Shown here: positions 1-64,000 of the stretch, in pieces | Position numbering within the stretch: the stretch's first letter is position 1 | Layout of the letters: every line of letters begins with the position of its first letter | The notes under the pieces: generated by a model | Database searches by the model: none | What the model saw: only the letters and a program-made list of their open reading frames with translations | Told to the model about the DNA's origin: nothing | Position numbers and translations under genes: made by a program | Assembly: GCA_022180565.1 (NCBI GenBank) | Contig: BQML01000009.1 | Coordinates: 1-64,000, forward strand | Direction of reading: 5' to 3' | Length of the DNA: 64,000 bases | From: Bacteroidia bacterium | Lineage (GTDB): Bacteria > Bacteroidota > Ignavibacteria > UBA10030

Positions 1-68
1 CTTCGCTCACTGAAATGAGGTTTTAGGTTCGCTCCGGCGTTGCGTTGTTTTGCCCGACGTTATACGTC
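1..68 (+). other. attC-like recombination site, right half (cut by window edge)
   Basis: The stretch GTTGCGTTGTTTTGCCCGAC followed by the core CGTTATAC at about 58-65 has the layout of the right end of the other attC sites in this window: a palindrome arm, then a GTTRRRY-type crossover core. The left arm would lie before base 1. It is the first sign that the window opens inside an integron cassette array. The call rests on similarity to the complete sites at 639-808 and 1485-1635. Confidence 0.6.
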
Positions 69-638
69 ATGGCCGCCCCATCGAAAATGAATGAGGGTGT
101 GATGATAAAGCTCCTATGCTTCCGGTGTACCGCAGATGGTGAAGGTCTTCACCGCCTATGAGCGCACGGTCGGGGTGTGGCGGTCGTCAGCAGGCCTGTG
201 AGAAGTGCCGTGAAATCTTCACGTACATTCTGTTCCATCGGCTGCACTGCAAAATGTTATGATGAATCGAGATCGGTACAGGTCTACGACCATCAACATA
301 CCATTGGTTGGACGGTGCACGTCAAGAAACATTTTTTGAGGATTGATGAATTGAGGATGTGCAGTGCAGTCTATAGGCAGTCTCTTTCCCCCACCGTGCG
401 CCTCCCTGCTTGGGTTGTGGCGCACGAGCGGTGAAGTGGTTGGGAACAGTAACGTAGCCATCAAGGCCACAGGCATCAGCCGGCGGCACTCTTTCCGCAC
501 GTGCGCTTTGCCTGGTGAAGGCAGGCCAGGTTCGGTTGGTCGTGCCGTGAACGTCGTCGCAATCATCAACGGCGGTGCAGCCTTCACGCCTCTGATGCAC
601 AGAAAGAAAACGTGGGGGACACTACAGGGGCGGCCACG
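69..638. other. Cassette body with no recognised gene
   Basis: This 570-base stretch lies between two attC-like sites, so it is probably one gene cassette. Short open frames exist on both strands (85 residues at 177-434 plus, 105 residues at 364-681 plus, 169 residues at 219-728 minus). None has a recognisable motif, signal peptide or convincing start, and the frame at 364-681 and the minus frame run into the next attC. It may be a gene-less cassette or carry an unknown product. Confidence 0.45.
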
Positions 639-808
639 AACGCATAACAACACAAACCACGACGCTCGTTCAGTTGCATAGACTAAAGGTGATACCGATA
701 TTGCACAAACAAAAAGTACTCGCTCCACCCCGCACCGGAACGAGGAGGAAAATGAATCATTCGCTATTGCCGGTGCGGGGCGGCGTGGTTTGTGCAGACG
801 TTATACGT
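639..808 (+). other. attC-like recombination site (complete)
   Basis: The left end reads CGCATAACAACACAAACCAC at 641-660, with an R''-type TAAC core. The right end reads GGCGTGGTTTGTGCAGACG followed by CGTTATAC at about 799-806. The arms CACAAACCACGACGC and GGCGTGGTTTGTG are inverted repeats. The centre (about 110 bases) holds a second imperfect palindrome, CCCCGCACCGG against CCGGTGCGGGG. This matches the imperfect-palindrome structure of integron attC sites and marks the end of the first cassette. Confidence 0.75.
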
Positions 809-953
809 CATTGGGCTGCTGCGGTATTGTACTTAGCAAGGGAAGTGAATTTGAGAAAAGATCCGACGACAAAGCAGTTTGCGGTGCGAGCCGGCTGAGG
901 TTGCTTTCTTCACGAATGTCATCAACTGCAACATCAATCGAGTCAAATAGCCA

Positions 954-1394
954 ATGGACCAAATAATTCTTGATCTCCAACCCGAGCCGACTCCAAAGAT
1001 GAGACTTCTTCAACGAATTCTCTTCGCCGTAATCGGAGTGGTAAACGTCTTTCAAGGTATCGTGCAAGAGGGCAATTTCCGTTACGTCAACTTGTTTTTC
1101 GGTATCATTGCTATTGTTTTTGTCCTCTCTTATCGTCGTTCCTATCCACCGAAAGTATTCATCTTTGACGACGATGGATTCCAAGGCCCAATCGGTAGGC
1201 CTGACAACGCTCGATTCCGGTGGACCGACATCTCTCACATCGAAACAAATGCGTTCACGTTGAAGCTGTTCACCAAGAGCGGCATAGAACGTCAGATCCA
1301 TCTGGGCAACATTACGTTTCAGCAACACAAACACATTAAGCCCAGGATTCTGGAACTCGCAAAGTCAAAGGGCGTCGACATACGAACTTCCTAG
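954..1394 (+). CDS. Cassette-borne small membrane protein, bPH-like
   Basis: This encodes 146 residues. Two hydrophobic segments lie at about residues 22-40 and 46-60. A soluble part with alternating beta-type hydrophobicity follows (KVFIFDDDGFQGP, then RFRWTDISHIET, then FTLKLFTKSG). That arrangement resembles bacterial PH-like membrane proteins, where a short membrane hairpin precedes a pleckstrin-like fold, but I recognise no exact family. The gene is the only one between two complete attC sites (639-808 and 1485-1635), so it is a single-gene cassette in normal orientation. A minus-strand frame over the same bases extends into the attC and was rejected. Function unknown. Confidence 0.7.
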   Translation: MDQIILDLQPEPTPKMRLLQRILFAVIGVVNVFQGIVQEGNFRYVNLFFGIIAIVFVLSYRRSYPPKVFIFDDDGFQGPIGRPDNARFRWTDISHIETNAFTLKLFTKSGIERQIHLGNITFQQHKHIKPRILELAKSKGVDIRTS

Positions 1395-1484
1395 ATCAGT
1401 CGCTCAATATCGTTGTGTGCTTGAGATCGCACCGCACACTATGGAGAACAACTCACAACCGAAAGTGGTATAACACGCAGCGCA

Positions 1485-1635
1485 ACGAACGTATAACAAG
1501 CAAAACACCGACGCTCCCTTTGTTGATATGGCTGAGTTGAAGCGCAGAAGAGAGATAGTTGTGGTCGCTCAACCCGCCTCCATTCCACTTCGTTCCATTT
1601 CGGCGGGCTGCGGTGTTTTGCTAAACGTTATGTGC
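1485..1635 (+). other. attC-like recombination site (complete)
   Basis: The left core TATAACAAGC (1492-1501) and arm CAAAACACCGACGC pair with the right arm GCGGTGTTTTGCTAAACG and core CGTTATG at about 1626-1632. The central ~90 bases contain further short inverted repeats. The right half (TCGCTCAACCCGCC through TTTTGCTAAACGTTA) is almost identical to the site at 3253-3399. Such close similarity between sites of different cassettes is a mark of sedentary chromosomal integrons. Confidence 0.8.
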
Positions 1636-1681
1636 AACGCTGCCGAACAAGAAGTTCCAAATTCATATTCAGCAATCTGGG

Positions 1682-2695
1682 TTGATTACTAAATTCTCAT
1701 TTCACATTTTTTGCCGGTTTCTCCTCATCCTTTTAATTGCCTTTGGTTGCAAAGACAACGGGCCAATCAATGGTGGCAAACCGCCCTGTCCACCGTTTGA
1801 AATCGTTCCGGAGTCCCCGTACGACAGCCCGATCTGGCATCCGAGCGGAGCCTTCATTGGATTCAATCATACACCGTTGAGGAAGATTGAGTATCCGTAC
1901 GGTGAACATTGTTTGGGGGTTCAATACTTTACTGGAGATTCGGCAGGGTTTTGGCTAATCAATGCCGACGGAACGAACAAACGGAGAATCTTTCCCTATA
2001 AACTCCAATCGCCGGCTTGGTCGCCGGATGGCAATTGGATTGCCTTCGTCGTGCATATAGGTTCCGAGGCTCATATTTTTAAGATGCGTTTTACAGGAAC
2101 AACATTTGACACAACTTCCTTGGTGCAACTCACCACCGAAGGCCGCAACTTCTTCCCCGCCTGGAGCCCTGACGGTCAGTGGATTGCGTATGATAGGTCT
2201 CTTCCAGATTCGACTGGCCCCGCAGGAATTTGGATAATGAGATATGACGGCACTATGAAGCGTGCTTTGTTTGGCGGAGCTTTTCCTGCCTGGCATCCGA
2301 ATGGAAACGTTCTTCTCGGAGTCATTGGAACGAGCCCAACAAGCGTTTGGACACGATTCGTTCGGTATGATGTGAGTTTGCGAAAATCGGTCGACACTCT
2401 GTCAGCGATAATGGGTAACGACAACCGCTATCCTCGCTACTCGCCGGATGGGACCGAGATCATGTTTTGGTCCAATGGCAATCTCTGGATGATGGACTCA
2501 ACAGGAACAAATCTGCGCCAACTCACAACACACAGTGTGGATGTGAGTTTTGGCTTACCCTTTAGCTGGTCCCCCGATGGAAATAAGATTGTTTACACCC
2601 GCTACCGGCCAGATGAGTGGACTATGGACAACGGGGTTCTCTGGCTGCTTGATCGTAACACAGGCGCAGCATCTCAATTTACTTTTAATCCTTGA
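1682..2695 (+). CDS. TolB-like beta-propeller lipoprotein (cassette gene)
   Basis: This encodes 337 residues. The N-terminus is a lipoprotein signal with a lipobox ending at Cys23 (LIAFGC). The mature part carries several WD40-like/PD40 blades with the signature PxWSPDGxxIAF (for example SPAWSPDGNWIAFVV and FPAWSPDGQWIAYD), as in TolB and the propeller domain of S9 peptidases. No peptidase domain follows, so it is probably a binding or scaffold protein held in the envelope. The only start consistent with the signal peptide is TTG at 1682. It lies 47 bases after an attC core and is the first gene of its cassette. Confidence 0.8.
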   Translation: MITKFSFHIFCRFLLILLIAFGCKDNGPINGGKPPCPPFEIVPESPYDSPIWHPSGAFIGFNHTPLRKIEYPYGEHCLGVQYFTGDSAGFWLINADGTNKRRIFPYKLQSPAWSPDGNWIAFVVHIGSEAHIFKMRFTGTTFDTTSLVQLTTEGRNFFPAWSPDGQWIAYDRSLPDSTGPAGIWIMRYDGTMKRALFGGAFPAWHPNGNVLLGVIGTSPTSVWTRFVRYDVSLRKSVDTLSAIMGNDNRYPRYSPDGTEIMFWSNGNLWMMDSTGTNLRQLTTHSVDVSFGLPFSWSPDGNKIVYTRYRPDEWTMDNGVLWLLDRNTGAASQFTFNP

Positions 2696-2811
2696 TCGCA
2701 AAAGGATCATTGAGCCAAAAGGCTGGTGGTTTCATATGAGAGAGTGACCATGAGGCAGAAAAAATAAGCCCTCGCGTTCATCCCTTCAAAACTGATGAAC
2801 CAAAAGAATGA

Positions 2812-3234
2812 CTCCGCCAAGAGACATTACTTATTGTCCCGGCCTTCCGGGAGCGAAGGCTTGAGGGTAAGACTGTCAAAGCAATTTCCCTATTCAACAA
2901 CTTTCTCGAAGAGTATCGCAAGATCGGGAAATTCAAGCTACACCCAGTCAAAACAAGAATTGCTCTATTGACGAAGATGCGATTCTGTTCAGTAAACAAG
3001 CTTGGCCACGATTTCATTGACGTACACTTCGTTCTAACACATCCATACACGAACAGTGCTTGTTTCTACAAAATCGACAATCTGGCGGACCGATTCTTTG
3101 TCCATCATTTGAGAATTCATCGCCAAGCCGATCTTACTCCCGAGGTCAAGAAGTTCATGAGACTTGCATATGATGTTGGCAACAGACAACACGTAAATCC
3201 GAAGAAGGGCTCGAAGCCTTCAGCACAGAGGTAA
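2812..3234 (+). pseudogene. DUF5655-domain gene lacking its 5' end
   Basis: The frame from just after the TGA at 2809-2811 to 3234 reads as the DUF5655 family: EGKTVKAISLFNNFLEEY, then HPVKTRIALLTKMRF, then FFVHHLRIHRQADLTPEVKK and a C-terminal LAYDVGNR. The domain's C-terminal three quarters is intact, but there is no ATG, GTG or TTG before residue ~52 and an in-frame stop sits just upstream. The first canonical start is ATG 2968, which would cut the domain in half. A different frame opens at ATG 2795, suggesting an old frameshift near the 5' end. The family occurs beside restriction systems and in mobile regions; its role is not established. Confidence 0.6.
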
Positions 3235-3252
3235 TCTCCTGGCACGGCGCAA

Positions 3253-3399
3253 CGAACGCATAACAAGCAAAACACCGACGCTCCCTTTGTTGATAGGCTT
3301 TGGTTGACGCTATGGAAAGAAATAGTTGTAGTCGCTCAACCCGCCTCCATTCCACTTCGTTCCATTTCGGCGGGCTGCGGTGTTTTGCTAAACGTTAGC
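3253..3399 (+). other. attC-like recombination site (complete)
   Basis: The left end CGCATAACAAGCAAAACACC (3258-3277) pairs with the right arm GGTGTTTTGCTAAACG. The core CGTTAGC lies at about 3393-3399. The first ~40 and the last ~75 bases are nearly identical to the site at 1485-1635, and only the central ~35 bases differ. This site closes the TolB-like/DUF5655 cassette. Confidence 0.8.
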
Positions 3400-3438
3400 T
3401 GCAACCGCCGCCTGCAATTGCGAATTGTTCAGTGATTC

Positions 3439-3957
3439 ATGAAACAATCGGCACGCACGATAATTCCGAAAGAACGAATCGAAGGCCGCATCTACCTCCT
3501 CCGGGGAGAGAAAGTTATGCTTTCGACTGACCTTGCCAAGCTCTATCAGGTGGCTCCACGCGTATTGATCCAAGCAGTTAAACGCAATGCCGACCGTTTT
3601 CCGGAGGACTTCATGTTTCAACTCACCCTTGATGAGTTCCAGAACTTGAAATCACAAATTGTGACTTCAAGTTGGGGTGGTCTCCGGCGAGCAACCCCCT
3701 ATGCTTTCACCGAGCAAGGTGTTGCTATGCTCTCAAGTGTACTCAGGAGTAAGCGGGCCGTCAAGGTCAACGTGGAAATCATGCGGGCTTTCGTTCGACT
3801 TCGACGCATGCTCGCCACACATGAGGATCTGGCCCGAAAACTGACTGCGTTAGAAAGAAAATACGATGCTCAGTTCAAGGTGGTATTTGATGCAATTCGA
3901 GAACTCATGAAACCGCCGGAGCCACCAAAGCGACAAATCGGCTTCAGACATGACTAA
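3439..3957 (+). CDS. ORF6N-domain protein (cassette gene)
   Basis: This encodes 172 residues. Residues about 10-100 match the ORF6N domain, found in phage antirepressor-like and plasmid proteins: [20 protein letters not shown], then LAKLYQV, then [11 protein letters not shown] and [18 protein letters not shown] basic helical region and a coiled-coil-like tail (residues ~120-155) follow. ORF6N proteins are believed to bind DNA, but the target is unknown. The gene is alone between two complete attC sites. A decayed relative with the same flanking attC type lies at 9710-9910. Confidence 0.88.
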
Positions 3958-3967
3958 GAACGGCGGC

Positions 3968-4135
3968 TGCAGCTAACACGCCGCCCTACGACGTTCGCTT
4001 TCTGTAAAAGCGACTATGAAACAAGAATGCCTCAATCAAAAGAACTCACTCAACCCCGCTTACCGCAGTTGGCGACAAAATTATCATTGCGGTAGGCGTC
4101 AAGCGATGCTGCGCAGTGCGGCGAGACGTTATGTG
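3968..4135 (+). other. attC-like recombination site (complete)
   Basis: The left end GCTAACACGCCGCCCTACGAC (from 3972) pairs with the right arm GTGCGGCGAGACG. The core CGTTATG lies at about 4127-4133. The central ~110 bases hold another inverted pair (CCCCGCTTACCGC against GCGGTAGGCG). An open frame at 4016-4294 runs through this site and is not a gene. The left half resembles the partial site at 9909-9990. Confidence 0.75.
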
Positions 4136-4168
4136 AAAATGCGCCGCACCGAGGTTTGGTCAGATGGG

Positions 4169-4474
4169 CTAAATCAGGTGATTCAGATTTCTCGAGCCGT
4201 GAACTACTCGATGGATTTCAATCGTGTGCCCACGGATGATGTAGAAAGCAAGGGAGGATTCAACAATCAAGACGCGGTAACCGTATTCTCGTAGTTTCGG
4301 ATGGCGAGGCGTACGGCCTAAGAGAGGATGTTGCTCAAGAAGTCCGATCCGTTTGTCGAACTTCTCGACGAAGGACAACGCTCGTTTTGGACTATCCTTT
4401 GCAATGTAGTCAGAGATTTCGAGCAGGTCGCTTTGCGCAACGGGAAGATACCGGAGCGTATGCTTAGTGGGCAT
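4169..4474 (-). CDS. RelE/ParE-family toxin (cassette gene, reverse orientation)
   Basis: This encodes 101 residues with the RelE/ParE plan: an N-terminal beta strand (LRYLPVAQSDLLEISDYIA), two helices with SPKRALSFVEKFDKRI, the LLGRTPRHPKLREYGYRVL block, and C-terminal strands ending IEIHRVVHGSRN. The family's toxins act on translation (RelE) or gyrase (ParE); sequence reading alone does not decide which. Its ATG overlaps the stop of the upstream antitoxin frame by 11 bases, typical of type II toxin-antitoxin operons. It is the only intact cassette gene on the minus strand. Confidence 0.85.
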   Translation of the reverse strand: MPTKHTLRYLPVAQSDLLEISDYIAKDSPKRALSFVEKFDKRIGLLEQHPLLGRTPRHPKLREYGYRVLIVESSLAFYIIRGHTIEIHRVVHGSRNLNHLI

Positions 4475-4754
4475 GAATTCGGCGGCGGAGTTTGGCCATC
4501 ATCTGTTTGTGCGTGATGCCCTTCTTCCCTGTTGCCGATTGAGCTTGAGCAACTCCAAGCTTCTCAAACAGTTCGACTTGAGCTTTCAGTCGTTCGTAAT
4601 GGTCAATGCTCATCACAACAAGATCACCTTCGCCATTGGTGGTCAGATACACCGGTTCATCCTGCTCATGGCAAATAGTCGCAATCTCTCGATGCTGTGC
4701 GGCGCCATAACAGCAGCAACAACGGCGCTCTCCGCCTTCGGCGGATCGCTCCAT
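4464..4754 (-). pseudogene. Phd/YefM-type antitoxin with 5' end replaced by attC sequence
   Basis: From the codon for Arg at about 4688 downward the frame is a clear Phd/YefM antitoxin: EIATICHEQDEPVYLTTNGE, then GDLVVMSIDHYERLK, then a toxin-binding tail ending KLRRRIHAH. The usual N-terminal PISDLRNK segment, which makes the DNA-binding fold, is missing. Upstream the frame reads through an attC-like left end (CCATAACAGCAGCAACAACG on the plus strand), giving a cysteine-rich, non-family N-terminus. If translated from ATG 4754 it would be a chimera that can still bind toxin but probably not its operator. It may instead be a dead gene. Confidence 0.6.
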
Positions 4755-4805
4755 TGCTCTTGCCGCGGGTCCCGAAGGGATTGGTTTGCGGCTTCGGGCG
4801 CGTGA
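4703..4805 (+). other. Partial attC-like site (left half)
   Basis: GCCATAACAGCAGCAACAACG followed by GCGCTC matches the left end of the site at 6780-6957 (ACATAACACGGCAACAACGG CGCTC). Both also share TTGGTTTGCGGCTTC further in. No matching right arm with a GTTRRRY core is found before the next gene at 4949, so this looks like a half-site left by a deletion or cassette fusion. Confidence 0.5.
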
Positions 4806-4948
4806 GAATGATCGTTCATAGCGCCCTTAAGCAAAGATTCATTTTGATAAGTGGTCTTGCGGCACTTCAAAAAGACCACAACGAAAATCCAGTTTTGTCT
4901 GAAACTCTCTAAACAATAGTCTGGCGACCCAACAGTGGTCATGCTAAA

Positions 4949-5902
4949 ATGAAAACCCTTCTTCTGTTAGTATTAATCCAGCTTCCCATCCCTGTACTCC
5001 ACGCACAAGCGCCGCTGTTCGATTCCCATCAACATCTCTTCAGTCCGGCAGCGGCTGCACTGGTCACAGGAAATCCGCAATCGCGGGGAATTACCGGTGC
5101 AGATATAGTTGCGCTGCTTGACTCGGCCGGGATTCGTCACGCGCTCATACTCTCGGTGGCATACACGTGGGGAAAGGCTAGCCGGGCACAGGTCGAAGAT
5201 GAATACGACCACGTTAAGGCGGAAAACGACTGGACAGCACAGCAGGTAGCTCAGTATCCAATTCGATTGCGAGCATTCTGCAGCTTCAATCCATTAAAGC
5301 CGTACGCTCTTACGGAGCTCAAACGGTGCAGCACAGACCCGCAACTGCACTTCGGATTGAAGCTTCATTTCGGCAATTCCGACGTTGATTTAGACAACCC
5401 TCACCATGTTGAGCAAGTCCGGAAAGTGCTTCGCGCTGCCAACGATTTTCGCATGGCGATTGTTGTCCACTTGCGCACATCGTTCGATATGAAACGAAAA
5501 TACGGTGCACCACAGGCTCGTGTTTTTCTCAACGAGCTGTTGTCGGCCGCACCCGATGTGCCAGTCCAAATCGCGCACCTTGCCGGTGCCGGCGGATACA
5601 GTTCGGAAACGGATTCCGCTCTGGCCGTCTTTGCCGACGCGCTGGCGATACACGATTCCCGCATGAAGAACGTCTGGTTTGATGTGACGACCGTCGTTCG
5701 TCCCGGCATGTCGGAGGATATGTTGAAGCTCGTCGCGTTCCGGATCCGACAGTTGGGCGTCAAGCGCGTGTTGTACGGGTCAGATGCGGCAACGGATACT
5801 CTTGCCTACCCACGCGAAGGCTGGCAAATGTTTCGCACACTGCCGCTGACAGAGGAAGAATTCCGCACAATCGCGAATAACGCCCCGGACTACTTGCGGT
5901 GA
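4949..5902 (+). CDS. Secreted amidohydrolase-2 family protein (cassette gene)
   Basis: This encodes 317 residues. A cleavable signal peptide lies at residues 1-20 (LLLLVLIQLPIPVLHAQA). The metal-dependent hydrolase motif DSHQHLF follows at residues ~24-30. Later metal or substrate positions are visible in GLKLHFGNSDVDLDNP, AIVVHLRTSF, VQIAHLAGAGG and VLYGSDAATDT. This is the PF04909-type TIM-barrel layout (hydrolase or decarboxylase). The substrate cannot be inferred. The gene lies between two incomplete attC sites, so it was probably delivered as a cassette that can no longer be excised cleanly. Confidence 0.8.
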   Translation: MKTLLLLVLIQLPIPVLHAQAPLFDSHQHLFSPAAAALVTGNPQSRGITGADIVALLDSAGIRHALILSVAYTWGKASRAQVEDEYDHVKAENDWTAQQVAQYPIRLRAFCSFNPLKPYALTELKRCSTDPQLHFGLKLHFGNSDVDLDNPHHVEQVRKVLRAANDFRMAIVVHLRTSFDMKRKYGAPQARVFLNELLSAAPDVPVQIAHLAGAGGYSSETDSALAVFADALAIHDSRMKNVWFDVTTVVRPGMSEDMLKLVAFRIRQLGVKRVLYGSDAATDTLAYPREGWQMFRTLPLTEEEFRTIANNAPDYLR

Positions 5903-5969
5903 AGAACGCACAAAGTATTCTAGCATTTTACTTCTTTCCTGCCGCAAGACGGTTTATAGTTGAACTTTA

Positions 5970-6110
5970 CCTGCGTATAACACGGCAAACAACGACACTC
6001 GCTCATTTGAAAAGGCGATGTTAAAGCTTGGTGAAAAAATTCCCTGTGCTCGTTCCACCGTTTTGCTCACAGTTCGCAAAACCGCTGCAAATGGAGGCAC
6101 GCTTCATTTT
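5970..6110 (+). other. Partial attC-like site (left half)
   Basis: CGTATAACACGGCAAACAAC and GACACTCGCTCATTT match the left end of the site at 8316-8455 (GACACGGCAAACAACGACAC TCGCCCATTT). Similarity continues through AAGCTTGGTGA and TGCTCGTTCCA. A right arm with a crossover core is missing. The rest of the interval 5903-6121 holds no gene. Confidence 0.55.
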
Positions 6111-6121
6111 CTTACAACCGT

Positions 6122-6753
6122 ATGCACCACAAAATGCAAATATTGTTTTTCCTGACTTCTACCTCGGTATTGTTTGCTCAACAGTCTCAAATCCATGTTG
6201 AAGTTACAAGTGCTGTGGACACTTCTAATTCTCGCATTTCTCAAATCGTCCAACTGTGGGAGAATTATCTAAACTCAAACCCCGACAGCGCTTACATCAA
6301 CCCTTACTGGTCTGAATCAGAACAGCGTCGTTACAATCCAGTCGATCTTGTCGCTCACACTTGGTGGAGTCCGAGTTTCTATTCATTCTTGAATCGACTG
6401 AAAGCAAAAGTCCTTAGCGTTTCCGAAGTTGGAGACTCATCCATCTTACGCACGAGAGTGGCGTAACCTTCCAAGAAGTCATAATGGCTGTTCAAGCTGG
6501 GAATTCGTGATTTATTGTCATACAAGTAACATTCAAAGGGGTTGATCCCTTCGTGCCTGGTCAATATTTTATCGGTGGACTCCTTTGCAAGATGGCAGAA
6601 GACAAGGGCGGCTTGTCTCTCATTCGCAAACTAATGATTTACGGGCCAAACGATGAGGACCTCTATCGAGCAATCCACGATGTGTTAGGGGTGAATAAAG
6701 AGAACGTCAACAACTTTCTTCGTAAAAAACTTGTAGAGTATGCCACAAAATGA
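6122..6753 (+). pseudogene. Broken gene for a secreted peptidase-like protein
   Basis: Two frames appear to be parts of one gene. The first (6122-6466, 114 residues) has a signal peptide (ILFFLTSTSVLFAQQ) and ISQIVQLWENYLNSNPDSAY. The second (about 6511-6753) reads YFIGGLLCKMAEDKGGLSLI then a C-terminus ending NFLRKKLVEYATK. That C-terminus resembles the end of peptidase-MA-like or gluzincin proteins of Bacteroidota. The HExxH catalytic centre expected between them is absent, and stops occur around 6464 and 6508. I infer an internal deletion plus frameshift. The family assignment is tentative. Confidence 0.5.
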
Positions 6754-6779
6754 AGTACAAAAGATGCGTGCCGCCACTT

Positions 6780-6957
6780 CACATAACACGGCAACAACGG
6801 CGCTCCATCATTTGGGACGAATTAAAGATGTTTGCTCAACGGTTTTGCTCACAATTTGGTTTGCGGCTTCCGCCGTGAGAAAAATCAGTTCTTGACCCGC
6901 CATCGGAAAAGGCGACTTCGCGGACACGTAGCGGCGTTCCGTGAACCTTTATGTGAA
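6780..6957 (+). other. attC-like site (degenerate right end)
   Basis: The left end is ACATAACACGGCAACAACGG from about 6781. A right end may be GTAGCGGCGTTCCGTGAACC then TTTATGTG at about 6930-6957, where the core is CTTTATG instead of CGTTATG. The arms AACACGGCAACAACGGCGC and AGCGGCGTTCCGTG are only partly complementary. The site separates the broken peptidase from the porin pseudogene. Confidence 0.5.
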
Positions 6958-6983
6958 ATTGTTTATCCAATATATGGTATGGT

Positions 6984-8286
6984 ATGACATCACCTGCTCA
7001 CCGTTGGACTTTCGCCATAATTTTCGCGCGTATTGTGTTTCTCTCCGTATTCATCACGCCACCGCTCTTCGGACAAGAGATCGATACGGTTCGAATTCTC
7101 CGATTGATTCACTTGGAACATCAGCTTGACTCGTTGCGCCAGCAGCTTCGCGTAGTTGATGGGGATCTGCAAGGTGTGAAGCAACGCTTGGCGGAAGGAG
7201 TCGACCTCAACGAATTGCTTGCTGCTCTATCCGGAGAAGAGGTCGACGTACCAGAGGATCAGCGGTCGAAAAGGAAACGGATTGACGCATTGCTCAAAGC
7301 GATCACAGCTCGTCCCGGACAACTGCGATTTAACGGCGGTGCGACCACGATCTTTCAATGGCATCCCGGCGCTTCGAACCGATTCGCCACCGCCACGGGG
7401 TCTGTTAATATCTTCGCACACACAAGCGTGGGTGCATCGACATTACTCTTTTTCGACTTCGAGGCGATTGGAGGCAACGGACCCAATCAGCATATTCCAA
7501 CGTTCACGTCTATCAATGGCGATGCCCAGTCCACTCAGGACAACGATGGTTTTGATCATTTGCTGGTCAACGAGGCATGGCTTGAATTCTCTCTCTGGAA
7601 CGACAACGTCACGGCAACGGTTGGAAAGATTGATCTGACAAACTATTTCGACAACAACAGCCTCGCGAATGATGAAACATCGCAATTCATCAGCGCCGCA
7701 TTCGTCAATAGCGCAGCACTCCCCGCCCCCGGCAGCACTCCAGGTATCAGGATCCGCTTGTCGATGTTCTCACGTCTCTATATTCAATTAGGCATCTCGA
7801 AGGTTGACAATTCGGGCAATGATATTCTGGCTGGGCTTATGAAAATCGGGGGCGCAGGATTCAAGTTGTTTCCGGAAAGTCAGAATGAAGCTAATTTGCG
7901 CGTGTACGGCTACCTTCATCCGTCGAACAATGGAGGCGGCTATGGCGTGAGTTTTGACCAGAATGTCGTGGTCGGGGTTTCGATCTTCTCAAGATGGAAT
8001 CGTAATGGATCAAACCTCGCCACTTGGTACCCAATTCGAGAAGCATGGAGCGCAGGCACGCGGTGGGTGACGAGTTGTGCCGGCCGGAAATGTGTTCTTT
8101 CTGCCGCCTATGGCCAATCGTCCGTCGAACAGGCTTCTCTTGCATGAGCAGACTTTTGAAACGTACTTCAGGTATCATCTTAACAAATGGACACTCATGT
8201 CTGCCCATTTCCAACATGTTCGCAACGCACACGGACAGCCGATCGATTTTTCATTGATAGGCTTCAGGTGTCAATTCAATTTCTAG
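6984..8286 (+). pseudogene. OprB-like carbohydrate porin with C-terminal frameshift
   Basis: The first frame (6984-8147) has a signal peptide (FLSVFITPPLFGQ), a coiled-coil-like stretch at residues ~36-70 (LIHLEHQLDSLRQQLRVVDG), then a porin beta-barrel (DHLLVNEAWLEFSL, VTATVGKIDLTNYFD, LRVYGYLHPS). The family's C-terminal strands lie in another frame that ends at 8286 (ETYFRYHLNKWTLMSAHFQ, then GFRCQFNF with the terminal Phe used for outer-membrane insertion). The shift lies at about 8125-8146. A second disturbance at about 8055-8075 scrambles the preceding strand. OprB-type porins let sugars through the outer membrane. This copy should be inactive unless the frameshift is a sequencing error. 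Confidence 0.7.
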
Positions 8287-8315
8287 AGCAAGGGAAGGAA
8301 AATGGAAATAACCCT

Positions 8316-8455
8316 AGCCTGACACGGCAAACAACGACACTCGCCCATTTCATATGGCCCTGTTCAAGCTTTATGAGGAATTGGTTATGCTCGTTCCATC
8401 CCTTCCGGGACACGAAAGCCGTACGGGACGCATTGTTTGCCGTGACGTTCTGTGC
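8316..8455 (+). other. attC-like recombination site (near-complete)
   Basis: The left arm GACACGGCAAACAACG (from ~8320) and right arm CATTGTTTGCCGTGACG are close inverted repeats. The crossover core is CGTTCTG at about 8446-8452, one base off the usual CGTTATG. The outer left end lacks the TAAC core (GCCTGACAC instead). The site separates the porin remnant from the T9SS cargo gene. Confidence 0.65.
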
Positions 8456-8490
8456 CGTTGCCCTTAACCAATTCAGGAAAGGAGACCGCA

Positions 8491-9642
8491 ATGAAACCAT
8501 CGAGCCTTTTTTTCGGCCTGATCATTTTGGCTTTTCCCGCCCAAGCGTTGAAGGGCCAAGTGAGTTCTTTCCCCTACTCACAGGACTTTACTGCAGACCC
8601 CCTTGGAACTGACTGGACTGTGAGCAACAGCGGAGTTGGGGCAAATAACTGGTCATATTCAGCCTCAGATGGCAATACGGGCGGATGCCTTAAGCTCACC
8701 GGCTATATTACCGCGGGGGGAGATGAGAACTACCTCCACTTAGCATTAAATACCTCGAGCGCAACCTTCACTGGTGGTGAGACCTTCACCTACGAGATCT
8801 TTCGTGAAACAGGGGCGCTGGGGGATGCGACGATCGTAGTGCAGCAGAACGCTTCAGGGTCCTTTGTCGATATCCCAGGCTCTTCCTATTCAATAAACAG
8901 TCTCACCGCAACAACCTGGACGACAAAGACCGTGTCTCTGCCACCCGCAATGGAAAACAAGACCAACGTGACACTTCGACTCAAAATCTCAGGGACCCTT
9001 AGTCTGGCCTTCGATAATCTTCGCTTGGATAACGCATCACTCTCAGGTGGTGTTCTCCCCATCCAGATCACATCATTCTCCGCATCCGCAGGTCGGCTTG
9101 ATGTTTTCCTTAAATGGAGTACGGCGACGGAGTTGAAGAACTATGGATTTGAAATCGAGAGACGTCACACTTCGACTTCGCCCAGTCTGCCTCCAACCGG
9201 TTGGTCGAGGATTGGATTTGTCCAAGGAGCAGGGACGAGCAATGCGCCGAGGCAGTATACATTCACCGACCACAATGTTCCTCCCGGTCGTTATGCGTAC
9301 CGCATCAAACAGATCGACCACGACGGAACGATTCACTACTTCGGTGATGCGGAACTTGAGATTGGTCTGGGGCCAAAGAAATTCACGCTTTCCGAAGGTT
9401 ATCCCAATCCTTTCAACCCCCTCACCACTATTGAGTTCACACTCCCCGACGATGGGCGAGCCGTGCTAAGTATTTACAACGCACTCGGTCAGCGGGTGGC
9501 AGTTCTCTTCGATGGCGAGGCGCTTGCCGGTCGAATCGTTCAGGCACAGTTCGACGCAAGCCGGTTCCCGTCGGGCATCTATTTTAGTCGCCTCGAGTAT
9601 GGGGGGAAGGCGCTCACTCGGAAGATTGTGCTCTTGAAATAA
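8491..9642 (+). CDS. Secreted T9SS cargo protein (cassette gene)
   Basis: This encodes 383 residues from ATG 8491, chosen because AGGAAAGGAG precedes it and a signal peptide follows (LFFGLIILAFPAQALKGQ). Residues ~25-195 form a jelly-roll-like domain rich in beta strands. A short fibronectin-like stretch at ~200-300 (LKWSTATELKNYGFEIER, then YRIKQIDHDG) is common just before the tag in this group. The last ~85 residues are a type A T9SS sorting domain (SEGYPNPFNPLTTIEF through GIYFSRLEYG to KIVLLK). It is predicted to be exported and attached or released by T9SS. It follows an attC site directly, so it is cassette cargo. Ligand unknown. Confidence 0.85.
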   Translation: MKPSSLFFGLIILAFPAQALKGQVSSFPYSQDFTADPLGTDWTVSNSGVGANNWSYSASDGNTGGCLKLTGYITAGGDENYLHLALNTSSATFTGGETFTYEIFRETGALGDATIVVQQNASGSFVDIPGSSYSINSLTATTWTTKTVSLPPAMENKTNVTLRLKISGTLSLAFDNLRLDNASLSGGVLPIQITSFSASAGRLDVFLKWSTATELKNYGFEIERRHTSTSPSLPPTGWSRIGFVQGAGTSNAPRQYTFTDHNVPPGRYAYRIKQIDHDGTIHYFGDAELEIGLGPKKFTLSEGYPNPFNPLTTIEFTLPDDGRAVLSIYNALGQRVAVLFDGEALAGRIVQAQFDASRFPSGIYFSRLEYGGKALTRKIVLLK

Positions 9643-9709
9643 CTGAACGGGCAACGGCACATAAGAGAGGTCACAACAACCCTCGTTCTTTATTAAGTAA
9701 CCCTACGCA

Positions 9710-9910
9710 TTTGTCCAAGGTTGTCGAACGGAATTCCAATTCGCTTTCCGAACGACTTCATGTTTCAACCTACCGATGGAGACTTCGAGCGCTCGAGATC
9801 ACCAATTGTGACTTCAGGGTGGGTGCTCCTCGGCGGATGAGTCCATAATGCTTTCATGAAACCACAGGATCCGCCAAAACCAGAAATCGGCGTTCACCTG
9901 GACCTGAGGC
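9710..9910 (+). pseudogene. Decayed second copy of the ORF6N cassette gene
   Basis: Reading about 9750-9910 gives RFPNDFMFQPTDGDFERSRS, then PIVTSGW, a stop, then NAFMKPQDPPKPEIG. This parallels [23 protein letters not shown] and [13 protein letters not shown] of the intact protein at 3439-3957. The DNA from 9710 aligns back to the codons before RFPED. About 190 bases between YAF and MKP are deleted, and the start region is lost. The attC half-site after it also matches the one after the intact gene. Confidence 0.75.
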
Positions 9911-9990
9911 TGCAGCTAAGACACCGCACTACAACGTTCGCCTTCTGGAGAAGCCGATGTTAGGGGGCGACCGCTCAACCCCGCTTAACG
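9909..9990 (+). other. Partial attC-like site (left half)
   Basis: GGCTGCAGCTAAGACACCGC (from 9909) corresponds to GGCTGCAGCTAACACGCCGC at the left end of the site at 3968-4135. Similarity continues through ACGTTCGCCTTCTG and CTCAACCCCGCTTA. No right arm or crossover core follows before the chrA remnant, so it appears to be an inactive half-site. Confidence 0.6.
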
Positions 9991-10006
9991 AGTCAAGGAA
10001 TCGATC

Positions 10007-10480
10007 GTGAAGGAGCTTTCTCTCTTGTTCCTGAAACTCGGCACCATCGCTTTCGGCGGTCCGGCAGCACATATTGCAATGATAGAAGACGAAGTCGTTA
10101 AGCGACGAGCTTGGATTTCCCATGAACACTTCCTCGACCTTCTCGGTGCAACCCATCTCATTCCGGGCCCTAACTCTACCGAGATGGCAATTCACATCGA
10201 TTATCTGCGGGGCAGCGTAAAAGGCCTCTTGCTTGCGGCTTGTGTTTCATCCTGCCTGCCCTCATTATCACCCTGGTTCTTGCTCATCTCTATGTTGCCT
10301 ACGGTTCAACTCCAGAGATGCGACCGTTCGTTGCAGGCATTCAACCTGTCGTTATCTCCATCATTCTTGCCGCTGTACTCCGCTTGAGTAAACCCATTGT
10401 GAAACATCAATTCGGGATAGCTGTCGGGGTGTTGGTTGTCGTTTTGAACCTGGTCGGCGTTACTTCCTTGATGGAGTATT
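10007..10480 (+). pseudogene. chrA: Frameshifted, truncated chromate transporter gene
   Basis: From GTG 10007 the frame reads the ChrA N-terminus: LFLKLGTIAFGGPAAHIAMI, then HEHFLDLLGATHLIPGPNST and EMAIHIDYLRGSVKGLLLAA. At about 10237 the reading frame shifts and continues as CFILPALIITLVLAHLYVAY, then PFVAGIQPVVISIIL. Similarity stops near 10470, after roughly 155 residues of a protein normally about 390 long. ChrA exports chromate (or sulfate in short forms). With a frameshift and only about one half present, this is a remnant. Confidence 0.8.
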
Positions 10481-10957
10481 GTCGATACGGAGGACAACAT
10501 CAACAGGTTGCCTTTTATCGACGAGACGGTCACAGAAGGCTTGGTGACGCTGGAAAAAATGAGAGTCATGAAGTATCGACACAGCAAATTTGGGTGATAA
10601 CGCATGTTCTATGCAATCGCCGCCAATACACTGAGTCCCCATGAGGAGGAGGATTTGGTCATTGCCATAGCCCGTTTTTCTTCAGCTTTTGCCATAGTAC
10701 CGCAGTTTTTTATGATTCCCCGGCCTGTCACCTTTCCGCCGAATCCTCGCCGGGCCGACGCAGGGGCAGAGGTTCTTTGATCCTCGAGGAAAGTCCCATC
10801 AACTTGACAATCGGGCACCCGGCGAGTACATTGTTGGATGCCGAGGCCGCGTTGTTTGCCCGTTTTCCCGCCGCACCGAACACTTCTACGTCCGTTCAAT
10901 TCTTCCACCGTGGACACCCATTCATTTCGTCAATTTCATTATTTCAGGAGAGGCATC
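10481..10957. other. Gene-less boundary between cassette array and chromosome
   Basis: No complete gene is seen. The frame 10484-10597 reads DNINRLPFIDETVTEGLVTL and ends at a TGA; it looks protein-like but has no start and no family I recognise. Other short frames (10777-11064 plus, 10609-10917 minus) lack support. The last 15 bases supply the ribosome site CAGGAGAGG for the gene at 10958. Confidence 0.4.
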
Positions 10958-13900
10958 ATGCGGATTGCGCGCGCGTTGTTGATGCAGATGATTCTTGTGG
11001 CCGCCGCCCTGGCCCAAACGAATGTCGGCGGGACGATCTCCAAAGATTCCACCTGGAGCCTTGACAGAAGCCCCTATATCGTCACCAGCAACGTGAACCT
11101 GAACAGCGGCTTCACATTGACCGTCGATTCCGGCGTCGTTGTACGGTTTCAGCCGGGGACGATTCTCTCTGTGAACGGCACGGCAACGCTCAATGCTCGC
11201 CATGCCACTTTTACGTCGTCACGAGACACGGCGGGCGGAAGTCCGGCCAAGGGAGACTGGAATTACATTCAGATCGGCAACTCGGGAGCGCTTGCCACGG
11301 CAACATTCGACACCTGCTTTATCAAGTACGGGGGCACGTCTTCCTTCCCGTCCAACAACCCTTCGATCTATGTCTACAGCGGGACAGCAACGATTCGGAA
11401 TACGGATATTTCACTTTCAAGAAACCATGGAGTCATGGTCAATACGGCGGCCACGGCGGTCATCGCGAACTCGAACATCTCTCAGTGCGACTGGCCTGCC
11501 TCGTACTGGGGACAAGGTGAAATCAGGTTTGAGGGAGCAAACAACCTTGTCGGGAACACGCACGATGCAATCCGCATTTTCTTCTCCAGCTCAACCGGAC
11601 TGTTTGCTCTCGACACAATCAATATCCCGTATGTGTTTTCATCGAGTTTTACCGTGAATACCGGCAGTACCCTCACTATCCCCACAGGGAGCATTATTAA
11701 ATTCTTCGACTACAGCGGTCTGACGGTCAACGGCGCACTGATTGCCAAAGCCGCTCCGGGCGAGGCAATCTACTTCTCCTCGTACAGGGACGACAATGCG
11801 GGGGGGCTGTTGAGAGATACCAACGCCGACGGCACTCTCACTGCACCCTCTGCGAGCATTTGGGCAGGGATTACGTTCAACGACGCAAGTCTCGACAGCG
11901 TCAGTATCATGAGGAGGTGCAACATCACGTGGGCCGGCTATTCCCAGCAGGGGGGCGTATCCCTGTACAATGCCAGCCCGACCATCGACAGTTGTACGTT
12001 CGCGCAAAATTACTACGGCGTCCTGATGAAGGGTACGTCGAGTCCGGTGTTTTCGAATAACGACATTGGGACCAGCACCATTGTTCCGATAGCCCTTTCC
12101 TTTTCGGCGAATCCTACGTTTGTGAACAATCAATTCTCCGCCTCGGACAATAAGTACGATGCGATCGGGATTCTTTCCGAGACTGTTACGGCAAACTCAT
12201 ATTTGCCCATTCGGTCTGTGACGTCGATTTCCAACGTCACATACCTCATGCTTGGCGCGGTGACGATTCCTCCGTCCTACACACTCACGATTCAGCCCGG
12301 AGTCGTCCTGAAGGCCGCGAATGCGTATGACCGGCTGATCATTCAGGGAAAGATTGTCGCACAGGGCACGCCGGACAGCACGATTGTCTTTACGTCGGTG
12401 CACGACGACCAGTATGGGAATCCGTTCGACACGAACAAGAACGGTAGTATCACCAATCCGAATCGAAGCGACTGGGGGGGCATTACGCTCGAATCGACGA
12501 ACGACACGACATCGATCATCAAATACTGCGTTCTGAGGTACGGCAACACGCCCAGCATTTACTACGGTCAATGGCCCAATGGCGCTTACACGCAGGGGCT
12601 CATCACACTTGTGAACACGAGTGCCACGATCGAAAACGATACCCTGACGGACAATGTGCACGGCATCTATGCATTTCTCGTTTCGAACCCGAAGGTGAAC
12701 AACTGTGTCTTTATCAATTCGCTGTCGACTCCCGTGGCTCTGTCCGTTTCGGCGAACCCCACGTTTTCCGGGAACACGATGCAGAATCCGGGGCTTCGCG
12801 CGCTCGGTCTGATCGGGCACACCGTCACCGCGAACGGGACGGTCTATCGTCGCGATTTCGCAGGGTATTCCAATATCACCTACGTGGTTCTGAGCGATGT
12901 CACAATCAATTCCGGGACTCATGTTGTGATCGATCCCGGGGTCGTCATCAAGATGGCTCAGTCCCAGGGTATCTATGTGAACGGATCGCTTTATGCCAAA
13001 GGGACGGTAGCCGAAGGGCGCATTTCCTTTACGTCGTTCAGAGACGACAATGTCGGTAACCCGCTCGACACGAATGGCGACGGCCTCGGCACATCGCCAA
13101 ACCGCGGGGACTGGACGACGATTCGGTTTCAGGATTCAAGCATTGATTCACTCTGCGTTCTTGACAGCACGGCGATTCGGTACGGAGGAGGATCAAATCT
13201 CGGTCTTGTCACCTTTACCAACGCGAACAGCACGGTGAAGAATTCCATCCTCGCGGAATCAAACTACTACGGAGTGCGCTGTGAAGGGAATTCTGCACCC
13301 GTGATCAGCGGCGTCTCGTTCGAGAGCAACCGGCTCGATCCGATTGCGATGTCACTGCTGTCCAATCCCTCGTTTACGAACATCACGTTCAGCGCGAACG
13401 GCTCCAGCGGAATTCGAATCCTTGAAGGAACCCTCTCCTCCAATGCGACGCTGAATAAGAGAGATGTCGCGGGGATCACCAACATCGCCTACATCGTGGA
13501 GAACCTCACGATCGCACCGAGCGCCGTTCTCACCATCGCTCCGGGGGTTGTCATCAAATTCGGCGCCTATTATCACGGAATCAACGTCGAGGGCGGCCTC
13601 GTGGCGCAGGGGACGGCATCGCAGAAGATCATTTTCACGGCGTTTGCCGACGACTCCAACGGCGGCGATACAAACAACGACGGAAGCACATCGTCCCCCG
13701 CCAAAGGAACCTGGAACAGTATTGACTTCCAAAACAGCAGTAATGATACGCTCAATTCGATGAAACACTGCGTCATCCGGTATGGGGGCGGTTACAATTT
13801 CAATTACGAGTATGGGATGGTGCGAGTCTACAATGCTCGGGTTGCAATCGATTCCTGTGTCTTCACCCTCGGATCGACGTCGGGTGTCGGTATCTTCGGC

Positions 13901-16222
13901 AGCGCCGATCCCGTCATCACGAATTGCGAGATCACGGCCGTCAACCTCACGCCGATTACGATGAGCATGTTTTCCAACCCCACGTTCGGCAACAATACGG
14001 TTCTCAACGTCGCCTTCACGGCTCTGGGGATCAAGCCGGAAAACTATTCTCAGAGCGCAACGATCCCGGTCCGTAATTTCGGAGGATTCAACGGCATCAC
14101 ATATCTGCTCTATGGCACATTGACCGTCAATTCCGGGACTGTCATCACAATTCCGGCGGGAGTTGTCTTTAAGGATTTCGGGTTTTCCGTCAACGGTACC
14201 CTGAAGGTTCTCGGGACGAGCGGAAATCCCGTGGTTTTTACGGACAAGCGGGATGACGGATATGGAAATCCTCAGGACACGAACGGCGACGGTTTTGCAA
14301 CGTTGCCTTCGGTTGGCGCCCAATACCGCATTTTCTACAACGACCAGAGTGTCGACACGGCGAACACTCTTCAGTACGGAGTTTTCCGGTACGCGGATTA
14401 CGGAGTAGATCTCCAGCAGGCGGCTCCGTCGTTCTCGAATTGCCAATTCTTCGGAAACAACTGGGGCATTCGGCTGAACGGCGTCTCGGGTCCGACGATT
14501 ACGGACTGTACCTTCGACAACCTGAACAACGCTCCGTTATTGATGTCCCTCGCGTCAAGTTTCGTTTCCGGAGGCACGAATGTGATCAGCGGGAAGACAT
14601 ATCGCGCCATCGGAATTGTCAACGAAACCCTTGCCGGGGATGCGACGATGACCAAACGGAATTTCGCCGGGGTGAACAACATTCCCTACCTTGTGAGCGG
14701 CCTCACGGTCGGGACAAGTTCGACCTTGTCGATCCAACCGGGTGTCATTGTGAAATTCCGGCAATATGCCACGATGACCGTCCAGCGGGGCTTGCTGGCC
14801 ATTGGGGGCAGTCATCCGGACAGCACTATTGTCTTCACCTCGGAGCTGGATGATTTCTATGGGGGAGACACCAATGCCGATTCCACAGCCACGGCTCCTT
14901 CTCCCGGGTATTGGGCGGGGATCAGGTTCGATGATCTGTCGTACGACCCCGACTGCAGGATCGAACACGCGGTGGTGCGCTACGGCGGATATTTCAACGA
15001 CGGGGCGTTGAAGATGATCAGCGCAAGTCCGACGCTGAAATATGTTTCAATCCGCGACAACTCGAAAGGAATTGTTGCAACGGCATCCTCCAACCCTGTC
15101 ATCAACTATTGTGACATCTACAAGAATTCGGGGTTCGGGATTGAAAATGTGAATAAGACCTTCACTCTCGATGCACGATGGAATTGGTGGGGGAACAATT
15201 CGGGTCCGACGCATGCAGGGAACCCGGGGGGCACGGGAACGACGGTTACAGACTCGGTGAATTACAGTCCGTTCCTTGGCAGCGGTGCGGACAGGCCTCT
15301 TGCCGGCGATGTGAGCCTGAACGGATCCATTCAGGCCTACGATGCCTCGCTGATATTGAAATACCTTGCCGATGGAGTGACAAACCCGCTGAATTCGCTG
15401 CAGCAATCCGTCGGCGACGTGAGCGCAAACGGCTCGTTGACATCGATGGATGCATCGTACATCCTCCAATTTGTTGTCGGAAAGATCAGCATCTTTCCCA
15501 TCGAATTCAATCGCAGTGTCCAGGGAAGCGAATCTGCATTCCAGACCGCGGCCGGTTCGCTGGAACTTTCCGGCGGCGCGGTCACCCGCGGACAGCAGGT
15601 AACGTTGACGCTGTCTGCAACAGGGCTCACGAATATCTACGCCGCGGATCTCGAGCTCGGCTATGATCCGGAATTCCTGCGCCCGGTGTCGGTGGAAACG
15701 GACGGCCTTGCGAGGGGATCGATGATGGAGTACGGAAGCGGAAGTGGAACGCTGGGGATCTTTTTCGCGGCGTCTGAGCCGTTGAAAGGCGATGGCGGGC
15801 TTCTCACGTTGACTTTCGAGGCTCTGCGCGACATTCAGGGGATCCATGACGTACCCATTGTTTTCAAGAAAGCGCTGTTGAATGAAACGAACGCAGTGGC
15901 GCAGTCGACCGGTGCAATCGTTTCCGTGAAGGGTACACCGCTTGACTATCAGCTTCATCAGAACTATCCCAACCCCTTCAATCCGTCGACAGTAATTTCC
16001 TATGCGGTGCCGAGGGACGGTGAGCGGGTCAGGATTGAAATCTATAGCATCCACGGACAGCGCGTACAGGTGCTCGTGGACACCGAACAGCCCGCGGGAG
16101 AATACACGGTAACCTGGGACGGGCGGTCGGTCGACGGCACACGCCTGAGTACGGGCATTTATTTCTATCGCATGAGTGTCGGATCGTTCGTCAGTGTCAA
16201 GAAAATGATCATGGTGAAGTAA
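10958..16222 (+). CDS. Giant secreted beta-helix protein with dockerin, cohesin-like and T9SS domains
   Basis: This encodes 1754 residues from ATG 10958, chosen for CAGGAG upstream and a signal peptide at residues 1-20 (LLMQMILVAAALAQ). Residues ~30-1420 form seven tandem right-handed beta-helix units of about 200 residues. Residues 1450-1510 are a dockerin-like pair (GDVSLNGSIQAYDASLILKY and GDVSANGSLTSMDASYILQF), with Ser and Asn at two usual calcium-ligand positions. Residues ~1520-1660 are cohesin-like (VTLTLSATGLTNIYAADLEL). The last ~85 residues are a T9SS sorting domain (NYPNPFNPSTVISYAV). It is predicted to be on the cell surface. The next gene encodes three cohesin-like domains, a possible binding partner. 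Confidence 0.9.
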   Translation: MRIARALLMQMILVAAALAQTNVGGTISKDSTWSLDRSPYIVTSNVNLNSGFTLTVDSGVVVRFQPGTILSVNGTATLNARHATFTSSRDTAGGSPAKGDWNYIQIGNSGALATATFDTCFIKYGGTSSFPSNNPSIYVYSGTATIRNTDISLSRNHGVMVNTAATAVIANSNISQCDWPASYWGQGEIRFEGANNLVGNTHDAIRIFFSSSTGLFALDTINIPYVFSSSFTVNTGSTLTIPTGSIIKFFDYSGLTVNGALIAKAAPGEAIYFSSYRDDNAGGLLRDTNADGTLTAPSASIWAGITFNDASLDSVSIMRRCNITWAGYSQQGGVSLYNASPTIDSCTFAQNYYGVLMKGTSSPVFSNNDIGTSTIVPIALSFSANPTFVNNQFSASDNKYDAIGILSETVTANSYLPIRSVTSISNVTYLMLGAVTIPPSYTLTIQPGVVLKAANAYDRLIIQGKIVAQGTPDSTIVFTSVHDDQYGNPFDTNKNGSITNPNRSDWGGITLESTNDTTSIIKYCVLRYGNTPSIYYGQWPNGAYTQGLITLVNTSATIENDTLTDNVHGIYAFLVSNPKVNNCVFINSLSTPVALSVSANPTFSGNTMQNPGLRALGLIGHTVTANGTVYRRDFAGYSNITYVVLSDVTINSGTHVVIDPGVVIKMAQSQGIYVNGSLYAKGTVAEGRISFTSFRDDNVGNPLDTNGDGLGTSPNRGDWTTIRFQDSSIDSLCVLDSTAIRYGGGSNLGLVTFTNANSTVKNSILAESNYYGVRCEGNSAPVISGVSFESNRLDPIAMSLLSNPSFTNITFSANGSSGIRILEGTLSSNATLNKRDVAGITNIAYIVENLTIAPSAVLTIAPGVVIKFGAYYHGINVEGGLVAQGTASQKIIFTAFADDSNGGDTNNDGSTSSPAKGTWNSIDFQNSSNDTLNSMKHCVIRYGGGYNFNYEYGMVRVYNARVAIDSCVFTLGSTSGVGIFGSADPVITNCEITAVNLTPITMSMFSNPTFGNNTVLNVAFTALGIKPENYSQSATIPVRNFGGFNGITYLLYGTLTVNSGTVITIPAGVVFKDFGFSVNGTLKVLGTSGNPVVFTDKRDDGYGNPQDTNGDGFATLPSVGAQYRIFYNDQSVDTANTLQYGVFRYADYGVDLQQAAPSFSNCQFFGNNWGIRLNGVSGPTITDCTFDNLNNAPLLMSLASSFVSGGTNVISGKTYRAIGIVNETLAGDATMTKRNFAGVNNIPYLVSGLTVGTSSTLSIQPGVIVKFRQYATMTVQRGLLAIGGSHPDSTIVFTSELDDFYGGDTNADSTATAPSPGYWAGIRFDDLSYDPDCRIEHAVVRYGGYFNDGALKMISASPTLKYVSIRDNSKGIVATASSNPVINYCDIYKNSGFGIENVNKTFTLDARWNWWGNNSGPTHAGNPGGTGTTVTDSVNYSPFLGSGADRPLAGDVSLNGSIQAYDASLILKYLADGVTNPLNSLQQSVGDVSANGSLTSMDASYILQFVVGKISIFPIEFNRSVQGSESAFQTAAGSLELSGGAVTRGQQVTLTLSATGLTNIYAADLELGYDPEFLRPVSVETDGLARGSMMEYGSGSGTLGIFFAASEPLKGDGGLLTLTFEALRDIQGIHDVPIVFKKALLNETNAVAQSTGAIVSVKGTPLDYQLHQNYPNPFNPSTVISYAVPRDGERVRIEIYSIHGQRVQVLVDTEQPAGEYTVTWDGRSVDGTRLSTGIYFYRMSVGSFVSVKKMIMVK
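11050..15210 (+). repeat. Seven ~600-bp coding repeats (beta-helix units)
   Basis: Each unit begins with a block such as FAGYSNITYVVLSDVTINSG and PGVVIK, followed by VNGxLxAxGT, an insertion like DDNVGNPLDTNGDG, then parallel-helix rungs ending SNPSFTN. Unit starts are near 11056, 11603, 12203, 12842, 13451, 14063 and 14648, a spacing of 550-640 bases. Six units carry the DTNxDG-type loop, a possible calcium site; the first lacks it. Units 4 and 5 look most alike; the repeats are diverged at DNA level. Confidence 0.85.
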
Positions 16223-16262
16223 TGATTCACGGTTCATTTGTCGACACGCAAAGGACTTCACC

Positions 16263-18554
16263 ATGAAACCGATGATGAGCGTATTCTTCTTCGCTTGTGC
16301 GCTGATTCTGGCGCCGGCGGCGACTGCCGAGGCGGGTCCCATTCGTCTCGCCCTGCGAGATACGACGGTCGTCGGGGGAACCGTTTTCAGCTATCCCGTC
16401 TATGTGGATAGTTCGGTTACGGGCCTGGGAGTCACATCCTATGAGCTGGAGCTGACTTTTTCCGCCTCGACTCTGTCGTTCGTTGGAATCACCGTAGCCG
16501 GCACAATGACGGAACTCTGGGAGTATACGGACGCGAGTGAGGTTTCTTCGGGTCGCATTCGCATTGCGGGGAGCGGAAGCACGAACCTCTCGGGAACCGG
16601 AATCCTTGTGGTTCTCCGATTCCAGGCCAAGACGTTCTCCTCCACATCCTACGCGTCGGTCAACTTTGCCTCCGCATTGCTGAATGAGGGAACTCCGGCG
16701 GTTGTCACACGGAACGGGACCATCACCGTTCAAGTTCCCCCGTCGATTACAATCTCTCCGGACACATGGACGATGATCAAGGGGGAGACAAAGCAGTTCG
16801 TTGTCTCGGGAGGGAGTGGGCCTTATACGTGGTCTACGACGGATGCCGCGAAGGCATCGATCGATTCGACGGGACTTCTCACGGCGTTGAATATCGGGTT
16901 TGTCCGGGTGATTTGCAGTGACTCCTTCGGCGTTCTTGACACGTCGGGTATCGTTGAGATTCGCGGCCTGAGGCTCTCGATCCGCGACACAAGCGTTTAC
17001 CAGGGGCAGACACTGAGTCTTCCCGTTCAGACCACATCCGTCACGGGGCTGGGCATTACGTCGGGACAGTTGACACTCACGTTCAATCAGAACCTGTGGA
17101 CCGCAACGGGGATCTCTGTGGAGGGGACGATTCTTGCGTCTTCGGCGCCTGAATTCTCCGCCTCCCCGGGCAGTGCATCGATCTCCTTTGCCCAATCGAC
17201 TCCGATCGCGGGGTCGGGAACGTTCGTTGTGGTCAATCTCGAAGCGACCACTTCAACCTACGGTTACTCCAATCTTGGATTTGCGAATGTCGTTTTTAAT
17301 GAGGACCTTCTGGCCACTTCGGCGACGGGAACGATCGGCGTAACTCAGCTGGCGACGCTGAACGTGACACCGGGTGGAACTCAAACACTGGTGAAAGGCG
17401 ATTCGCTCCAGTTCAGCGCCTCGGGCGGCGCGGGTCCGTACACGTGGAGCGTTTCCGATTCCGGCCGGGCGACGATCTCCTCGTCAGGTTTGCTCAAAGT
17501 GCTGAGAGGCGGTTCGGTCACCGTGACTGCGCACGATGCAAACGGTTCCATCGGTTCCAGCGGCACAATCCTGCTCTACGATTTCCGCCTGACAGTGCCG
17601 TCGTTCTCACAGTACGTCGTGACGTCGGCCGATACAGCGATCGAATTCCGATTGATCGTCACCGCCAATGACACGGGTTTCTCTTCCTATCAATTTCGTC
17701 TTTCCTATAGCACGGCGTACAATCTGGTCCTTGACAGTGTCATCACGGCAGGAACGCTCTCCCAGGATTGGAGTATTGCGCCCGGCTATTCCGCCGGCGG
17801 GTTGCAGATTGCCGCCGCCGGTATCAGTCCCGTGACCGCCGCGGGCACGCTGGTGAAACTGAGATTCCGCGTTCCATCAACGACGCCACGACCGTCGACG
17901 ACGTCGATCTCGCTGTCGGAGGTTCTCTTCAACGAAGGGTTTCCGCTTCCCCTCGTGGAAAGCGGGTTTCTCCAGATCCGCTCCACGAATGCAAAGCCGA
18001 TTCTTTCGTCACAGACTCCTGCGAGCCTCGATTCTACGGGCGTCGGATTGCCAACGCAGTTTTCCGTTTCCGCATATGACCCCGATGGAGACGCGCTCAC
18101 TTACTTCTGGAAAGTGAACGGGGTTCTGGAGCAATCGGGAAGTTCCAAAACGTTTACCAGGGTTTTCTCCACTCCATCGCCGAGCACGACTGTTGTTGTG
18201 GTTTTCGAGGATCCCTGGGGATTGAAAGACAGCGCGTCGTGGTCGTTTAGAATCGTGACCGAGGTCGAACGTCTGACAGAGATCGTGCCGGACGATTTTC
18301 TTCTCTACCAGAACTATCCGAATCCGTTCAACCCCAGCACGACGATTCGGTTCATGATTTCCGTCTCTTCGTTTGTGACGCTCACGCTGTACGATCTTCT
18401 TGGAAACGAGCTGGCGGTCCTTGTTTCACAGTGGATGCCGCCGGGCACGTATGCGGTTCGGTGGGAGGCCGGCACCTTTGCAAACGGTACGTATTTCTAC
18501 AGGCTGAGGGCGGGTGAATTTGTGCAGACGCGGAAGCTTGTGCTGTTGAAATAG
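16263..18554 (+). CDS. Secreted protein with three cohesin-like domains, Ig domains and T9SS tag
   Basis: This encodes 763 residues with a signal peptide at 1-24. Cohesin-like domains lie at about 27-157, 236-361 and 441-574. Each opens with a strand pair (IRLALRDTTVVGGTVFSYPV, LRLSIRDTSVYQGQTLSLPV) and contains GLGxTSxxLxLTF. Between them are Big_2-like Ig domains (about 160-234 and 365-439; the motif SGGSGPYTWSTTDAAKASID is typical). An Ig/cadherin-like module follows at ~577-672 (SAYDPDGDALTYFWKVNG). Residues 679-763 are the T9SS sorting domain. It lies 40 bases after the dockerin-bearing gene on the same strand, so the pair is probably co-transcribed. Cohesins bind dockerins, so it is a candidate scaffold. 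Confidence 0.88.
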   Translation: MKPMMSVFFFACALILAPAATAEAGPIRLALRDTTVVGGTVFSYPVYVDSSVTGLGVTSYELELTFSASTLSFVGITVAGTMTELWEYTDASEVSSGRIRIAGSGSTNLSGTGILVVLRFQAKTFSSTSYASVNFASALLNEGTPAVVTRNGTITVQVPPSITISPDTWTMIKGETKQFVVSGGSGPYTWSTTDAAKASIDSTGLLTALNIGFVRVICSDSFGVLDTSGIVEIRGLRLSIRDTSVYQGQTLSLPVQTTSVTGLGITSGQLTLTFNQNLWTATGISVEGTILASSAPEFSASPGSASISFAQSTPIAGSGTFVVVNLEATTSTYGYSNLGFANVVFNEDLLATSATGTIGVTQLATLNVTPGGTQTLVKGDSLQFSASGGAGPYTWSVSDSGRATISSSGLLKVLRGGSVTVTAHDANGSIGSSGTILLYDFRLTVPSFSQYVVTSADTAIEFRLIVTANDTGFSSYQFRLSYSTAYNLVLDSVITAGTLSQDWSIAPGYSAGGLQIAAAGISPVTAAGTLVKLRFRVPSTTPRPSTTSISLSEVLFNEGFPLPLVESGFLQIRSTNAKPILSSQTPASLDSTGVGLPTQFSVSAYDPDGDALTYFWKVNGVLEQSGSSKTFTRVFSTPSPSTTVVVVFEDPWGLKDSASWSFRIVTEVERLTEIVPDDFLLYQNYPNPFNPSTTIRFMISVSSFVTLTLYDLLGNELAVLVSQWMPPGTYAVRWEAGTFANGTYFYRLRAGEFVQTRKLVLLK

Positions 18555-18726
18555 TCTTGCAACAGCTTCTTCATCGAGGCCGCATTTCTGGTCAGCTGAT
18601 TCCCGGGCGGGGATTCACACTTCTTTTTGACTCTCTCCGGCACATGGTGACGTGTCACAGTTCATTTCGCCTCACGGCATCCAGAGCTACGCGCGGCGTT
18701 AACTCTCATGAGCGCTCCAGAACGCA

Positions 18727-19283
18727 ATGAACGAGATTGAAGGCTATCGGAAACACCTAGCCGCGATCCACGACAGCGGCTATACCGATTTTTCCCTCCA
18801 AGCCGTCAGGGGTTTGGTCCGGTTGTTTCGTCACACTCCCTTCCTGAGAACCGCATCGTGGAACTGGGCTGTGGAAGCGGGCACTTGGCGCGAATTCATC
18901 CCGCTCTCCTCCCCACCGGACTCTTTGTCTTCGACCTTCTGTGCACCCGAACGACGGGCCATGCCGTTCACTCCAAAACCTTCAGGGAATCAGACCGCTG
19001 GGTTGTTGCCGTCGAGAAGATCGATTCAAGAGAACGGGTGACGAGGCGGATCATTTCCTTTGTCAGGGAAAGGGGTGGATATCAACGAACCACTGAGATT
19101 CACAAACTTCGGAGATACAATCTAAACGACGTTGTTTCCCTTCTGCGGGAAATCGGCTTCGCGGTTTCGACGAGAAGGGGGTACGGGAGGAAGCCGCTGG
19201 AGCCGTATCACACTGTGATCGTTGCCACGAAACGCATGGAGACAAAAGGCGGAGCATCTTCCGGTGTCTCCCGGAGGCATTAG
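18727..19283 (+). pseudogene. SAM-dependent methyltransferase remnant
   Basis: The first frame starts at ATG 18727 (MNEIEGYRKHLAAIHDSGYT, then FSLQAVRGLVRLFRHTPF). Near 18840 the frame shifts and the SAM-binding motif I appears (NRIVELGCGSGHLARI). This runs almost directly into PTGLFVFDLL, which in class I methyltransferases follows about 70-80 residues later. The C-terminal part (RERGGYQRTTEIHKLRRYNL and ending HTVIVATKRM) is intact. I infer one frameshift plus an internal deletion. The interval 18555-18726 before it holds no gene. Confidence 0.7.
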
Positions 19284-19326
19284 CCCGCGGGATGCCTCAC
19301 ATCCTCATAATCGACAAGGAGGTCTC

Positions 19327-20019
19327 ATGACGACCATCGATCATCATCAGGAAATCGTCACTGCACGAATTGCCGGTCTTTGCTACCTCCTCCTGGCAAT
19401 TTCAGGGGTCTTTGGATTCATTGTTCTCCACCCTCAGGTGTTTGTTGCGGATCCGCGGGAAACCCTGATCCGTTTGACCGACCTCGAGGCAACATCTCGC
19501 GCAAGGCTTCTTCTCGAGTTTGCCGTCATCATCTCTCAGGCCCTTACTGCGGTATGGTTTTACAGATTGTTTAGAACCATCAATGAGTGGGCTGCCTGGG
19601 CGGTCGGTATCTGGGGAATGATCAATTGCGTGGCGATTCTGATCAGCGCCATCACCATGGCCTCGGCCATCGAGGTTGCCCATTCTACGTTCTATTCGAT
19701 TGAGGACAAGAGTATTCTCATAGGGCTATCCAACATACTCATCGCCAATGCGTGGAAGGTGGGAGGTCTTTTCTTCGGACTTTGGCTTATTCCTCTGGGA
19801 TACCTTGTCACCAGTTCCAGAAGGATGCCATTGTGGCTGGGACGAACCCTGATTCTTGGTGGTACGGGCTATCTGTTGAGTGTGGTTGCCATATCTTTGG
19901 GTGGGAGTGGCTGGGTGTCCGATGTCCTCGTTGTTCCTGCAACTGTCGGGGAATTCTGGATGATCGGATATCTCCTCGTGTATGGAATACGAGCCGCGGC
20001 AAGTGAACCTGCCTCGTGA
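19327..20019 (+). CDS. DUF4386-type integral membrane protein
   Basis: This encodes 230 residues. The start at ATG 19327 is supported by CAAGGAGG seven bases upstream; an earlier in-frame start at 19222 would overlap the methyltransferase remnant. About six hydrophobic segments are visible (AGLCYLLLAISGVFGFIVLH, LLLEFAVIISQALTAVWFY, MINCVAILISAITMASAI and others). The conserved beginning with TARIAGLCYLLL and the middle segment match the DUF4386 family. Function unknown. A hairpin terminator follows at 20077. Confidence 0.8.
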   Translation: MTTIDHHQEIVTARIAGLCYLLLAISGVFGFIVLHPQVFVADPRETLIRLTDLEATSRARLLLEFAVIISQALTAVWFYRLFRTINEWAAWAVGIWGMINCVAILISAITMASAIEVAHSTFYSIEDKSILIGLSNILIANAWKVGGLFFGLWLIPLGYLVTSSRRMPLWLGRTLILGGTGYLLSVVAISLGGSGWVSDVLVVPATVGEFWMIGYLLVYGIRAAASEPAS

Positions 20020-20076
20020 GGCAGTGCTGTCTTCTTGTCACCCGTGCTGTTCATTGTATTCGATCTTCCTTTGAAA

Positions 20077-20110
20077 GCTGCGCGTAACGCGCAGCGTTTA
20101 TTGTGTTTTC
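20077..20110 (+). terminator. Rho-independent terminator
   Basis: The perfect 8-bp stem GCTGCGCG / CGCGCAGC with a TAA loop (20077-20095) is followed by the T-rich tail GTTTATTGTGTTTT. It lies 58 bases after the DUF4386 gene on the same strand. Confidence 0.8.
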
Positions 20111-20285
20111 CATGAAAACTCCTTAAGATTCCAGACGCTGTGTGGGTCAAACCGCGAGCTCCAACACTATAGCGTCGTTTCAGAACGATGGACCTTCCTC
20201 TTTCCGTCTCCCTTTTGCCTGTCCCCAAAATCCGACACTGCCGGCAGGAGGGGGGACCCGGAACCCTTCCGCAGACAGCACACAC

Positions 20286-20960
20286 ATGAAGGTCCTTCTT
20301 TTTGGAGCAACAGGAATGGTAGGGGAAGGAGTGCTTCACGAAGCACTGAAGGATCCCGCGGTAAAAACGATTCTCGTCGTGGGGCGTCGATCGTGCGGTA
20401 TTGACCATCCGAAATTGACGGAAATTCTCCACAGTGATTTTTACAACTTTGATCCGATCGCAAAGCACCTCCGCGGGTACGATGCCTGCTTCTTTTGTGC
20501 GGGTGTCAGTTCCATCGGGAAGAGCGAGGACGTCTATCGCCTCCTGACGTATGACATGACTATGGCGGCGGCACGCACTCTCGTCCGGCTCAATCCGGGC
20601 ATAGTATTCTGTTATGTGTCGGGGCTGGGAACCGACAGCACGGAGAGAGGTCGAAGCATGTGGGCGCGGGTGAAGGGAAAGACGGAGAACGATCTCATGA
20701 AGCTTCCCTTCAAGGCAGTCTATGCCTTCCGACCGGGCTATATCAAACCGACGGCGGGATTGAAGAACAGTCTTGTTTTTTCCAGGGTCCTGGCTCCCCT
20801 GTATCCTCTGTTGAGGGTGCTTTTTCCGCGGTACGTTTGCACTCTCGAGGAACTGGGGCGCGCTATGATCCGCGCCGCGGCCTTTGGTTTCAAGCGAAAG
20901 GTTCTGGAGTGCCCGGACATCATGGAGCTTGCGGGTTTTGAGACGCCTTCAGACCGATAA
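20286..20960 (+). CDS. NAD(P)H-binding Rossmann-fold protein
   Basis: This encodes 224 residues. The nucleotide-binding motif [10 protein letters not shown] is at residues ~7-16. The C-terminal half follows the atypical short-chain reductase/NAD(P)H-binding (PF13460-like) layout with [20 protein letters not shown] and a conserved [20 protein letters not shown]. The start ATG 20286 places the Rossmann motif at the very N-terminus; an earlier ATG at 20142 would add a low-complexity 48-residue extension. The substrate is unknown. The 265 bases before it hold only the terminator at 20077. Confidence 0.82.
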
Positions 20961-21360
20961 GCAATCCCGCGAAAGTCAAGCAATCACAGAATATCCTACG
21001 ACGCACCGAATCTATACCATACCGTTTGCCAGCGTCTATCCGCACTACATCGCCAAGGCAGAGAAGAAGGGACGGACAAGAGGGGAGGTTGATCAGATCA
21101 TCTGTTGGCTGACGGGATACACGCGACGGGGTTTGGAGGCGCACTTGAAGAAAAAGACGGACTTCGGGACCTTCTTCTCGAAAGCGCCCCGTATGAACCC
21201 CTCGCGCTTCCTCATTAAGGGCGTGGTTTGCGGCGTCAGGGTGGAAGATATCAGGGAACCCCTGATGCGGGAGATCCGCTATCTGGACAAGCTGATCGAT
21301 GAGCTGGCAAAAGGAAGGACAATGAAGAAGATCCTCAGGAAGGAAGGAGATTCCGCGTGA
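20938..21360 (+). CDS. DUF2200 family protein
   Basis: Residues from [20 protein letters not shown] through [34 protein letters not shown] and [20 protein letters not shown] are an unmistakable DUF2200 match, nearly full length (~120 residues). No ATG exists ahead of the domain. TTG 20938 has GGAG ten bases upstream and gives a short N-terminal extension; TTG 20884 is the alternative. Either start overlaps the end of the preceding gene in another frame, suggesting translational coupling. Function of the family is unknown. Confidence 0.8.
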
Positions 21361-21418
21361 AACTCAGCAATTGTGTTGGCACGAGAACGACCAAGGAGTG
21401 GAGGATTGTAGCATAACC

Positions 21419-21976
21419 ATGAGGAAGGTCGTCTTTGCATTTAATTTTACGGCCGACGGGTACTGCAGTCACACGGACATGATCGCCGACGAAGCGCTCC
21501 ACGATTACTTCACCGCTGTGTTGCGCAAGGCAGACACTCTCCTCTATGGCCGCGTTACCTATCAGCTCATGGTTCCCTACTGGCCTGAGGTTGCCAAAAC
21601 GCAGGGCGAGCCGCCGTCCGTTAACGAGTTCGCCCAAGTTTTTGACTCGCTTGAGAAAGTTGTCTTTTCGAGAACGCTGAAACAAATCGAAGATAGAAAT
21701 TCAAGGCTCGCGCAAATGCCACTCAGAGAACAAGTCCTCGCGCTAAAGGGGCAGTCCGGGAAAGACATCGGTGTGGGAAGCCTGAGTCTTGCCTCTCAGC
21801 TTTCAGCACAGGGGTTGATCGACGAGTATCATTTCGTCATCCATCCGGTTGTGGCGGGAAAAGGACCCAGGTTGTTTGACACGATGAAGCCGGAGAACGC
21901 CCTCCGGCTGGATTTGGTTCATTCGAGGACGCTTCCCTCCGGTGTGATTGCGCTTCACTATCGCAGGCATGCCTGA
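21419..21976 (+). CDS. Dihydrofolate reductase-like (RibD C-terminal) protein
   Basis: This encodes 185 residues. The RibD_C/DHFR-like fold is seen in [20 protein letters not shown], then [32 protein letters not shown], the nucleotide-binding [20 protein letters not shown] and the [18 protein letters not shown] block. Members reduce a pterin- or riboflavin-type substrate with NADPH, but many homologues are uncharacterised and this one is not the folate-pathway enzyme. The start at ATG 21419 is where family homology begins. Confidence 0.85.
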
Positions 21977-22033
21977 ATGCTCGAGGGTTGGCGGAGGTTC
22001 ACAAGGAACAATCAAGGCCCAGGAGGAATCACC

Positions 22034-22738
22034 ATGAAGATCGGCATTTTAGGAACCGGTGTTGTCGGACAAACGCTTGCCGGGCGGCTCTCAGGACTTG
22101 GCCATGAGGTCATCGTCGGGACGCGGGACGTTTCGGCGACGCTCGCCAATACGAAACCGACTCCCTACGGCCTTCCGCCCTACAGCGTCTGGCAGAAGGA
22201 TCATCCCGCGGTGAAGCTCGGAACATTTGCAGAAGCGGCCGCCCATGGCGAGATGCTTCTGAACTGCACATCCGGCCACGCATCTCTTGACGCCCTCAAA
22301 GCCGCGGGAGAACGGCATCTCAACGGCAAGGTTTTAATCGATGTAGCAAATCCGCTGGACTTCTCAAAGGGCTTCCCCCCTTTCCTCACGGTCTGCAACA
22401 CCGATTCGCTTGGTGAGCAAATACAGCGGACCTTTCCTCAGGTCAAGGTTGTCAAGACACTCAACACAACCAACGCCATGGTCATGGTCAATCCGTCGCT
22501 AGTTCCGGGCGAACACAATCTCTTCTTGAGCGGTAATGACGACGGAGCGAAGGATTCGGTGAGGAAACTCCTCCGTGCCATGGGTTGGGGGGATTCAACC
22601 ATCATCGATCTCGGCGACATTTCAACGGCACGAGGAACAGAGCAGCTGCTTCCTCTGTGGGTACGGTTGTATGCAAAGTTCCAGAACCCGATGTTCAATT
22701 TCCATGTTGTTTCCGGAGCTTCGTCACAAACACGTTAA
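22034..22738 (+). CDS. NADP oxidoreductase, F420-dependent-type Rossmann protein
   Basis: This encodes 234 residues from ATG 22034, which has AGGAGG seven bases upstream. The motif KIGILGTGVVGQTLAGRLSG at residues 2-21 binds NADP. The family signature continues with EVIVGTRDVSAT, LIDVANPLDFSKGFPP, VKTLNTTNAMVMVNPSL and FLSGNDDGAKDSVRKLL. This is the PF03807-type domain of F420-dependent NADP reductase relatives, here probably acting on an NADPH-linked substrate instead of F420, since nothing else in the window suggests F420. It lies close behind the DHFR-like gene. Confidence 0.85.
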   Translation: MKIGILGTGVVGQTLAGRLSGLGHEVIVGTRDVSATLANTKPTPYGLPPYSVWQKDHPAVKLGTFAEAAAHGEMLLNCTSGHASLDALKAAGERHLNGKVLIDVANPLDFSKGFPPFLTVCNTDSLGEQIQRTFPQVKVVKTLNTTNAMVMVNPSLVPGEHNLFLSGNDDGAKDSVRKLLRAMGWGDSTIIDLGDISTARGTEQLLPLWVRLYAKFQNPMFNFHVVSGASSQTR

Positions 22739-22784
22739 TCGTTGGACTGTTTATATCCCGCAATCCACTCTAAGGAGGCTCTCA

Positions 22785-25049
22785 TTGAAGAGGTCTTCCT
22801 GTTTTCATGTCATCGGCTTCATTCTCTTTTTCTTGCCTGGATTCCGAAGCGAAGCGCAGGAGTCGGGAAGGATTTTCGGTGTCATTGTTGATAGGGCGAC
22901 GCGATCTCCTCTTGCATTTGCCAATGTCGTCGTCCTCGGCACGACCGTCGGGACCTCTTCGAAGCCTGACGGATCTTTCGTTGTTTCCCGAGTGCCGTCC
23001 GGTCCTCAAACACTGAAGGTGAGCATGCTCGGATATGCACCTCTGGAAACGGAAATCGACGTGAAGCCGGGTGCAACGACAGATGTGTTTGTTGAACTCG
23101 AAGAGCGGCTGGAGAGCACTCCGGAGATTCTTGTCACAGCTGTCCGCCCGTTCTCCGCGGCCTCGTCGGCGCATATCAGCGCTATGGACTTCGAGCTTCG
23201 CCCGCGGTTTTCCGCGCAGGATCTGCTACGGCTTGTTCCTGGGCTTTTCATCGCGCAGCATGCAGGCGGCGGAAAGGCGGAGCAGATTTTCTTGCGCGGA
23301 TTTGACGCGGATCATGGAACCGATGTGAACATTTCCGTGGACGGAATTCCCGTGAATATGGTGACGCACGGACACGGCCAGGGATATGCCGACCTCCATT
23401 TTGTGATGCCGGAGGTGCTCCGCGGGATTGAGGTGTACAAGGGTCCCTACTTTGCCCAGTTTGGGGACTTCGGAACAGCAGGGACAGTGACGTTCAGCAC
23501 TCTGGATGATCCCGAAAGGAATTCGGTCAGCGTTGAACACGGCATGTTCGGTTTATGGCGAGGGGTGGGACTCGTACGGGCACCGATTCGTTCCGAGCGT
23601 GTGACTGCCTACCTCGCGGGGGAGGCCCTTGGGCAGAACGGGTATTTCGAGAACAGCCAACAATTTCAACGTTTCAATCTGTTCAGCAAGGTTAATCTTT
23701 ACTTCGATCACGAGCGGAAGCTGACCGTCTGGGGATCGGGCTTTGCATCGAACTGGAATGCATCCGGACAAATACCGGAGCGGGCCGTGCGATCCGGCCT
23801 CATCAGCCGTTTCGGTTCTATCGATCCCTCCGAAGGCGGGGCAACATCCCGTCAGAACCTCAACATCATCTATCATGATGTTGGGGCGGATGAGACATTT
23901 CTTGCGCAGGCATATGTCAGCCGGTACCGATTCCGCCTGTTTTCGAACTTCACCTTTCTTAAAGATGATCCGGTCAACGGCGACGGCATTGAACAAACGG
24001 ATGATCGCACTATCCTCGGAGGGCGTGCGGAGTATGCTCTTCCGCGCACCTTCGGAAATCAGGACATTGCGACACGTGTAGGCGCGGTTGTCCGGCACGA
24101 CAATATTTCCAATGGATTGTGGCACAGTGCAAAGAGGGAGCGGCTCGGGGCGAGAACTCTGGCCGACACACGTCAGACCAACATCGCCTTCTTTGTTCAG
24201 CAGGAATATCGGGTGGCAAGGAATTTCCGCTTTCAGGTCGGCCTTCGGAGCGATCTGTTCGTGTTTCAGGTAACAGACCGGCTTTCGATGGGAAGCCCGG
24301 CCGATCGTACCGCCGTACAATCAATCATGAGTCCCAAGGCAAACCTCGTCTATTCTGCGTCGCCCTCGGTCGATTTGTTTCTCAACTCCGGGACTGGATT
24401 CCATTCCAATGATGCTCGTGCGCTTGTGAACAGCGAAACTTCTCTCCTGCCGCGCGGGATAGGAGCGGAGACAGGCGCACGATACTCCTCATCGCGGTTG
24501 ACAACGACGGTTGCCCTTTGGGCGCTGGACCTTGAACGCGAGTTCGTCTTCTCGGGCGACGAAGGCACGGTCGAGGAAAGCGGTGCGACCCGGAGAGTAG
24601 GAATCGATGTGAGTTTCCGCTTTCGGATGTACGAATGGCTCTGGGTCGATACGGATCTCGCTCTTGCGCGGGGTCGTTACAAACATGCCGACCCGGGAAT
24701 GAATTACATTCCGCTTTCTCCACCGTTGGTCATGTCCGGCGGTTTGACGGGCCGTCATTCTTCAGGAATGGAGGGAACTCTGCGATATCGGTATATGAGT
24801 ACAAGGCCCGCAAACGAGGACTACAGCATCAGGGCTCCGGGGTACCTCGTCTTCGACGCTGTCTTCGGTTACACCGCCGGATCGTTGAAACTTTCCATTG
24901 TTGGCGAAAACATTTTCAATACGAATTGGAACGAAGCACAGTTTGCCACGGAATCTCAACTGCCTGGCGAGACCCTTCCGGTGTCGGAACTGCATTTTAC
25001 ACCCGGGTCGCCCCTGAACGTCCGGGCGAAGGTTGAGGTCAGTTTTTAG
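22785..25049 (+). CDS. TonB-dependent outer-membrane receptor
   Basis: This encodes 754 residues from TTG 22785, chosen because AAGGAGG lies 7-8 bases upstream and a signal peptide follows (FHVIGFILFFLPGFRSEAQ). Residues ~27-110 are a carboxypeptidase-like regulatory (CarboxypepD_reg-like) domain (RIFGVIVDRATRSPLAFANV). Residues ~125-230 are the plug (FSAQDLLRLVPGLF, then QIFLRGFDADHGTDVNISVD). The rest is a 22-strand-type beta barrel ending VRAKVEVSF. It imports a TonB-dependent ligand, unidentified. The histidine-rich plug stretch VTHGHGQGYADLH is notable. The barrel lies next to no obvious SusD partner. Confidence 0.9.
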   Translation: MKRSSCFHVIGFILFFLPGFRSEAQESGRIFGVIVDRATRSPLAFANVVVLGTTVGTSSKPDGSFVVSRVPSGPQTLKVSMLGYAPLETEIDVKPGATTDVFVELEERLESTPEILVTAVRPFSAASSAHISAMDFELRPRFSAQDLLRLVPGLFIAQHAGGGKAEQIFLRGFDADHGTDVNISVDGIPVNMVTHGHGQGYADLHFVMPEVLRGIEVYKGPYFAQFGDFGTAGTVTFSTLDDPERNSVSVEHGMFGLWRGVGLVRAPIRSERVTAYLAGEALGQNGYFENSQQFQRFNLFSKVNLYFDHERKLTVWGSGFASNWNASGQIPERAVRSGLISRFGSIDPSEGGATSRQNLNIIYHDVGADETFLAQAYVSRYRFRLFSNFTFLKDDPVNGDGIEQTDDRTILGGRAEYALPRTFGNQDIATRVGAVVRHDNISNGLWHSAKRERLGARTLADTRQTNIAFFVQQEYRVARNFRFQVGLRSDLFVFQVTDRLSMGSPADRTAVQSIMSPKANLVYSASPSVDLFLNSGTGFHSNDARALVNSETSLLPRGIGAETGARYSSSRLTTTVALWALDLEREFVFSGDEGTVEESGATRRVGIDVSFRFRMYEWLWVDTDLALARGRYKHADPGMNYIPLSPPLVMSGGLTGRHSSGMEGTLRYRYMSTRPANEDYSIRAPGYLVFDAVFGYTAGSLKLSIVGENIFNTNWNEAQFATESQLPGETLPVSELHFTPGSPLNVRAKVEVSF

Positions 25050-25112
25050 CCCCTGTACCGACAAGTTGGTCCCTTCAAGTGTTTTCGGAATCGCCTTCAC
25101 GAGGAGACAGAT

Positions 25113-25508
25113 ATGCATCCTGACACCAGAAAATACAACATGGCTCTTGAGAGAGGCGATCGGGCGATCTGCTCTCGGCTGGCGAAAGAGATCGACCTTC
25201 ATCTCAAAGGAGGGGAGAACAGGGTGTGGCACGCTCACCCCGTGTGGTTCCTCGACGGCAATCCGATCGTCGGCTACAGCAAGCTGAAAGACTGTGTGCG
25301 TCTGCTGTTTTGGAGCGGTCAGTCGTTCGGGGAGGAAGGGCTCACGAGGGAAGGCAGTTTCAAAGCCGCAGAAGTCCGCTACACTGATGTCAGGCAGATA
25401 CGCATCGGCGATCTGAAGCGCTGGCTGGCCAAGGCGCGGAGAATCCAATGGGACTACAAGAACATTGTCCGCCGTAAAGGCCGTCTCGTGCGCATTCCCG
25501 GACGATGA
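25113..25508 (+). CDS. DUF1801-like protein
   Basis: This encodes 131 residues from ATG 25113 with GAGGAGA upstream. The block VWHAHPVWFLDGNPIVGYSK followed by CVRLLFWSGQSFGEEGLTRE, then a C-terminal helix pair with RQIRIGDLKRWLAKAR, follows the YdhG/DUF1801 pattern. Members are small cytoplasmic proteins related to frataxin-like folds; the function here is unknown. It may be transcribed with the TonB receptor gene, 63 bases before. Confidence 0.7.
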   Translation: MHPDTRKYNMALERGDRAICSRLAKEIDLHLKGGENRVWHAHPVWFLDGNPIVGYSKLKDCVRLLFWSGQSFGEEGLTREGSFKAAEVRYTDVRQIRIGDLKRWLAKARRIQWDYKNIVRRKGRLVRIPGR

Positions 25509-25550
25509 TCCATCTTGCATCTTTGCATCATCTCACCTACCTTCCCACCC

Positions 25551-26528
25551 ATGGATAACCGCATCCTTTACGCCGCGGCGGCGGTGCTGATCGTGTGGGC
25601 CGGCCCCCTGTTTTCTCAGGATACCATCCGTTTTGTCCCGAAATCCGGCTCCCAGGCCTTTAAGGTGCGAGAACCGGTTCTGCGTATGAAACCGGGCCAG
25701 ATTCTTGTCAGCGAAACTCTCATGGGCGGATATTATACGGAACAGGGAGGCGCCTGGCCCGGAGAAGTGGGGCCGATCTACATCGAGGGCGCGACGCCGA
25801 AGGATCAGCTTGTTATACGAATCATTAAGGTCCGTCCCAACCGCGATCTCGCCCCGGCGGCCATCAGCGGGAATTTCGGGGGATTGCAATCGGACATTCG
25901 CGTCCGCATGCTCAATCCGCCTGTTCCGAATCAGAGGTTCCTCTGGCGCCTTGACCGCGAACGCAACGTGGGCATGCTCGACCTTCCGAAAAGCCGGCTC
26001 AAGCGCATTGAAGTGCCCCTTGCCCCCATGCTCGGACGGCTGGCCGTGGCTCCGAAGAACGAGGAGTCCTTCCCCGGCTTGTGGCCGGGCGATTTCGGGG
26101 GAAACATGGATTCTCCCGAACTGCGCGAGGGCACGACCGTCTATCTTCCCGTCTTTCATGAAGGCGCCTATTTCTACTTCGGCGACGGCCATGCGCTCCA
26201 GGGACATGGTGAGGTGGCCGGGACAGGCCTCGAAACGACGATGGATGTGATTCTGCAGATCGACCTGATCAAGAACAAGCCCATCGACTGGCCGAGGTTT
26301 GTTGACGATGAATACATCATGGTCGCCGGCAGTGCGCGTCCGCTCATCGACGCCTTTCGCCTGGCCCACGTCGAACTCGTAGAATGGCTTGAGGAAGACT
26401 ATGGCTTTGACCGCTGGGAAGCCTACCAGGTCCTCTCACAGGTCGGCACCAGCACTGTCTCGAACATCGTCGACCCGCAGTACACCGTTGTGGCAAAGTT
26501 CCCCAAGAAATATCTGCCTCGCGAGTAG
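25551..26528 (+). CDS. Exported acetamidase/formamidase family protein
   Basis: This encodes 325 residues from ATG 25551, where a signal peptide begins (ILYAAAAVLIVWAGPLFSQ). Family features follow: EGATPKDQLVIRIIKVRPNR, the central PLAPMLGRLAVAPK, WPGDFGGNMDSPELREGTTV, and YFYFGDGHALQGHGEVAGTG, which carries the histidines and acidic residue that bind zinc in FmdA/AmdA enzymes. It is expected to hydrolyse a short amide in the periplasm. The gene follows the DUF1801 gene by 42 bases. Confidence 0.88.
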   Translation: MDNRILYAAAAVLIVWAGPLFSQDTIRFVPKSGSQAFKVREPVLRMKPGQILVSETLMGGYYTEQGGAWPGEVGPIYIEGATPKDQLVIRIIKVRPNRDLAPAAISGNFGGLQSDIRVRMLNPPVPNQRFLWRLDRERNVGMLDLPKSRLKRIEVPLAPMLGRLAVAPKNEESFPGLWPGDFGGNMDSPELREGTTVYLPVFHEGAYFYFGDGHALQGHGEVAGTGLETTMDVILQIDLIKNKPIDWPRFVDDEYIMVAGSARPLIDAFRLAHVELVEWLEEDYGFDRWEAYQVLSQVGTSTVSNIVDPQYTVVAKFPKKYLPRE

Positions 26529-26555
26529 TCTCCACGACGGTTAACCCGAAACTAT

Positions 26556-27092
26556 CTGCTCCCGATCATCGCACTCATCGTCTTCCTGCGCGGGGTCAAC
26601 GTCGGCGGCCACCGGAGATTCCGGCCTGCAGTGTTTGCCGAAACGCTGAAGCCCTTCGACGCATTGAATATCGGCGCAACGGGGGTTTTTGTCGTCCGAA
26701 CAAAAATCCGGAAGAATGCCCTCCGCGCGAGATTTGCCGGGTCCCTTCTGTTCAACACTGAAATCTTCATTATGACGGAGAGCGAGATCTCGGGACTGCT
26801 TTCGGCCAACCCGTTCGCCCGGCGGACCATCCCGCGCGGCGCCGTGAAGTTTATCAGCATTCTGCCGCGCAGGACACGCAGAAATCCCCGACTGCCGTTT
26901 TCCCTTCCCTCGCACGGGCGGTGGCTGGTCAGGGTGCTCGGCCGACGAGGCCGGTTTGTGTACGGCATCCACCGAAGAAGCATGAAGGTCATCGGCACTC
27001 TCGGCCGTCTCGACGATCTCTTCGGCGCTCGGGTAACCACACGAAGCTGGGGAACTATGGAGCAAATCGGGAGGCAACTCCGTGCACAGTAA
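26556..27092 (+). CDS. DUF1697 family protein with no canonical start codon
   Basis: The frame carries the DUF1697 N-terminal motif FLRGVNVGG at about 26583-26609, then FAETLKPFDALNIGATGVFV and later RTTPRG-like conserved basic residues. From the in-frame TAG of the acetamidase gene (26526) to that motif there is no ATG, GTG or TTG. The first canonical start is GTG 26631, which would remove the motif. CTG 26556 is given as a placeholder. The gene may use a rare start, be translated by coupling with the acetamidase gene, or have lost its 5' end. DUF1697 function is unknown. Confidence 0.6.
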   Translation: MLPIIALIVFLRGVNVGGHRRFRPAVFAETLKPFDALNIGATGVFVVRTKIRKNALRARFAGSLLFNTEIFIMTESEISGLLSANPFARRTIPRGAVKFISILPRRTRRNPRLPFSLPSHGRWLVRVLGRRGRFVYGIHRRSMKVIGTLGRLDDLFGARVTTRSWGTMEQIGRQLRAQ

Positions 27093-27126
27093 CAGCAACA
27101 GGATTACCTCTTAGAAAGGACATGCC

Positions 27127-28647
27127 ATGCAACGGATTCTGCTGATTCTGGTTTTCGCATTCTCGACTTCCTGGTGCCAGTACCTCCCGCCGGTGTTTCC
27201 CGATTCAGACCGGGCTCAGCGGGTGATGGCAACGCAGGGTTTCGTGGAGAACTTGCTCCGCGAATTCATGAAACAGCGGAACGCTCCTGGGTTGGTGTAC
27301 GGCGTGATGCTCGATGGACAGCTTCTCTACTCAGGCGGGTTCGGTGTCATCAATCTCGAGCGCGGCTACAAGGCCGATCCGACATCGCTCTTCCGTATCG
27401 CGTCTATGAGTAAAAGCATCACCGCAGTAGCCATTCTGCAGCTGCGCGACGCCGGGAAGCTCAGCCTTGACGACCCCGCATCGAAATACATTCCCGAGAT
27501 GAAGAACCTTCGCCTTCTTACGTCGGATTCTCCCGTCATCACGATCCGACATCTTTTGACTCACGGGTCCGGTTTTCCTGAAGACAACGCCTGGGGCGAC
27601 AGACAGTTGGACGCCACGGATGCCGAATTGCGCAAGCTGATGGCGGACGGACCATCGTTTTCCACGCCGGTGGGAACGGAGTTTGAATACAGCAATGTGG
27701 GATTTGCGCTTCTAGGCCAGATCGTGCAGGTGGTTTCCGGAATGAGCTTCGAAGAGTACACTACCAGGAACATCTTCGAACCGTTGGGGATGAAGAACAC
27801 TGTGTGGGAATATTCAAAGGCGCCGGGGGAGAAGCTGGCGTTGGGGTATGGCTGGATGGAAGGGAAGCATGAGGTCATTCCGCTCCTCCACCACGGCTCT
27901 TATGGCGCGATGGGCGGACTGATCACCTCGATCGAGGATTTTGCGAAGTATGTTGCCATGCATCTCGGCGCATGGCCAGCGCGGGATGGTGCGGAGACCT
28001 ATCCTCTGCGGCGCAGTTCGCTCAGGGAGATGCATCACCCGTGGCGGTTTGACCGCGTGAACGCGCGGTTTCGGTATCCCAACGGACGGGAATGTGCCAT
28101 GGCATCGGCGTACGCGTACGGACTGCGGTGGACGCAGGACTGCGACGGCGTTGTTTCGGTCGGCCACAGCGGCGGCTTGCCCGGATTCGGGAGTAACTGG
28201 ACGATGCTTCCTCAGTACGGTCTGGCCATCATGAGCTTCGACAACCGCACATACGGCGGCACTGCTACCGTCAACGCCGCAATTCTGGATTCCATCCTTT
28301 CTGTAACAGGCCTTCAGCGCATGACCCTCCCGCCGTCGGAAATCCTCAAAACGCGCGCGCAGGAACTGGTGCCGTTCCTGCAGAATTGGGAGAAAGCGGA
28401 GACTTCGGGACTGTTCGGGGAGAATTTCTTCCTTGACATGCCCGCGGCGTTGCGCCAGCGTGAAGCCAGAGAGGTGTTTGAGAAGGCGGGTCCTATCCGT
28501 GCCGTCCGGGAGATCGTTCCGGAGAATCAGCTGCGGGGCACGTTCGTTCTGGAGGGCACATCGGCGGACGTGTCAGTGTATTTCACGCTCACGCCTGAAC
28601 CCACTTCCCTGTTCCAGGTCGTACGGATCCGGACCGTCGGGAAGTAG
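27127..28647 (+). CDS. Secreted serine hydrolase, beta-lactamase/PBP4* type
   Basis: This encodes 506 residues with a signal peptide at 1-17 (ILLILVFAFSTSWC). It is a class C beta-lactamase-like (PF00144) enzyme: the SxxK nucleophile motif SMSK at residues 93-96, YSN at 188-190 and HSG at 347-349 (in place of KTG, normal for the esterase/peptidase members). Such enzymes cleave D-amino-acid peptides or esters. RBS-like AGAAAGGA precedes ATG 27127. It has a relative on the minus strand at 32107-33561 beside a D-aminoacylase. Confidence 0.9.
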   Translation: MQRILLILVFAFSTSWCQYLPPVFPDSDRAQRVMATQGFVENLLREFMKQRNAPGLVYGVMLDGQLLYSGGFGVINLERGYKADPTSLFRIASMSKSITAVAILQLRDAGKLSLDDPASKYIPEMKNLRLLTSDSPVITIRHLLTHGSGFPEDNAWGDRQLDATDAELRKLMADGPSFSTPVGTEFEYSNVGFALLGQIVQVVSGMSFEEYTTRNIFEPLGMKNTVWEYSKAPGEKLALGYGWMEGKHEVIPLLHHGSYGAMGGLITSIEDFAKYVAMHLGAWPARDGAETYPLRRSSLREMHHPWRFDRVNARFRYPNGRECAMASAYAYGLRWTQDCDGVVSVGHSGGLPGFGSNWTMLPQYGLAIMSFDNRTYGGTATVNAAILDSILSVTGLQRMTLPPSEILKTRAQELVPFLQNWEKAETSGLFGENFFLDMPAALRQREAREVFEKAGPIRAVREIVPENQLRGTFVLEGTSADVSVYFTLTPEPTSLFQVVRIRTVGK

Positions 28648-28670
28648 CGGCGTACGGAGGGATTCCCGGG

Positions 28671-29426
28671 TCACCCCAACGCGTGCACCACCAGTTTAAA
28701 GGCGGCAATAACGAGCACGATTCCCAGCAGGAGCCGAAGCGTCCGGGGAGTTGACCGTCTTGCTCCCCAGAACGATCCCAGCAGTCCTCCGGCCCCGGCG
28801 GCCATCATGAGGGGCCAGATTGTGCCCACTTCCAACCCGCCTCGAACAAACCGTCCGCCTAACCCCGCGACGGAATTGGCAACGATGAAGAACGCGGACA
28901 CGGCCGCGGTCTGTTTCGTCGTCGCCCATTTCATGAGAATCAGGACAGGGCTGAGGAAGATTCCTCCGCCAACTCCCACGATCCCAGAGAGAAGTCCGAT
29001 CCCACTGCCGGAAAGCAGGGCGACCGCCCGGGGCGGGACTTCTCGTGACTCCTCTCGTCCCGGGGACCCCTCCCGCATAAGCCGGTAGGCCGCGATCAGC
29101 AGGACCGCGGCCAGCAGAAGCATGTAGACAGCTTCACTGACCTTGATCAACCCCCCGACAAAGGCTGACGGAATCGAAAGAAGGGTGAAAGGCCAGGCGA
29201 GTTTCCAGGAGAAATGCCCGGCCCGCGCAAATTGGATGGTTCCCATGCCGGCAACAAGAACATTCAGGAGCAGGGCTGTTGTGGACATCAGGGCCGGATG
29301 GAGGAACAGGAAGGACATGACGGCGAGATATCCGGATGCACCGCCGTGGCCAACAGAAGCATATAGCGCCGCGACACAGCCGATGAGCATGCACAGCATG
29401 AGGAATTGAACAAGCGTCAGTTCCAC
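28671..29426 (-). CDS. TauE/SafE sulfite exporter family protein
   Basis: This encodes 251 residues with about eight membrane segments. The two family repeats are visible: ASVGHGGASGYLAVMSFLFL near the start and LSGIVGVGGGIFLSPVLILM at residues ~135-155, followed by ATTKQTAAVSAFFIVANSVA. The family exports sulfite or organosulfonates across the inner membrane. No sulfur-metabolism gene is adjacent, so the substrate is open. It converges on the serine hydrolase gene, 23 bases apart. Confidence 0.88.
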   Translation of the reverse strand: MELTLVQFLMLCMLIGCVAALYASVGHGGASGYLAVMSFLFLHPALMSTTALLLNVLVAGMGTIQFARAGHFSWKLAWPFTLLSIPSAFVGGLIKVSEAVYMLLLAAVLLIAAYRLMREGSPGREESREVPPRAVALLSGSGIGLLSGIVGVGGGIFLSPVLILMKWATTKQTAAVSAFFIVANSVAGLGGRFVRGGLEVGTIWPLMMAAGAGGLLGSFWGARRSTPRTLRLLLGIVLVIAAFKLVVHALG

Positions 29427-29436
29427 AGGGAGGCGA

Positions 29437-30366
29437 TCAGTCTCTTGGCAAGGCCGCAGTGAGGGAAGGATCGGGGCACGGAATGGTCACCAAGACTTTG
29501 TTGCCCGTTCCCTGGTATTCGAGGTTCAGATAGGACCGGGCGATGGCGATCCCCCTGCCATGATTGTCGAGAAGGCGGGTTTCATCCAGCGTCAGGTAGG
29601 GCTTGAAATCGAATCCCGGCCCGCAGTCTTCTACAAGCACGGTGATCTTGTCGGGAAGCCGGCGAAACCGGAGGTCCACGTACTTGGCGGAATGCTCGGG
29701 GAGGTTCAGTCGGCGTTCGATCTCCGCATACCAGGTTCCTTCTTCCATGAACTTTGTCTTTTCCTGATAAGAAATTCCCAGGTTTCCGTGTTCGATGGCA
29801 TTGGTGATCATTTCCATAATCATGGCGGCCCGTTCGGGCTCCGGACAGCTGTTTGCGATCATCACGGCCAAATGCTCTCCCTCGGCCAGAGTGCGAAACC
29901 TGAAGTGACCCTCCACGAGGTGCAGAAACGGCGCTTCCTCCCTCTTCAATCGTTCCAGAAGGCGCTTCCGGTCTTTCCAGTCGGCCACCGCAGCGCGAAC
30001 AATCGAACGGATAACGTCCTCCGTGGCCGGCTTGGGCAAATAATAAAAGGCGCCGGCATCGATTCCTTCTTTGACTTGCTCGGGACCGCTGAGTACGGTG
30101 TGCATGATCACCGGAATATCCTCGAGTCCCTGCTGTTCCTTGATCCAGCGCAGGAGCTCGATTCCGCTCATCCTCGGCATACTCCAATCCAGGATCACCG
30201 AGGCGATGCGTGCACCATCCTGCTTGAGGACGTCCTGTGCATCAAGGCCATCCCCGGCCGCCAGAATCTCGTACTCCTCCTCGAGGATTTTCTGGAGGAG
30301 GAGGCGGATATTGGAGTCGTCGTCGACGATCAGGATCGAATGCTTTGGTTGAGGCATGTCATTCAA
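29437..30366 (-). CDS. Response regulator fused to a histidine-kinase-like ATPase domain
   Basis: This encodes 309 residues. Residues 9-125 are a receiver domain: acidic pocket D15-D17, phospho-acceptor Asp60 (VILDWSMPRMSG), Thr90 and Lys112. Residues ~165-300 are an HATPase_c_2-type ATPase: N-box EMITNAIEHGNL at 185-196, G1 box EDCGPGF at 246-252, G2 box HGRGIAIA at 269-276. There is no dimerisation or phospho-acceptor His region, so it is not a classic kinase. The layout resembles the RsbW/SpoIIAB-like anti-sigma side of partner-switching systems with a receiver in front. The target is not encoded nearby. Confidence 0.88.
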   Translation of the reverse strand: MNDMPQPKHSILIVDDDSNIRLLLQKILEEEYEILAAGDGLDAQDVLKQDGARIASVILDWSMPRMSGIELLRWIKEQQGLEDIPVIMHTVLSGPEQVKEGIDAGAFYYLPKPATEDVIRSIVRAAVADWKDRKRLLERLKREEAPFLHLVEGHFRFRTLAEGEHLAVMIANSCPEPERAAMIMEMITNAIEHGNLGISYQEKTKFMEEGTWYAEIERRLNLPEHSAKYVDLRFRRLPDKITVLVEDCGPGFDFKPYLTLDETRLLDNHGRGIAIARSYLNLEYQGTGNKVLVTIPCPDPSLTAALPRD

Positions 30367-30378
30367 CGTTCAGGAAGC

Positions 30379-32088
30379 TCAATTCTCCGCATGGACCCTT
30401 GAGACCTCTTGTTTCCATCCCGGCCCCCGCACGACCCTTCCGGGCATTGCTCCGGTATGCTCCCCGTTCCGCAGAACCTGCACCCCGTTGACAAATACAT
30501 GAATTACACCGGTGGAATATTGATGAGGATCGGCGTACGTCGCACGGTCCTGCACAGCCGCAGGATCAAAGATCACAACATCGGCCATTGCTCCCGGGGC
30601 AAGTCTTCCCCGCTTCTTCAGACCAAGGTTTTCGGCAGGAAGCGACGTCAGGCGGCGGATTGCCTCTTCCAGAGGAATCACCTTCTCGTCCCGCACGTAT
30701 TTTCCAAGCAATCGTGCAAACGTGCCGTAGGCGCGCGGGTGAGGATTGCTCTTGAGGAACACTCCCTCGGGGGCCAGGGACTCAGCATCCGACCCGAAAC
30801 TGACCCACGGCAGCGCGATCTGCTTGCGGATATTCTCTTCGGACATGAGGAAATATACTGTTTCGACACGGCTGTCATCCTGAATGACGAGATCGATGGC
30901 AGTCTCTTCAGGGGTTTTGCCGCGCATCGCCGCAACTTCAGCCAGCGACCGTCCCGTCAGGTATTTGAGGGAGTCGGCTTTGAATCCGACCAGCAAGACA
31001 TTCTCAGCCGATCCCGCGGCCAGGTAAAGGTTTTCCCACGTGTCTGTCGGCACGGACATCTCGCGAGCAACCTGTTTTCGGATTGCCGGATCGCGGAGCC
31101 GGCGGACCCATTCCTTGTGGCCGCCTTCCTGCACCCAGGGAGGCATAGCCGCGTCGAGGCCCGTCGCTCCCGCCGTGTAGGTGTACATGTCCGCCGTGAT
31201 CCTCAGCCCGCTCGCCCGTGCCTCTTCTACCAAGCGAACCACATTATCCATCTTTCTCCAGTTCTGAGAGCCTGCCGCCTTCAGGTGATAGATCTCGGCG
31301 GGAAGACCGGCAGAGCGCGCGATCGTCACCACTTCCTGCACGGCTTCGATCAACCTGTTCCCTTCACTCCTCATGTGCGTAATGTACATGCCTCCGTATT
31401 CCGCGGCAGTCTTGCAGAGTTCGATCAGTTCCTCGGTTTTCGCGTAGAAAACGGGCGCGTAAATGAGCGAGGATCCAACCCCGAGGGCGCCTTCTTCCAT
31501 AGCCGTGGCAACAAGCCGTTTCATCCGGGTAAGCTCTTCCGGCGTCGGCGGCCTGTCGGCATAGCCCAGTTCGTGAATCCGGACCGTCGTTGCGCCAATG
31601 AAGGATGCCACGTTCGTCGCAATCCCTTTGCGTTCCAGGTAGTCGAGGTATTCTCCCAGTGTTGTCCAGGACACGTCATACCGGATATCGCCCTGCGATT
31701 CGCGCATTTCTTTTTTCATCGCATCGTTCAATGGACCCATGGACCAACCTTCCCCGAACACCTCGAGCGTCACGCCCTGGCGAATATCGCTTTGGGACCG
31801 GCCGTCCTGGATCAGAGACACCGTTGCCCAGCTCAGCATGTTGATGAATCCGGGGGCGACCGCAAGACCGCCGGCATCAATGTCCGTTTCTCCGCGCAGA
31901 CCGTCAACAACTCCCACGACGGCGATCGTATCGCCGGCAATGGCGATGCCGCCCGGAACTCCCGCCGTCCCGGTCCCGTCGTAGATCACGGCATTCCGGA
32001 TTACGACGTCATACGCCGGCTTCCGGGAACAGGAAACCAGAAGCGCAAGAGAAAGAAGGAAAACACTTGTTTTCAAGTGACGCGCCAT
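30379..32088 (-). CDS. D-aminoacylase-like lipoprotein
   Basis: This encodes 569 residues. A lipobox ends at Cys20 (LLSLALLVSC). The rest follows the N-acyl-D-amino-acid deacylase subgroup of amidohydrolases: MYITHMRSEGNRLIEAVQEV, AEIYHLKAAGSQNW, WVSFGSDAESLAPEG, and the C-terminal RLTSLPAENLGLKKRGRLAP with ADVVIFDP. The usual first metal motif (GFIDxHxH) is replaced by GFINMLSWATV. It should remove N-acyl groups from D-amino acids or related amides at the envelope. The neighbouring gene is a serine hydrolase of a type that also acts on D-peptides. Confidence 0.85.
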   Translation of the reverse strand: MARHLKTSVFLLSLALLVSCSRKPAYDVVIRNAVIYDGTGTAGVPGGIAIAGDTIAVVGVVDGLRGETDIDAGGLAVAPGFINMLSWATVSLIQDGRSQSDIRQGVTLEVFGEGWSMGPLNDAMKKEMRESQGDIRYDVSWTTLGEYLDYLERKGIATNVASFIGATTVRIHELGYADRPPTPEELTRMKRLVATAMEEGALGVGSSLIYAPVFYAKTEELIELCKTAAEYGGMYITHMRSEGNRLIEAVQEVVTIARSAGLPAEIYHLKAAGSQNWRKMDNVVRLVEEARASGLRITADMYTYTAGATGLDAAMPPWVQEGGHKEWVRRLRDPAIRKQVAREMSVPTDTWENLYLAAGSAENVLLVGFKADSLKYLTGRSLAEVAAMRGKTPEETAIDLVIQDDSRVETVYFLMSEENIRKQIALPWVSFGSDAESLAPEGVFLKSNPHPRAYGTFARLLGKYVRDEKVIPLEEAIRRLTSLPAENLGLKKRGRLAPGAMADVVIFDPAAVQDRATYADPHQYSTGVIHVFVNGVQVLRNGEHTGAMPGRVVRGPGWKQEVSRVHAEN

Positions 32089-32106
32089 GGTGTCATGCGG
32101 CCTTTC

Positions 32107-33561
32107 TCATTTTTCTTTGGGGTAGATAAAGTTCTCTCCAACTTTTACTTTTACCACTTTGTTTCCCGAATCCATTTCAAAGATCACCAATTCTCCGTTG
32201 CCGTTTTCGCCCGTCATGCGGAATGTATTGGGTCCTTCGGGTGTAAGCTCCACTAAGCCCCGTCGGGGATTGTCTTCCGGGGGATAGCTGTAATCGTACA
32301 TGACGAGCTTGCCGTTCATGATCATGATCTCGGTTTCAAACCACCAGGGGTCCTGATACTTCCCCGTATAGCGGGCCCAGGATGGATCGGCGATGGAGAC
32401 CTCGAGCGATGGCGCCGTTGCACGACGCAGAGACGGAAGCATCATAGCCAGAATCTGCCGGGCGAAGTACGACGCGTCGGCATCGTCTGCATTCGTCAAT
32501 ACGATCACAGCGATTTTTTCGTCGGGGAGGAGCGAAATGTGTGAGCGATATCCGTTGACCCACCCGGAGTGTCCGAACACCGTCCGCTGGTCCTGTTTCC
32601 AAACGGCAAATCCCAACCCCCAGCCGCTCTCCCAGTCGGGACTCAACCATTGGACCCTGTGCATTTCGTGCAGGGTTGACCCTTTGAGGATTTGCGAACC
32701 AAACACAACATGTCCTTCCCGGAACTGCAAAGAAGCAAACCGTGCCAGGTCTTCAACGCTGGAGGTCATGTTGGCGGAGGCCGTCAGTCCTTTTGCGTTG
32801 AGGAACGGCATTTCCTTGCGCGATCCGTCATCCAACTTCCGGCTGTATCCCTTCGCAAGGCGTTTGCGGTGGACATCCTGAAAATGGACCGTGGTAGAAG
32901 CCATTCCCAAGGGATTCAAGATGTTGTTCGTAACGTACTCGGAGTACGGGATGCCCGAGACTTCCGAGACGATTTCTCCCGCAAGCGCATAGGCGAGATT
33001 GGAGTATTTGAGTTTGGTTTCGGACGGGAAGATAGTTTCCTGCTGTTCGAGTCCGCGGATAATCTCATTGCGGGAGGGAAACTTGTAATCTGTCCAGTAG
33101 GGAAATGCCGCCTCCCTCGGCAATCCCGAAGTATGAGTGAGGAGATGCCGGATGGTCACCGGCGGCGCATTCGGAAACCTGTTCTTGATTCTGAACCACG
33201 GGAGGTGCTTTTCGACGGGGTCGTCGAGTTGGAGTTTGCCCTGGTCCCGAAGTTGGAGAACCGCTGTGGCAGTAAAGAGCTTCGTTATGGAAGCGATTCT
33301 GTACAGCGTCCCTGCTGTCGCGGGCACTTCTTCTTCCAGGTCCGCAAACCCGAATCCACCGGCAAAGATCAAGTCCTGATCGTGTACGAGGGCAACCGAA
33401 AGCCCCGGAAGTCCGCGGTAGAGCCTTTGAGCCTCGATCCATCGTTCCATGAGCTTGACATGGGCGGCCACTTCCGCATTGCCTGCAACGGAACGCCCCT
33501 GCGAGCCTGCTTCCGCAGAACCCCCTGCGATAAGGACGGTCAGGAGGATCAACCTCTTCAT
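32107..33561 (-). CDS. Secreted serine hydrolase with C-terminal DUF3471-like domain
   Basis: This encodes 484 residues with a signal peptide (LILLTVLIAGGSAEAGS). It is a PF00144 beta-lactamase-like enzyme: SITK at 91-94, YSN at 186-188, and HSG at 331-333. The last ~100 residues (RYTGKYQDPWWFETEIMIMN, then GPNTFRMTGENGNGELVIFE) form a small beta domain often found after this catalytic domain. Likely periplasmic D-peptidase or esterase. It lies 18 bases upstream of the D-aminoacylase gene on the same strand, so the two are probably co-transcribed. Confidence 0.88.
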   Translation of the reverse strand: MKRLILLTVLIAGGSAEAGSQGRSVAGNAEVAAHVKLMERWIEAQRLYRGLPGLSVALVHDQDLIFAGGFGFADLEEEVPATAGTLYRIASITKLFTATAVLQLRDQGKLQLDDPVEKHLPWFRIKNRFPNAPPVTIRHLLTHTSGLPREAAFPYWTDYKFPSRNEIIRGLEQQETIFPSETKLKYSNLAYALAGEIVSEVSGIPYSEYVTNNILNPLGMASTTVHFQDVHRKRLAKGYSRKLDDGSRKEMPFLNAKGLTASANMTSSVEDLARFASLQFREGHVVFGSQILKGSTLHEMHRVQWLSPDWESGWGLGFAVWKQDQRTVFGHSGWVNGYRSHISLLPDEKIAVIVLTNADDADASYFARQILAMMLPSLRRATAPSLEVSIADPSWARYTGKYQDPWWFETEIMIMNGKLVMYDYSYPPEDNPRRGLVELTPEGPNTFRMTGENGNGELVIFEMDSGNKVVKVKVGENFIYPKEK

Positions 33562-33645
33562 AGCTCAACTCCTTGAGAACGGATTGAAGAAGCAACTTAG
33601 GTATTAAGGCATGGAAAAGCAAGGTCGGGCAGGCGTCGGAGAGGT

Positions 33646-35973
33646 TCAGAAGATCCTCGAAACGCCGACGGTCAGGAAGAATCCTGCCGGATCGTACAGG
33701 CGTCGCGTCAGGTCGACGCGCAGGAGGCCAAAGATTTTTCCGATACCCACGCCTCCTTCAAAATACCATCTTCGGGTTGTTGTGCCGGTCGGGAGAACCG
33801 TGCCGGCGCCGCTCCATGTCCGTGCAACGGCCCCGTGAACAAGAAGCTCGATATTATTTTCATAGAGGAAAGGAATATTCAAGGCCAGGAACGGGATTGA
33901 GCGGAAGTTATGCTCGAGGGCAAGCAGAACGTATCCTTCGCCCCCGAACTCGCGGTGATGCGATGCTTTTAAGAGCCCGAACGCGCCGTACCCCACCGAT
34001 CGGCCGTCAATCATGAAGACTCTTTGGGGTGGAAGGGATCCCCCGCTGACTCCCGCCGAAATCCTTCCGAGGAGTGTCGGGGGAAAAAGGTTCCGTTTCA
34101 GGAGAGTCGGGATGGAGAATTCTGCATTGATTTGTCCCCTTGTGAAGGAAAAATCACCGGCACGTGAGGCGTCGGAATGTTCGACGTTCACTTCAACAAA
34201 TGTCTGCGACACAAGGCCGAGCGGTATCGGGTCAGGCCCGGCTCTCAATCGCAGCTCAAGCGATTTCAGCGATCCTTCGCGGACCGGCGGATTGGGCCGA
34301 TAGTGCGAGTTTCGCGAGAACAGGCTGAAATCCGTTCGCACGGTGGCCGATTGGTGTCGTTCCGTTCTGTAGAATCCCTGGAGTCGGAGGAAGCCCAAGG
34401 GTCGTACAGTGACGAAGAGTGCTCCTCCGTCGCGGTAGTAGTAGTCTTTTTGGTCGATCTTATAAAGGAGAGATGACACCGCGACCGTCAGGGAATTGTA
34501 GAAGCCTTCGTCGGGAAAGGAAGCAATGTCGGCGTATATTTCGGTTCCGACGCCGAGGGTCCGGTTCGGCGTCAGAAACGCTTCCACCGTGAAGGCCGCT
34601 TTTCTTCTCCGGTCGGAGAACCCGTAGCCCGCCTTTGTCGCAATCCGGAGCCAATCCGTTACGCTATCGATGTCCGCTTCCGCGCCGAGGAACAGGCCTT
34701 CTGCTCTGTTAAACCGAAGGTCAAGGTACCGGAGGCCGGATGCATTCAGAGTACTCAGGGTCATCACGGCACCGGTGGGACGAAACTGCACATCGAGCGT
34801 TTGTGTGCTATCAAGCGTGGCATACGCGCGTTGTTCTTCACCGGTAAGCGGAAGCACGTCGCGCTGTGCCCAGAATGTGGAGTCGAAAGTTTCCGCTTCC
34901 TTTGGTTCGATTCGTCGCGGCTTGTGTGCAAGAGAATCGGGAATTGGAACGTTCAGCCGGTAGTCGTAGATCGAGGACACCTGCTGGAAGGTGATCGGCG
35001 GAATGGTGATGCCGGCGAAGCTCACCTTTGCGGATCCGTTCAGGCGGATATCGACAGGCATCCAGAACGACGTATCAAGGAGGGCAAATTGCTGGGCGTA
35101 GCGGAGGTTGATGTCTCTGACGAACGGCAATCTGTAGGCTTCGTTTGGCCTCACGTCAACGGCAACCAGTGCATAACGATCCCCCGCGACGGTGAGATGT
35201 CCTGAAAAAAGCGGTGTGACGCGCGAGAGGGGTGTCATGCGGATCGTATAGAATTCCGCCTCTCCTTCCCTTCGCGTTTGCTCGAGTTTGAAGCTGTAAT
35301 ATTCGAACGCTTCCGGGGAGGTTGGACCCACAAACGTGAAGCCGCTGAACCTGATCTCATCATCGTAGAAATTGACAATGCCGTACACGCCCGCGAAATT
35401 CTGCCCGAAAGGGACGTTCTCTGTTTGACGCTTCTGTCGGACAATTTCTTTCAGTGTATCGCCCCTTTGCCAGAATCCTGTCGTATACGACTCCATGATG
35501 CTTGCAATAGCCGTATCACGGCGAAGAACCTGGCGGGTGAACGCATCGAACTGATACGAACGAAGCCCTTCACGCCATCGGCTCTTGTTTTCAATGACCC
35601 TGCGCATGATCGCATACGCCGGGTCTTCATCGGTCACCACGATTTCCGGAAGGCGGATTGCAATCGGTGGGAGAATTGCTGAAACGCTTACATCCTGCGT
35701 GAGATTCACCTTCAGCGTATCAGCCCGATAACCGATAAAACTGGCAATCAAGATGTAGGGGCCGGGCGGAAGGGACATCCGGAACACACCGTCGGCATTG
35801 GTAATAGTACCTTTGGTCGTTCCATCGATCCGGATATTGGCGGCCGGAAGGGGCTCACCGGTCACCGAATCGCGCACCATCCCCGTCACGGTAAAACTCT
35901 GCGGCAGAGAACGAGAGGATGCGAACAGGCATACAAGGACTACGAGGACCGACCGGATTATTGACATCCTCAT
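33646..35973 (-). CDS. DUF5686 outer-membrane protein with regulatory-like N-terminal domain
   Basis: This encodes 775 residues from ATG 35973, where a signal peptide begins (MSIIRSVLVVLVCLFASSRS); an upstream TTG at 36000 would add nine residues. Residues ~25-105 are a carboxypeptidase-like regulatory domain (VTGMVRDSVTGEPLPAANIR). The rest matches DUF5686: RVIENKSRWREGLRSYQFDA near the start, then a long beta-barrel with C-terminal FFLTVGVSRIF. In Bacteroidota this family is linked to the outer membrane, with role unclear. The upstream 36001-36171 holds no gene. Confidence 0.85.
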   Translation of the reverse strand: MRMSIIRSVLVVLVCLFASSRSLPQSFTVTGMVRDSVTGEPLPAANIRIDGTTKGTITNADGVFRMSLPPGPYILIASFIGYRADTLKVNLTQDVSVSAILPPIAIRLPEIVVTDEDPAYAIMRRVIENKSRWREGLRSYQFDAFTRQVLRRDTAIASIMESYTTGFWQRGDTLKEIVRQKRQTENVPFGQNFAGVYGIVNFYDDEIRFSGFTFVGPTSPEAFEYYSFKLEQTRREGEAEFYTIRMTPLSRVTPLFSGHLTVAGDRYALVAVDVRPNEAYRLPFVRDINLRYAQQFALLDTSFWMPVDIRLNGSAKVSFAGITIPPITFQQVSSIYDYRLNVPIPDSLAHKPRRIEPKEAETFDSTFWAQRDVLPLTGEEQRAYATLDSTQTLDVQFRPTGAVMTLSTLNASGLRYLDLRFNRAEGLFLGAEADIDSVTDWLRIATKAGYGFSDRRRKAAFTVEAFLTPNRTLGVGTEIYADIASFPDEGFYNSLTVAVSSLLYKIDQKDYYYRDGGALFVTVRPLGFLRLQGFYRTERHQSATVRTDFSLFSRNSHYRPNPPVREGSLKSLELRLRAGPDPIPLGLVSQTFVEVNVEHSDASRAGDFSFTRGQINAEFSIPTLLKRNLFPPTLLGRISAGVSGGSLPPQRVFMIDGRSVGYGAFGLLKASHHREFGGEGYVLLALEHNFRSIPFLALNIPFLYENNIELLVHGAVARTWSGAGTVLPTGTTTRRWYFEGGVGIGKIFGLLRVDLTRRLYDPAGFFLTVGVSRIF

Positions 35974-36171
35974 GAACGTCGAAACCGTGTCATGGTTCAA
36001 AGGAAGAACGCCGGTTTGAGGCCGGCGCCCAAAGGAAGAGTTTCCGTCTCGTCGGGTTCAGAAAAATCCCGGCTCCCCCCGGGAAGGAGAAAACCCTCAC
36101 TGAATTCTGCTAGAGGCTATGCAGAAGAAATCAGGAAGGGCCGACTCCCTGCACCATACCCTCCGGCGGAG

Positions 36172-36375
36172 TTATCCCGCCTTCTTGATTCTCTCAAACG
36201 TGTGCAGAACCTTTACAACGCCGTGCTTTTGGATGGAAACGACGGCAACATCGCCGTCAAGCTCCACGAGCTTCTCCTGGGCAAGTGTTTTTGCCTCCTC
36301 TTCGGTTCCGGCAACGCCGTGAAAGAGGTTCTTGGGAACATCAAGCGTCTTGGTAACCAGTACTCGGTAGGTCAT
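36172..36375 (-). CDS. Small protein translationally coupled to the Fe-S oxidoreductase
   Basis: This encodes 67 residues ([20 protein letters not shown], then [20 protein letters not shown], ending [10 protein letters not shown]). Charged and compact, with no cysteine and no signal. Its ATG overlaps the stop of the HdrD-like gene (ATGA), which points to co-translation and perhaps a subunit or accessory role. I recognise no family. Confidence 0.7.
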
Positions 36376-38417
36376 GGTGTGTTGGAGTGTTCAAGGTTAG
36401 AGGTTGAAGGGTTGATCTGCCTGCCCACGACGGATTCATACAAGATCTCAGCGATATCCTTAACCTGCACGCGTTCCTGAGCTTCCTTTGCCTTGACGCC
36501 ATCGGTCATCATCGTCATGCAAAACGGGCAGGCGGTGCCGATGACGTTCGCTTCCGTCGCAAGCGCTTCTTCCGTCCGCTCAATATTCACCCGCTTGCCC
36601 TCATGCTCCTCCATCCACATTCTTCCGCCCCCCGCACCGCAGCAGAATCCGCGGCTCCGTGAACGCTTCATTTCAATGAGTTCCAGACCCGGTATGGAAA
36701 CCAGGGTTTCACGAGGAGCATCATACACGCCGTTATAGCGACCCAGATAGCAGGAATCGTGATACGTCAGTTTCGCTTTCTGCTCATTCGATATCTTGAT
36801 ACGTCCTTCCCGAACGAGGCCGAGGAGAAAATCCGTGTGATGAACGACCTCGTATTTGCCGCCGAAATCCGGATACTCGTTCAGGAGCGTGTTGAAGCAA
36901 TGCGGACAGGAGGTAACAATTTTCTTCACGCCGTACTTATTCAGTGTCTGAACGTTTTCTTTGATCAATATCTGCGCCAGATATTCGTTGCCGATACGTC
37001 GGGCAGGGTCCCCCGTGCATTTTTCCTCTGTTCCCAGGATTGCAAACTTGATTCCGGCGGCCTTCATCAGTTCTGCCAGGGCCTGTGAGACCTTCTTGTA
37101 CCGGGCATCATAGGATCCGGCGCATCCCACCCAGAAGAGCACCTCGGCGTCCGGTGTGTCGCCTGCCCGGGGGATCTCCAGCCCTTCTGCCCAGTCTGCC
37201 CGGGCCGAGGCGCTGAAGGCCCACGGCGTGAAGTTGTTCTCGAGATTCCTGAACACGGTCTGCACTTCCTGTGGAAACGAAGACTCCATGAGCACGAGAT
37301 TTCGCCGCATATCGACGATGGCATCCACGTGCTCAATGTTCACGGGGCACTCTTGCACGCAAGCCATGCAGGTTGTGCACGCCCAGAGTTCCTCCGGACT
37401 GATAAAACCGTTCACAAGCGGCTTTGCGGAGTCGGTCTCCCCGTTTCCGGCTCCGGCAAGCAAGACAGGCCCTTTTTCGAACAGGCGGTCACGGATATCC
37501 ATGATGATTTTCCGCGGAGAAAGCTTTTTCCCCGTGGCATTGGCAGGACACGCGGCCGTACATCGACCGCATTCCGTGCAGGTGTAACCGTCGAGCAACT
37601 GCTTCCACGTCAAATCCTCGATATCTGCCACCCCGAACTTCTCAACATGTTCGGCCTCAAGGTTCAGATTCTTCAGATTCCCTCGCGGCCGTCCCGATGA
37701 AAAATACACGTTGGGAATGGATGTCAGGACATGAAGATGCTTGGAGTACGGCAGATAGTTCAGGAATGCCAGAACCAGCACGATATGGGTCCACCAGAAG
37801 ACCTCGAACCACTGTCCGAGCGATTCAGTGTCAAGGGGGGCAAACAGCGTTGTCACAAGCCCCGAGGCAAAGCGCGCAGTCGCCAGATCTCCGTCTCCTT
37901 CCAAGAGGATTCTCGTAGCGTTCTGACCGACCATGCTGATCATAATCAGCAGGATTGCCAGAAGAATGGCTGTGGCGTCAATCTTGCTGTGCAGGTCCAG
38001 CTCGAGTCTCTTGGGGCGCACAACGTACCGTCTGGAGAGCGCGATCCCGACACCGAGGATCACGAGCGAGGCAAAGAAATCCTGAAGAAATGCCAAGGGC
38101 TTGTACAGAAGGGGAGCGACCGAGGAGAGCGAGAATCCCGGAATGAGACCCTCGAGGAGAGATTCAAGGACGGAGGTCAGAAGGACCAGAAAGCCCCAAA
38201 AGATAAATGCGTGCATCAGCCCCGCCACGGGCTCCCGCAAAAGCTTCGTCTGCCCAATAGCCACCGTCAGCACGTCCATCAGACGTTGAAACGGCCTGTC
38301 AAACCGGTTGTCGGCCTGACCAAGACGCAGGAAGCGTATCAGGCGCCAGGCGCTGAAGGTAAACACGCCCAAGGCGATGACCAACACAAAAAGGAAGATG
38401 AGGTTTTTCAACGGCAT
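36372..38417 (-). CDS. HdrD-like membrane Fe-S oxidoreductase
   Basis: This encodes 681 residues. The N-terminal ~240 residues hold about five to six membrane helices ([20 protein letters not shown] and others), as in the heme b subunit of nitrate reductase or HdrE. Two 4Fe-4S motifs follow ([24 protein letters not shown]). Two CCG domains come next ([10 protein letters not shown]...[13 protein letters not shown] and [19 protein letters not shown] and [14 protein letters not shown]). This is the fused HdrDE-like quinone oxidoreductase type seen beside ETF or acyl-CoA systems; none is adjacent here. The start at ATG 38417 has AAGG upstream and avoids the 14-bp repeat array. Confidence 0.9.
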
Positions 38418-38430
38418 AAGAACCTTGTAG

Positions 38431-38486
38431 TTCAAGGTTTAGGGTTCAAGGTTTAAGGTTCAAGGTTTAAGGTTCAAGGTTTACGC
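38431..38486. repeat. Four tandem 14-bp repeats
   Basis: The unit TTCAAGGTTTAAGG occurs at 38431-38444 (ends AGGG), 38445-38458, 38459-38472 and 38473-38486 (ends ACGC). The array fills the gap between PhzF and the HdrD-like gene, touching the latter's 5' leader. A related string, GTTCAAGGTTAGAGGTTGAAG, lies at about 36390 after that gene. Role unknown. Confidence 0.85.
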
Positions 38487-38489
38487 CAT

Positions 38490-39419
38490 TCAAACGCTCA
38501 GGCTCGTTCTAAACAAGGTCACTGCCTCTCCGGCGATACTCACATCCTTCACACGTCCCTTTTTGATTTCTAATCTGACCTTGACGCGACCGCGCCGCGA
38601 CATGCTGTCGCCTTGCTCCCCAATGAACTCGAGCCTTCCATCTTCAAGTCTGAGAGAAGGCAACGGGATGCCGGCTGAACGCATGGCATACCGGAAGCAA
38701 TACGCGCCGAGCGGACCGTTAGCCGAACCGGTCACCGGATCTTCGGGCACACCCGCCGCGGGTGCAAAAAAGCGGGAATGAAATGCGGAACTCGGCTCGA
38801 TCGTCTGCAACGTCACCGCACACGCACCGATAATCCCCATTGACTTGCTCACCGCGGTCAACGTATTCATGTCCGGCTCAAGTTTCCATAGCGCCGTTCT
38901 TCTCCTGACCGGCACGAATACAATGTCGTTTCCTCTGACCATCGGAAGCCTGGTCTCCAGGTCCTTTCTTCCCAATCCCAGGGACTTCAAGAGACGAGGG
39001 GATGCCTTACGGACGCTTGAAAAGACCGGCACCGGGAGGTGAAACTCAACAGAGATCCCCGCGCTCTTCTTCTCCACCAGAACCTGCAAGATCCCGCTCT
39101 TTGTCTGAACAGCAAACGGATGCCGACCATACTGACGCATCCCGTACATCCCGTCTTCCGCAAGCGCATGGAATGCCGCGATGGTTGCATGCCCGCAGAG
39201 GGGCACTTCGACCGTCGGCGTAAACCAGCGCATCTGGAGATCGGCCGCTTTGAGCGTGGCAGGAAGGACAAAAGCCGTTTCCGACATTGCCAGCTCCCGC
39301 GCGATCAATTGCATCCTTGCATCGGAGAGGCCCCGCGCATCGGTGACCACACCGGCAGGGTTGCCGGCATAGGGGGCCGCGGTAAAAGCATCGACATGTT
39401 TGACGGCAATCCGTCTCAC
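38490..39419 (-). CDS. PhzF family isomerase/epimerase
   Basis: This encodes 309 residues with the PhzF fold signatures: VDAFTAAPYAGNPAGVVTDA near the N-terminus, MSETAFVLPA, the RWFTPTVEVPLCGHATIAAF block with the catalytic-region Glu replaced in context by EVPLCGH, and the C-terminal FFAPAAGVPEDPVTGSANGP. Cytosolic. Members isomerise various small acids; the phenazine pathway is absent, so this is a PhzF-like enzyme of unknown substrate. Its start overlaps the stop of the DUF4905 gene (ATGA). Confidence 0.88.
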   Translation of the reverse strand: MRRIAVKHVDAFTAAPYAGNPAGVVTDARGLSDARMQLIARELAMSETAFVLPATLKAADLQMRWFTPTVEVPLCGHATIAAFHALAEDGMYGMRQYGRHPFAVQTKSGILQVLVEKKSAGISVEFHLPVPVFSSVRKASPRLLKSLGLGRKDLETRLPMVRGNDIVFVPVRRRTALWKLEPDMNTLTAVSKSMGIIGACAVTLQTIEPSSAFHSRFFAPAAGVPEDPVTGSANGPLGAYCFRYAMRSAGIPLPSLRLEDGRLEFIGEQGDSMSRRGRVKVRLEIKKGRVKDVSIAGEAVTLFRTSLSV

Positions 39420-40273
39420 CCTGCTTCTCCCGAGGCCTCCAGAGGCAGGTGGACCATGCTCAGGAAGGAGCGGCCCTTGATAAAGAAAACATCCCCCTCC
39501 CGCATGAAAAAGGAATCCGGAACGGGAAGCCTGGCCTCGGTCTGAAGTGTCTCCGAAAAAACCCTTTCGCTCCTCCTGGAGTCGATAATCGTGAGATGAT
39601 TCTCCAGCCGCGGCGTCTCCGGTGTAAACCCTGCTCCCCGCCTGTGATAGTTCATCACGAGGAACGGATCCCGCAAAACGGCCTCGACGCTTCCGACAAT
39701 CTGGGCCGCGCCGATTTCACGCTCGGCGAGCCTTCGGACCGCCTCCGGGACATCGACGTCGCTCAAATCCTCGGGAAAGTCAATCGATTCGTGCAGATCT
39801 TCTTGCCGGGCAAGCTGGCGGAGGGGGATGAAGTCGTCGATGGTGTCAAGGTTTTCCAGAACCTCTCCCGTCTCAAGATCCAGAACTCTCCCTGCGCGCC
39901 GTTCAAACATTGTCCGGTAAGCGTAAATGCGGGATTGGTGGGCAAACCAGAATGTCACCTCTTCATTCCGCCAGCGTTCCTCCCCGGTTTCCAGGTCGAG
40001 AGCGATCATTCCCTTGTGCTCCGGCATATCGGGCGTTTGGAAGCCGTGGAGAAGGACTCTGTTTCCCTGAACCGCTTCCAGCCCGATCCACCAGGGCTCC
40101 TCAGGCCGTTGATGACGCCAGAGGACGCGTCCCGTCCGGTCATCGAGACAAACAAAATGGGTCACCTTCCTGTCCTCATCCCTGTATTCGGCGAGGATTC
40201 TTCCCCCGTTCCCCAGGAGGATTCTCCAGAGCGTACCGTCACTTCCGAAAGACCACGTGGGCTTCAGCTGCAT
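39416..40273 (-). CDS. DUF4905 family protein
   Basis: This encodes 285 residues, soluble, with no signal peptide. Repeated blocks VCLDDRTGRVLWRHQRPEEP and IALDLETGEERWRNEEVTFW look like PQQ/quinoprotein-type beta-propeller strands. The stretch WWIGLEAVQGNRVLLHGFQ with PDMPEHKGMIALDL matches the DUF4905 family of Bacteroidota. Function unknown. It is coupled to the PhzF gene. Confidence 0.8.
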   Translation of the reverse strand: MQLKPTWSFGSDGTLWRILLGNGGRILAEYRDEDRKVTHFVCLDDRTGRVLWRHQRPEEPWWIGLEAVQGNRVLLHGFQTPDMPEHKGMIALDLETGEERWRNEEVTFWFAHQSRIYAYRTMFERRAGRVLDLETGEVLENLDTIDDFIPLRQLARQEDLHESIDFPEDLSDVDVPEAVRRLAEREIGAAQIVGSVEAVLRDPFLVMNYHRRGAGFTPETPRLENHLTIIDSRRSERVFSETLQTEARLPVPDSFFMREGDVFFIKGRSFLSMVHLPLEASGEAG

Positions 40274-40372
40274 GGAAGAAAATACGAAGGCAAAGCGACG
40301 TGAGCAAGGGGAAAGTGGCTGAAAATGCGTTCAATCGGAGAACGCGGCGACGGCCGTGGCGTCAGAACTCCG

Positions 40373-41359
40373 TCAGAATGGACATGTGATGTTCGGGAAC
40401 GTCATTGGAAGCCCCACGAAAATGGTATCCGCGCTTACCGCTCCGAAGACGCCAAGCCCGCCCCGGATGTTCGTGTAGTTCGGTTCATCCACACGGATGG
40501 AGAATTCGTCACGGAACCCGCCGACAAGACTATAGTACTTATACAAGTGCTCGTCTGCCTGCACGAGAACAACAGCGACCCGTTTGAAGCTCACCATTTC
40601 GCCATCATAGTACTTCAGGATTTTGAGAATCGTCCGCCTATAGTTTTCGTTCGGAAAGATCCACAGTTCCCGGCCCGCAATGTTCTGCCTCCTTCGGATT
40701 TTCGGATAGGAAGCCTGGTAGGTGAGGCAGTCTTGATAGTCGTTGATCACCAGAGGGATTTCTTCGCGCAGAATCACGCCGGGATTTTGCGAGACAACCT
40801 CATACTCCAGAAAGATCCGGACCATGTGTCCCTCGGCGTCGTTGGCCGGTTGCGCATACATGATCAGATCCTCGCGGCTGACATCCGGTGTTGTGATTGC
40901 GGGACGACTGTCCAGATCAATCTCCAGAGTCCCGGTGGACGGCGGCGTTGTTGTTGCCGTGACCGTACCGTAGCCGGGAGCAGCAACAGACAACGTATAG
41001 GGCGCCCCCCTCTGCAACGCGGGGGCAGAAAACACGTACGCCTTGATACTATCCTGATATCTTTTGGTATCGCTTCGCGCGAACGTTGTGTCACGCAGTT
41101 GAACCACGTTTCCTCCGAACTCCACCGTCACCATGGCATTGGTTATCTGATTGCTCCAGGTGTGTTCCAACGGGTCGAATGCCGGCGGATCGTACGTGGT
41201 TGTCACCCGGACGATATGCTCCGTCTTTCCGGGCGAAAGCACGCCGAAAACAACAAGCGCATCAAGAAATGGCCCTTTGGGATTGAGGTCCTCCTCGCAT
41301 CCTGCGGCGAGAACGCACGAGAAAGCAACCACCGTTTGAAGGATCTTATACCGGCGCAT
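40373..41359 (-). CDS. DUF4249 lipoprotein, partner of the TonB receptor
   Basis: This encodes 328 residues. A lipobox ends at Cys21 (FSCVLAAGC). The family block DALVVFGVLSPGKTEHIVRV followed by ITNAMVTVEFGGNVVQLRD and the beta-rich remainder match DUF4249, which in Bacteroidota is encoded directly after a CarboxypepD_reg/TonB receptor. Its ATG overlaps the receptor stop by one base (TGATG). It may sit on the outer membrane as the receptor's surface or periplasmic partner. The ligand is unknown. Confidence 0.85.
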   Translation of the reverse strand: MRRYKILQTVVAFSCVLAAGCEEDLNPKGPFLDALVVFGVLSPGKTEHIVRVTTTYDPPAFDPLEHTWSNQITNAMVTVEFGGNVVQLRDTTFARSDTKRYQDSIKAYVFSAPALQRGAPYTLSVAAPGYGTVTATTTPPSTGTLEIDLDSRPAITTPDVSREDLIMYAQPANDAEGHMVRIFLEYEVVSQNPGVILREEIPLVINDYQDCLTYQASYPKIRRRQNIAGRELWIFPNENYRRTILKILKYYDGEMVSFKRVAVVLVQADEHLYKYYSLVGGFRDEFSIRVDEPNYTNIRGGLGVFGAVSADTIFVGLPMTFPNITCPF

Positions 41360-43572
41360 CAGTACTCGAGGTTCAGCGTTGCGGACGGGAAGAAAGACAG
41401 CATATTGGTCCTTTGCCCCGTTTTCCTGTCGAAATAGAACAGGTTTTTCCGGTTGTACACATTGATGACATGCATTCCGGCAGTACCTTTCAGGGGGCCG
41501 AGGAGAAATCTGTACGACAGGCTCAAATCGAGTCGATGATAGGTCGGAAGCCTTGCGGCATTCTTCTGCCCCAAGATCGAATACGGCTCACCCGTTTCTT
41601 CGGCATAGCCGCCGTCGAACACGTCATCCAGCGTCAGTCGGTCGTAGTATCCGATCGTTTGCGTGAAGGGGAAGCCCGATCCGAATTCCCACCGAAGGGT
41701 GAAGTCAATGTCTCTGGTCATGTGAAGCACGCTGAGCAGGTTCAGGGTATGACGACGATCGTGACGGGGCGGATACTCGAATCCGTTGGCGTTAACGATC
41801 GTCCAGCCGAGCGTGTAGGCGGCATAGAGATCGACGAGCGGAATACCGTACCGGACGAGCGCTTCCATTCCATACGACCTCCCTCGACTGTTGATATAAT
41901 CCGGGTCCTGGGCATCGATCTTGTCACGGTTGTAGGTGACAAGGGATGAATAGTTCTTAAAGTATCCCTGAAGGCTCAACGACAGAGCCGGAAGGATATT
42001 TCCCTCGACCCCCGCGACGTAGTGGTCCGCCTGTTCGGATTGCAGGTCCTTTGGAATCGGTATCCAGGCATCGAAGATCGAAATCACGTCGTCCTCGTTG
42101 TTGACCGTAATCATGTATTGCGAGAATCGCCCGTAGGAGAACTTGAGCGTCCACCCTCCGCCGACGGTGACGCTCGCATTGACTCGCGGTTGCATGGCCT
42201 CCAGTCCTGCCCCGCGCTCAAACAATGAGCCGATGTCGGCATGAATGCCTCCGTCGAATTTCCACGAGCTGAGCTTCATTTGATAACGCGCCCAGAGGGA
42301 CGCATCGGCACGCGTGCCGAACAACCTCCGTGGAGCACCGAAGGTATTGATCAGTCTGTATTCAAGAGTGGGGAAACTGAACTCAAAGCCGAAGAAATAG
42401 AGATCCTGATCATCGGAATAGTACGTCGCTTCAGCCCTGACCCCCGATTCCTTCACTGTTGTGAGCGAGGGTGTGACGGCCGGCGAGTTCTTGGCATCCC
42501 GCTCGCCCTTGAAGAAGTTCTCATAAGCGACGGCATGGACGAAGAGACGATCCTGAATGAGACCCGATGCCGTGGCTCCCACGGCGTACGTGCGCCAACG
42601 ATAGTTCGGCTCCAGCGGACTGCTGTTGACAAGATCGTCGCCGCTAAAAAAACCCTGAACCGAAAACTTCGAGTCTTCTTCCGAGACGTTCGTCACCTTG
42701 AAAAAGGCGTCGTAGAAATCGACCGGTGTAGATTGGTCGAGGAAGCGCGTAATGGTTTTTTCGAAGATGGATTTTCGGGCGTTGACAAACCAGCGGTAAT
42801 TCGTAAAAATGGGACCCTCCATCTGCAGTTTCGTCGAAAGGAAATTCACGTTCGCTCTTCCGCCCACCCCGGTACCTTTCCCGTCGCGCGTGGTCATGTT
42901 CACGACCGAGGAAAGCCTGCCGCCGTATCCGGGCGGGAACGCTCCGGTATAGACCTCGGTCGTCTTGATAATATCCGAATCAAAGATGCTGAAAATGCCG
43001 AAAGCGTGGAACGGATTGTAGATCTTCATGCCGTCAAGGAGAATAAGGTTCTGATCTCCTCCTCCGCCTCGCACATAGAAATGAGAATTCACGTCGCTCG
43101 TCGAGACGATGCCCGGGAGAATCGTGATGGAGCGGAAGACATCTTCCTGGACGGTCACAGGGACGATCTTGATGTCTTTTTGATCGAGGATATGGACACT
43201 TGTGTTAATCTCCTTCAGCTCCCGTTTTCCCGATTCGGTTACAACGACCTCCGCCATTTCAACGGTTGTCGGCACAAGGCTCAGATTGACGATCACCGGT
43301 CCGGTAAGGCCCACGAAGACTCGTTGCTGTTTTCGTTCATACCCTACGGAGCTTGCCGAAATCGTATATTCGCCGGGCGGGACATTCGGAATGAGATAGA
43401 ATCCGTTGATATTGCTCGCGGCGCCCTTGTTGGTGCCGGCCAGAACAACGTTCGCAAACGGGAGTTTCTCGGCAGTCGTGGAGTCTGTGATGATCCCGCG
43501 GATATCGACACCCTGGGAAAAGGCGAGTCCAGGGACGAGAAGGAGGAAGAAGAGGAGACTTTGGCGTCTCAC
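41359..43572 (-). CDS. TonB-dependent receptor with CarboxypepD_reg-like domain
   Basis: This encodes 737 residues from GTG 43572, chosen because AAAGGA lies seven bases upstream and a signal peptide begins there (RRQSLLFFLLLVPGLAFSQ); a TTG at 43605 is an alternative. Residues ~22-100 are the regulatory-like domain (VDIRGIITDSTTAEKLPFAN). The plug follows (VQEDVFRSITILPGIVSTSD, then FYVRGGGGDQNLILLDGMKI). The rest is a beta barrel ending SATLNLEY. It is coupled to the DUF4249 gene. Imports an unidentified ligand. A cobalamin-binding-like protein is encoded upstream, but no link is proven. Confidence 0.9.
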   Translation of the reverse strand: MRRQSLLFFLLLVPGLAFSQGVDIRGIITDSTTAEKLPFANVVLAGTNKGAASNINGFYLIPNVPPGEYTISASSVGYERKQQRVFVGLTGPVIVNLSLVPTTVEMAEVVVTESGKRELKEINTSVHILDQKDIKIVPVTVQEDVFRSITILPGIVSTSDVNSHFYVRGGGGDQNLILLDGMKIYNPFHAFGIFSIFDSDIIKTTEVYTGAFPPGYGGRLSSVVNMTTRDGKGTGVGGRANVNFLSTKLQMEGPIFTNYRWFVNARKSIFEKTITRFLDQSTPVDFYDAFFKVTNVSEEDSKFSVQGFFSGDDLVNSSPLEPNYRWRTYAVGATASGLIQDRLFVHAVAYENFFKGERDAKNSPAVTPSLTTVKESGVRAEATYYSDDQDLYFFGFEFSFPTLEYRLINTFGAPRRLFGTRADASLWARYQMKLSSWKFDGGIHADIGSLFERGAGLEAMQPRVNASVTVGGGWTLKFSYGRFSQYMITVNNEDDVISIFDAWIPIPKDLQSEQADHYVAGVEGNILPALSLSLQGYFKNYSSLVTYNRDKIDAQDPDYINSRGRSYGMEALVRYGIPLVDLYAAYTLGWTIVNANGFEYPPRHDRRHTLNLLSVLHMTRDIDFTLRWEFGSGFPFTQTIGYYDRLTLDDVFDGGYAEETGEPYSILGQKNAARLPTYHRLDLSLSYRFLLGPLKGTAGMHVINVYNRKNLFYFDRKTGQRTNMLSFFPSATLNLEY

Positions 43573-43709
43573 GAACGTCCTTTTTTTGGTGCGGTCAACT
43601 GCCAATATCGGTATTCAGAGGAGAAACTGCAACCGCGAACGCCGCTCATCGTGCAAAGCGTGGCGAAGAGCAGAAGGGAATCACGTAATTCGGCGAAGGC
43701 GGCGATGCG

Positions 43710-44504
43710 TCATGGCGCCGCGTTCCGAACAATGCGGCACAGGGCATCCAGACCATCCGTCAAGGCAGCCGGACCGGGCTGGAGAATGATGGATGAATCT
43801 ATTTCGTAGACGCGCCCGGTTTGGACGGCGGTGATTTTTTCCCAACCCGGTCTCCTCATCACCTCATCTCTCTTGAAGGGCCTTCCGCACCACGATCCAA
43901 TAATGATATCGGGATTGCGCCGGACAACCTCAGCCGGATCGACAACGCGACCTTGTGCTTCATGAGATCCCCTCAATTCACGGAAAACATCTTCTCCCCC
44001 GGCGACCTCGATCAGTTCACTCACCCACCGGATACAGGAAATGAGCGGTTCCTTCCACTCCTCAAAATAGACGCTTGGACGAACCGGCGGAACGGAAAGC
44101 CGGAGGCTTTCGATCCTCTGACGCCAGGAATCCGTCAGATGTCGGGCTTCTTCTCCTCTATTCACCATTCTCCCCAGAATTTCCATCGAGCCCAGGATTT
44201 CTTCAAGACTCCGCTGATTGAACCCCATCACCGTCAATCCCCGGCGAAGGAGCTTTGCGACTATCTCCGCCTGCAGATCCGAAAAAGCAAGCACCAGATC
44301 CGGTTTGAGACGAACGATCTCCTCCACATTCGCTTCGAGAAAGGTCGAAACCTTCGGTTTTTCCGTCCGAGCTCGCGGGGGACGAACTGTGAATCCGGAA
44401 ATTCCGGCGATCAAATCTTCACAGCCGAGCAGGTATAAGAATTCGGTCGTTTCCTCTGTGAGACAGACGATCCGTTGAGGATATTGACGGTCGCGGGAAA
44501 TCAT
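43710..44504 (-). CDS. BtuF-like periplasmic-binding-fold protein without signal peptide
   Basis: This encodes 264 residues from ATG 44504, with AAAGGA five bases upstream; ATG 44534 would overlap the EVE gene further. The helical-backbone metal/cobalamin receptor (PF01497) fold is seen in PQRIVCLTEETTEFLYLLGC, EEIVRLKPDLVLAFSDLQAE, GGEDVFRELRGSHEAQGRVV and PDIIIGSWCGRPFKRDEVMR. No signal peptide or lipobox is present, and no permease or ATPase gene is near, so it may be a cytosolic cobalamin-binding protein of the orphan type or use another leader. Confidence in cobalamin as the ligand is moderate. Confidence 0.82.
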   Translation of the reverse strand: MISRDRQYPQRIVCLTEETTEFLYLLGCEDLIAGISGFTVRPPRARTEKPKVSTFLEANVEEIVRLKPDLVLAFSDLQAEIVAKLLRRGLTVMGFNQRSLEEILGSMEILGRMVNRGEEARHLTDSWRQRIESLRLSVPPVRPSVYFEEWKEPLISCIRWVSELIEVAGGEDVFRELRGSHEAQGRVVDPAEVVRRNPDIIIGSWCGRPFKRDEVMRRPGWEKITAVQTGRVYEIDSSIILQPGPAALTDGLDALCRIVRNAAP

Positions 44505-44923
44505 TTGTCCTTTCTTGAACGAGCCCGCTCCCATATCCTTTTCCGAAGAGGTTCCGGAACCGGCATCACCGAGAGCCGCGGGATGCGGACAAGCTCGAAA
44601 CCGGCAAAGGCCTTGTCTGCCTTGATCTCCTGAAGCGTTATCGGGCGTTCTAATTTTTTTTCCGCCGCGATTTCCACGACAACCAACCGCGGATCCTTCG
44701 ACTTGGGATCGGAGTACGGAGCACTCACAACTCTCCCCGTACCCACGATCGCCTTTTCCTCACCCGTGTGGTATATGAATAGTTCATCACCTTTTTTCAT
44801 CGAACGAATGTGTTTGAGAGCTCCTGGATTTGATACACCATCCCAGACAGTTGTTCCGTCTCTCATGAGATCGTCGAAGGAATAGGTCGAAGGTTCGGTT
44901 TTCAACAGCCAGAAAGAGGGCAT
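44501..44923 (-). CDS. EVE domain protein (PUA-like, thymocyte nuclear protein 1 type)
   Basis: This encodes 140 residues. Full-length EVE match: FWLLKTEPSTYSFDDLMRDG, then TVWDGVSNPGALKHIRSMKK, GDELFIYHTGEEKAIVGTGR and VSAPYSDPKSKDPRLVVVEI. EVE domains bind modified bases in DNA or RNA. It lies 12 bases downstream of the PabB/PabC gene and overlaps the BtuF-like gene start by four bases, so all three could be one transcript. Confidence 0.9.
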   Translation of the reverse strand: MPSFWLLKTEPSTYSFDDLMRDGTTVWDGVSNPGALKHIRSMKKGDELFIYHTGEEKAIVGTGRVVSAPYSDPKSKDPRLVVVEIAAEKKLERPITLQEIKADKAFAGFELVRIPRLSVMPVPEPLRKRIWERARSRKDK

Positions 44924-44935
44924 AAGGATGATTGA

Positions 44936-46813
44936 TTAACTGATGGGAGATTTGGGAATCAATGTTACCCTGACAAAACCTCGAAGGGCGTTGCAAAGAT
45001 ACACTTCGTCGGCGGAAAACAGATCGTCGGGATGAAGGACTTTTTCCTCTATCGGAAATCCTTTCCTCTGCAAAAGATACGCTCTGTAGGTGCCTGCAAG
45101 AAGGCCGCACTCGATCGGAGGAGTATAATACTTCTCTCCTTGTTTCACAACCACGTTCGTCCTGGCGCCTTCGGTGACCTCCCCCCGTTCATTCAGGAAA
45201 ATCACATCAAACAACCCCTGCCGCTCGGCTTTTCCCAAAAGATCATCGTACAGCTTTCTCCGGGTCGTTTTGTGGAAAAGGAACCGGTCAGCGGAATGTG
45301 TAAACGAGGCGGAGAGAGCCGCTCTGGGATTTGCAGGAAGCGGACGCAGGGCCCTCGTTTGCGTTTCAACGAATCCGTTCCGATAGAGCAACACTCGAAT
45401 TCTCATCGGCTGACGGGAGCGCGCCAGGGAACGGGCAACCCGGCCAAGAGCCGCGTTCACCGTCTTCCCGTTGAACATAAAACCGAAGTAAGCGCAAGAA
45501 GACTTCAATCGCCGTTTGTGAAACGCCAGGAGACTCCACCCGCGGCCCGGATCCCATCGAATCGTTTCAAGGAGCTGAAACTCGTCCGCCGGTTCACTCG
45601 CAAACCGCGCTTTGAGAAGGCATTCCCGGTATTCCTCCCGCGGATCCGAGTCATGAACAATGCCGCTGCCCACTCCCATGGTGACCCCGCCCGACTTTGC
45701 CTCCGCGACGATGGTCCTGATCGCAACGTTGAGCTCCGCCTTCCGATTCGGCGCAAAATACCCGATGCTTCCCGTGTAGACACCCCGGGGATGCCGTTCA
45801 AGATCATGAATAATCTGCATGGTTCGGATCTTCGGCGCCCCGGTCACCGACCCGCTGGGGAACACGGATCGGAGAAGCTCAGGAATCGTGACATCCTTGC
45901 GCAGCCGTGCCTCGATCGTGCTCGTTGCCTGAAAGACAGTTTCATATTTTTCGATTTCGAAGAACTTTTTCACATTCACGCCCCCCGGCATGGCTATCCG
46001 GCCGGCATCGTTCCTCAGAAGATCCACGATCATCAGATTCTCAGACCGGTTTTTCTGCGATTCTTTCAGCCACCGAATCTGACCTTCATCCTCGTTTGCT
46101 GTACGACCTCGCGGAGCAGTTCCCTTCATGGGTTTTAAGACAAGCTTCGAGCCCACCCGCAGAAACAACAATTCCGGCGACAGGGAAAGAATACGATGAT
46201 CTCCTGTATTGACAAACGCGGAGTATCGAACTTTCTGAACTCTGCGTAAAGCATCGTACCACCGACTGGCAGGCCCGGGAAGTCTCATGCGGAGGGGAAA
46301 TGTGAAATTCACCTGGTACGTATCACCCGTCGCGATGAATCGGAGGATTTCCTTGACCGCAGACGTGTACTCGCCTTCCGAGAGGAGAGGCGTTTGGTCC
46401 GGCGGCGGAAGGCCGACAACAGAATTGCGGGGCTTCTTGTGATTCTCCATCCGCCTCTTCCGGATCATCCGCGGCGGGTCAAAGACCCCGAACCAGATCA
46501 AGGGTACGGACGTCTGACGGTCTTTGGGTAACACCGTTTCGAAAGCATATCCTGCCTCGTACGAGAGGAATCCCGCGGCGTGGAACCCTTTTGCGACCGA
46601 GTGATCAAGTTCCTCCAGCGCCGAAGGGACCTCGCTCATTGAGCGTGCTACAATGAGTCGGCGCGGATCAGTGAATAATCGCCCTGTGCCGCCGGGAATA
46701 TTCGATTCAAGAAGAACGGAGCCCGGATGGTCCTCCACCCAATCGAGCACAGGCAGACTGAACATGAGGTCGTGGACGGGATCATGCAGAGATGATGGGA
46801 AGCGGCGCGGCAT
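44936..46813 (-). CDS. pabB: Aminodeoxychorismate synthase PabB fused to lyase-like PabC domain
   Basis: This encodes 625 residues. Residues ~1-370 are the chorismate-binding domain (TGDTYQVNFTFPLRMR, LKPMKGTAPRG, then SVTGAPKIRTMQIIHDLERH and YTGSIGYFAPNRKAELNVAI). Residues ~400-625 are a class IV aminotransferase domain (YDVIFLNERGEVTEG-type block as FDVIFLNERGEVTEGARTNV, ending DEVYLCNALRGFVRV). Together they make 4-amino-4-deoxychorismate and cleave it to p-aminobenzoate for folate; the amidotransferase PabA is not in the window. The catalytic lysine of the lyase half is probably in FHKTTRRKLYDDL. ATG 46765 (MFSLPVLDW) is a second possible start. Confidence 0.88.
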   Translation of the reverse strand: MPRRFPSSLHDPVHDLMFSLPVLDWVEDHPGSVLLESNIPGGTGRLFTDPRRLIVARSMSEVPSALEELDHSVAKGFHAAGFLSYEAGYAFETVLPKDRQTSVPLIWFGVFDPPRMIRKRRMENHKKPRNSVVGLPPPDQTPLLSEGEYTSAVKEILRFIATGDTYQVNFTFPLRMRLPGPASRWYDALRRVQKVRYSAFVNTGDHRILSLSPELLFLRVGSKLVLKPMKGTAPRGRTANEDEGQIRWLKESQKNRSENLMIVDLLRNDAGRIAMPGGVNVKKFFEIEKYETVFQATSTIEARLRKDVTIPELLRSVFPSGSVTGAPKIRTMQIIHDLERHPRGVYTGSIGYFAPNRKAELNVAIRTIVAEAKSGGVTMGVGSGIVHDSDPREEYRECLLKARFASEPADEFQLLETIRWDPGRGWSLLAFHKRRLKSSCAYFGFMFNGKTVNAALGRVARSLARSRQPMRIRVLLYRNGFVETQTRALRPLPANPRAALSASFTHSADRFLFHKTTRRKLYDDLLGKAERQGLFDVIFLNERGEVTEGARTNVVVKQGEKYYTPPIECGLLAGTYRAYLLQRKGFPIEEKVLHPDDLFSADEVYLCNALRGFVRVTLIPKSPIS

Positions 46814-46818
46814 GGAAA

Positions 46819-46857
46819 TAAAAAAACCGTCTTCTTCGGACTTCGAAAAAGACGGCT
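46819..46857 (-). terminator. Rho-independent terminator after glutathione peroxidase
   Basis: On the minus strand, CCGTCTTTTTCG pairs with CGAAGAAGACGG (one mismatch in a 12-bp stem) around a five-base loop, followed by TTTTTTTATTT. It ends only a few bases before ATG 46813 of pabB, so pabB must start transcription inside or after it, or its true start is ATG 46765. Confidence 0.85.
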
Positions 46858-46903
46858 CGTTTCGGGATCCTTTTTCCTTACAATGTCCTCTTCAGCCGGA
46901 AGA

Positions 46904-47473
46904 TCATTGATCCGCCAGAAGCCGTTCGATCGCGGAAATCACTTCCGGATCCGTCGGCTTCGTGCGCGTGGGGATCATGGCAACCACAGTGCCTTTCCGG
47001 TCCACGAGGTATTTCTGAAAGTTCCATTTGACCTCCCCTTTGGCGGGGGATTCCTTTGTCAGATAGGCATAGAGCGGATGCTGGTCGTCGCCCTTCACGC
47101 TGATCTTCGAGAACATGTCAAACGTGACATCGTAGTTCGTGGTGCAGAATTCCTTGATCTCCTCATCCGTTCCCGGCTCCTGCGCTCCGAAGTTATTGGC
47201 TGGAAATCCGAGCACAACAAATCCTCTGTCCTTGTACTTTCGATACACCGCTTCGAGGTCTTTGTACTGGGGCGTGTAACCGCATTCGGAGGCCACGTTG
47301 ACGAGGAGCAGGACTTTACCCTTGTAGTTCGCAAGGGACCGCATTTCCCCGTCGATGGTTTTCATCGAAAACGTGTAGATTTTGGGGACAGTGTTCACGG
47401 ATTGATCCTGGGCGGAAAGAAGTGAGACGGCCATAACCATCAGCAACAGACGCGCCGCGTTGTTTCGAGCCAT
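46904..47473 (-). CDS. Exported glutathione peroxidase-like thiol peroxidase
   Basis: This encodes 189 residues from ATG 47473 with GGGAG upstream and a signal peptide (LLLMVMAVSLLSAQ). The peroxidatic Cys is in LLLVNVASECGYTPQYKDLE; the next block is VLGFPANNFGAQEPGTDEEI, where the usual Gln of the catalytic set is Asn; the Trp-Asn pair is in EVKWNFQKYLVD. It reduces peroxides, probably with thioredoxin-like donors, in the periplasm. It is followed by a strong terminator and preceded by a small PspC gene 20 bases away. Confidence 0.9.
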   Translation of the reverse strand: MARNNAARLLLMVMAVSLLSAQDQSVNTVPKIYTFSMKTIDGEMRSLANYKGKVLLLVNVASECGYTPQYKDLEAVYRKYKDRGFVVLGFPANNFGAQEPGTDEEIKEFCTTNYDVTFDMFSKISVKGDDQHPLYAYLTKESPAKGEVKWNFQKYLVDRKGTVVAMIPTRTKPTDPEVISAIERLLADQ

Positions 47474-47492
47474 GATGCTCCCTGGCAGAGGA

Positions 47493-47693
47493 TCAGTTTT
47501 TGACTTCGCCGGCTGTGGGAACAATCCACCACGCAACGAGATACCCGATGATAAAAGGGATGATGCCGGTAGCAAACGTTGCGACTACGGCGATTAACCG
47601 GACGATCGTAGAATCGACACCGAGATATTCGCCGATCCCACCGCATACGCCGGCAATTTTTCGGTCCGTTTCAGAACGAAAAAGTCGTTTCAT
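47493..47693 (-). CDS. pspC: PspC domain protein
   Basis: This encodes 66 residues from ATG 47693, chosen because AGGGAA lies before it; ATG 47747 would add 18 residues. The PspC block [20 protein letters not shown] is followed by one membrane segment ([20 protein letters not shown]). Such proteins sit in the inner membrane and take part in envelope-stress responses. Short stand-alone form. It shares the strand of glutathione peroxidase and of the DUF4097-like gene upstream, which fits a stress-related group. Confidence 0.85.
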
Positions 47694-47784
47694 AGGTTCC
47701 CTGCTGGAGAGATCGGAGGCGGGACGTTCTGCGCTTTTTTTTCCCACATTTGAATTACGGAAAAAACTCGTTCGAAATCAACCA

Positions 47785-48573
47785 TCATCTGTTCAACAGG
47801 CGGAAGGTTCCCTTCTCGGTACGCAGACGCAGAGTTGGGCCGCCTCCGTTCACGTCTCCGGAATATCCCGACCGTTTACGGGACCAGCGGTGGGAGGCGG
47901 AAGCAAAGGCAAAATCAGAATCGAGATCCCCTTTCCGGCCAAGATCCGCATCGAGTCTGAAACCCGCCGAGCCGGGGACGACAATATCCACGTCGCCCTT
48001 GTAGGTCTCAAATGCGCTTGCTGCGTTCATCGCCGCGAACTCGACGCGCACCTTCCCTTTATAAGTCTCGAGGTCCATTCCACCCTCGATCCCCCGTGCC
48101 TCTACGGTGCCTTTATACGTCTCGACCTCTGTCCCGGCTTTCAGAGCTCCGAGTGATATCTCAGACTTATAATCCTTGATCCGAAGATGTGCGGAAGCCG
48201 GCATGCGGATGGTATAGTAGACAAACGGGAGTGAGCCCGTGGACCCTTCGAAGATCCCCCAGATCCCCCTTTTTCTGCGTCGGAGCCGGTCGTAATCGGT
48301 CTTGATCCGGAGTTCCCGGGGCGAATCCGAGATTCTAATCTCGGTATCCCGCACATTCTCTTCCGCATAACGATCCCATTCGTCGGCCTCGATTCGTGCT
48401 ACGATTTCCACTTCTCTCTTCTCCCAGACATCGACCGAAACCGAACCTTTGTACGTGTCGATGAACACGCGGCCGTCTGGGTTGATGGGAACGGTCTTGC
48501 GAACCTCGCGTGTATCCTGCGCCTGTGCTACGGCGCCCGCAAGCAGGAGAACAGTAAGTATTCTTGTCATCAT
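47785..48573 (-). CDS. Exported DUF4097-like adhesin-fold protein
   Basis: This encodes 262 residues with a signal peptide (ILTVLLLAGAVAQAQ). The rest is repetitive beta structure with recurring TYKG motifs (FIDTYKGSVSVDVW, VETYKGTVEARG, LETYKGKVRVEF, FETYKGDVDIVV), the stacked beta-helix-like pattern of DUF4097/DUF2807 proteins. These are often encoded beside PspC-type genes; the role is unknown. A GAGGAAAAAG ribosome site precedes the ATG. Confidence 0.78.
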   Translation of the reverse strand: MMTRILTVLLLAGAVAQAQDTREVRKTVPINPDGRVFIDTYKGSVSVDVWEKREVEIVARIEADEWDRYAEENVRDTEIRISDSPRELRIKTDYDRLRRRKRGIWGIFEGSTGSLPFVYYTIRMPASAHLRIKDYKSEISLGALKAGTEVETYKGTVEARGIEGGMDLETYKGKVRVEFAAMNAASAFETYKGDVDIVVPGSAGFRLDADLGRKGDLDSDFAFASASHRWSRKRSGYSGDVNGGGPTLRLRTEKGTFRLLNR

Positions 48574-48648
48574 TGCTTTTTCCTCGTGCGTCGTTCAACA
48601 TGCTATACGAGGAAAAGGCCCCGCCGGTTGCACGAATCTTGCCCTTCA

Positions 48649-49074
48649 TCAGTCGGCAGGCGGTCGCCTCAGTCGCTTGACTTCGGACCGCTTTCGTTTC
48701 GAATCGAGACGCTTCCGGCGGACGGCGGGTGGAATGCCCGTTGGTTTTCTTCTTTTTGACGGCTGGAGGGCACGCCGCACGAGTTTGGCCAAACGGTCGA
48801 GGGCGGTCTGTTTGTTCTTCCACTGACTTCGCGATTCTTGCGAGACCACGCGAAGGACGCCGTTTCGGTCGATGCGATTCGCGAGTTTTTCGAGGATAAG
48901 TGCCCGCTCCTGTTCCATCAAAATCCGCGAGCGATGAACGTTGAACCGTACCTCAACGCGTGTCTCAAGCTTGTTGACGTTTTGCCCTCCCGGTCCGGCA
49001 CTCCTCGACGTCACAAACTCCAGTTCGCTGAAGGGAATGATAAGGCCGGGCTTGACCGGCACCCCGTTCGTCAT
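48649..49074 (-). CDS. arfB: Alternative ribosome-rescue factor ArfB
   Basis: This encodes 141 residues. The GGQ catalytic loop lies in TSRSAGPGGQNVNKLETRVE, followed by the class-I release-factor-like fold and a basic C-terminal tail (RRKPTGIPPAVRRKRLDSKR) that enters the mRNA channel. It frees ribosomes stalled without a stop codon by hydrolysing peptidyl-tRNA. Its ATG overlaps the stop of the S9 peptidase gene by four bases. Confidence 0.92.
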   Translation of the reverse strand: MTNGVPVKPGLIIPFSELEFVTSRSAGPGGQNVNKLETRVEVRFNVHRSRILMEQERALILEKLANRIDRNGVLRVVSQESRSQWKNKQTALDRLAKLVRRALQPSKRRKPTGIPPAVRRKRLDSKRKRSEVKRLRRPPAD

Positions 49075-51071
49075 CGGCTTCCGGCCATTCCTTTTGTCCG
49101 CGTGCGGCCGAGATGCCGGTTGAACCAGGCAAGGATTCTCTCTCCAATGTCGCGGATGAATTTCGGCTCCTGGGGGCCATGCGGTGTGCGGGGGTACATA
49201 ATCATTTCTGTCGGTATTCCTCGGCGCTTGAGGGCAACGTACAATTCACTTCCCTGCGACAACGGTACCCTTTTGTCCTCTTCGCCGTGAATGATCTGCG
49301 TCGGCGTGGTGATGTTGCCGGCGTGATAGATCGCGGAGTGCCTGATATACACATCCTGCCGGTCCCAGAACTCTCCTCCAAAATAGTCCGGAAGGAAGCT
49401 CGGGATGTCGGCGGTGCCGACAAAGCTGATCAGATTTGTCACTCCGGCTCCGACACTTGCGGCCTTAAATCTGTCGGTCTTCGTGACGATGAACGAAGTC
49501 ATGTATCCTCCATAACTCCATCCACACACCACGAGACTATCAGGATGGGCTATTCCCAGGGCGATCACCTTGTCGACACCGGCCATATCATCGTCATAAT
49601 CGCCGAACCCCCAGTCCATGACGTTCGCAAACCGAAATTCTTTCCCGTAGCCACTGCTTCCTCTGGGGTTAGGTCTCAGCACGGCGTAGCCCTCCTGCGC
49701 AAACGCCTGAATCGGATAAATGCCGCTTGCGGCGGTGAAGGATTGTGTGAAGACACCCGCGGGACCGCCATGGATGTTGAGAACAAGGGGATACGTCCTT
49801 CCCTTGACGTAGTTCACCGGGTAGGTGAGCAACCCTTCTATTTCGCGTCCGTCTTTGGATTTCCAGGATAGGACCTCGGTCTTTCCCAGGGGGTATTGCA
49901 CGTAGCCGGCATGAACGTTGGAGAGCGTTCGCGGCTTGAAGGATCGCGTTCCGCTCACGGCAACTTCCGGCGGCGTCTCGGAGGTCTGATGAATAAATGA
50001 CATCAGCGAACCGTCTTTGCTGAAGTCTGCCCCGCCAAAAGTACCCGTTCCTGTAGTTACGACGCGCGGCGCGCCGCCGGCAACAGGAAGAGAGAAAACC
50101 CTTGATGATGTCCGGTCTGTTTCAGAGTAATAGATTCCCTTTGAGTCTCCGGACCAGGCGATAATGCCTGGACGCCTGTCATGAGTTTCCGCCAGTTTAC
50201 GAGCCTCGCCGCCCGAGGCAGGGATGATGTACACGTCATTATGACCCGGCCAGCGCGGATCACCTCCATCCGACACAAAGGCAATCCATTGCCCGTCCGG
50301 CGAATAGAGAGGATTTGAGTCGGATCCACGCATGGCAACCATGGAACGAACGGCCCCGCTGTCCGATGGTACAATCGAGATGTCGGTCGTTGGCCATACA
50401 TCGACGGTGGGATTGGCCTGATGGGAGAATGCGATGAATGTACCGTCGGGAGACCAATCGAACGAGGTCACATGGAAATTGCCCCCCGTCAGTCGCTGAA
50501 CCTCCGGTTCCTGCTCTGCTTCCCCGATGCGGACCACATACAAGTGCGCGTGGGAATACTCTTCATCCGCGACCTTCCAATCTCGCTTTTCCTTTTTCCT
50601 CTTTTCATCATCGTCACCGGGCGGGTCAGTCATGGTATAGGCTATGCGTGACCCGTCCGGCGACCACCGGTAGGAGCCGACACCGTTTTTTGCTCTCGTA
50701 ACCCGGCGTGCTTCGCCTCCCGTGAGCCTCATGATCCAGACCTGATTCTTCCCATCGGCGCCTCTGGACGAGGTGAACGCCAGATAATTACCGTCCGGTG
50801 AAAACGACGGGTTGATGCACGATTTATCTCCAAAGGTGAATTGCCGGTTCGTTGTTCCGTCGGCACGTGCGATCCAAATGTGCGTCTGATACTCGGACTT
50901 TTCTCCCTCGAGCAAGGGTGTTGAAACCGTATAGGCAACCAGGCGCCCGTCTCCAGAAATTGCCGTGCTCCCGACGCGTTTGTAATGAATCATCGCCTCC
51001 GGTGTCCATCCTTCCTGGGCAAGGACGGGAAAGGAGCAGGAGAGCAGAAGGATCGAAATGATCAGTTTCAT
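49071..51071 (-). CDS. Secreted S9 prolyl-oligopeptidase family peptidase
   Basis: This encodes 666 residues with a signal peptide (LIISILLLSCSFPVLAQ). The N-terminal ~400 residues are a TolB-like propeller (FSPDGNYLAFTS, WSPDGSRIAYT). The C-terminal alpha/beta hydrolase has the nucleophile in GWSYGGYMTSFI, Asp in HGEEDKRVPLSQ and His in RTPHGPQEPKFI. It is a dipeptidyl-peptidase/acylaminoacyl-peptidase type acting in the periplasm or outside. It belongs with the peptidases and peptide transporter downstream on the same strand (up to 57.5 kb). Confidence 0.92.
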   Translation of the reverse strand: MKLIISILLLSCSFPVLAQEGWTPEAMIHYKRVGSTAISGDGRLVAYTVSTPLLEGEKSEYQTHIWIARADGTTNRQFTFGDKSCINPSFSPDGNYLAFTSSRGADGKNQVWIMRLTGGEARRVTRAKNGVGSYRWSPDGSRIAYTMTDPPGDDDEKRKKEKRDWKVADEEYSHAHLYVVRIGEAEQEPEVQRLTGGNFHVTSFDWSPDGTFIAFSHQANPTVDVWPTTDISIVPSDSGAVRSMVAMRGSDSNPLYSPDGQWIAFVSDGGDPRWPGHNDVYIIPASGGEARKLAETHDRRPGIIAWSGDSKGIYYSETDRTSSRVFSLPVAGGAPRVVTTGTGTFGGADFSKDGSLMSFIHQTSETPPEVAVSGTRSFKPRTLSNVHAGYVQYPLGKTEVLSWKSKDGREIEGLLTYPVNYVKGRTYPLVLNIHGGPAGVFTQSFTAASGIYPIQAFAQEGYAVLRPNPRGSSGYGKEFRFANVMDWGFGDYDDDMAGVDKVIALGIAHPDSLVVCGWSYGGYMTSFIVTKTDRFKAASVGAGVTNLISFVGTADIPSFLPDYFGGEFWDRQDVYIRHSAIYHAGNITTPTQIIHGEEDKRVPLSQGSELYVALKRRGIPTEMIMYPRTPHGPQEPKFIRDIGERILAWFNRHLGRTRTKGMAGSR

Positions 51072-51172
51072 AAGGAGTTCCTCAGAGGTAGCCGGTTGGA
51101 CGAAAGTACGGATTTGGTTTGAAGAAAGGAAATAAGGAACCTGAGGGCGGTGAGCAGGAGGTCATGGTCTGC

Positions 51173-52870
51173 TCATTGGCTCAGGAAACGATGGAACAAG
51201 GCTCTCTTCAGCAGAGCCGGCGGCAGAGAGCCGGTGTTGAGGAGGGCTTCGGCAAATGCACGATCGCTCAAAGCGGCTCCCAGCATGTTGCGAAGCCTTT
51301 CGTGGAGGCGTTCGATTTCCAGCCAGCCAATAACATAACTAGGCGCCTGAGTGGGCCAGGTTGTGTAGCGATTGACCTCGGCCTCGGCGGAGGAGCGTTC
51401 GAGACCGACCTCGTCCATGAAGAAACGAACGGCCTCCTCGTAAGACATCATCCCAAGGTGAAGCGAAGGATCGATCATCACCCGCGCTGTGCGCCAGAGA
51501 CGCATCTGCAACCAAGCGAGACTGTCGTCGGCATTTTCATAGAATCCTTCGCGGGCCATCCACGCCTCACAGTACAGTGCCCAGCCCTCGCCGAAATACG
51601 AGCTTCCGAAGCGTACCCTGACCCTGCTGGGATGGTTCCGGGTGTATAACGACTGCAAATGATGGCCGGGATACCCCTCGTGCAACGCAATCACCGTAAT
51701 CCACCCGTCGTTCTGGGCGCGCAGTTTCTGCTCAATGTCTGCCGTGCTCATTCCCGGAACAATGTCGGTCACGAAGAACCGCCCATGGGGCACGCTGTCG
51801 CGCACTTCGATCCCACCATATCCTCCCCATGCGTAGGTTTCGCGCAAGGGCGGAGGCGTCGGTACAAACAGAAGCGTTTCCGGCTCGGGAATCGCAATCA
51901 TTCCTTTGTTCATGATCAGAGCCCTCGCGCGGTCCGATTCCCGGCGATAGGCTTCCGCAATTCCCCCGGCGGGCGGATGACGGGTTTTCATTTCCTCAAC
52001 CAGCTGCTTCCACGATTTGGCGGGATCGATGCGTCGTGCCAGATCCGCCAGTGCCTGCTTTGTCTCCTCGTGTACGCGTCGTCCTTCGGCGATCAGTTCC
52101 TGCGCGTTGTACGGAAGAAAGTGCACTTCCCTGAGCAGCCACGTATAGTGCTCCTCCCCTACCCTCCACCCGTCATCGGGGGCGGGATTTACGGAAGAAA
52201 GGAAAGCGATGAACCGATCGAGCAAAGAGGCAAGAGTATCAACGGCGTCCACAAGCGACGCTTTGAACGAATCGGGGGCGGATGTGGTTACCCTGTCTGC
52301 AAACTCGCCCCGGAGGAGCTGCCGGTACCTCGCCGCCGTTGCCGATGCCAGCCGCACCCAAAGAGGCGGCGGATCGGCGATCTGCTCCATACCCAGTTTC
52401 AGGGCAGAGGGGGCATTATGGAGATCTTTGAGTATGGTGATCCATTCTGAACGAGAGGGATTCCGCCCGCCGGCGATCTGCCAGTAAAGTCCTCCGATCG
52501 TCAGATACCGTCCCGGCACGCGTTGATACTCACGAAGGACCGTATCTCTGATCGCGCGCTTGAATGAGGCTTCGAGCAGGAGCCAATCGATTCGTCTATC
52601 GAGATCGAGGAACGATGTGTCGATACTGCGAAGATCCTTGAGCGCCGCTGTTGCTCCCGCGGCACGGACGGAATCAGCGGTCCGGTGCAAATGAGGAAAC
52701 AGATTGGCAGAATCCGCCTCGAGGGTGAATTTGTACCTGCCGCTGAAATACGAATCGACAAAGCGATCGAATTGATCAACGGGTGTAGTGTCCCGCAAGG
52801 CCACGGACGTGCAGGCGTGAAACAGAAGGGAAATCAGCAATGCGGCAACAGGCGTTCGGGGGGGAGTCAT
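51173..52870 (-). CDS. DUF885 lipoprotein, putative metallopeptidase
   Basis: This encodes 565 residues. A lipobox ends at Cys20 (LISLLFHAC). The DUF885 metal motif HEGYPGHHLQSLY is at residues ~395-407, preceded by DDGWRVGEEHYTWLLREVHF. The C-terminal block DPSLHLGMMSYEEAVRFFMD supplies another conserved stretch. The family contains dipeptidases and is zinc-dependent by similarity. The start abuts the stop of the M29 aminopeptidase gene. Confidence 0.85.
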   Translation of the reverse strand: MTPPRTPVAALLISLLFHACTSVALRDTTPVDQFDRFVDSYFSGRYKFTLEADSANLFPHLHRTADSVRAAGATAALKDLRSIDTSFLDLDRRIDWLLLEASFKRAIRDTVLREYQRVPGRYLTIGGLYWQIAGGRNPSRSEWITILKDLHNAPSALKLGMEQIADPPPLWVRLASATAARYRQLLRGEFADRVTTSAPDSFKASLVDAVDTLASLLDRFIAFLSSVNPAPDDGWRVGEEHYTWLLREVHFLPYNAQELIAEGRRVHEETKQALADLARRIDPAKSWKQLVEEMKTRHPPAGGIAEAYRRESDRARALIMNKGMIAIPEPETLLFVPTPPPLRETYAWGGYGGIEVRDSVPHGRFFVTDIVPGMSTADIEQKLRAQNDGWITVIALHEGYPGHHLQSLYTRNHPSRVRVRFGSSYFGEGWALYCEAWMAREGFYENADDSLAWLQMRLWRTARVMIDPSLHLGMMSYEEAVRFFMDEVGLERSSAEAEVNRYTTWPTQAPSYVIGWLEIERLHERLRNMLGAALSDRAFAEALLNTGSLPPALLKRALFHRFLSQ

Positions 52871-53830
52871 TCAGACGAGCAATGCTCCATCCTTCATGAT
52901 CATCCGGTCGTCGAACCAGACTGTTGGCGAGGTGATCAATCCGTCCAAATGCGACTCGACCTTCACAGAACCGCCCATGGTGACGTTGTCACCGAAGGCA
53001 ACATGCACGGTGCCGAGGACCTTTTCATCCTCCAGAATCACCCCTGTAATCTTCGCTCGCTCATTGGTTCCAATTCCGAACTCGGCAAGATTGCGGGAGA
53101 GGGGTCCGTGGATCGCCAGCAAGTCGATGAGGCGTTTCGCATCGGCACCGCCCGTGATCTCACGCGCATAGCCATTGCGAATCATGATACGCAGGGGTTC
53201 CACGAGAATCCCGATGCCTGCCATCGATCCGTCGATGACGACAAGGCCATGGGACTGTTCCTCCAGCGGGGCGACGAAGGCCTCGCCTGTGGGAAGGTTT
53301 CCCCCCTGCCCTCTCTCTCTGAACAGTCCGTGACTCCGAATCGCCTTCCGACCTTCAATGGGCATGACAAGATCGGTACCGAGCGGCGAGGTGACGCGGA
53401 CCGTTTTCGTTTTCTCCAGCAGATCACCCAGCTTGTTCGTCCGTTCGGCAATCCGGTTATAGTCTGAATTCATACACCGCACCATCATATCCTCGGTCAC
53501 ACCGGGAAGGGTGGCAATGCGGACGCCTCTTGCCTGTGCGTTGCGCTTCGCGCTGGTGTGGGTCATGGATTTGCTCGTCGGACACAGGACCACATCCATC
53601 GTCGTCATCAGCTCGGCCACTTCGCGCGGGGGCTCTTCGCCGTGCGTCCTTCGCGGCGTGATCTCGACCAGGAATGTCTCCTTTGCGATCTCCCGTGCCA
53701 CATGAAAAATCGCCCCTCCTATGATCCGGCATGGCTCGTCGGTGATTATGGCGACACGCTCATCAGGACGAAGGGCGAGGCAATCGACAAGTGCGGTTCG
53801 ACACGCAGAGAGCAGGTCGGGGGAGAACAT
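52871..53830 (-). CDS. M29-type leucyl aminopeptidase-like protein
   Basis: This encodes 319 residues, cytosolic, somewhat short for M29 (usually ~400). The signature GTDLVMPIEGRKAIRSHGLF followed by GNLPTGEAFVAPLEE, and the C-terminal VHVAFGDNVTMGG...VESHLDGLITSPTVWFD carry the metal-site residues (Glu in the GEAFVAPLEE region, His, and HxD). It would release N-terminal residues from peptides. Directly adjacent to the DUF885 gene; the short intergenic upstream (53831-53951) holds a tandem repeat. Confidence 0.82.
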   Translation of the reverse strand: MFSPDLLSACRTALVDCLALRPDERVAIITDEPCRIIGGAIFHVAREIAKETFLVEITPRRTHGEEPPREVAELMTTMDVVLCPTSKSMTHTSAKRNAQARGVRIATLPGVTEDMMVRCMNSDYNRIAERTNKLGDLLEKTKTVRVTSPLGTDLVMPIEGRKAIRSHGLFRERGQGGNLPTGEAFVAPLEEQSHGLVVIDGSMAGIGILVEPLRIMIRNGYAREITGGADAKRLIDLLAIHGPLSRNLAEFGIGTNERAKITGVILEDEKVLGTVHVAFGDNVTMGGSVKVESHLDGLITSPTVWFDDRMIMKDGALLV

Positions 53831-53841
53831 GATTGTCTGAA

Positions 53842-53877
53842 TCAGAATTATCAGAATTATCAGAATTTACAGAATCT
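53842..53877. repeat. Four 9-bp tandem repeats
   Basis: The unit TCAGAATTA is repeated at 53842-53850 and 53851-53859, then decays (TCAGAATTT, ACAGAATCT). It lies in the gap between the M29 gene and the MFS gene, close to the M29 start. No known function. Confidence 0.8.
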
Positions 53878-53951
53878 TGAGAATTCTGGGGTCATTCCGT
53901 TCCGTGAATCTCGCCCGCCCCACGGCGGCTGATTCGAGACAGACTCGCCTT

Positions 53952-55280
53952 TTACGCCCCCGCCTTGATCGTTTCCAGCCCATGGGCCCCCGGCCCTCTC
54001 TCTGCTTTCCAGAGCAGGTAGGAGAACAAGAGCCCGAAGGCGCCAAGTCCCGTGAACACCCACATGCCCGCGGCATAGCCGCCGGGATTCTCGGGCCCCG
54101 CGGCAAACGCGTCGTTGAGCCTTCCGATGACCCATGGAATCGCGGCCATCCCCAATTGCTGACACAGGGTCATGAGAGAGTACGCCGAGCCCAGCCGTCT
54201 CTGTTCAACGATATAGGCCACCGAAGGCCACATGATGGCGGGAATGAGGGAAAACACAATGCCCAGAAGCACCATCACGATCAGGAGGGTGACGGGAAGC
54301 GCAAAGGCGCCGAAGCCGGGCAACCAGAGCGTGACCTCCTGACCGGCGGGAACATATGTAACGATGAGGAAGAGGGGGAGGAGAACCAGCGTGCCCACGG
54401 TCATGAAGAACGACCGTCGGCCGACTCTGTCGACCATGAGTCCGAACAGCGGAGTTGCGATCATAGCGGAAAGCGGAAGAAAGCTGTTCAGGATTCCTCC
54501 CAGCTCGCGCGAGGTTCCATGCGCTTCGATGAAGTATTTGATGGCAAACGCGCGGAACGGGAACACGGTTGAATAAAACACCACGCACAATCCCACCACA
54601 TACCAGAATGACGGGCTGAATTTGTAGAGACCCTTCAGTTCCAGCTTATCCGTTTGTCCCTGATTCCCGAGGTCGTAGCGCTTTTCCGCCCGGCTTTCCA
54701 TGATCCAATACAATATTCCTCCCACGACGCACGCGCTGGTGATGCCCGTGGCGATCCAAAGCGGATCCTGCCAGTTGGAGAACGCGGCGCCGGCCCAACC
54801 GGGCGACCAATCGGCCGCCGCCGAACCCAGGCGGGCAATCGTGAGATTAATCCCGAACGCGAAGCTGAGTTCCTTCCCTTTGAACCATTTTGCGAGTGCC
54901 GTCGTGACGGCCACGATCAGTGGTTCGGCTCCCAGGCCCAACATGAAGCGGCCCGTCAGCATCACCCAAAGCATCGGCGACAAGGCTGTCACGGCCGCGG
55001 CCGCGAGGCAGATGGCGCCGAAGACGAAGATCGATTTCTTTGTCCCGAACCGGTCGATGACGTAGCCGCCCACGAGCAGAACGATGACCGCAGCGATGCT
55101 GTACACGGTGTACAGAAGGCCGAGGTCCTCGTCTGAATACTGCAGTTGTTCCTTCAGCAAATCGAAGACAGGCGCAATGGAATCATAGGCATAGTAGTTG
55201 CCGAACATTGCGAAGCTGAGGAAGACAAGGACGATCCAGCGGTAAAGCCGCGAAGGGGTGATGCCTGGCTGTGGTTCCAT
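53952..55280 (-). CDS. MFS transporter
   Basis: This encodes 442 residues from ATG 55280 (MEPQPGITPSRLYRWIVLVF); an earlier frame extension to 55319 is unlikely. Twelve membrane segments, with the MFS motif GGYVIDRFGTKKSIFVFGAI between segments 2 and 3 and FGLMVDRVGRRSFFM between 8 and 9. The family moves small solutes with proton symport or antiport; substrate unknown. It lies next to peptidase and OPT transporter genes, so a peptide or amino-acid product is possible but unproven. Confidence 0.88.
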   Translation of the reverse strand: MEPQPGITPSRLYRWIVLVFLSFAMFGNYYAYDSIAPVFDLLKEQLQYSDEDLGLLYTVYSIAAVIVLLVGGYVIDRFGTKKSIFVFGAICLAAAAVTALSPMLWVMLTGRFMLGLGAEPLIVAVTTALAKWFKGKELSFAFGINLTIARLGSAAADWSPGWAGAAFSNWQDPLWIATGITSACVVGGILYWIMESRAEKRYDLGNQGQTDKLELKGLYKFSPSFWYVVGLCVVFYSTVFPFRAFAIKYFIEAHGTSRELGGILNSFLPLSAMIATPLFGLMVDRVGRRSFFMTVGTLVLLPLFLIVTYVPAGQEVTLWLPGFGAFALPVTLLIVMVLLGIVFSLIPAIMWPSVAYIVEQRRLGSAYSLMTLCQQLGMAAIPWVIGRLNDAFAAGPENPGGYAAGMWVFTGLGAFGLLFSYLLWKAERGPGAHGLETIKAGA

Positions 55281-55305
55281 GGAATTGGTCCTGAGAAGAA
55301 CAAAC

Positions 55306-55358
55306 AAGCCGCGGGACACTGCCGTCGCTCAAACACGACGGCGGTGCGTCCGCGGCTT
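55306..55358 (-). terminator. Large hairpin between OPT and MFS genes
   Basis: AAGCCGCGG (55306-55314) and CCGCGGCTT (55350-55358) form the outer 9-bp stem, with inner arms GCCGTCG and CGACGGC around CTCAAACA. On the minus strand the stem is followed by GTTTGTTCTTCTC. It probably ends the OPT transcript before the MFS gene. Confidence 0.65.
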
Positions 55359-55368
55359 CCGAATGATC

Positions 55369-57498
55369 TTACTTTGTCGTGATGCGTTTCTTCGCGTAAT
55401 AGTACAGCGACGCGGCAAGGAGCAGGAACATGAACACGGAGAAGATATGAGATTCCGTGAGCGATCCGAGCACCGATGGGCCGAGCTCGAAGGCGCCCTC
55501 GGTCAGCACACCCGACTGCTCGAGCAAAGCGATGCCGATGGCCGCGAGGCCAAAGATCCCTCCGCCCGCGATCAATCCGCTTGCATACAGTGACCCTGAA
55601 CTTACTTCCCCTTCGCCATGATCGCCGCCTTTGCCTTCGGCCATCCAACGGACGATGCCTCCGCAGAAAATCGCCAGCGTGGTGCCGATGGATAGGTAGG
55701 AACCGACCGCGAATGCGAGCGAGCGGACCCCGAGAAGTTCAACGGCAACGACGAGGAACACACCGAGCAAAACCAATCCCCAGGGGAGTTGTTGGTTCAG
55801 GATGCCGTTAATGACGGTTGCCATCAATCGTGCTTGCGGAGCTGCGGCACGCTCGGATCCGATGCCCTGAATCCATTGAATCTCGATCTGGCCGCTGGCG
55901 GGATTGTAGAGAAACTTGCCGTCAGGGATCGTGCGGGAACCGATCGCATTGATCAGATAGTAGTTCGTCCCTTCATGCTGAAACGCGCGCGATTCGATCT
56001 GAACGCCCTGTGGAGGAGCCTCCGGGTCAAACGGCATCTGGGTGGGGCGATATTCTGCAAGTCCCTCATTCATCATAATGAGGGTCAGGCCGATAACGAA
56101 GACCGATGCCATAACGCCCACCATAAGACCCAGCTGTTGTTTATAGGGTGTCGCACCGACGAGGAAGCCTGTTTTGAGGTCCTGCGATGTCGCGCCGGCA
56201 TTGGCGGCGGCGACACAGACAACCCCGCCAATCGTAATGGCCAGAGCGCTGTAGGCCCCTCCGGTCCATCCGGCAATCAGGAACAGTGCGCAGGTTGCCA
56301 TGAGCGTGGCGATGGTCATGCCGGAGACCGGATTGGCCGACGAACCGATCAGTCCGACAATGCGTGAGGAAACGGTAACAAAGAGAAAACCGAACACGAC
56401 GACCAGCAGAGCGGAGAGCAGGTTGGCAAGGACACCCGTATCTGCCCCGGGAATGGGGGCAAAGGTCAGAAGACCCCAGATCACAAGAACCAGGGCGATG
56501 GAGCCGATCATGACAACATTCATCGGCAGGTCATTTTCGGTTCGTGTCAATACTTGCGCCGCTCCGCCCTTTCTGGCCGACAGGTCCTTCACACCGGCCT
56601 TGAAGGCATTAATAATCGTGGGCATGGTTCGCATGAGCGTGATGAGACCCGCCGCAGCCACAGCTCCGGCACCCATGGGCCTGATGTAACTTGCCCAGAT
56701 CTGATTCGGGGTCATTTCCGCGATGGGGATGGTTCCGGGATACAGGGGCTCAGGGAGCATGCCTCCGAAAAATTTGATTGCCGGGATCATCAAAAGCCAG
56801 GAAAATACGCCACCGGCGAAGATCGTGCCGGCAACTTTGGGACCGATGATGTAGCCGACGCCGAGGTATTCGGGCGTCACTTCGGCCTTCACCGAAGCAC
56901 CGGTGAACCACGAGGGCCGGTATTCCGGTGTCGTGGGCCAGAACTTCATGGCGTGCATGAGGAACGCATACACGCCCCCGATGCCCAGGCCGGCAAAGAC
57001 ACGACCGGCAAATGATCCGCCTTTTTCTCCCGCCACCAGAACGTCCGCGCAGGCCGTCCCTTCCGGATACGTGAGATTGCCGTGTTCCTTTACGATCAGC
57101 TGGCGCCGCAAGGGAATCATGAACAAAATGCCGAGCCATCCGCCGATAAGAGCCAGAAGGAAGATCCGCGTATATTCCAGCGGAAAACCGAGGAAGATCA
57201 ACGCGGGGAGCGTGAAGATGACGCCGGCCGCGACCGACTCACCGGCCGACCCTGTCGTCTGTACAATGTTGTTTTCCAGAATCGTCCCGCGGCCGAAGAT
57301 GCGCAGGAGACTGATGGACAGCACGGCGATGGGAATCGACGCAGACACGGTGAGCCCGGCCCGGAGCCCCAGGTACACCGTCACCGCCCCGAACAGGATT
57401 CCGAACAGGGCCCCCAAAATCAGAGCTTTGACGGAAAACTCCGGAATCTCCTGGGATGCAGGAATGAACGGCTGGAAGGTTGTGTTGGAATCAGCCAT
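55369..57498 (-). CDS. OPT family oligopeptide transporter
   Basis: This encodes 709 residues with about 14-16 membrane segments. OPT landmarks: [40 protein letters not shown], and [21 protein letters not shown] soluble insert at ~495-550 ([20 protein letters not shown]) lies between segments. The family imports small oligopeptides or metal-peptide complexes. Together with the S9, DUF885 and M29 peptidases and proline dehydrogenase on the same strand it suggests a peptide-use route. Confidence 0.92.
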
Positions 57499-57522
57499 AG
57501 GTTCTCCCGAGTTATGGTGGGA

Positions 57523-58431
57523 TTACGTGTTGTTTCCAGTAAACAAGGCCCGAAGGACATACCCTGCAATCTGAGGATTCTCCTTCAACCTTCGGACTGA
57601 ATACGAATACCACTGATCTCCGTACGGAACATACACGCGCAGGCGGTGGCCTGCGGCGACAATGGACGACCGGAGCTGTTCTCGCACACCCAACAACATC
57701 TGAAACTCGTACCGATTCCTGTCCGGGTTGTTTTTCTGAATCAACTCATACGCTTTGTCGATCAGGTAGTCGTCGTGGGTGGCAATCCCTACGTAACAGC
57801 CGTTCTCGATCAGCACGCGCATCAGCAGTCCGAAGCTCCTGCGGATTTCGTCGCGATCCTGATACGCAATATCGGGCGATTCGCGGTAGATACCTTTGCA
57901 GAGACGGACGTTCGCCTTCATTTTCACAAGATCCCGGACATCCGCATCGCTCCTGCGGAGGTACGCCTGGATGACCACCCCGACATTCTCGAACCCCTCG
58001 GCGCGAAGCTTGCGGTACTGGGCCAGCGTCGCCGTCGTCATGGTTGAATCCTCCATGTCGATGCGAACGAAGTTCCCCCGCTCGTGCGCGGCCCGGACAA
58101 TACTGCGGAGAATTCCGTAGCAGAAGTCCGGATCAATGCGGAACCCGACCTGTGAGAGTTTGACCGAGATGTTGGAGTCGAGGCGGCGTTCCCTGATCTC
58201 ATCCAATACCCGTATCCACTCGTTCCGAATACTCTCGGCTTTGCCGCGCTCAAGCACATCCTCTCCAAGAATGTCGAGAGTCGCCATCATGTTTTGAGCG
58301 TTGAGTTTCTGAACGACGGCTACGGCATCCGCAAGGCGGGACCCTGCAATGTACCGGGAAGATACTTTTCCAACGATCGGTTTTGGAATAAACGGAAGGG
58401 TTTTGGCAACGAAGGAATTCAGAAGTTCCAC
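57523..58431 (-). CDS. Proline dehydrogenase (short form)
   Basis: This encodes 302 residues, the monofunctional PRODH without the P5C dehydrogenase domain. Typical blocks: NISVKLSQVGFRIDPDFCYG, RIDMEDSTMTTATLAQYRKL, LCKGIYRESPDIAYQDRDEI, EFQMLLGVREQLRSS and RVYVPYGDQWYSYSVRRLKE (FAD and substrate contacts). It oxidises proline to pyrroline-5-carboxylate with FAD, passing electrons to quinone. It lies 24 bases upstream of the OPT gene. Proline from imported peptides could be its substrate. Confidence 0.93.
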   Translation of the reverse strand: MELLNSFVAKTLPFIPKPIVGKVSSRYIAGSRLADAVAVVQKLNAQNMMATLDILGEDVLERGKAESIRNEWIRVLDEIRERRLDSNISVKLSQVGFRIDPDFCYGILRSIVRAAHERGNFVRIDMEDSTMTTATLAQYRKLRAEGFENVGVVIQAYLRRSDADVRDLVKMKANVRLCKGIYRESPDIAYQDRDEIRRSFGLLMRVLIENGCYVGIATHDDYLIDKAYELIQKNNPDRNRYEFQMLLGVREQLRSSIVAAGHRLRVYVPYGDQWYSYSVRRLKENPQIAGYVLRALFTGNNT

Positions 58432-58700
58432 GGGTCAGGCTACTTCATTCAATCGACATAGAAATGTTCGGCGCTCAGTTTGATGTTACCCCCCCGGCCG
58501 ACTTGATATCCGCTTTTCCCTTCCCCGTGACTGCTTTGAGGGATATGGCGGATACCGAAGGGAGAACCGGGAAATTGGCCCCGAAAAAGGTACCCACCCA
58601 TCCCCCAAAATGCAAGGAAAAGCGGACATCGAGTGACTGTATTCTTTGGGAAGAAGTCCGGTGCCACTTCCGGGCCTTGAAGGTACACCGGACCTTCTCG
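58432..58700. other. Intergenic stretch with no convincing gene
   Basis: A minus-strand frame at 58449-58688 (79 residues) and a longer plus-strand frame starting at 58464 both exist, but neither has a motif or ribosome site. The plus frame runs into the next gene. I see no hairpin terminator here. Confidence 0.4.
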
Positions 58701-60044
58701 TTAGAAGCTGATCACAAACCCGACTTTCGGCTCAATGCGCTTTTGGGACTTGTATCCTGTGACCACACCGGCATCGTTCTTCTCTTCCGTGAACGTCCAG
58801 AGATAGGTCGTCGATACAAAGATGAACGGAAGGGGCTTGTAGCCGAAGTCGACCGAAAACAAGGAATTATTATCAACTTTGAAAACCCTGCCCACATTCT
58901 TCTTATCGTATCCCGCTCTCAAAATAATTCCCGGAATCGCATCACCTGCGTCAAACTCGAAGTGGAGGATCCCCGCGTTTTTGACACCTACCGGGGATTG
59001 ATAGCCGCCGATGATATTGAACGTTCCAAGGATGCTGACCAGCAGTTCACCGTAGTATCCTTCACCCCCTGTCACCGACTTGAGAAGCTGAGCCTTGCTC
59101 ATGAAGCCTGTGGTATCGAACGGTACATAGCGTTCCTTCTCGTACAGCGCGTCGAAATACGACGGCATATACTGATCCCCCGTCCACCGCCGCTCGTACT
59201 TTGCTCCAATCCCGACGATCCCCAGACCTGAGAAATACAAATCGATGCCGACCGCGAGACCACTGCCATAACCCGAGATTGAAGCGAAGTCCGTGTAGAG
59301 CGTGGAATTCACCATAGGCATGGAGAGAACCGGAAATCCTATGTCGAATCCGAAGATTCCGAGCGATCCCCCGTCTTGCGCCAGCGCCAGAGGACGCGGA
59401 CTTGGGCCGATCGGCGCCGTCACATCGGCCTTTTCATGAAAGTCGGCCGCATAGGTAATCCCTGCTTCCATACCGCCGATGACCGGGACGTCGGCCAGCG
59501 AAGTGAATTTCAGCGGTCGGGCGTAGGTGCGCAGTCCGAACAGGCCTGCCGCGCCAAAGTCGCTGTAGACGCTCTCGAACCCGAACTTCTCGAAATCGAG
59601 GTCGAACTCCATTCCGAACTTCCGCTCATCATAACTGGCGCTATTCCGGTAATTGTACACGATCGTGCCGTGACCCAATCGTGCATAGTCAAGCACGCCG
59701 ACCCGCGCGTATAGAGGTTCTTTCTTCGTGCCGTATCGAATGTACCGGATGATTCTCAGATAGTCGTACCCCTCGTCAAAGTCCTCACTACGAATCTTTC
59801 CGTTTTTTCCCACGCGGATATTCAGGTCGAGTCCTACGCCGATTTTTCCGAACGACAACTCGGGCATAAGATTGAACAGGTAGTACGGCTGACCGTCGAT
59901 GAACGTCAGACCGAATCCGCCCATAATGTTCTGTTGTTGTTTTGCGATAAGTGCCTGCGATGGGGTGGTTTGAGCCCGGCTTTTCCAGGCAATCAATACC
60001 AGGCCGACCGCAACGACAATTATCGTACGATTGAGACCTTTCAT
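58701..60044 (-). CDS. Predicted outer-membrane beta-barrel protein
   Basis: This encodes 447 residues with a signal peptide (IIVVAVGLVLIAWKSRAQ). The mature part alternates amphipathic strands (YYLFNLMPELSFGKIGVGLD, LYARVGVLDYARLGHGTIVY) and ends VGFVISF with a terminal Phe, the usual barrel C-terminus. No family recognised. It lies 19 bases downstream of the SpmB gene on the same strand. Confidence 0.72.
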   Translation of the reverse strand: MKGLNRTIIVVAVGLVLIAWKSRAQTTPSQALIAKQQQNIMGGFGLTFIDGQPYYLFNLMPELSFGKIGVGLDLNIRVGKNGKIRSEDFDEGYDYLRIIRYIRYGTKKEPLYARVGVLDYARLGHGTIVYNYRNSASYDERKFGMEFDLDFEKFGFESVYSDFGAAGLFGLRTYARPLKFTSLADVPVIGGMEAGITYAADFHEKADVTAPIGPSPRPLALAQDGGSLGIFGFDIGFPVLSMPMVNSTLYTDFASISGYGSGLAVGIDLYFSGLGIVGIGAKYERRWTGDQYMPSYFDALYEKERYVPFDTTGFMSKAQLLKSVTGGEGYYGELLVSILGTFNIIGGYQSPVGVKNAGILHFEFDAGDAIPGIILRAGYDKKNVGRVFKVDNNSLFSVDFGYKPLPFIFVSTTYLWTFTEEKNDAGVVTGYKSQKRIEPKVGFVISF

Positions 60045-60063
60045 GAATCCTCCTTAGTAGTTC

Positions 60064-60621
60064 TTAGATTCCAAAGTACACCCTTGTGATCACCACGGCC
60101 GCAAGCATGCCGATCACATCTGCGATCAGGCCGGCAGGCAGGGCATGACGGGTGTTTCTGATGTTCACAGCGCCAAAGTAAACAGCCAGCACGTAGAAAG
60201 TCGTTTCCGTACTGCCGTACATGGTCGACACAAGGACCCCGATGAAGGAGTCCGGCCCATGCACTTTCATCAATTCGGTCATGATACCCAGAGAGCCGCT
60301 TCCGGAAAGCGGCCGCATAAACGCCATCGGCAGCGCCTCGGCCGGCATGCCGATGAAGTTCGTGAGGGGAGCTATAACCGATGAAAGCACATCCAACGCT
60401 CCGCTGGCCCGGAAAACACCGATAGCCATCAGCATGGCAACAAGATAGGGGATAATTCTGACGGCAACGGTGAAGCCATCCTTGGCGCCTTCCACAAAAA
60501 CCTCATACACTTTGACCTTCCTGACCATTCCCCATCCCAGGAACAACAGCAAGATGAGAGGAATTGCCACAATCGATATGATCTCAATCACGGAGCGGAA
60601 GAAATCACCCAAGGGAGGCAT
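60064..60621 (-). CDS. spmB: Nucleoside-recognition (SpmB-like) membrane protein
   Basis: This encodes 185 residues with about five membrane helices. SpmB-type blocks: EGAKDGFTVAVRIIPYLVAM, ALPMAFMRPLSGSGSLGIMT and GSTETTFYVLAVYFGAVNIR. The family (PF07670, nucleoside recognition) is named for sporulation proteins but occurs widely in non-spore-formers. Its start overlaps the end of the SpmA-like gene by 17 bases, so the two are coupled. Confidence 0.85.
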   Translation of the reverse strand: MPPLGDFFRSVIEIISIVAIPLILLLFLGWGMVRKVKVYEVFVEGAKDGFTVAVRIIPYLVAMLMAIGVFRASGALDVLSSVIAPLTNFIGMPAEALPMAFMRPLSGSGSLGIMTELMKVHGPDSFIGVLVSTMYGSTETTFYVLAVYFGAVNIRNTRHALPAGLIADVIGMLAAVVITRVYFGI

Positions 60622-61585
60622 CCTTTCGTTCGTTGTCGGGATCGTCTTTACGAAACCGCGGCATCCTCTGAAGGAGTTTTACCGCCAGGATCCCTGCAAT
60701 TGTAGCACAACCGGCTCCAAAGATCGATGTACCGATGATGACTCCGGGATTCGCCGAGCCTGCCGCGACCCGAACAGCAATGGCTGTTGCGGGAATGAGG
60801 ACCAAGCCGGAAGTATTGATGGCAAGAAAGGTGCACATGGCGTTCGTCGCAGTGCCTGCCTTCGGATTGAGCTTGTTCAGCTCTTCCATTGCTTTAAGAC
60901 CAAACGGGGTTGCCGCATTGCTCAATCCCAGTAAGTTGGCCGAGATATTCATAATCATGGCTCCTACGGCCGGGTGATCCGGCGGCACCTCGGGAAACAA
61001 CCGCCTTGTGATCGGCCCAAGGAGCTTTGTGAGTAAACGGACTGCTCCGGCTTCCTCAGCGACTTTCATGACTCCAAGCCACAGTGCCATGATTCCGATG
61101 AGACCGAGGGCAATGGTCACAGCGGTGGCGGCATAGTCCAGGGCGGCCTTCACTACCGCGCGGAGTTTTACAAAACGAATCGGCTCAAAGACAAACGTCA
61201 CGGACCCGCTCTTCGCGTCAAGAGACCGAACGGTGCCGCTCAGACGGTCCGCGTTCTGCCCCCGTGCCGCTCTCGTTTTCCATATTTCCGGCATTTCCGG
61301 CGTCACGGGCAAAGTGATGGTCCCTCCCGATCCCCCGGCAATCCTCACTCTGACCCGAACATCTTCTTCCCGGCCTGCACCGTACACCTCATGAAACACC
61401 GCGGCGGGAATGACAAGCATTCCCTCCCAGCTTCTCATTGCAAGTCCGCCTTCCTCCCATCCCTCCAAACGTCCCTGAATCGGAACACCGTTTGCGTACG
61501 GATTCACGATTTCATCGCGGACATCGTTCCCAACGGCAACGAGAATCCCAAGAACAATGAGAGCAATCCAGACGTAGTTCAGCAT
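60605..61585 (-). CDS. spmA: Nucleoside-recognition (SpmA-like) membrane protein with long N-terminal insert
   Basis: This encodes 326 residues; classical SpmA is about 190-200. The first helix (residues 3-18) is followed by ~120 soluble residues rich in beta character (RVRVRIAGGSGGTITLPV), probably periplasmic. The SpmA core follows (IGIMALWLGVMKVAEEAGAV, MIMNISANLLGLSNAATPFG, CTFLAINTSGLVLIPATAIA). It pairs with SpmB downstream. The insert is the notable feature; its role is unknown. Confidence 0.85.
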   Translation of the reverse strand: MLNYVWIALIVLGILVAVGNDVRDEIVNPYANGVPIQGRLEGWEEGGLAMRSWEGMLVIPAAVFHEVYGAGREEDVRVRVRIAGGSGGTITLPVTPEMPEIWKTRAARGQNADRLSGTVRSLDAKSGSVTFVFEPIRFVKLRAVVKAALDYAATAVTIALGLIGIMALWLGVMKVAEEAGAVRLLTKLLGPITRRLFPEVPPDHPAVGAMIMNISANLLGLSNAATPFGLKAMEELNKLNPKAGTATNAMCTFLAINTSGLVLIPATAIAVRVAAGSANPGVIIGTSIFGAGCATIAGILAVKLLQRMPRFRKDDPDNERKDASLG

Positions 61586-61620
61586 GTCATTCTCAAAGGG
61601 TGATCATTTCAACCGTCATT

Positions 61621-63129
61621 TCATGACTCCCGCACGATCTGAATCAAAGCCATTACGGCCGCTCCTGTCCCCGCACATATCCAGTTTACGATATCATTAT
61701 TTACCCATCTCCATCCTTTTTCCAGAACCGCAGGTCGGTTACAATGGAGTTGTTTCCCTGTAACGGCGTCGCAGAGAGAACACCTGTATTGCGCCTGAAC
61801 CGTGGAGCCTAAGAGGCTGTCAACAGTCATGCCTGCCGCGCCGGCGAGGAGAATCCATCCGACCATCGCCCCTCCCATCCAGCTCACGGAGCTCATGGCA
61901 ATCACCAGGCTGCCGGTCAACCCCGCGCCCAATCCCGCCAACGAAACTCCCCCGTCAGTCCCCGGTGGAACCGGTGTGAATCGGGGAAGCTGAACGGTTC
62001 TCCCATTGCTCAGCACTCCAACCTCCGTTCCCCATGTATCTGCGGCGACCGCAGCCAACGCTCCTCCGTAAAGAGGATAGGAATCCCATTCGGGAAACCA
62101 GTACCAGGCTAGAACCAGAAGTCCGGCAAGTCCGCCATTGGCAAACACTTGTGAGTATTCGCGGGCACCGGCTTTCTCCAGGACGTCAGCCATTCGGCTC
62201 TTCCGATCTGCTCCCACCTTTGACAACAGACTGGACAGAATAAAGAAAGCAAGCATGGGCACGGAGAACTGCCAGCCTCCCACTCCGAACACAACCGTGC
62301 CCACCAGAAACGCCGCAACTGCCCCGCTCGCCGTGAGCAGAGCCGTGTGGTGCGAAGCCACGGCTATATTGATCGCAAGAGCCGCCCCGATGGTGAGTTG
62401 CTGAATATCCATCCGGGGATTGGGGAGGAGGAAGAAGGAGAGGAACAGAGCCACTGAAAGGGGAACCGCGAGATTGTCCAGGCCGCGCGATGAGAGTGCC
62501 TCCCAGGCCGTGGCCGTGGCGGCAGTGACCCCGGCACACGCCAGAACAAAATCAATCCGAACATCCTCCGGCCTCAAGGTCTGCAGAAGACCGCTCAACA
62601 GAACGAAAAAGCTGACCAGAAACATCGCCGCCGAGCCTTCGAAGGATTTTTGGTCCGACGTCAGAGCGTACCAGGTTGGATTCCTCCGATATGCTCCAAC
62701 GACCGCCGCGGCGCTGTCTCCCAGCGTCATCACGAGCATCGAGAGGAGGACGATTACAGGCTCGCGGTACCAGAAAAGTGCGACGACAAGAACAAAGGAG
62801 ACGGCATACCAGACCGTACCGTACGAAAACCTGGCGGTTCCATGTATTCCCTTCAGCATTCCGGCTCTGACCGTCGCGATGTTCAGGACGACGAAGAGTG
62901 CACCGAGGGTAAGGAGAGGAAGCGGACGGGAAAAGAGCCCCAGAGAAGAAACGAGAAGGAGACCAACCGCAACGTGGAGGAACTTGCGCGAACCCTCGGG
63001 CGACGCGCCCCAGGCTTTCCGAATCAATTCGCTGATGCCGATAAGGCCGACAATTCCTGCCGCGATTCCTCCGGCGATCCACCACTCGGCTTCAGGAGCC
63101 TCCTTCCAGAGTTCCGCCCACATAATCAA
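61621..63129 (-). CDS. Fused phytol-kinase-like and DUF92 (phytyl-phosphate-kinase-like) membrane protein
   Basis: This encodes 502 residues with many membrane helices. The N-terminal ~210 residues match the CTP-using dolichol/phytol kinase family (SRKFLHVAVGLLLVSSLGLF, LVMTLGDSAAAVVGAYRRNP, then DQKSFEGSAAMFLVSFFVLL). The C-terminal ~280 match DUF92/VTE6 (TASGAVAAFLVGTVVFGVGG, LAAVAADTWGTEVGVLSNGR, then GGVSLAGLGAGLTGS). In plants VTE5 and VTE6 act in sequence on phytol; a single-chain fusion would phosphorylate an isoprenoid alcohol twice. The isoprenoid used here is unknown. It overlaps the holA stop by four bases. Confidence 0.82.
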   Translation of the reverse strand: MIMWAELWKEAPEAEWWIAGGIAAGIVGLIGISELIRKAWGASPEGSRKFLHVAVGLLLVSSLGLFSRPLPLLTLGALFVVLNIATVRAGMLKGIHGTARFSYGTVWYAVSFVLVVALFWYREPVIVLLSMLVMTLGDSAAAVVGAYRRNPTWYALTSDQKSFEGSAAMFLVSFFVLLSGLLQTLRPEDVRIDFVLACAGVTAATATAWEALSSRGLDNLAVPLSVALFLSFFLLPNPRMDIQQLTIGAALAINIAVASHHTALLTASGAVAAFLVGTVVFGVGGWQFSVPMLAFFILSSLLSKVGADRKSRMADVLEKAGAREYSQVFANGGLAGLLVLAWYWFPEWDSYPLYGGALAAVAADTWGTEVGVLSNGRTVQLPRFTPVPPGTDGGVSLAGLGAGLTGSLVIAMSSVSWMGGAMVGWILLAGAAGMTVDSLLGSTVQAQYRCSLCDAVTGKQLHCNRPAVLEKGWRWVNNDIVNWICAGTGAAVMALIQIVRES

Positions 63130-64000
63130 TACTCCCGTCCCGCAGGCTCAGGCTCGACCACTCCGCGAACAAGGCCGTAAATCATCATGTCGAGAACAAC
63201 GGCGGGATCCCGGGACGTGCTTTTCAGAGTCGCATCGGCTTCGAGCAGAACGCGGTATCCGTTTTCGATCTGCTCCGGGGAAAATCCCCGCTGAAACTCC
63301 ACGAGTTGGCGCAGGAAGAACGGATGAACGCCGACTTCGCGGGCGATTTCGGCATCCGGCACGCGACTGGCCTTCAGTTCCCCGAACTTCCAGAGCTGAT
63401 TGAGGAACCGAGTAAGCATGATGATGATCAATTGAGGACTCTGACCGGACTGCAGCATCGCGTGGAGAATCGTCAGGGCCTCTCGGAGGTCTTTTCGGCC
63501 CACAGCATTCTGCAGTTCGAAGACCGTATATCCCTTCGACGCACCCACGACCTGCGCCACGTCCTCACCGGTGATCTCCTGCTTTTGTCCGACAAAGATG
63601 AACAATTTGTCGATTTCGTTCTGCAGGGCGCGCAGGGAATTCCCGACATACGCCTGCAACAAGCGACAAGCCTCGGGATCGGCATGCTTGCCCATCGATT
63701 CGATCCTCCGGGCAATCCAGTCGGGGACCTTGTTGTCATACAGGGGCTTGCACTCCACCATGGTCGCCTGTTTTTTCAGGTCGGTGAAGGGCTTCTTCCG
63801 CAGGTCGGGATGAAGGGATACAGCAACGAAACAGGTGGACTCAAGGGGGTCTTTCAGGTACGCGGCAATTTGGTCGCGGGCGGAATCGGAAACCGCAAGT
63901 CGTTCGAATTCCTTCACCACGACAACTCTCCGCGGAGACATCATGGGAAACGCTGAAGCCAAAGCGATGACTTCCCTGACGTCGGTTTTGCTTCCATACA
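63126..64000 (-). CDS. holA: DNA polymerase III delta subunit (5' end beyond window)
   Basis: At least 291 residues are in the window; the frame stays open to base 64000 on the minus strand, so the N-terminus is missing. The clamp-loader delta layout is visible: the P-loop-region remainder (SPRRVVVVKEFERLAVS), TDLKKQATMVECKPLYDNKV, AYVGNSLRALQNEIDKLFIF, GASKGYTVFELQNAVGRKDL, and the C-terminal QSGQSPQLIIIMLTRFLNQL. Delta opens the sliding clamp. Essential housekeeping gene. Confidence 0.92.
   Translation of the reverse strand, partial: YGSKTDVREVIALASAFPMMSPRRVVVVKEFERLAVSDSARDQIAAYLKDPLESTCFVAVSLHPDLRKKPFTDLKKQATMVECKPLYDNKVPDWIARRIESMGKHADPEACRLLQAYVGNSLRALQNEIDKLFIFVGQKQEITGEDVAQVVGASKGYTVFELQNAVGRKDLREALTILHAMLQSGQSPQLIIIMLTRFLNQLWKFGELKASRVPDAEIAREVGVHPFFLRQLVEFQRGFSPEQIENGYRVLLEADATLKSTSRDPAVVLDMMIYGLVRGVVEPEPAGREY

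Follow-up and report, generated by a model that had tools for sequence, protein, structure and literature searches.

Noncellulosomal cohesin-dockerin pairs have mostly been catalogued as scattered modules, and their purpose has remained obscure. The locus analyzed here consists of two adjacent genes, P1 and P2, in a 64,000-nucleotide stretch of contig BQML01000009.1 from a bacterium of the Ignavibacteria, referred to below as the window. The dockerin of P1 finds its closest solved sequence match in that of A. cellulolyticus ScaB (4UYP/4UYQ), and the top structural match of the P1 cohesin, CohA, is the A. cellulolyticus ScaC cohesin (4UYQ), with the other matches tied within 1 Z unit. Like the ScaB dockerin, that of P1 carries a small-hydrophobic dyad at loop positions 10 and 11 of both repeats, which are the positions at which two crystallized ScaB variants differ. 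The resemblance of the P1 dockerin and the cohesins to both halves of one solved cognate complex (4uyp/4uyq) supports the view that they are genuine modules. In contrast to ScaB and ScaC, where the modules are located on separate Gram-positive cellulosome scaffoldins, P1 contains both on one β-helix protein predicted to be exported by the T9SS.

The noncellulosomal cohesin of Archaeoglobus fulgidus (2XDH) is among the best profile matches of the cohesins described here. Unlike P1-P2, the system from A. fulgidus is archaeal and comprises neither a T9SS nor a β-helix rod, and we know of no three-cohesin partner in it. The A. fulgidus cohesin-dockerin pair has served as a functional binding module when placed in Escherichia coli (PMC9705933). 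A scaffoldin of “Candidatus Stygibacter” (Cloacimonadota), described from its sequence, resembles P2 in combining tandem cohesins with a T9SS-type tail (PMC8542988). It comprises 3,755 aa with CBM2/CBM3 and is accompanied by several dockerin enzymes, whereas P2 has three cohesins and neither a CBM nor dockerin enzymes. The dockerin/cohesin proteins of ANME archaea are noncellulosomal, as is P1, and some contain one dockerin and several cohesins (PMC9012536), but their architectures are variable, in contrast to the single fixed two-gene layout of P1-P2 over several phyla.

The P1-P2 pair is undescribed in the open-access literature searched. It represents a fixed two-gene unit of one plug and four sockets, found in several phyla, which in some genomes holds every recognizable dockerin and cohesin. 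The pair renders the function of noncellulosomal cohesins directly testable in cultured strains and could yield diverse, orthogonal binding modules. If the dockerin is indeed held by its own cohesin, assembly would be controlled in an unusual manner.

Architecture and recurrence of the gene pair

The features of both genes are listed in Table 1. The coordinates assigned to P1 and P2 in a first-pass annotation of the window agree with the open reading frame list, in which P1 runs from the ATG at 10958 to 16222, with a further in-frame ATG at 10838. That annotation had also described a β-helix followed by dockerin-like and cohesin-like domains in P1 and three cohesin-like domains spaced by Ig domains in P2. 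Pfam cutoffs, AlphaFold2 models, and structure matches concur on a β-helix of ∼1,420 aa, a genuine dockerin, and a genuine cohesin in P1, and the three cohesins of P2 (PF00963, 71.6 bits over three stretches) and their Ig spacers (two Big_2 domains) are likewise confirmed by Pfam and the models.

Table 1. Features of P1 and P2 with their positions in the window
Feature	Position	Strand	Description	Basis
Gene P1	10958..16222	+	1754 aa: β-helix rod - dockerin - cohesin - T9SS tail	ORF, Pfam/NCBIfam, ∼100 homologous loci with the same architecture
P1 probable Sec signal peptide	10958..11014	+	MRIARALLMQMILVAAALA, followed by Q	translation, by eye
P1 right-handed β-helix region	11015..15277	+	∼1,420 aa	PF13229, 8 stretches
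P1 β-helix loop starts	11816, 12428, 13067, 13667, 14276, 14867	+		repeat alignment
P1 type I dockerin	15302..15463	+	duplicated F-hand, loops DVSLNGSIQAYD and DVSANGSLTSMD	PF00404 above cutoff, conservation, AlphaFold2 model
P1 cohesin (CohA)	15587..15916	+	predicted packing with preceding dockerin	PF00963 above cutoff
P1 T9SS C-terminal sorting domain	15965..16210	+		TIGR04183 above cutoff
Gene P2	16263..18554	+	763 aa: Coh-Big_2-Coh-Big_2-Coh-(Ig/PKD-like)-T9SS tail	ORF, Pfam
P2 probable Sec signal peptide	16263..16334	+	...PAATAEA, followed by G	translation, by eye
P2 cohesin 1	16362..16730	+		PF00963 27.8 bits, above cutoff; alignment
P2 Big_2 Ig spacer 1	16743..16913	+		PF02368
P2 cohesin 2	16974..17288	+		PF00963 35.3 bits, above cutoff; alignment
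P2 Big_2 Ig spacer 2	17355..17552	+	boundaries approximate (alignment)	second PF02368 stretch
P2 cohesin 3	17664..17924	+	lowest profile score of the three	PF00963 22.4 bits alone, 56.8 with neighbors
P2 T9SS C-terminal sorting domain	18315..18542	+		TIGR04183 above cutoff

The β-helix of P1 (PF13229, 131 bits over 8 stretches) is built from six repeats of ∼200 aa with a spacing of 197 to 213 aa in the repeat alignment. Each repeat contains a calcium-type loop, D-T-N-x-[DN]-[GS], and the rod is probably calcium stabilized. A comparison by sequence with solved structures revealed no relative of this β-helix.

A survey starting from dockerin and cohesin matches yielded 101 distinct P1-P2 pairs, in 84 of which the downstream gene encodes exactly three cohesins. 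In a profile search of genome contigs, 77 of 80 loci have a cohesin gene immediately downstream of the dockerin gene, in a set biased toward P1 genes with a dockerin by the use of a Doc-Coh alignment as the query. P2 lies on the same strand as P1, 40 bp downstream (median gap across pairs, 43 bp), and the P2 cohesins of homologous pairs are spaced by 210 ± 9 and 206 ± 10 aa. The hosts belong to the Ignavibacteria, Bacteroidales, Balneola, Neomarinimicrobiota, Cloacimonadota, Calditrichota, Kryptoniota, and Zixibacteria. The identical layout in about 100 distinct loci rules out chance. No conserved third gene was found around the surveyed pairs, and scans for promoters and terminators performed no better than chance.

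The T9SS tails noted earlier on both proteins were corroborated. P1 and P2 score above the TIGR04183 cutoff (32.9 against 23 for P2), the mark of T9SS type A cargo, and the Por_Secre_tail profile reaches 29 bits on P1 against a cutoff of 27. The tail region in the model of a homologue matches the C-terminal domain of PorU (6za2; Z 12.2), and the genome contains genes for PorU (934 bits; cutoff, 420) and SprA (about 1,146 bits in total; cutoff, 200). The tails and these two genes point to a surface location of P1 and P2, where the tails would be lost.

Dockerin and cohesin modules

The Dockerin_1 domain of P1 (PF00404) scores 24.5 bits over residues 1449 to 1502, compared to a cutoff of 22.9, and 31.8 bits in the genome scan. 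It shows the organization of a type I dockerin, with two repeats each consisting of a calcium loop (ligands 1, 3, 5, and 12) and a helix seen in the AlphaFold2 model; it is internally symmetric by sequence comparison, and a conserved FP motif is located a short way downstream. Among 81 aligned sequences, the ligands of repeat 1 read DSND in 78, with alanine at loop position 10 in 80 and tyrosine or phenylalanine at position 11 in all. Repeat 2 is similar at the latter two positions, while its loop position 5 is variable, with loss of the calcium ligand there in many homologues. With a mean pairwise distance of 0.39, compared to 0.56 for the adjoining β-helix and 0.63 to 0.75 for the cohesins, the dockerin is the domain conserved most across homologous pairs.

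The genome-wide scan detected one dockerin besides that of P1, located in an Ig-repeat protein; neither protein contains a catalytic Pfam domain. The recognition positions of this second dockerin are I-A and V-L, compared to A-Y and S-M in P1. In four other genomes, the dockerin of the P1 homologue is the sole one detected. For Labilibacter sediminis and Marinilabiliaceae A049, every cohesin match and the single dockerin are confined to the pair.

CohA scores 39.6 bits (PF00963; cutoff, 24.1; residues 1544 to 1652). A genome-wide scan with the same profile found four cohesins for the one dockerin of the pair, all of them in P1 and P2, the third P2 cohesin passing the cutoff only together with its neighbors. 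The AlphaFold2 models reach a mean pLDDT of 92 to 93. The CohA model superimposes on the ScaC cohesin 4uyq_A with a Z score of 16.9 (rmsd 1.9 over 127), and the best structure matches of CohA and of the three P2-type cohesins in a homologue model are solved cohesins (Z 15 to 17.8), all with the nine-strand jelly-roll fold. The region of the homologue model that corresponds to the first P2 spacer resembles a solved Big_2 domain (7r3t; Z 13.2). The exposed 8-3-6-5 sheet of the cohesins, their dockerin-binding face, is not more highly conserved overall (P = 0.41). A Ser/Ala/Asn patch recurs on strands 3, 6, and 8 of the P2 cohesins and largely also in that of P1, and invariant Ala and Asn-Glu positions are common to all four cohesins, which suggests a common ligand.

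Possible binding of the dockerin in cis or in trans

The dockerin and CohA of the window were predicted by AlphaFold2 to pack against each other with a pTM of 0.88 across a linker with a pLDDT below 60, which implies packing in cis at the level of the model. Type I dockerins bind cohesins with high affinity in a calcium-dependent manner, and the P1 dockerin may do so as well; the predicted packing with CohA is an indirect indication. Of 107 distinct dockerins in the fetched loci, a set whose composition is biased by the query, 98 have a cohesin no more than 70 aa downstream; several of the 9 others are accompanied by apparent divergent cohesins at this place. The linker comprises 22 to 44 aa according to profile coordinates. 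The first-pass annotation had proposed a self-assembling surface complex in which the P1 cohesin stays available for further dockerins. The genuine modules, the conserved pairing, and the lack of a rival dockerin in several genomes favor such a complex, but the free cohesin is not supported, given the predicted packing with its own dockerin, the scarcity or absence of other dockerins, and the differing recognition residues of the sole other dockerin in this genome.

We consider it an even call that P1 and P2 constitute a self-contained, T9SS-exported surface assembly kit with a cis-clasped dockerin that exchanges onto the P2 scaffold. The P2 cohesins lack another candidate partner in several genomes because the P1 dockerin is the only one found there, which makes a closed two-component assembly the best reading. 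Here, both proteins would be exported via Sec and then the T9SS, with loss of the tail at the cell surface. P1 would form a long β-helix rod ending in the dockerin-cohesin cassette, and P2 would present exactly three cohesins at a fixed spacing. The dockerin, as the plug of the system, would be clasped by its own cohesin in free P1, as computed, and upon meeting P2 would exchange onto one of its three cohesins. Gene pairing and the absence of other dockerins suggest that, on the outer surface, a single P2 may gather as many as three P1 rods. The least certain step is the role, putatively that of an adhesive or structural coat and not of an enzyme hub. Several points weigh against this reading: binding to P2 would require the release of a dockerin held firmly in cis, many homologues lack a calcium ligand in dockerin repeat 2, the binding sheet of the cohesins shows no overall excess of conservation, and neither the fused model nor the coupling analyses described below gave a clear signal. 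On a wider scale, and tentatively, the pair may represent a hitherto undescribed surface apparatus that is widespread in the FCB superphylum, where a dockerin capped by the cohesin of its own polypeptide is passed on to a dedicated three-socket scaffold, leading to controlled trimerization or polymerization of β-helix rods on the outer membrane.

The computed cis packing, the short linker, and the cohesin close behind nearly every dockerin of the query-biased set would also fit a dockerin-cohesin domain that stays permanently closed, capping the β-helix and positioning the T9SS tail in the manner of a stabilizing module, with the P2 cohesins binding something else or serving as structural Ig-like domains. 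This explanation is doubtful, as a three-cohesin P2 still adjoins P1 across the group and the invariant Ala and Asn-Glu positions of all four cohesins suggest one ligand. The same packing and short linker favor a closed monomer over chains, in which the dockerin of one P1 would swap onto the cohesin of the next to give filaments or mats that P2 caps, nucleates, or branches. Such chains appear unlikely, even though one dockerin and one cohesin per P1 permit head-to-tail exchange and the dockerin has the internal symmetry that has been linked to dual-mode binding (PMC5429695).

Direct coupling between dockerin and P2 cohesins was sought in several ways. A fused P1-P2 model of homologue L089, in which both genes lie in one frame and the stop codon was read through, shows a high pLDDT, a pTM of 0.51, and no readable interface; the Foldseek matches of this long model are mostly Ig-rich proteins and were set aside. 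Mean-field DCA of the dockerin against each cohesin in 80 pairs (∼68 effective sequences) gave no clear coupling. Most of the top interdomain pairs involve the first dockerin column, which is rich in gaps, and for Coh1 and Coh3 some of the top pairs exceed the maxima obtained after shuffling. Mirror-tree correlations are high for every domain and single out no cohesin.

A hub in which P2 recruits dockerin-bearing enzymes, as inferred for the T9SS-tailed scaffoldin of “Candidatus Stygibacter” (PMC8542988), is highly improbable with only two dockerins in this genome, the second in an Ig-repeat protein without a catalytic domain, and only the P1 dockerin in the four other genomes. A cellulosome was rejected for this genome, as no dockerin enzyme was found and Pfam detected no CBM in P2. 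Cohesin and dockerin folds kept merely as nonbinding spacers would agree with a cohesin binding face conserved no more than the other sheet. This is quite unlikely given the conservation of the dockerin above all other domains, with a recognition dyad and repeat 1 calcium ligands that are nearly invariant.

Architecture and spread of the pair

The two genes lie on the same strand, separated by 40 bp, and encode P1, a rod with a dockerin and one cohesin (CohA), and P2, with three cohesins. The right-handed beta-helix of P1 comprises ~1,420 residues in six ~200-residue repeats with DTNxDG-type loops. All domain scores of both proteins exceed curated cut-offs except that of the third P2 cohesin, which passes only with its neighbours counted in.

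Features of the pair, its neighbours and other loci (L-numbers; otherwise window positions or P1 residues)
Feature	Position	Strand	Length	Content
P1	10958-16222		1754 aa	signal-peptide-like start, beta-helix, dockerin, cohesin, T9SS sorting tail
P1 dockerin	residues 1449-1502			profile score above curated cut-off
P1 cohesin (CohA)	residues 1544-1652			profile score above curated cut-off
P2	16263-18554		763 aa	three cohesins with Big_2 spacers, T9SS tail
Small T9SS-tailed protein	8452-9642	+		choice-of-anchor-J-like
Chromate-transporter gene	10007-10644	+		PF02417
Second dockerin protein	L040 4504-7989 (~124.5-128.0 kb on the window's contig)	-	1,161 aa	Big_1/invasin-type repeats, T9SS tail
Repeat-built open frame	L040 10492-19896	-	at least 3,134 aa	repeats, e.g. 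VDYNGGGAQSVAAMNYYHLTLSNAGTKTF
Extra single-cohesin genes	L104 9124-9963; L107 6144-6989; L074 2055-3338; L053 4393-5391

One layout is common to the 40 loci taken from relatives and the 80 taken from named genomes: beta-helix, dockerin, cohesin and T9SS tail, followed by three cohesins with Ig spacers, a variable part and an optional T9SS tail. The cohesin gene lies directly 3' of the dockerin gene in 38 and 77 of these loci, respectively; the search patterns contained the dockerin, so its presence in P1 follows from how the set was assembled, which does not apply to the three cohesins encoded downstream. Exactly three cohesins occur in 84 of 101 pairs (duplicates removed), many of the others being split or cut by contig ends, which fits the idea of the first-pass annotation that P2 is a trivalent scaffold. 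The cohesins of the downstream gene are spaced at 210 ± 9 and 206 ± 10 aa, and the stretch 3' of the third ranges from 27 to 1,362 aa; in two long P2 homologues it contains domains of Ig, cadherin or DUF type and none of a classical enzyme. No conserved flanking genes surround the 101 distinct pairs. In some Cloacimonadota and order-level relatives, a further gene with a single cohesin separates P1 from the three-cohesin gene.

Hosts include Ignavibacteria, Melioribacteraceae, Bacteroidales (Carboxylicivirga, Labilibacter, Paludibacter), Balneola, Kryptoniota, Neomarinimicrobiota, Cloacimonadota, Calditrichota and Zixibacteria. A dockerin-cohesin relative occurs in 29 of 198 high-quality genomes drawn evenly across the phylum, so the system is broad but patchy. 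Among 100 relatives, cohesins and dockerins are each found in 59 (both in 53, either one alone in 6 each, neither in 35), a co-occurrence (Fisher p ~1e-14) for which common ancestry and the presence of both domains on one protein are confounding factors. The pair is real and conserved, and of more interest than the local observation implied.

Predicted folds and recognition residues

The AlphaFold2 model of the P1 dockerin with CohA (226 aa, 73 rows) reaches pLDDT 92.6 and pTM 0.88. By our estimate, a freely moving 70-residue dockerin would give a pTM of ~0.6 (length 226, d0 ~5.6 Å); the value obtained leaves no room for such movement, and AlphaFold2 thus places both domains as a single unit, although the linker between them is floppy. 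The model suggests a cis clasp within P1 and does not fit the earlier proposal that CohA is free for further dockerins. CohA matches the A. cellulolyticus ScaC cohesin 4uyq_A (Z 16.9, rmsd 1.9 over 127 residues), with many other cohesins tied. For the homologous locus L089, a stop-read-through joining the end of P1 to the three P2 cohesins, purely a modelling device, gives pLDDT 92.8 and pTM 0.51; the structure matches are solved cohesins for all four of its cohesins (Z 15-17.8), a solved Big_2 domain for the spacer (Z 13.2) and the PorU CTD for the tail (Z 12.2).

Of all domains in P1 and P2, the dockerin is the best conserved. Its nearest solved relative by sequence is the ScaB dockerin of 4UYP/4UYQ, the complexes that also contain the ScaC cohesin matched by CohA. 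Among 81 sequences, repeat 1 shows the calcium ligands DSND in 78, Ala at loop position 10 in 80 and Tyr or Phe at position 11 in all; repeat 2 has Ala or Ser (80) and Tyr or Phe (73) there and often lacks calcium ligand 5. Positions 10-11 distinguish the two ScaB dockerin variants that were crystallised (SI versus IN) and are also mutated in solved Cel5 dockerins according to the structure titles (S15I/I16N, S51I/L52N). Such internal symmetry accompanies dual-mode binding (PMC5429695). Across the cohesins, strands 6 and 8 carry an invariant Ala and Asn-Glu, and strand 3 a conserved Ser. These strands presumably belong to the dockerin-binding sheet, as in type I cohesins; conservation of the face bearing this patch is not raised as a whole.

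Candidate binding partners and proposed assembly

The host genome spans 3.0 Mb in 111 contigs, with a listed completeness of 100%. It encodes PorU and SprA, and 33 of its proteins carry a T9SS tail above cut-off. Its four cohesins above cut-off all lie within P1 and P2. The genome search for further dockerins, recommended in the first-pass annotation, yields one besides that of P1. It lies 110 kb away on a T9SS protein with Ig repeats, in which no catalytic domain is found. The recognition positions of this second dockerin are unlike those of P1, and one stretch of the protein possibly resembles a divergent cohesin. The long repeat-built frame near its gene is probably a giant surface protein.

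No dockerin other than that of P1 is found in Labilibacter sediminis, Marinilabiliaceae A049, one Melioribacteraceae and one Cloacimonadota genome; in the first two, every cohesin match also lies inside the pair. If P2 cohesins in these genomes have a dockerin partner within the same cell, it can only be that of P1. The modules, folds, pairing and export tags are shown, and most probably P1 rods and a dedicated P2 scaffold form a closed two-component kit. P1 would be exported by the T9SS with its dockerin self-clasped, and the three sockets of P2 could take over this dockerin, giving three rods per scaffold; the complex may be anchored at the surface and play an adhesive or structural role.

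The modules fall into the cohesin and dockerin families by the tests run, and the system is predicted to work like a cohesin-dockerin assembly. It is not a cellulosome, because neither dockerin enzymes in this genome nor a CBM in P2 are found. The genome paper of Melioribacter roseus, a cultured relative, describes cellulases without dockerins (PMC3534657). No description of the two-gene unit was found in the open literature; among described cases, the T9SS-tailed scaffoldin of Ca. Stygibacter (PMC8542988), the archaeal cohesin-dockerin pair of A. fulgidus (PMC9705933) and ANME proteins (PMC9012536) come closest.

Unlike the closed systems elsewhere, one Neomarinimicrobiota genome (locus L136) has 15 dockerin matches versus 7 cohesin matches and may make wider use of the scaffold. 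In the window, a separate small T9SS-tailed protein is encoded 5' of the pair. The chromate-transporter gene directly 5' of P1 is split between two reading frames that overlap, covering positions 2-99 and then 79-146 of the profile, and must therefore be a pseudogene with a frameshift or the product of a misassembly.
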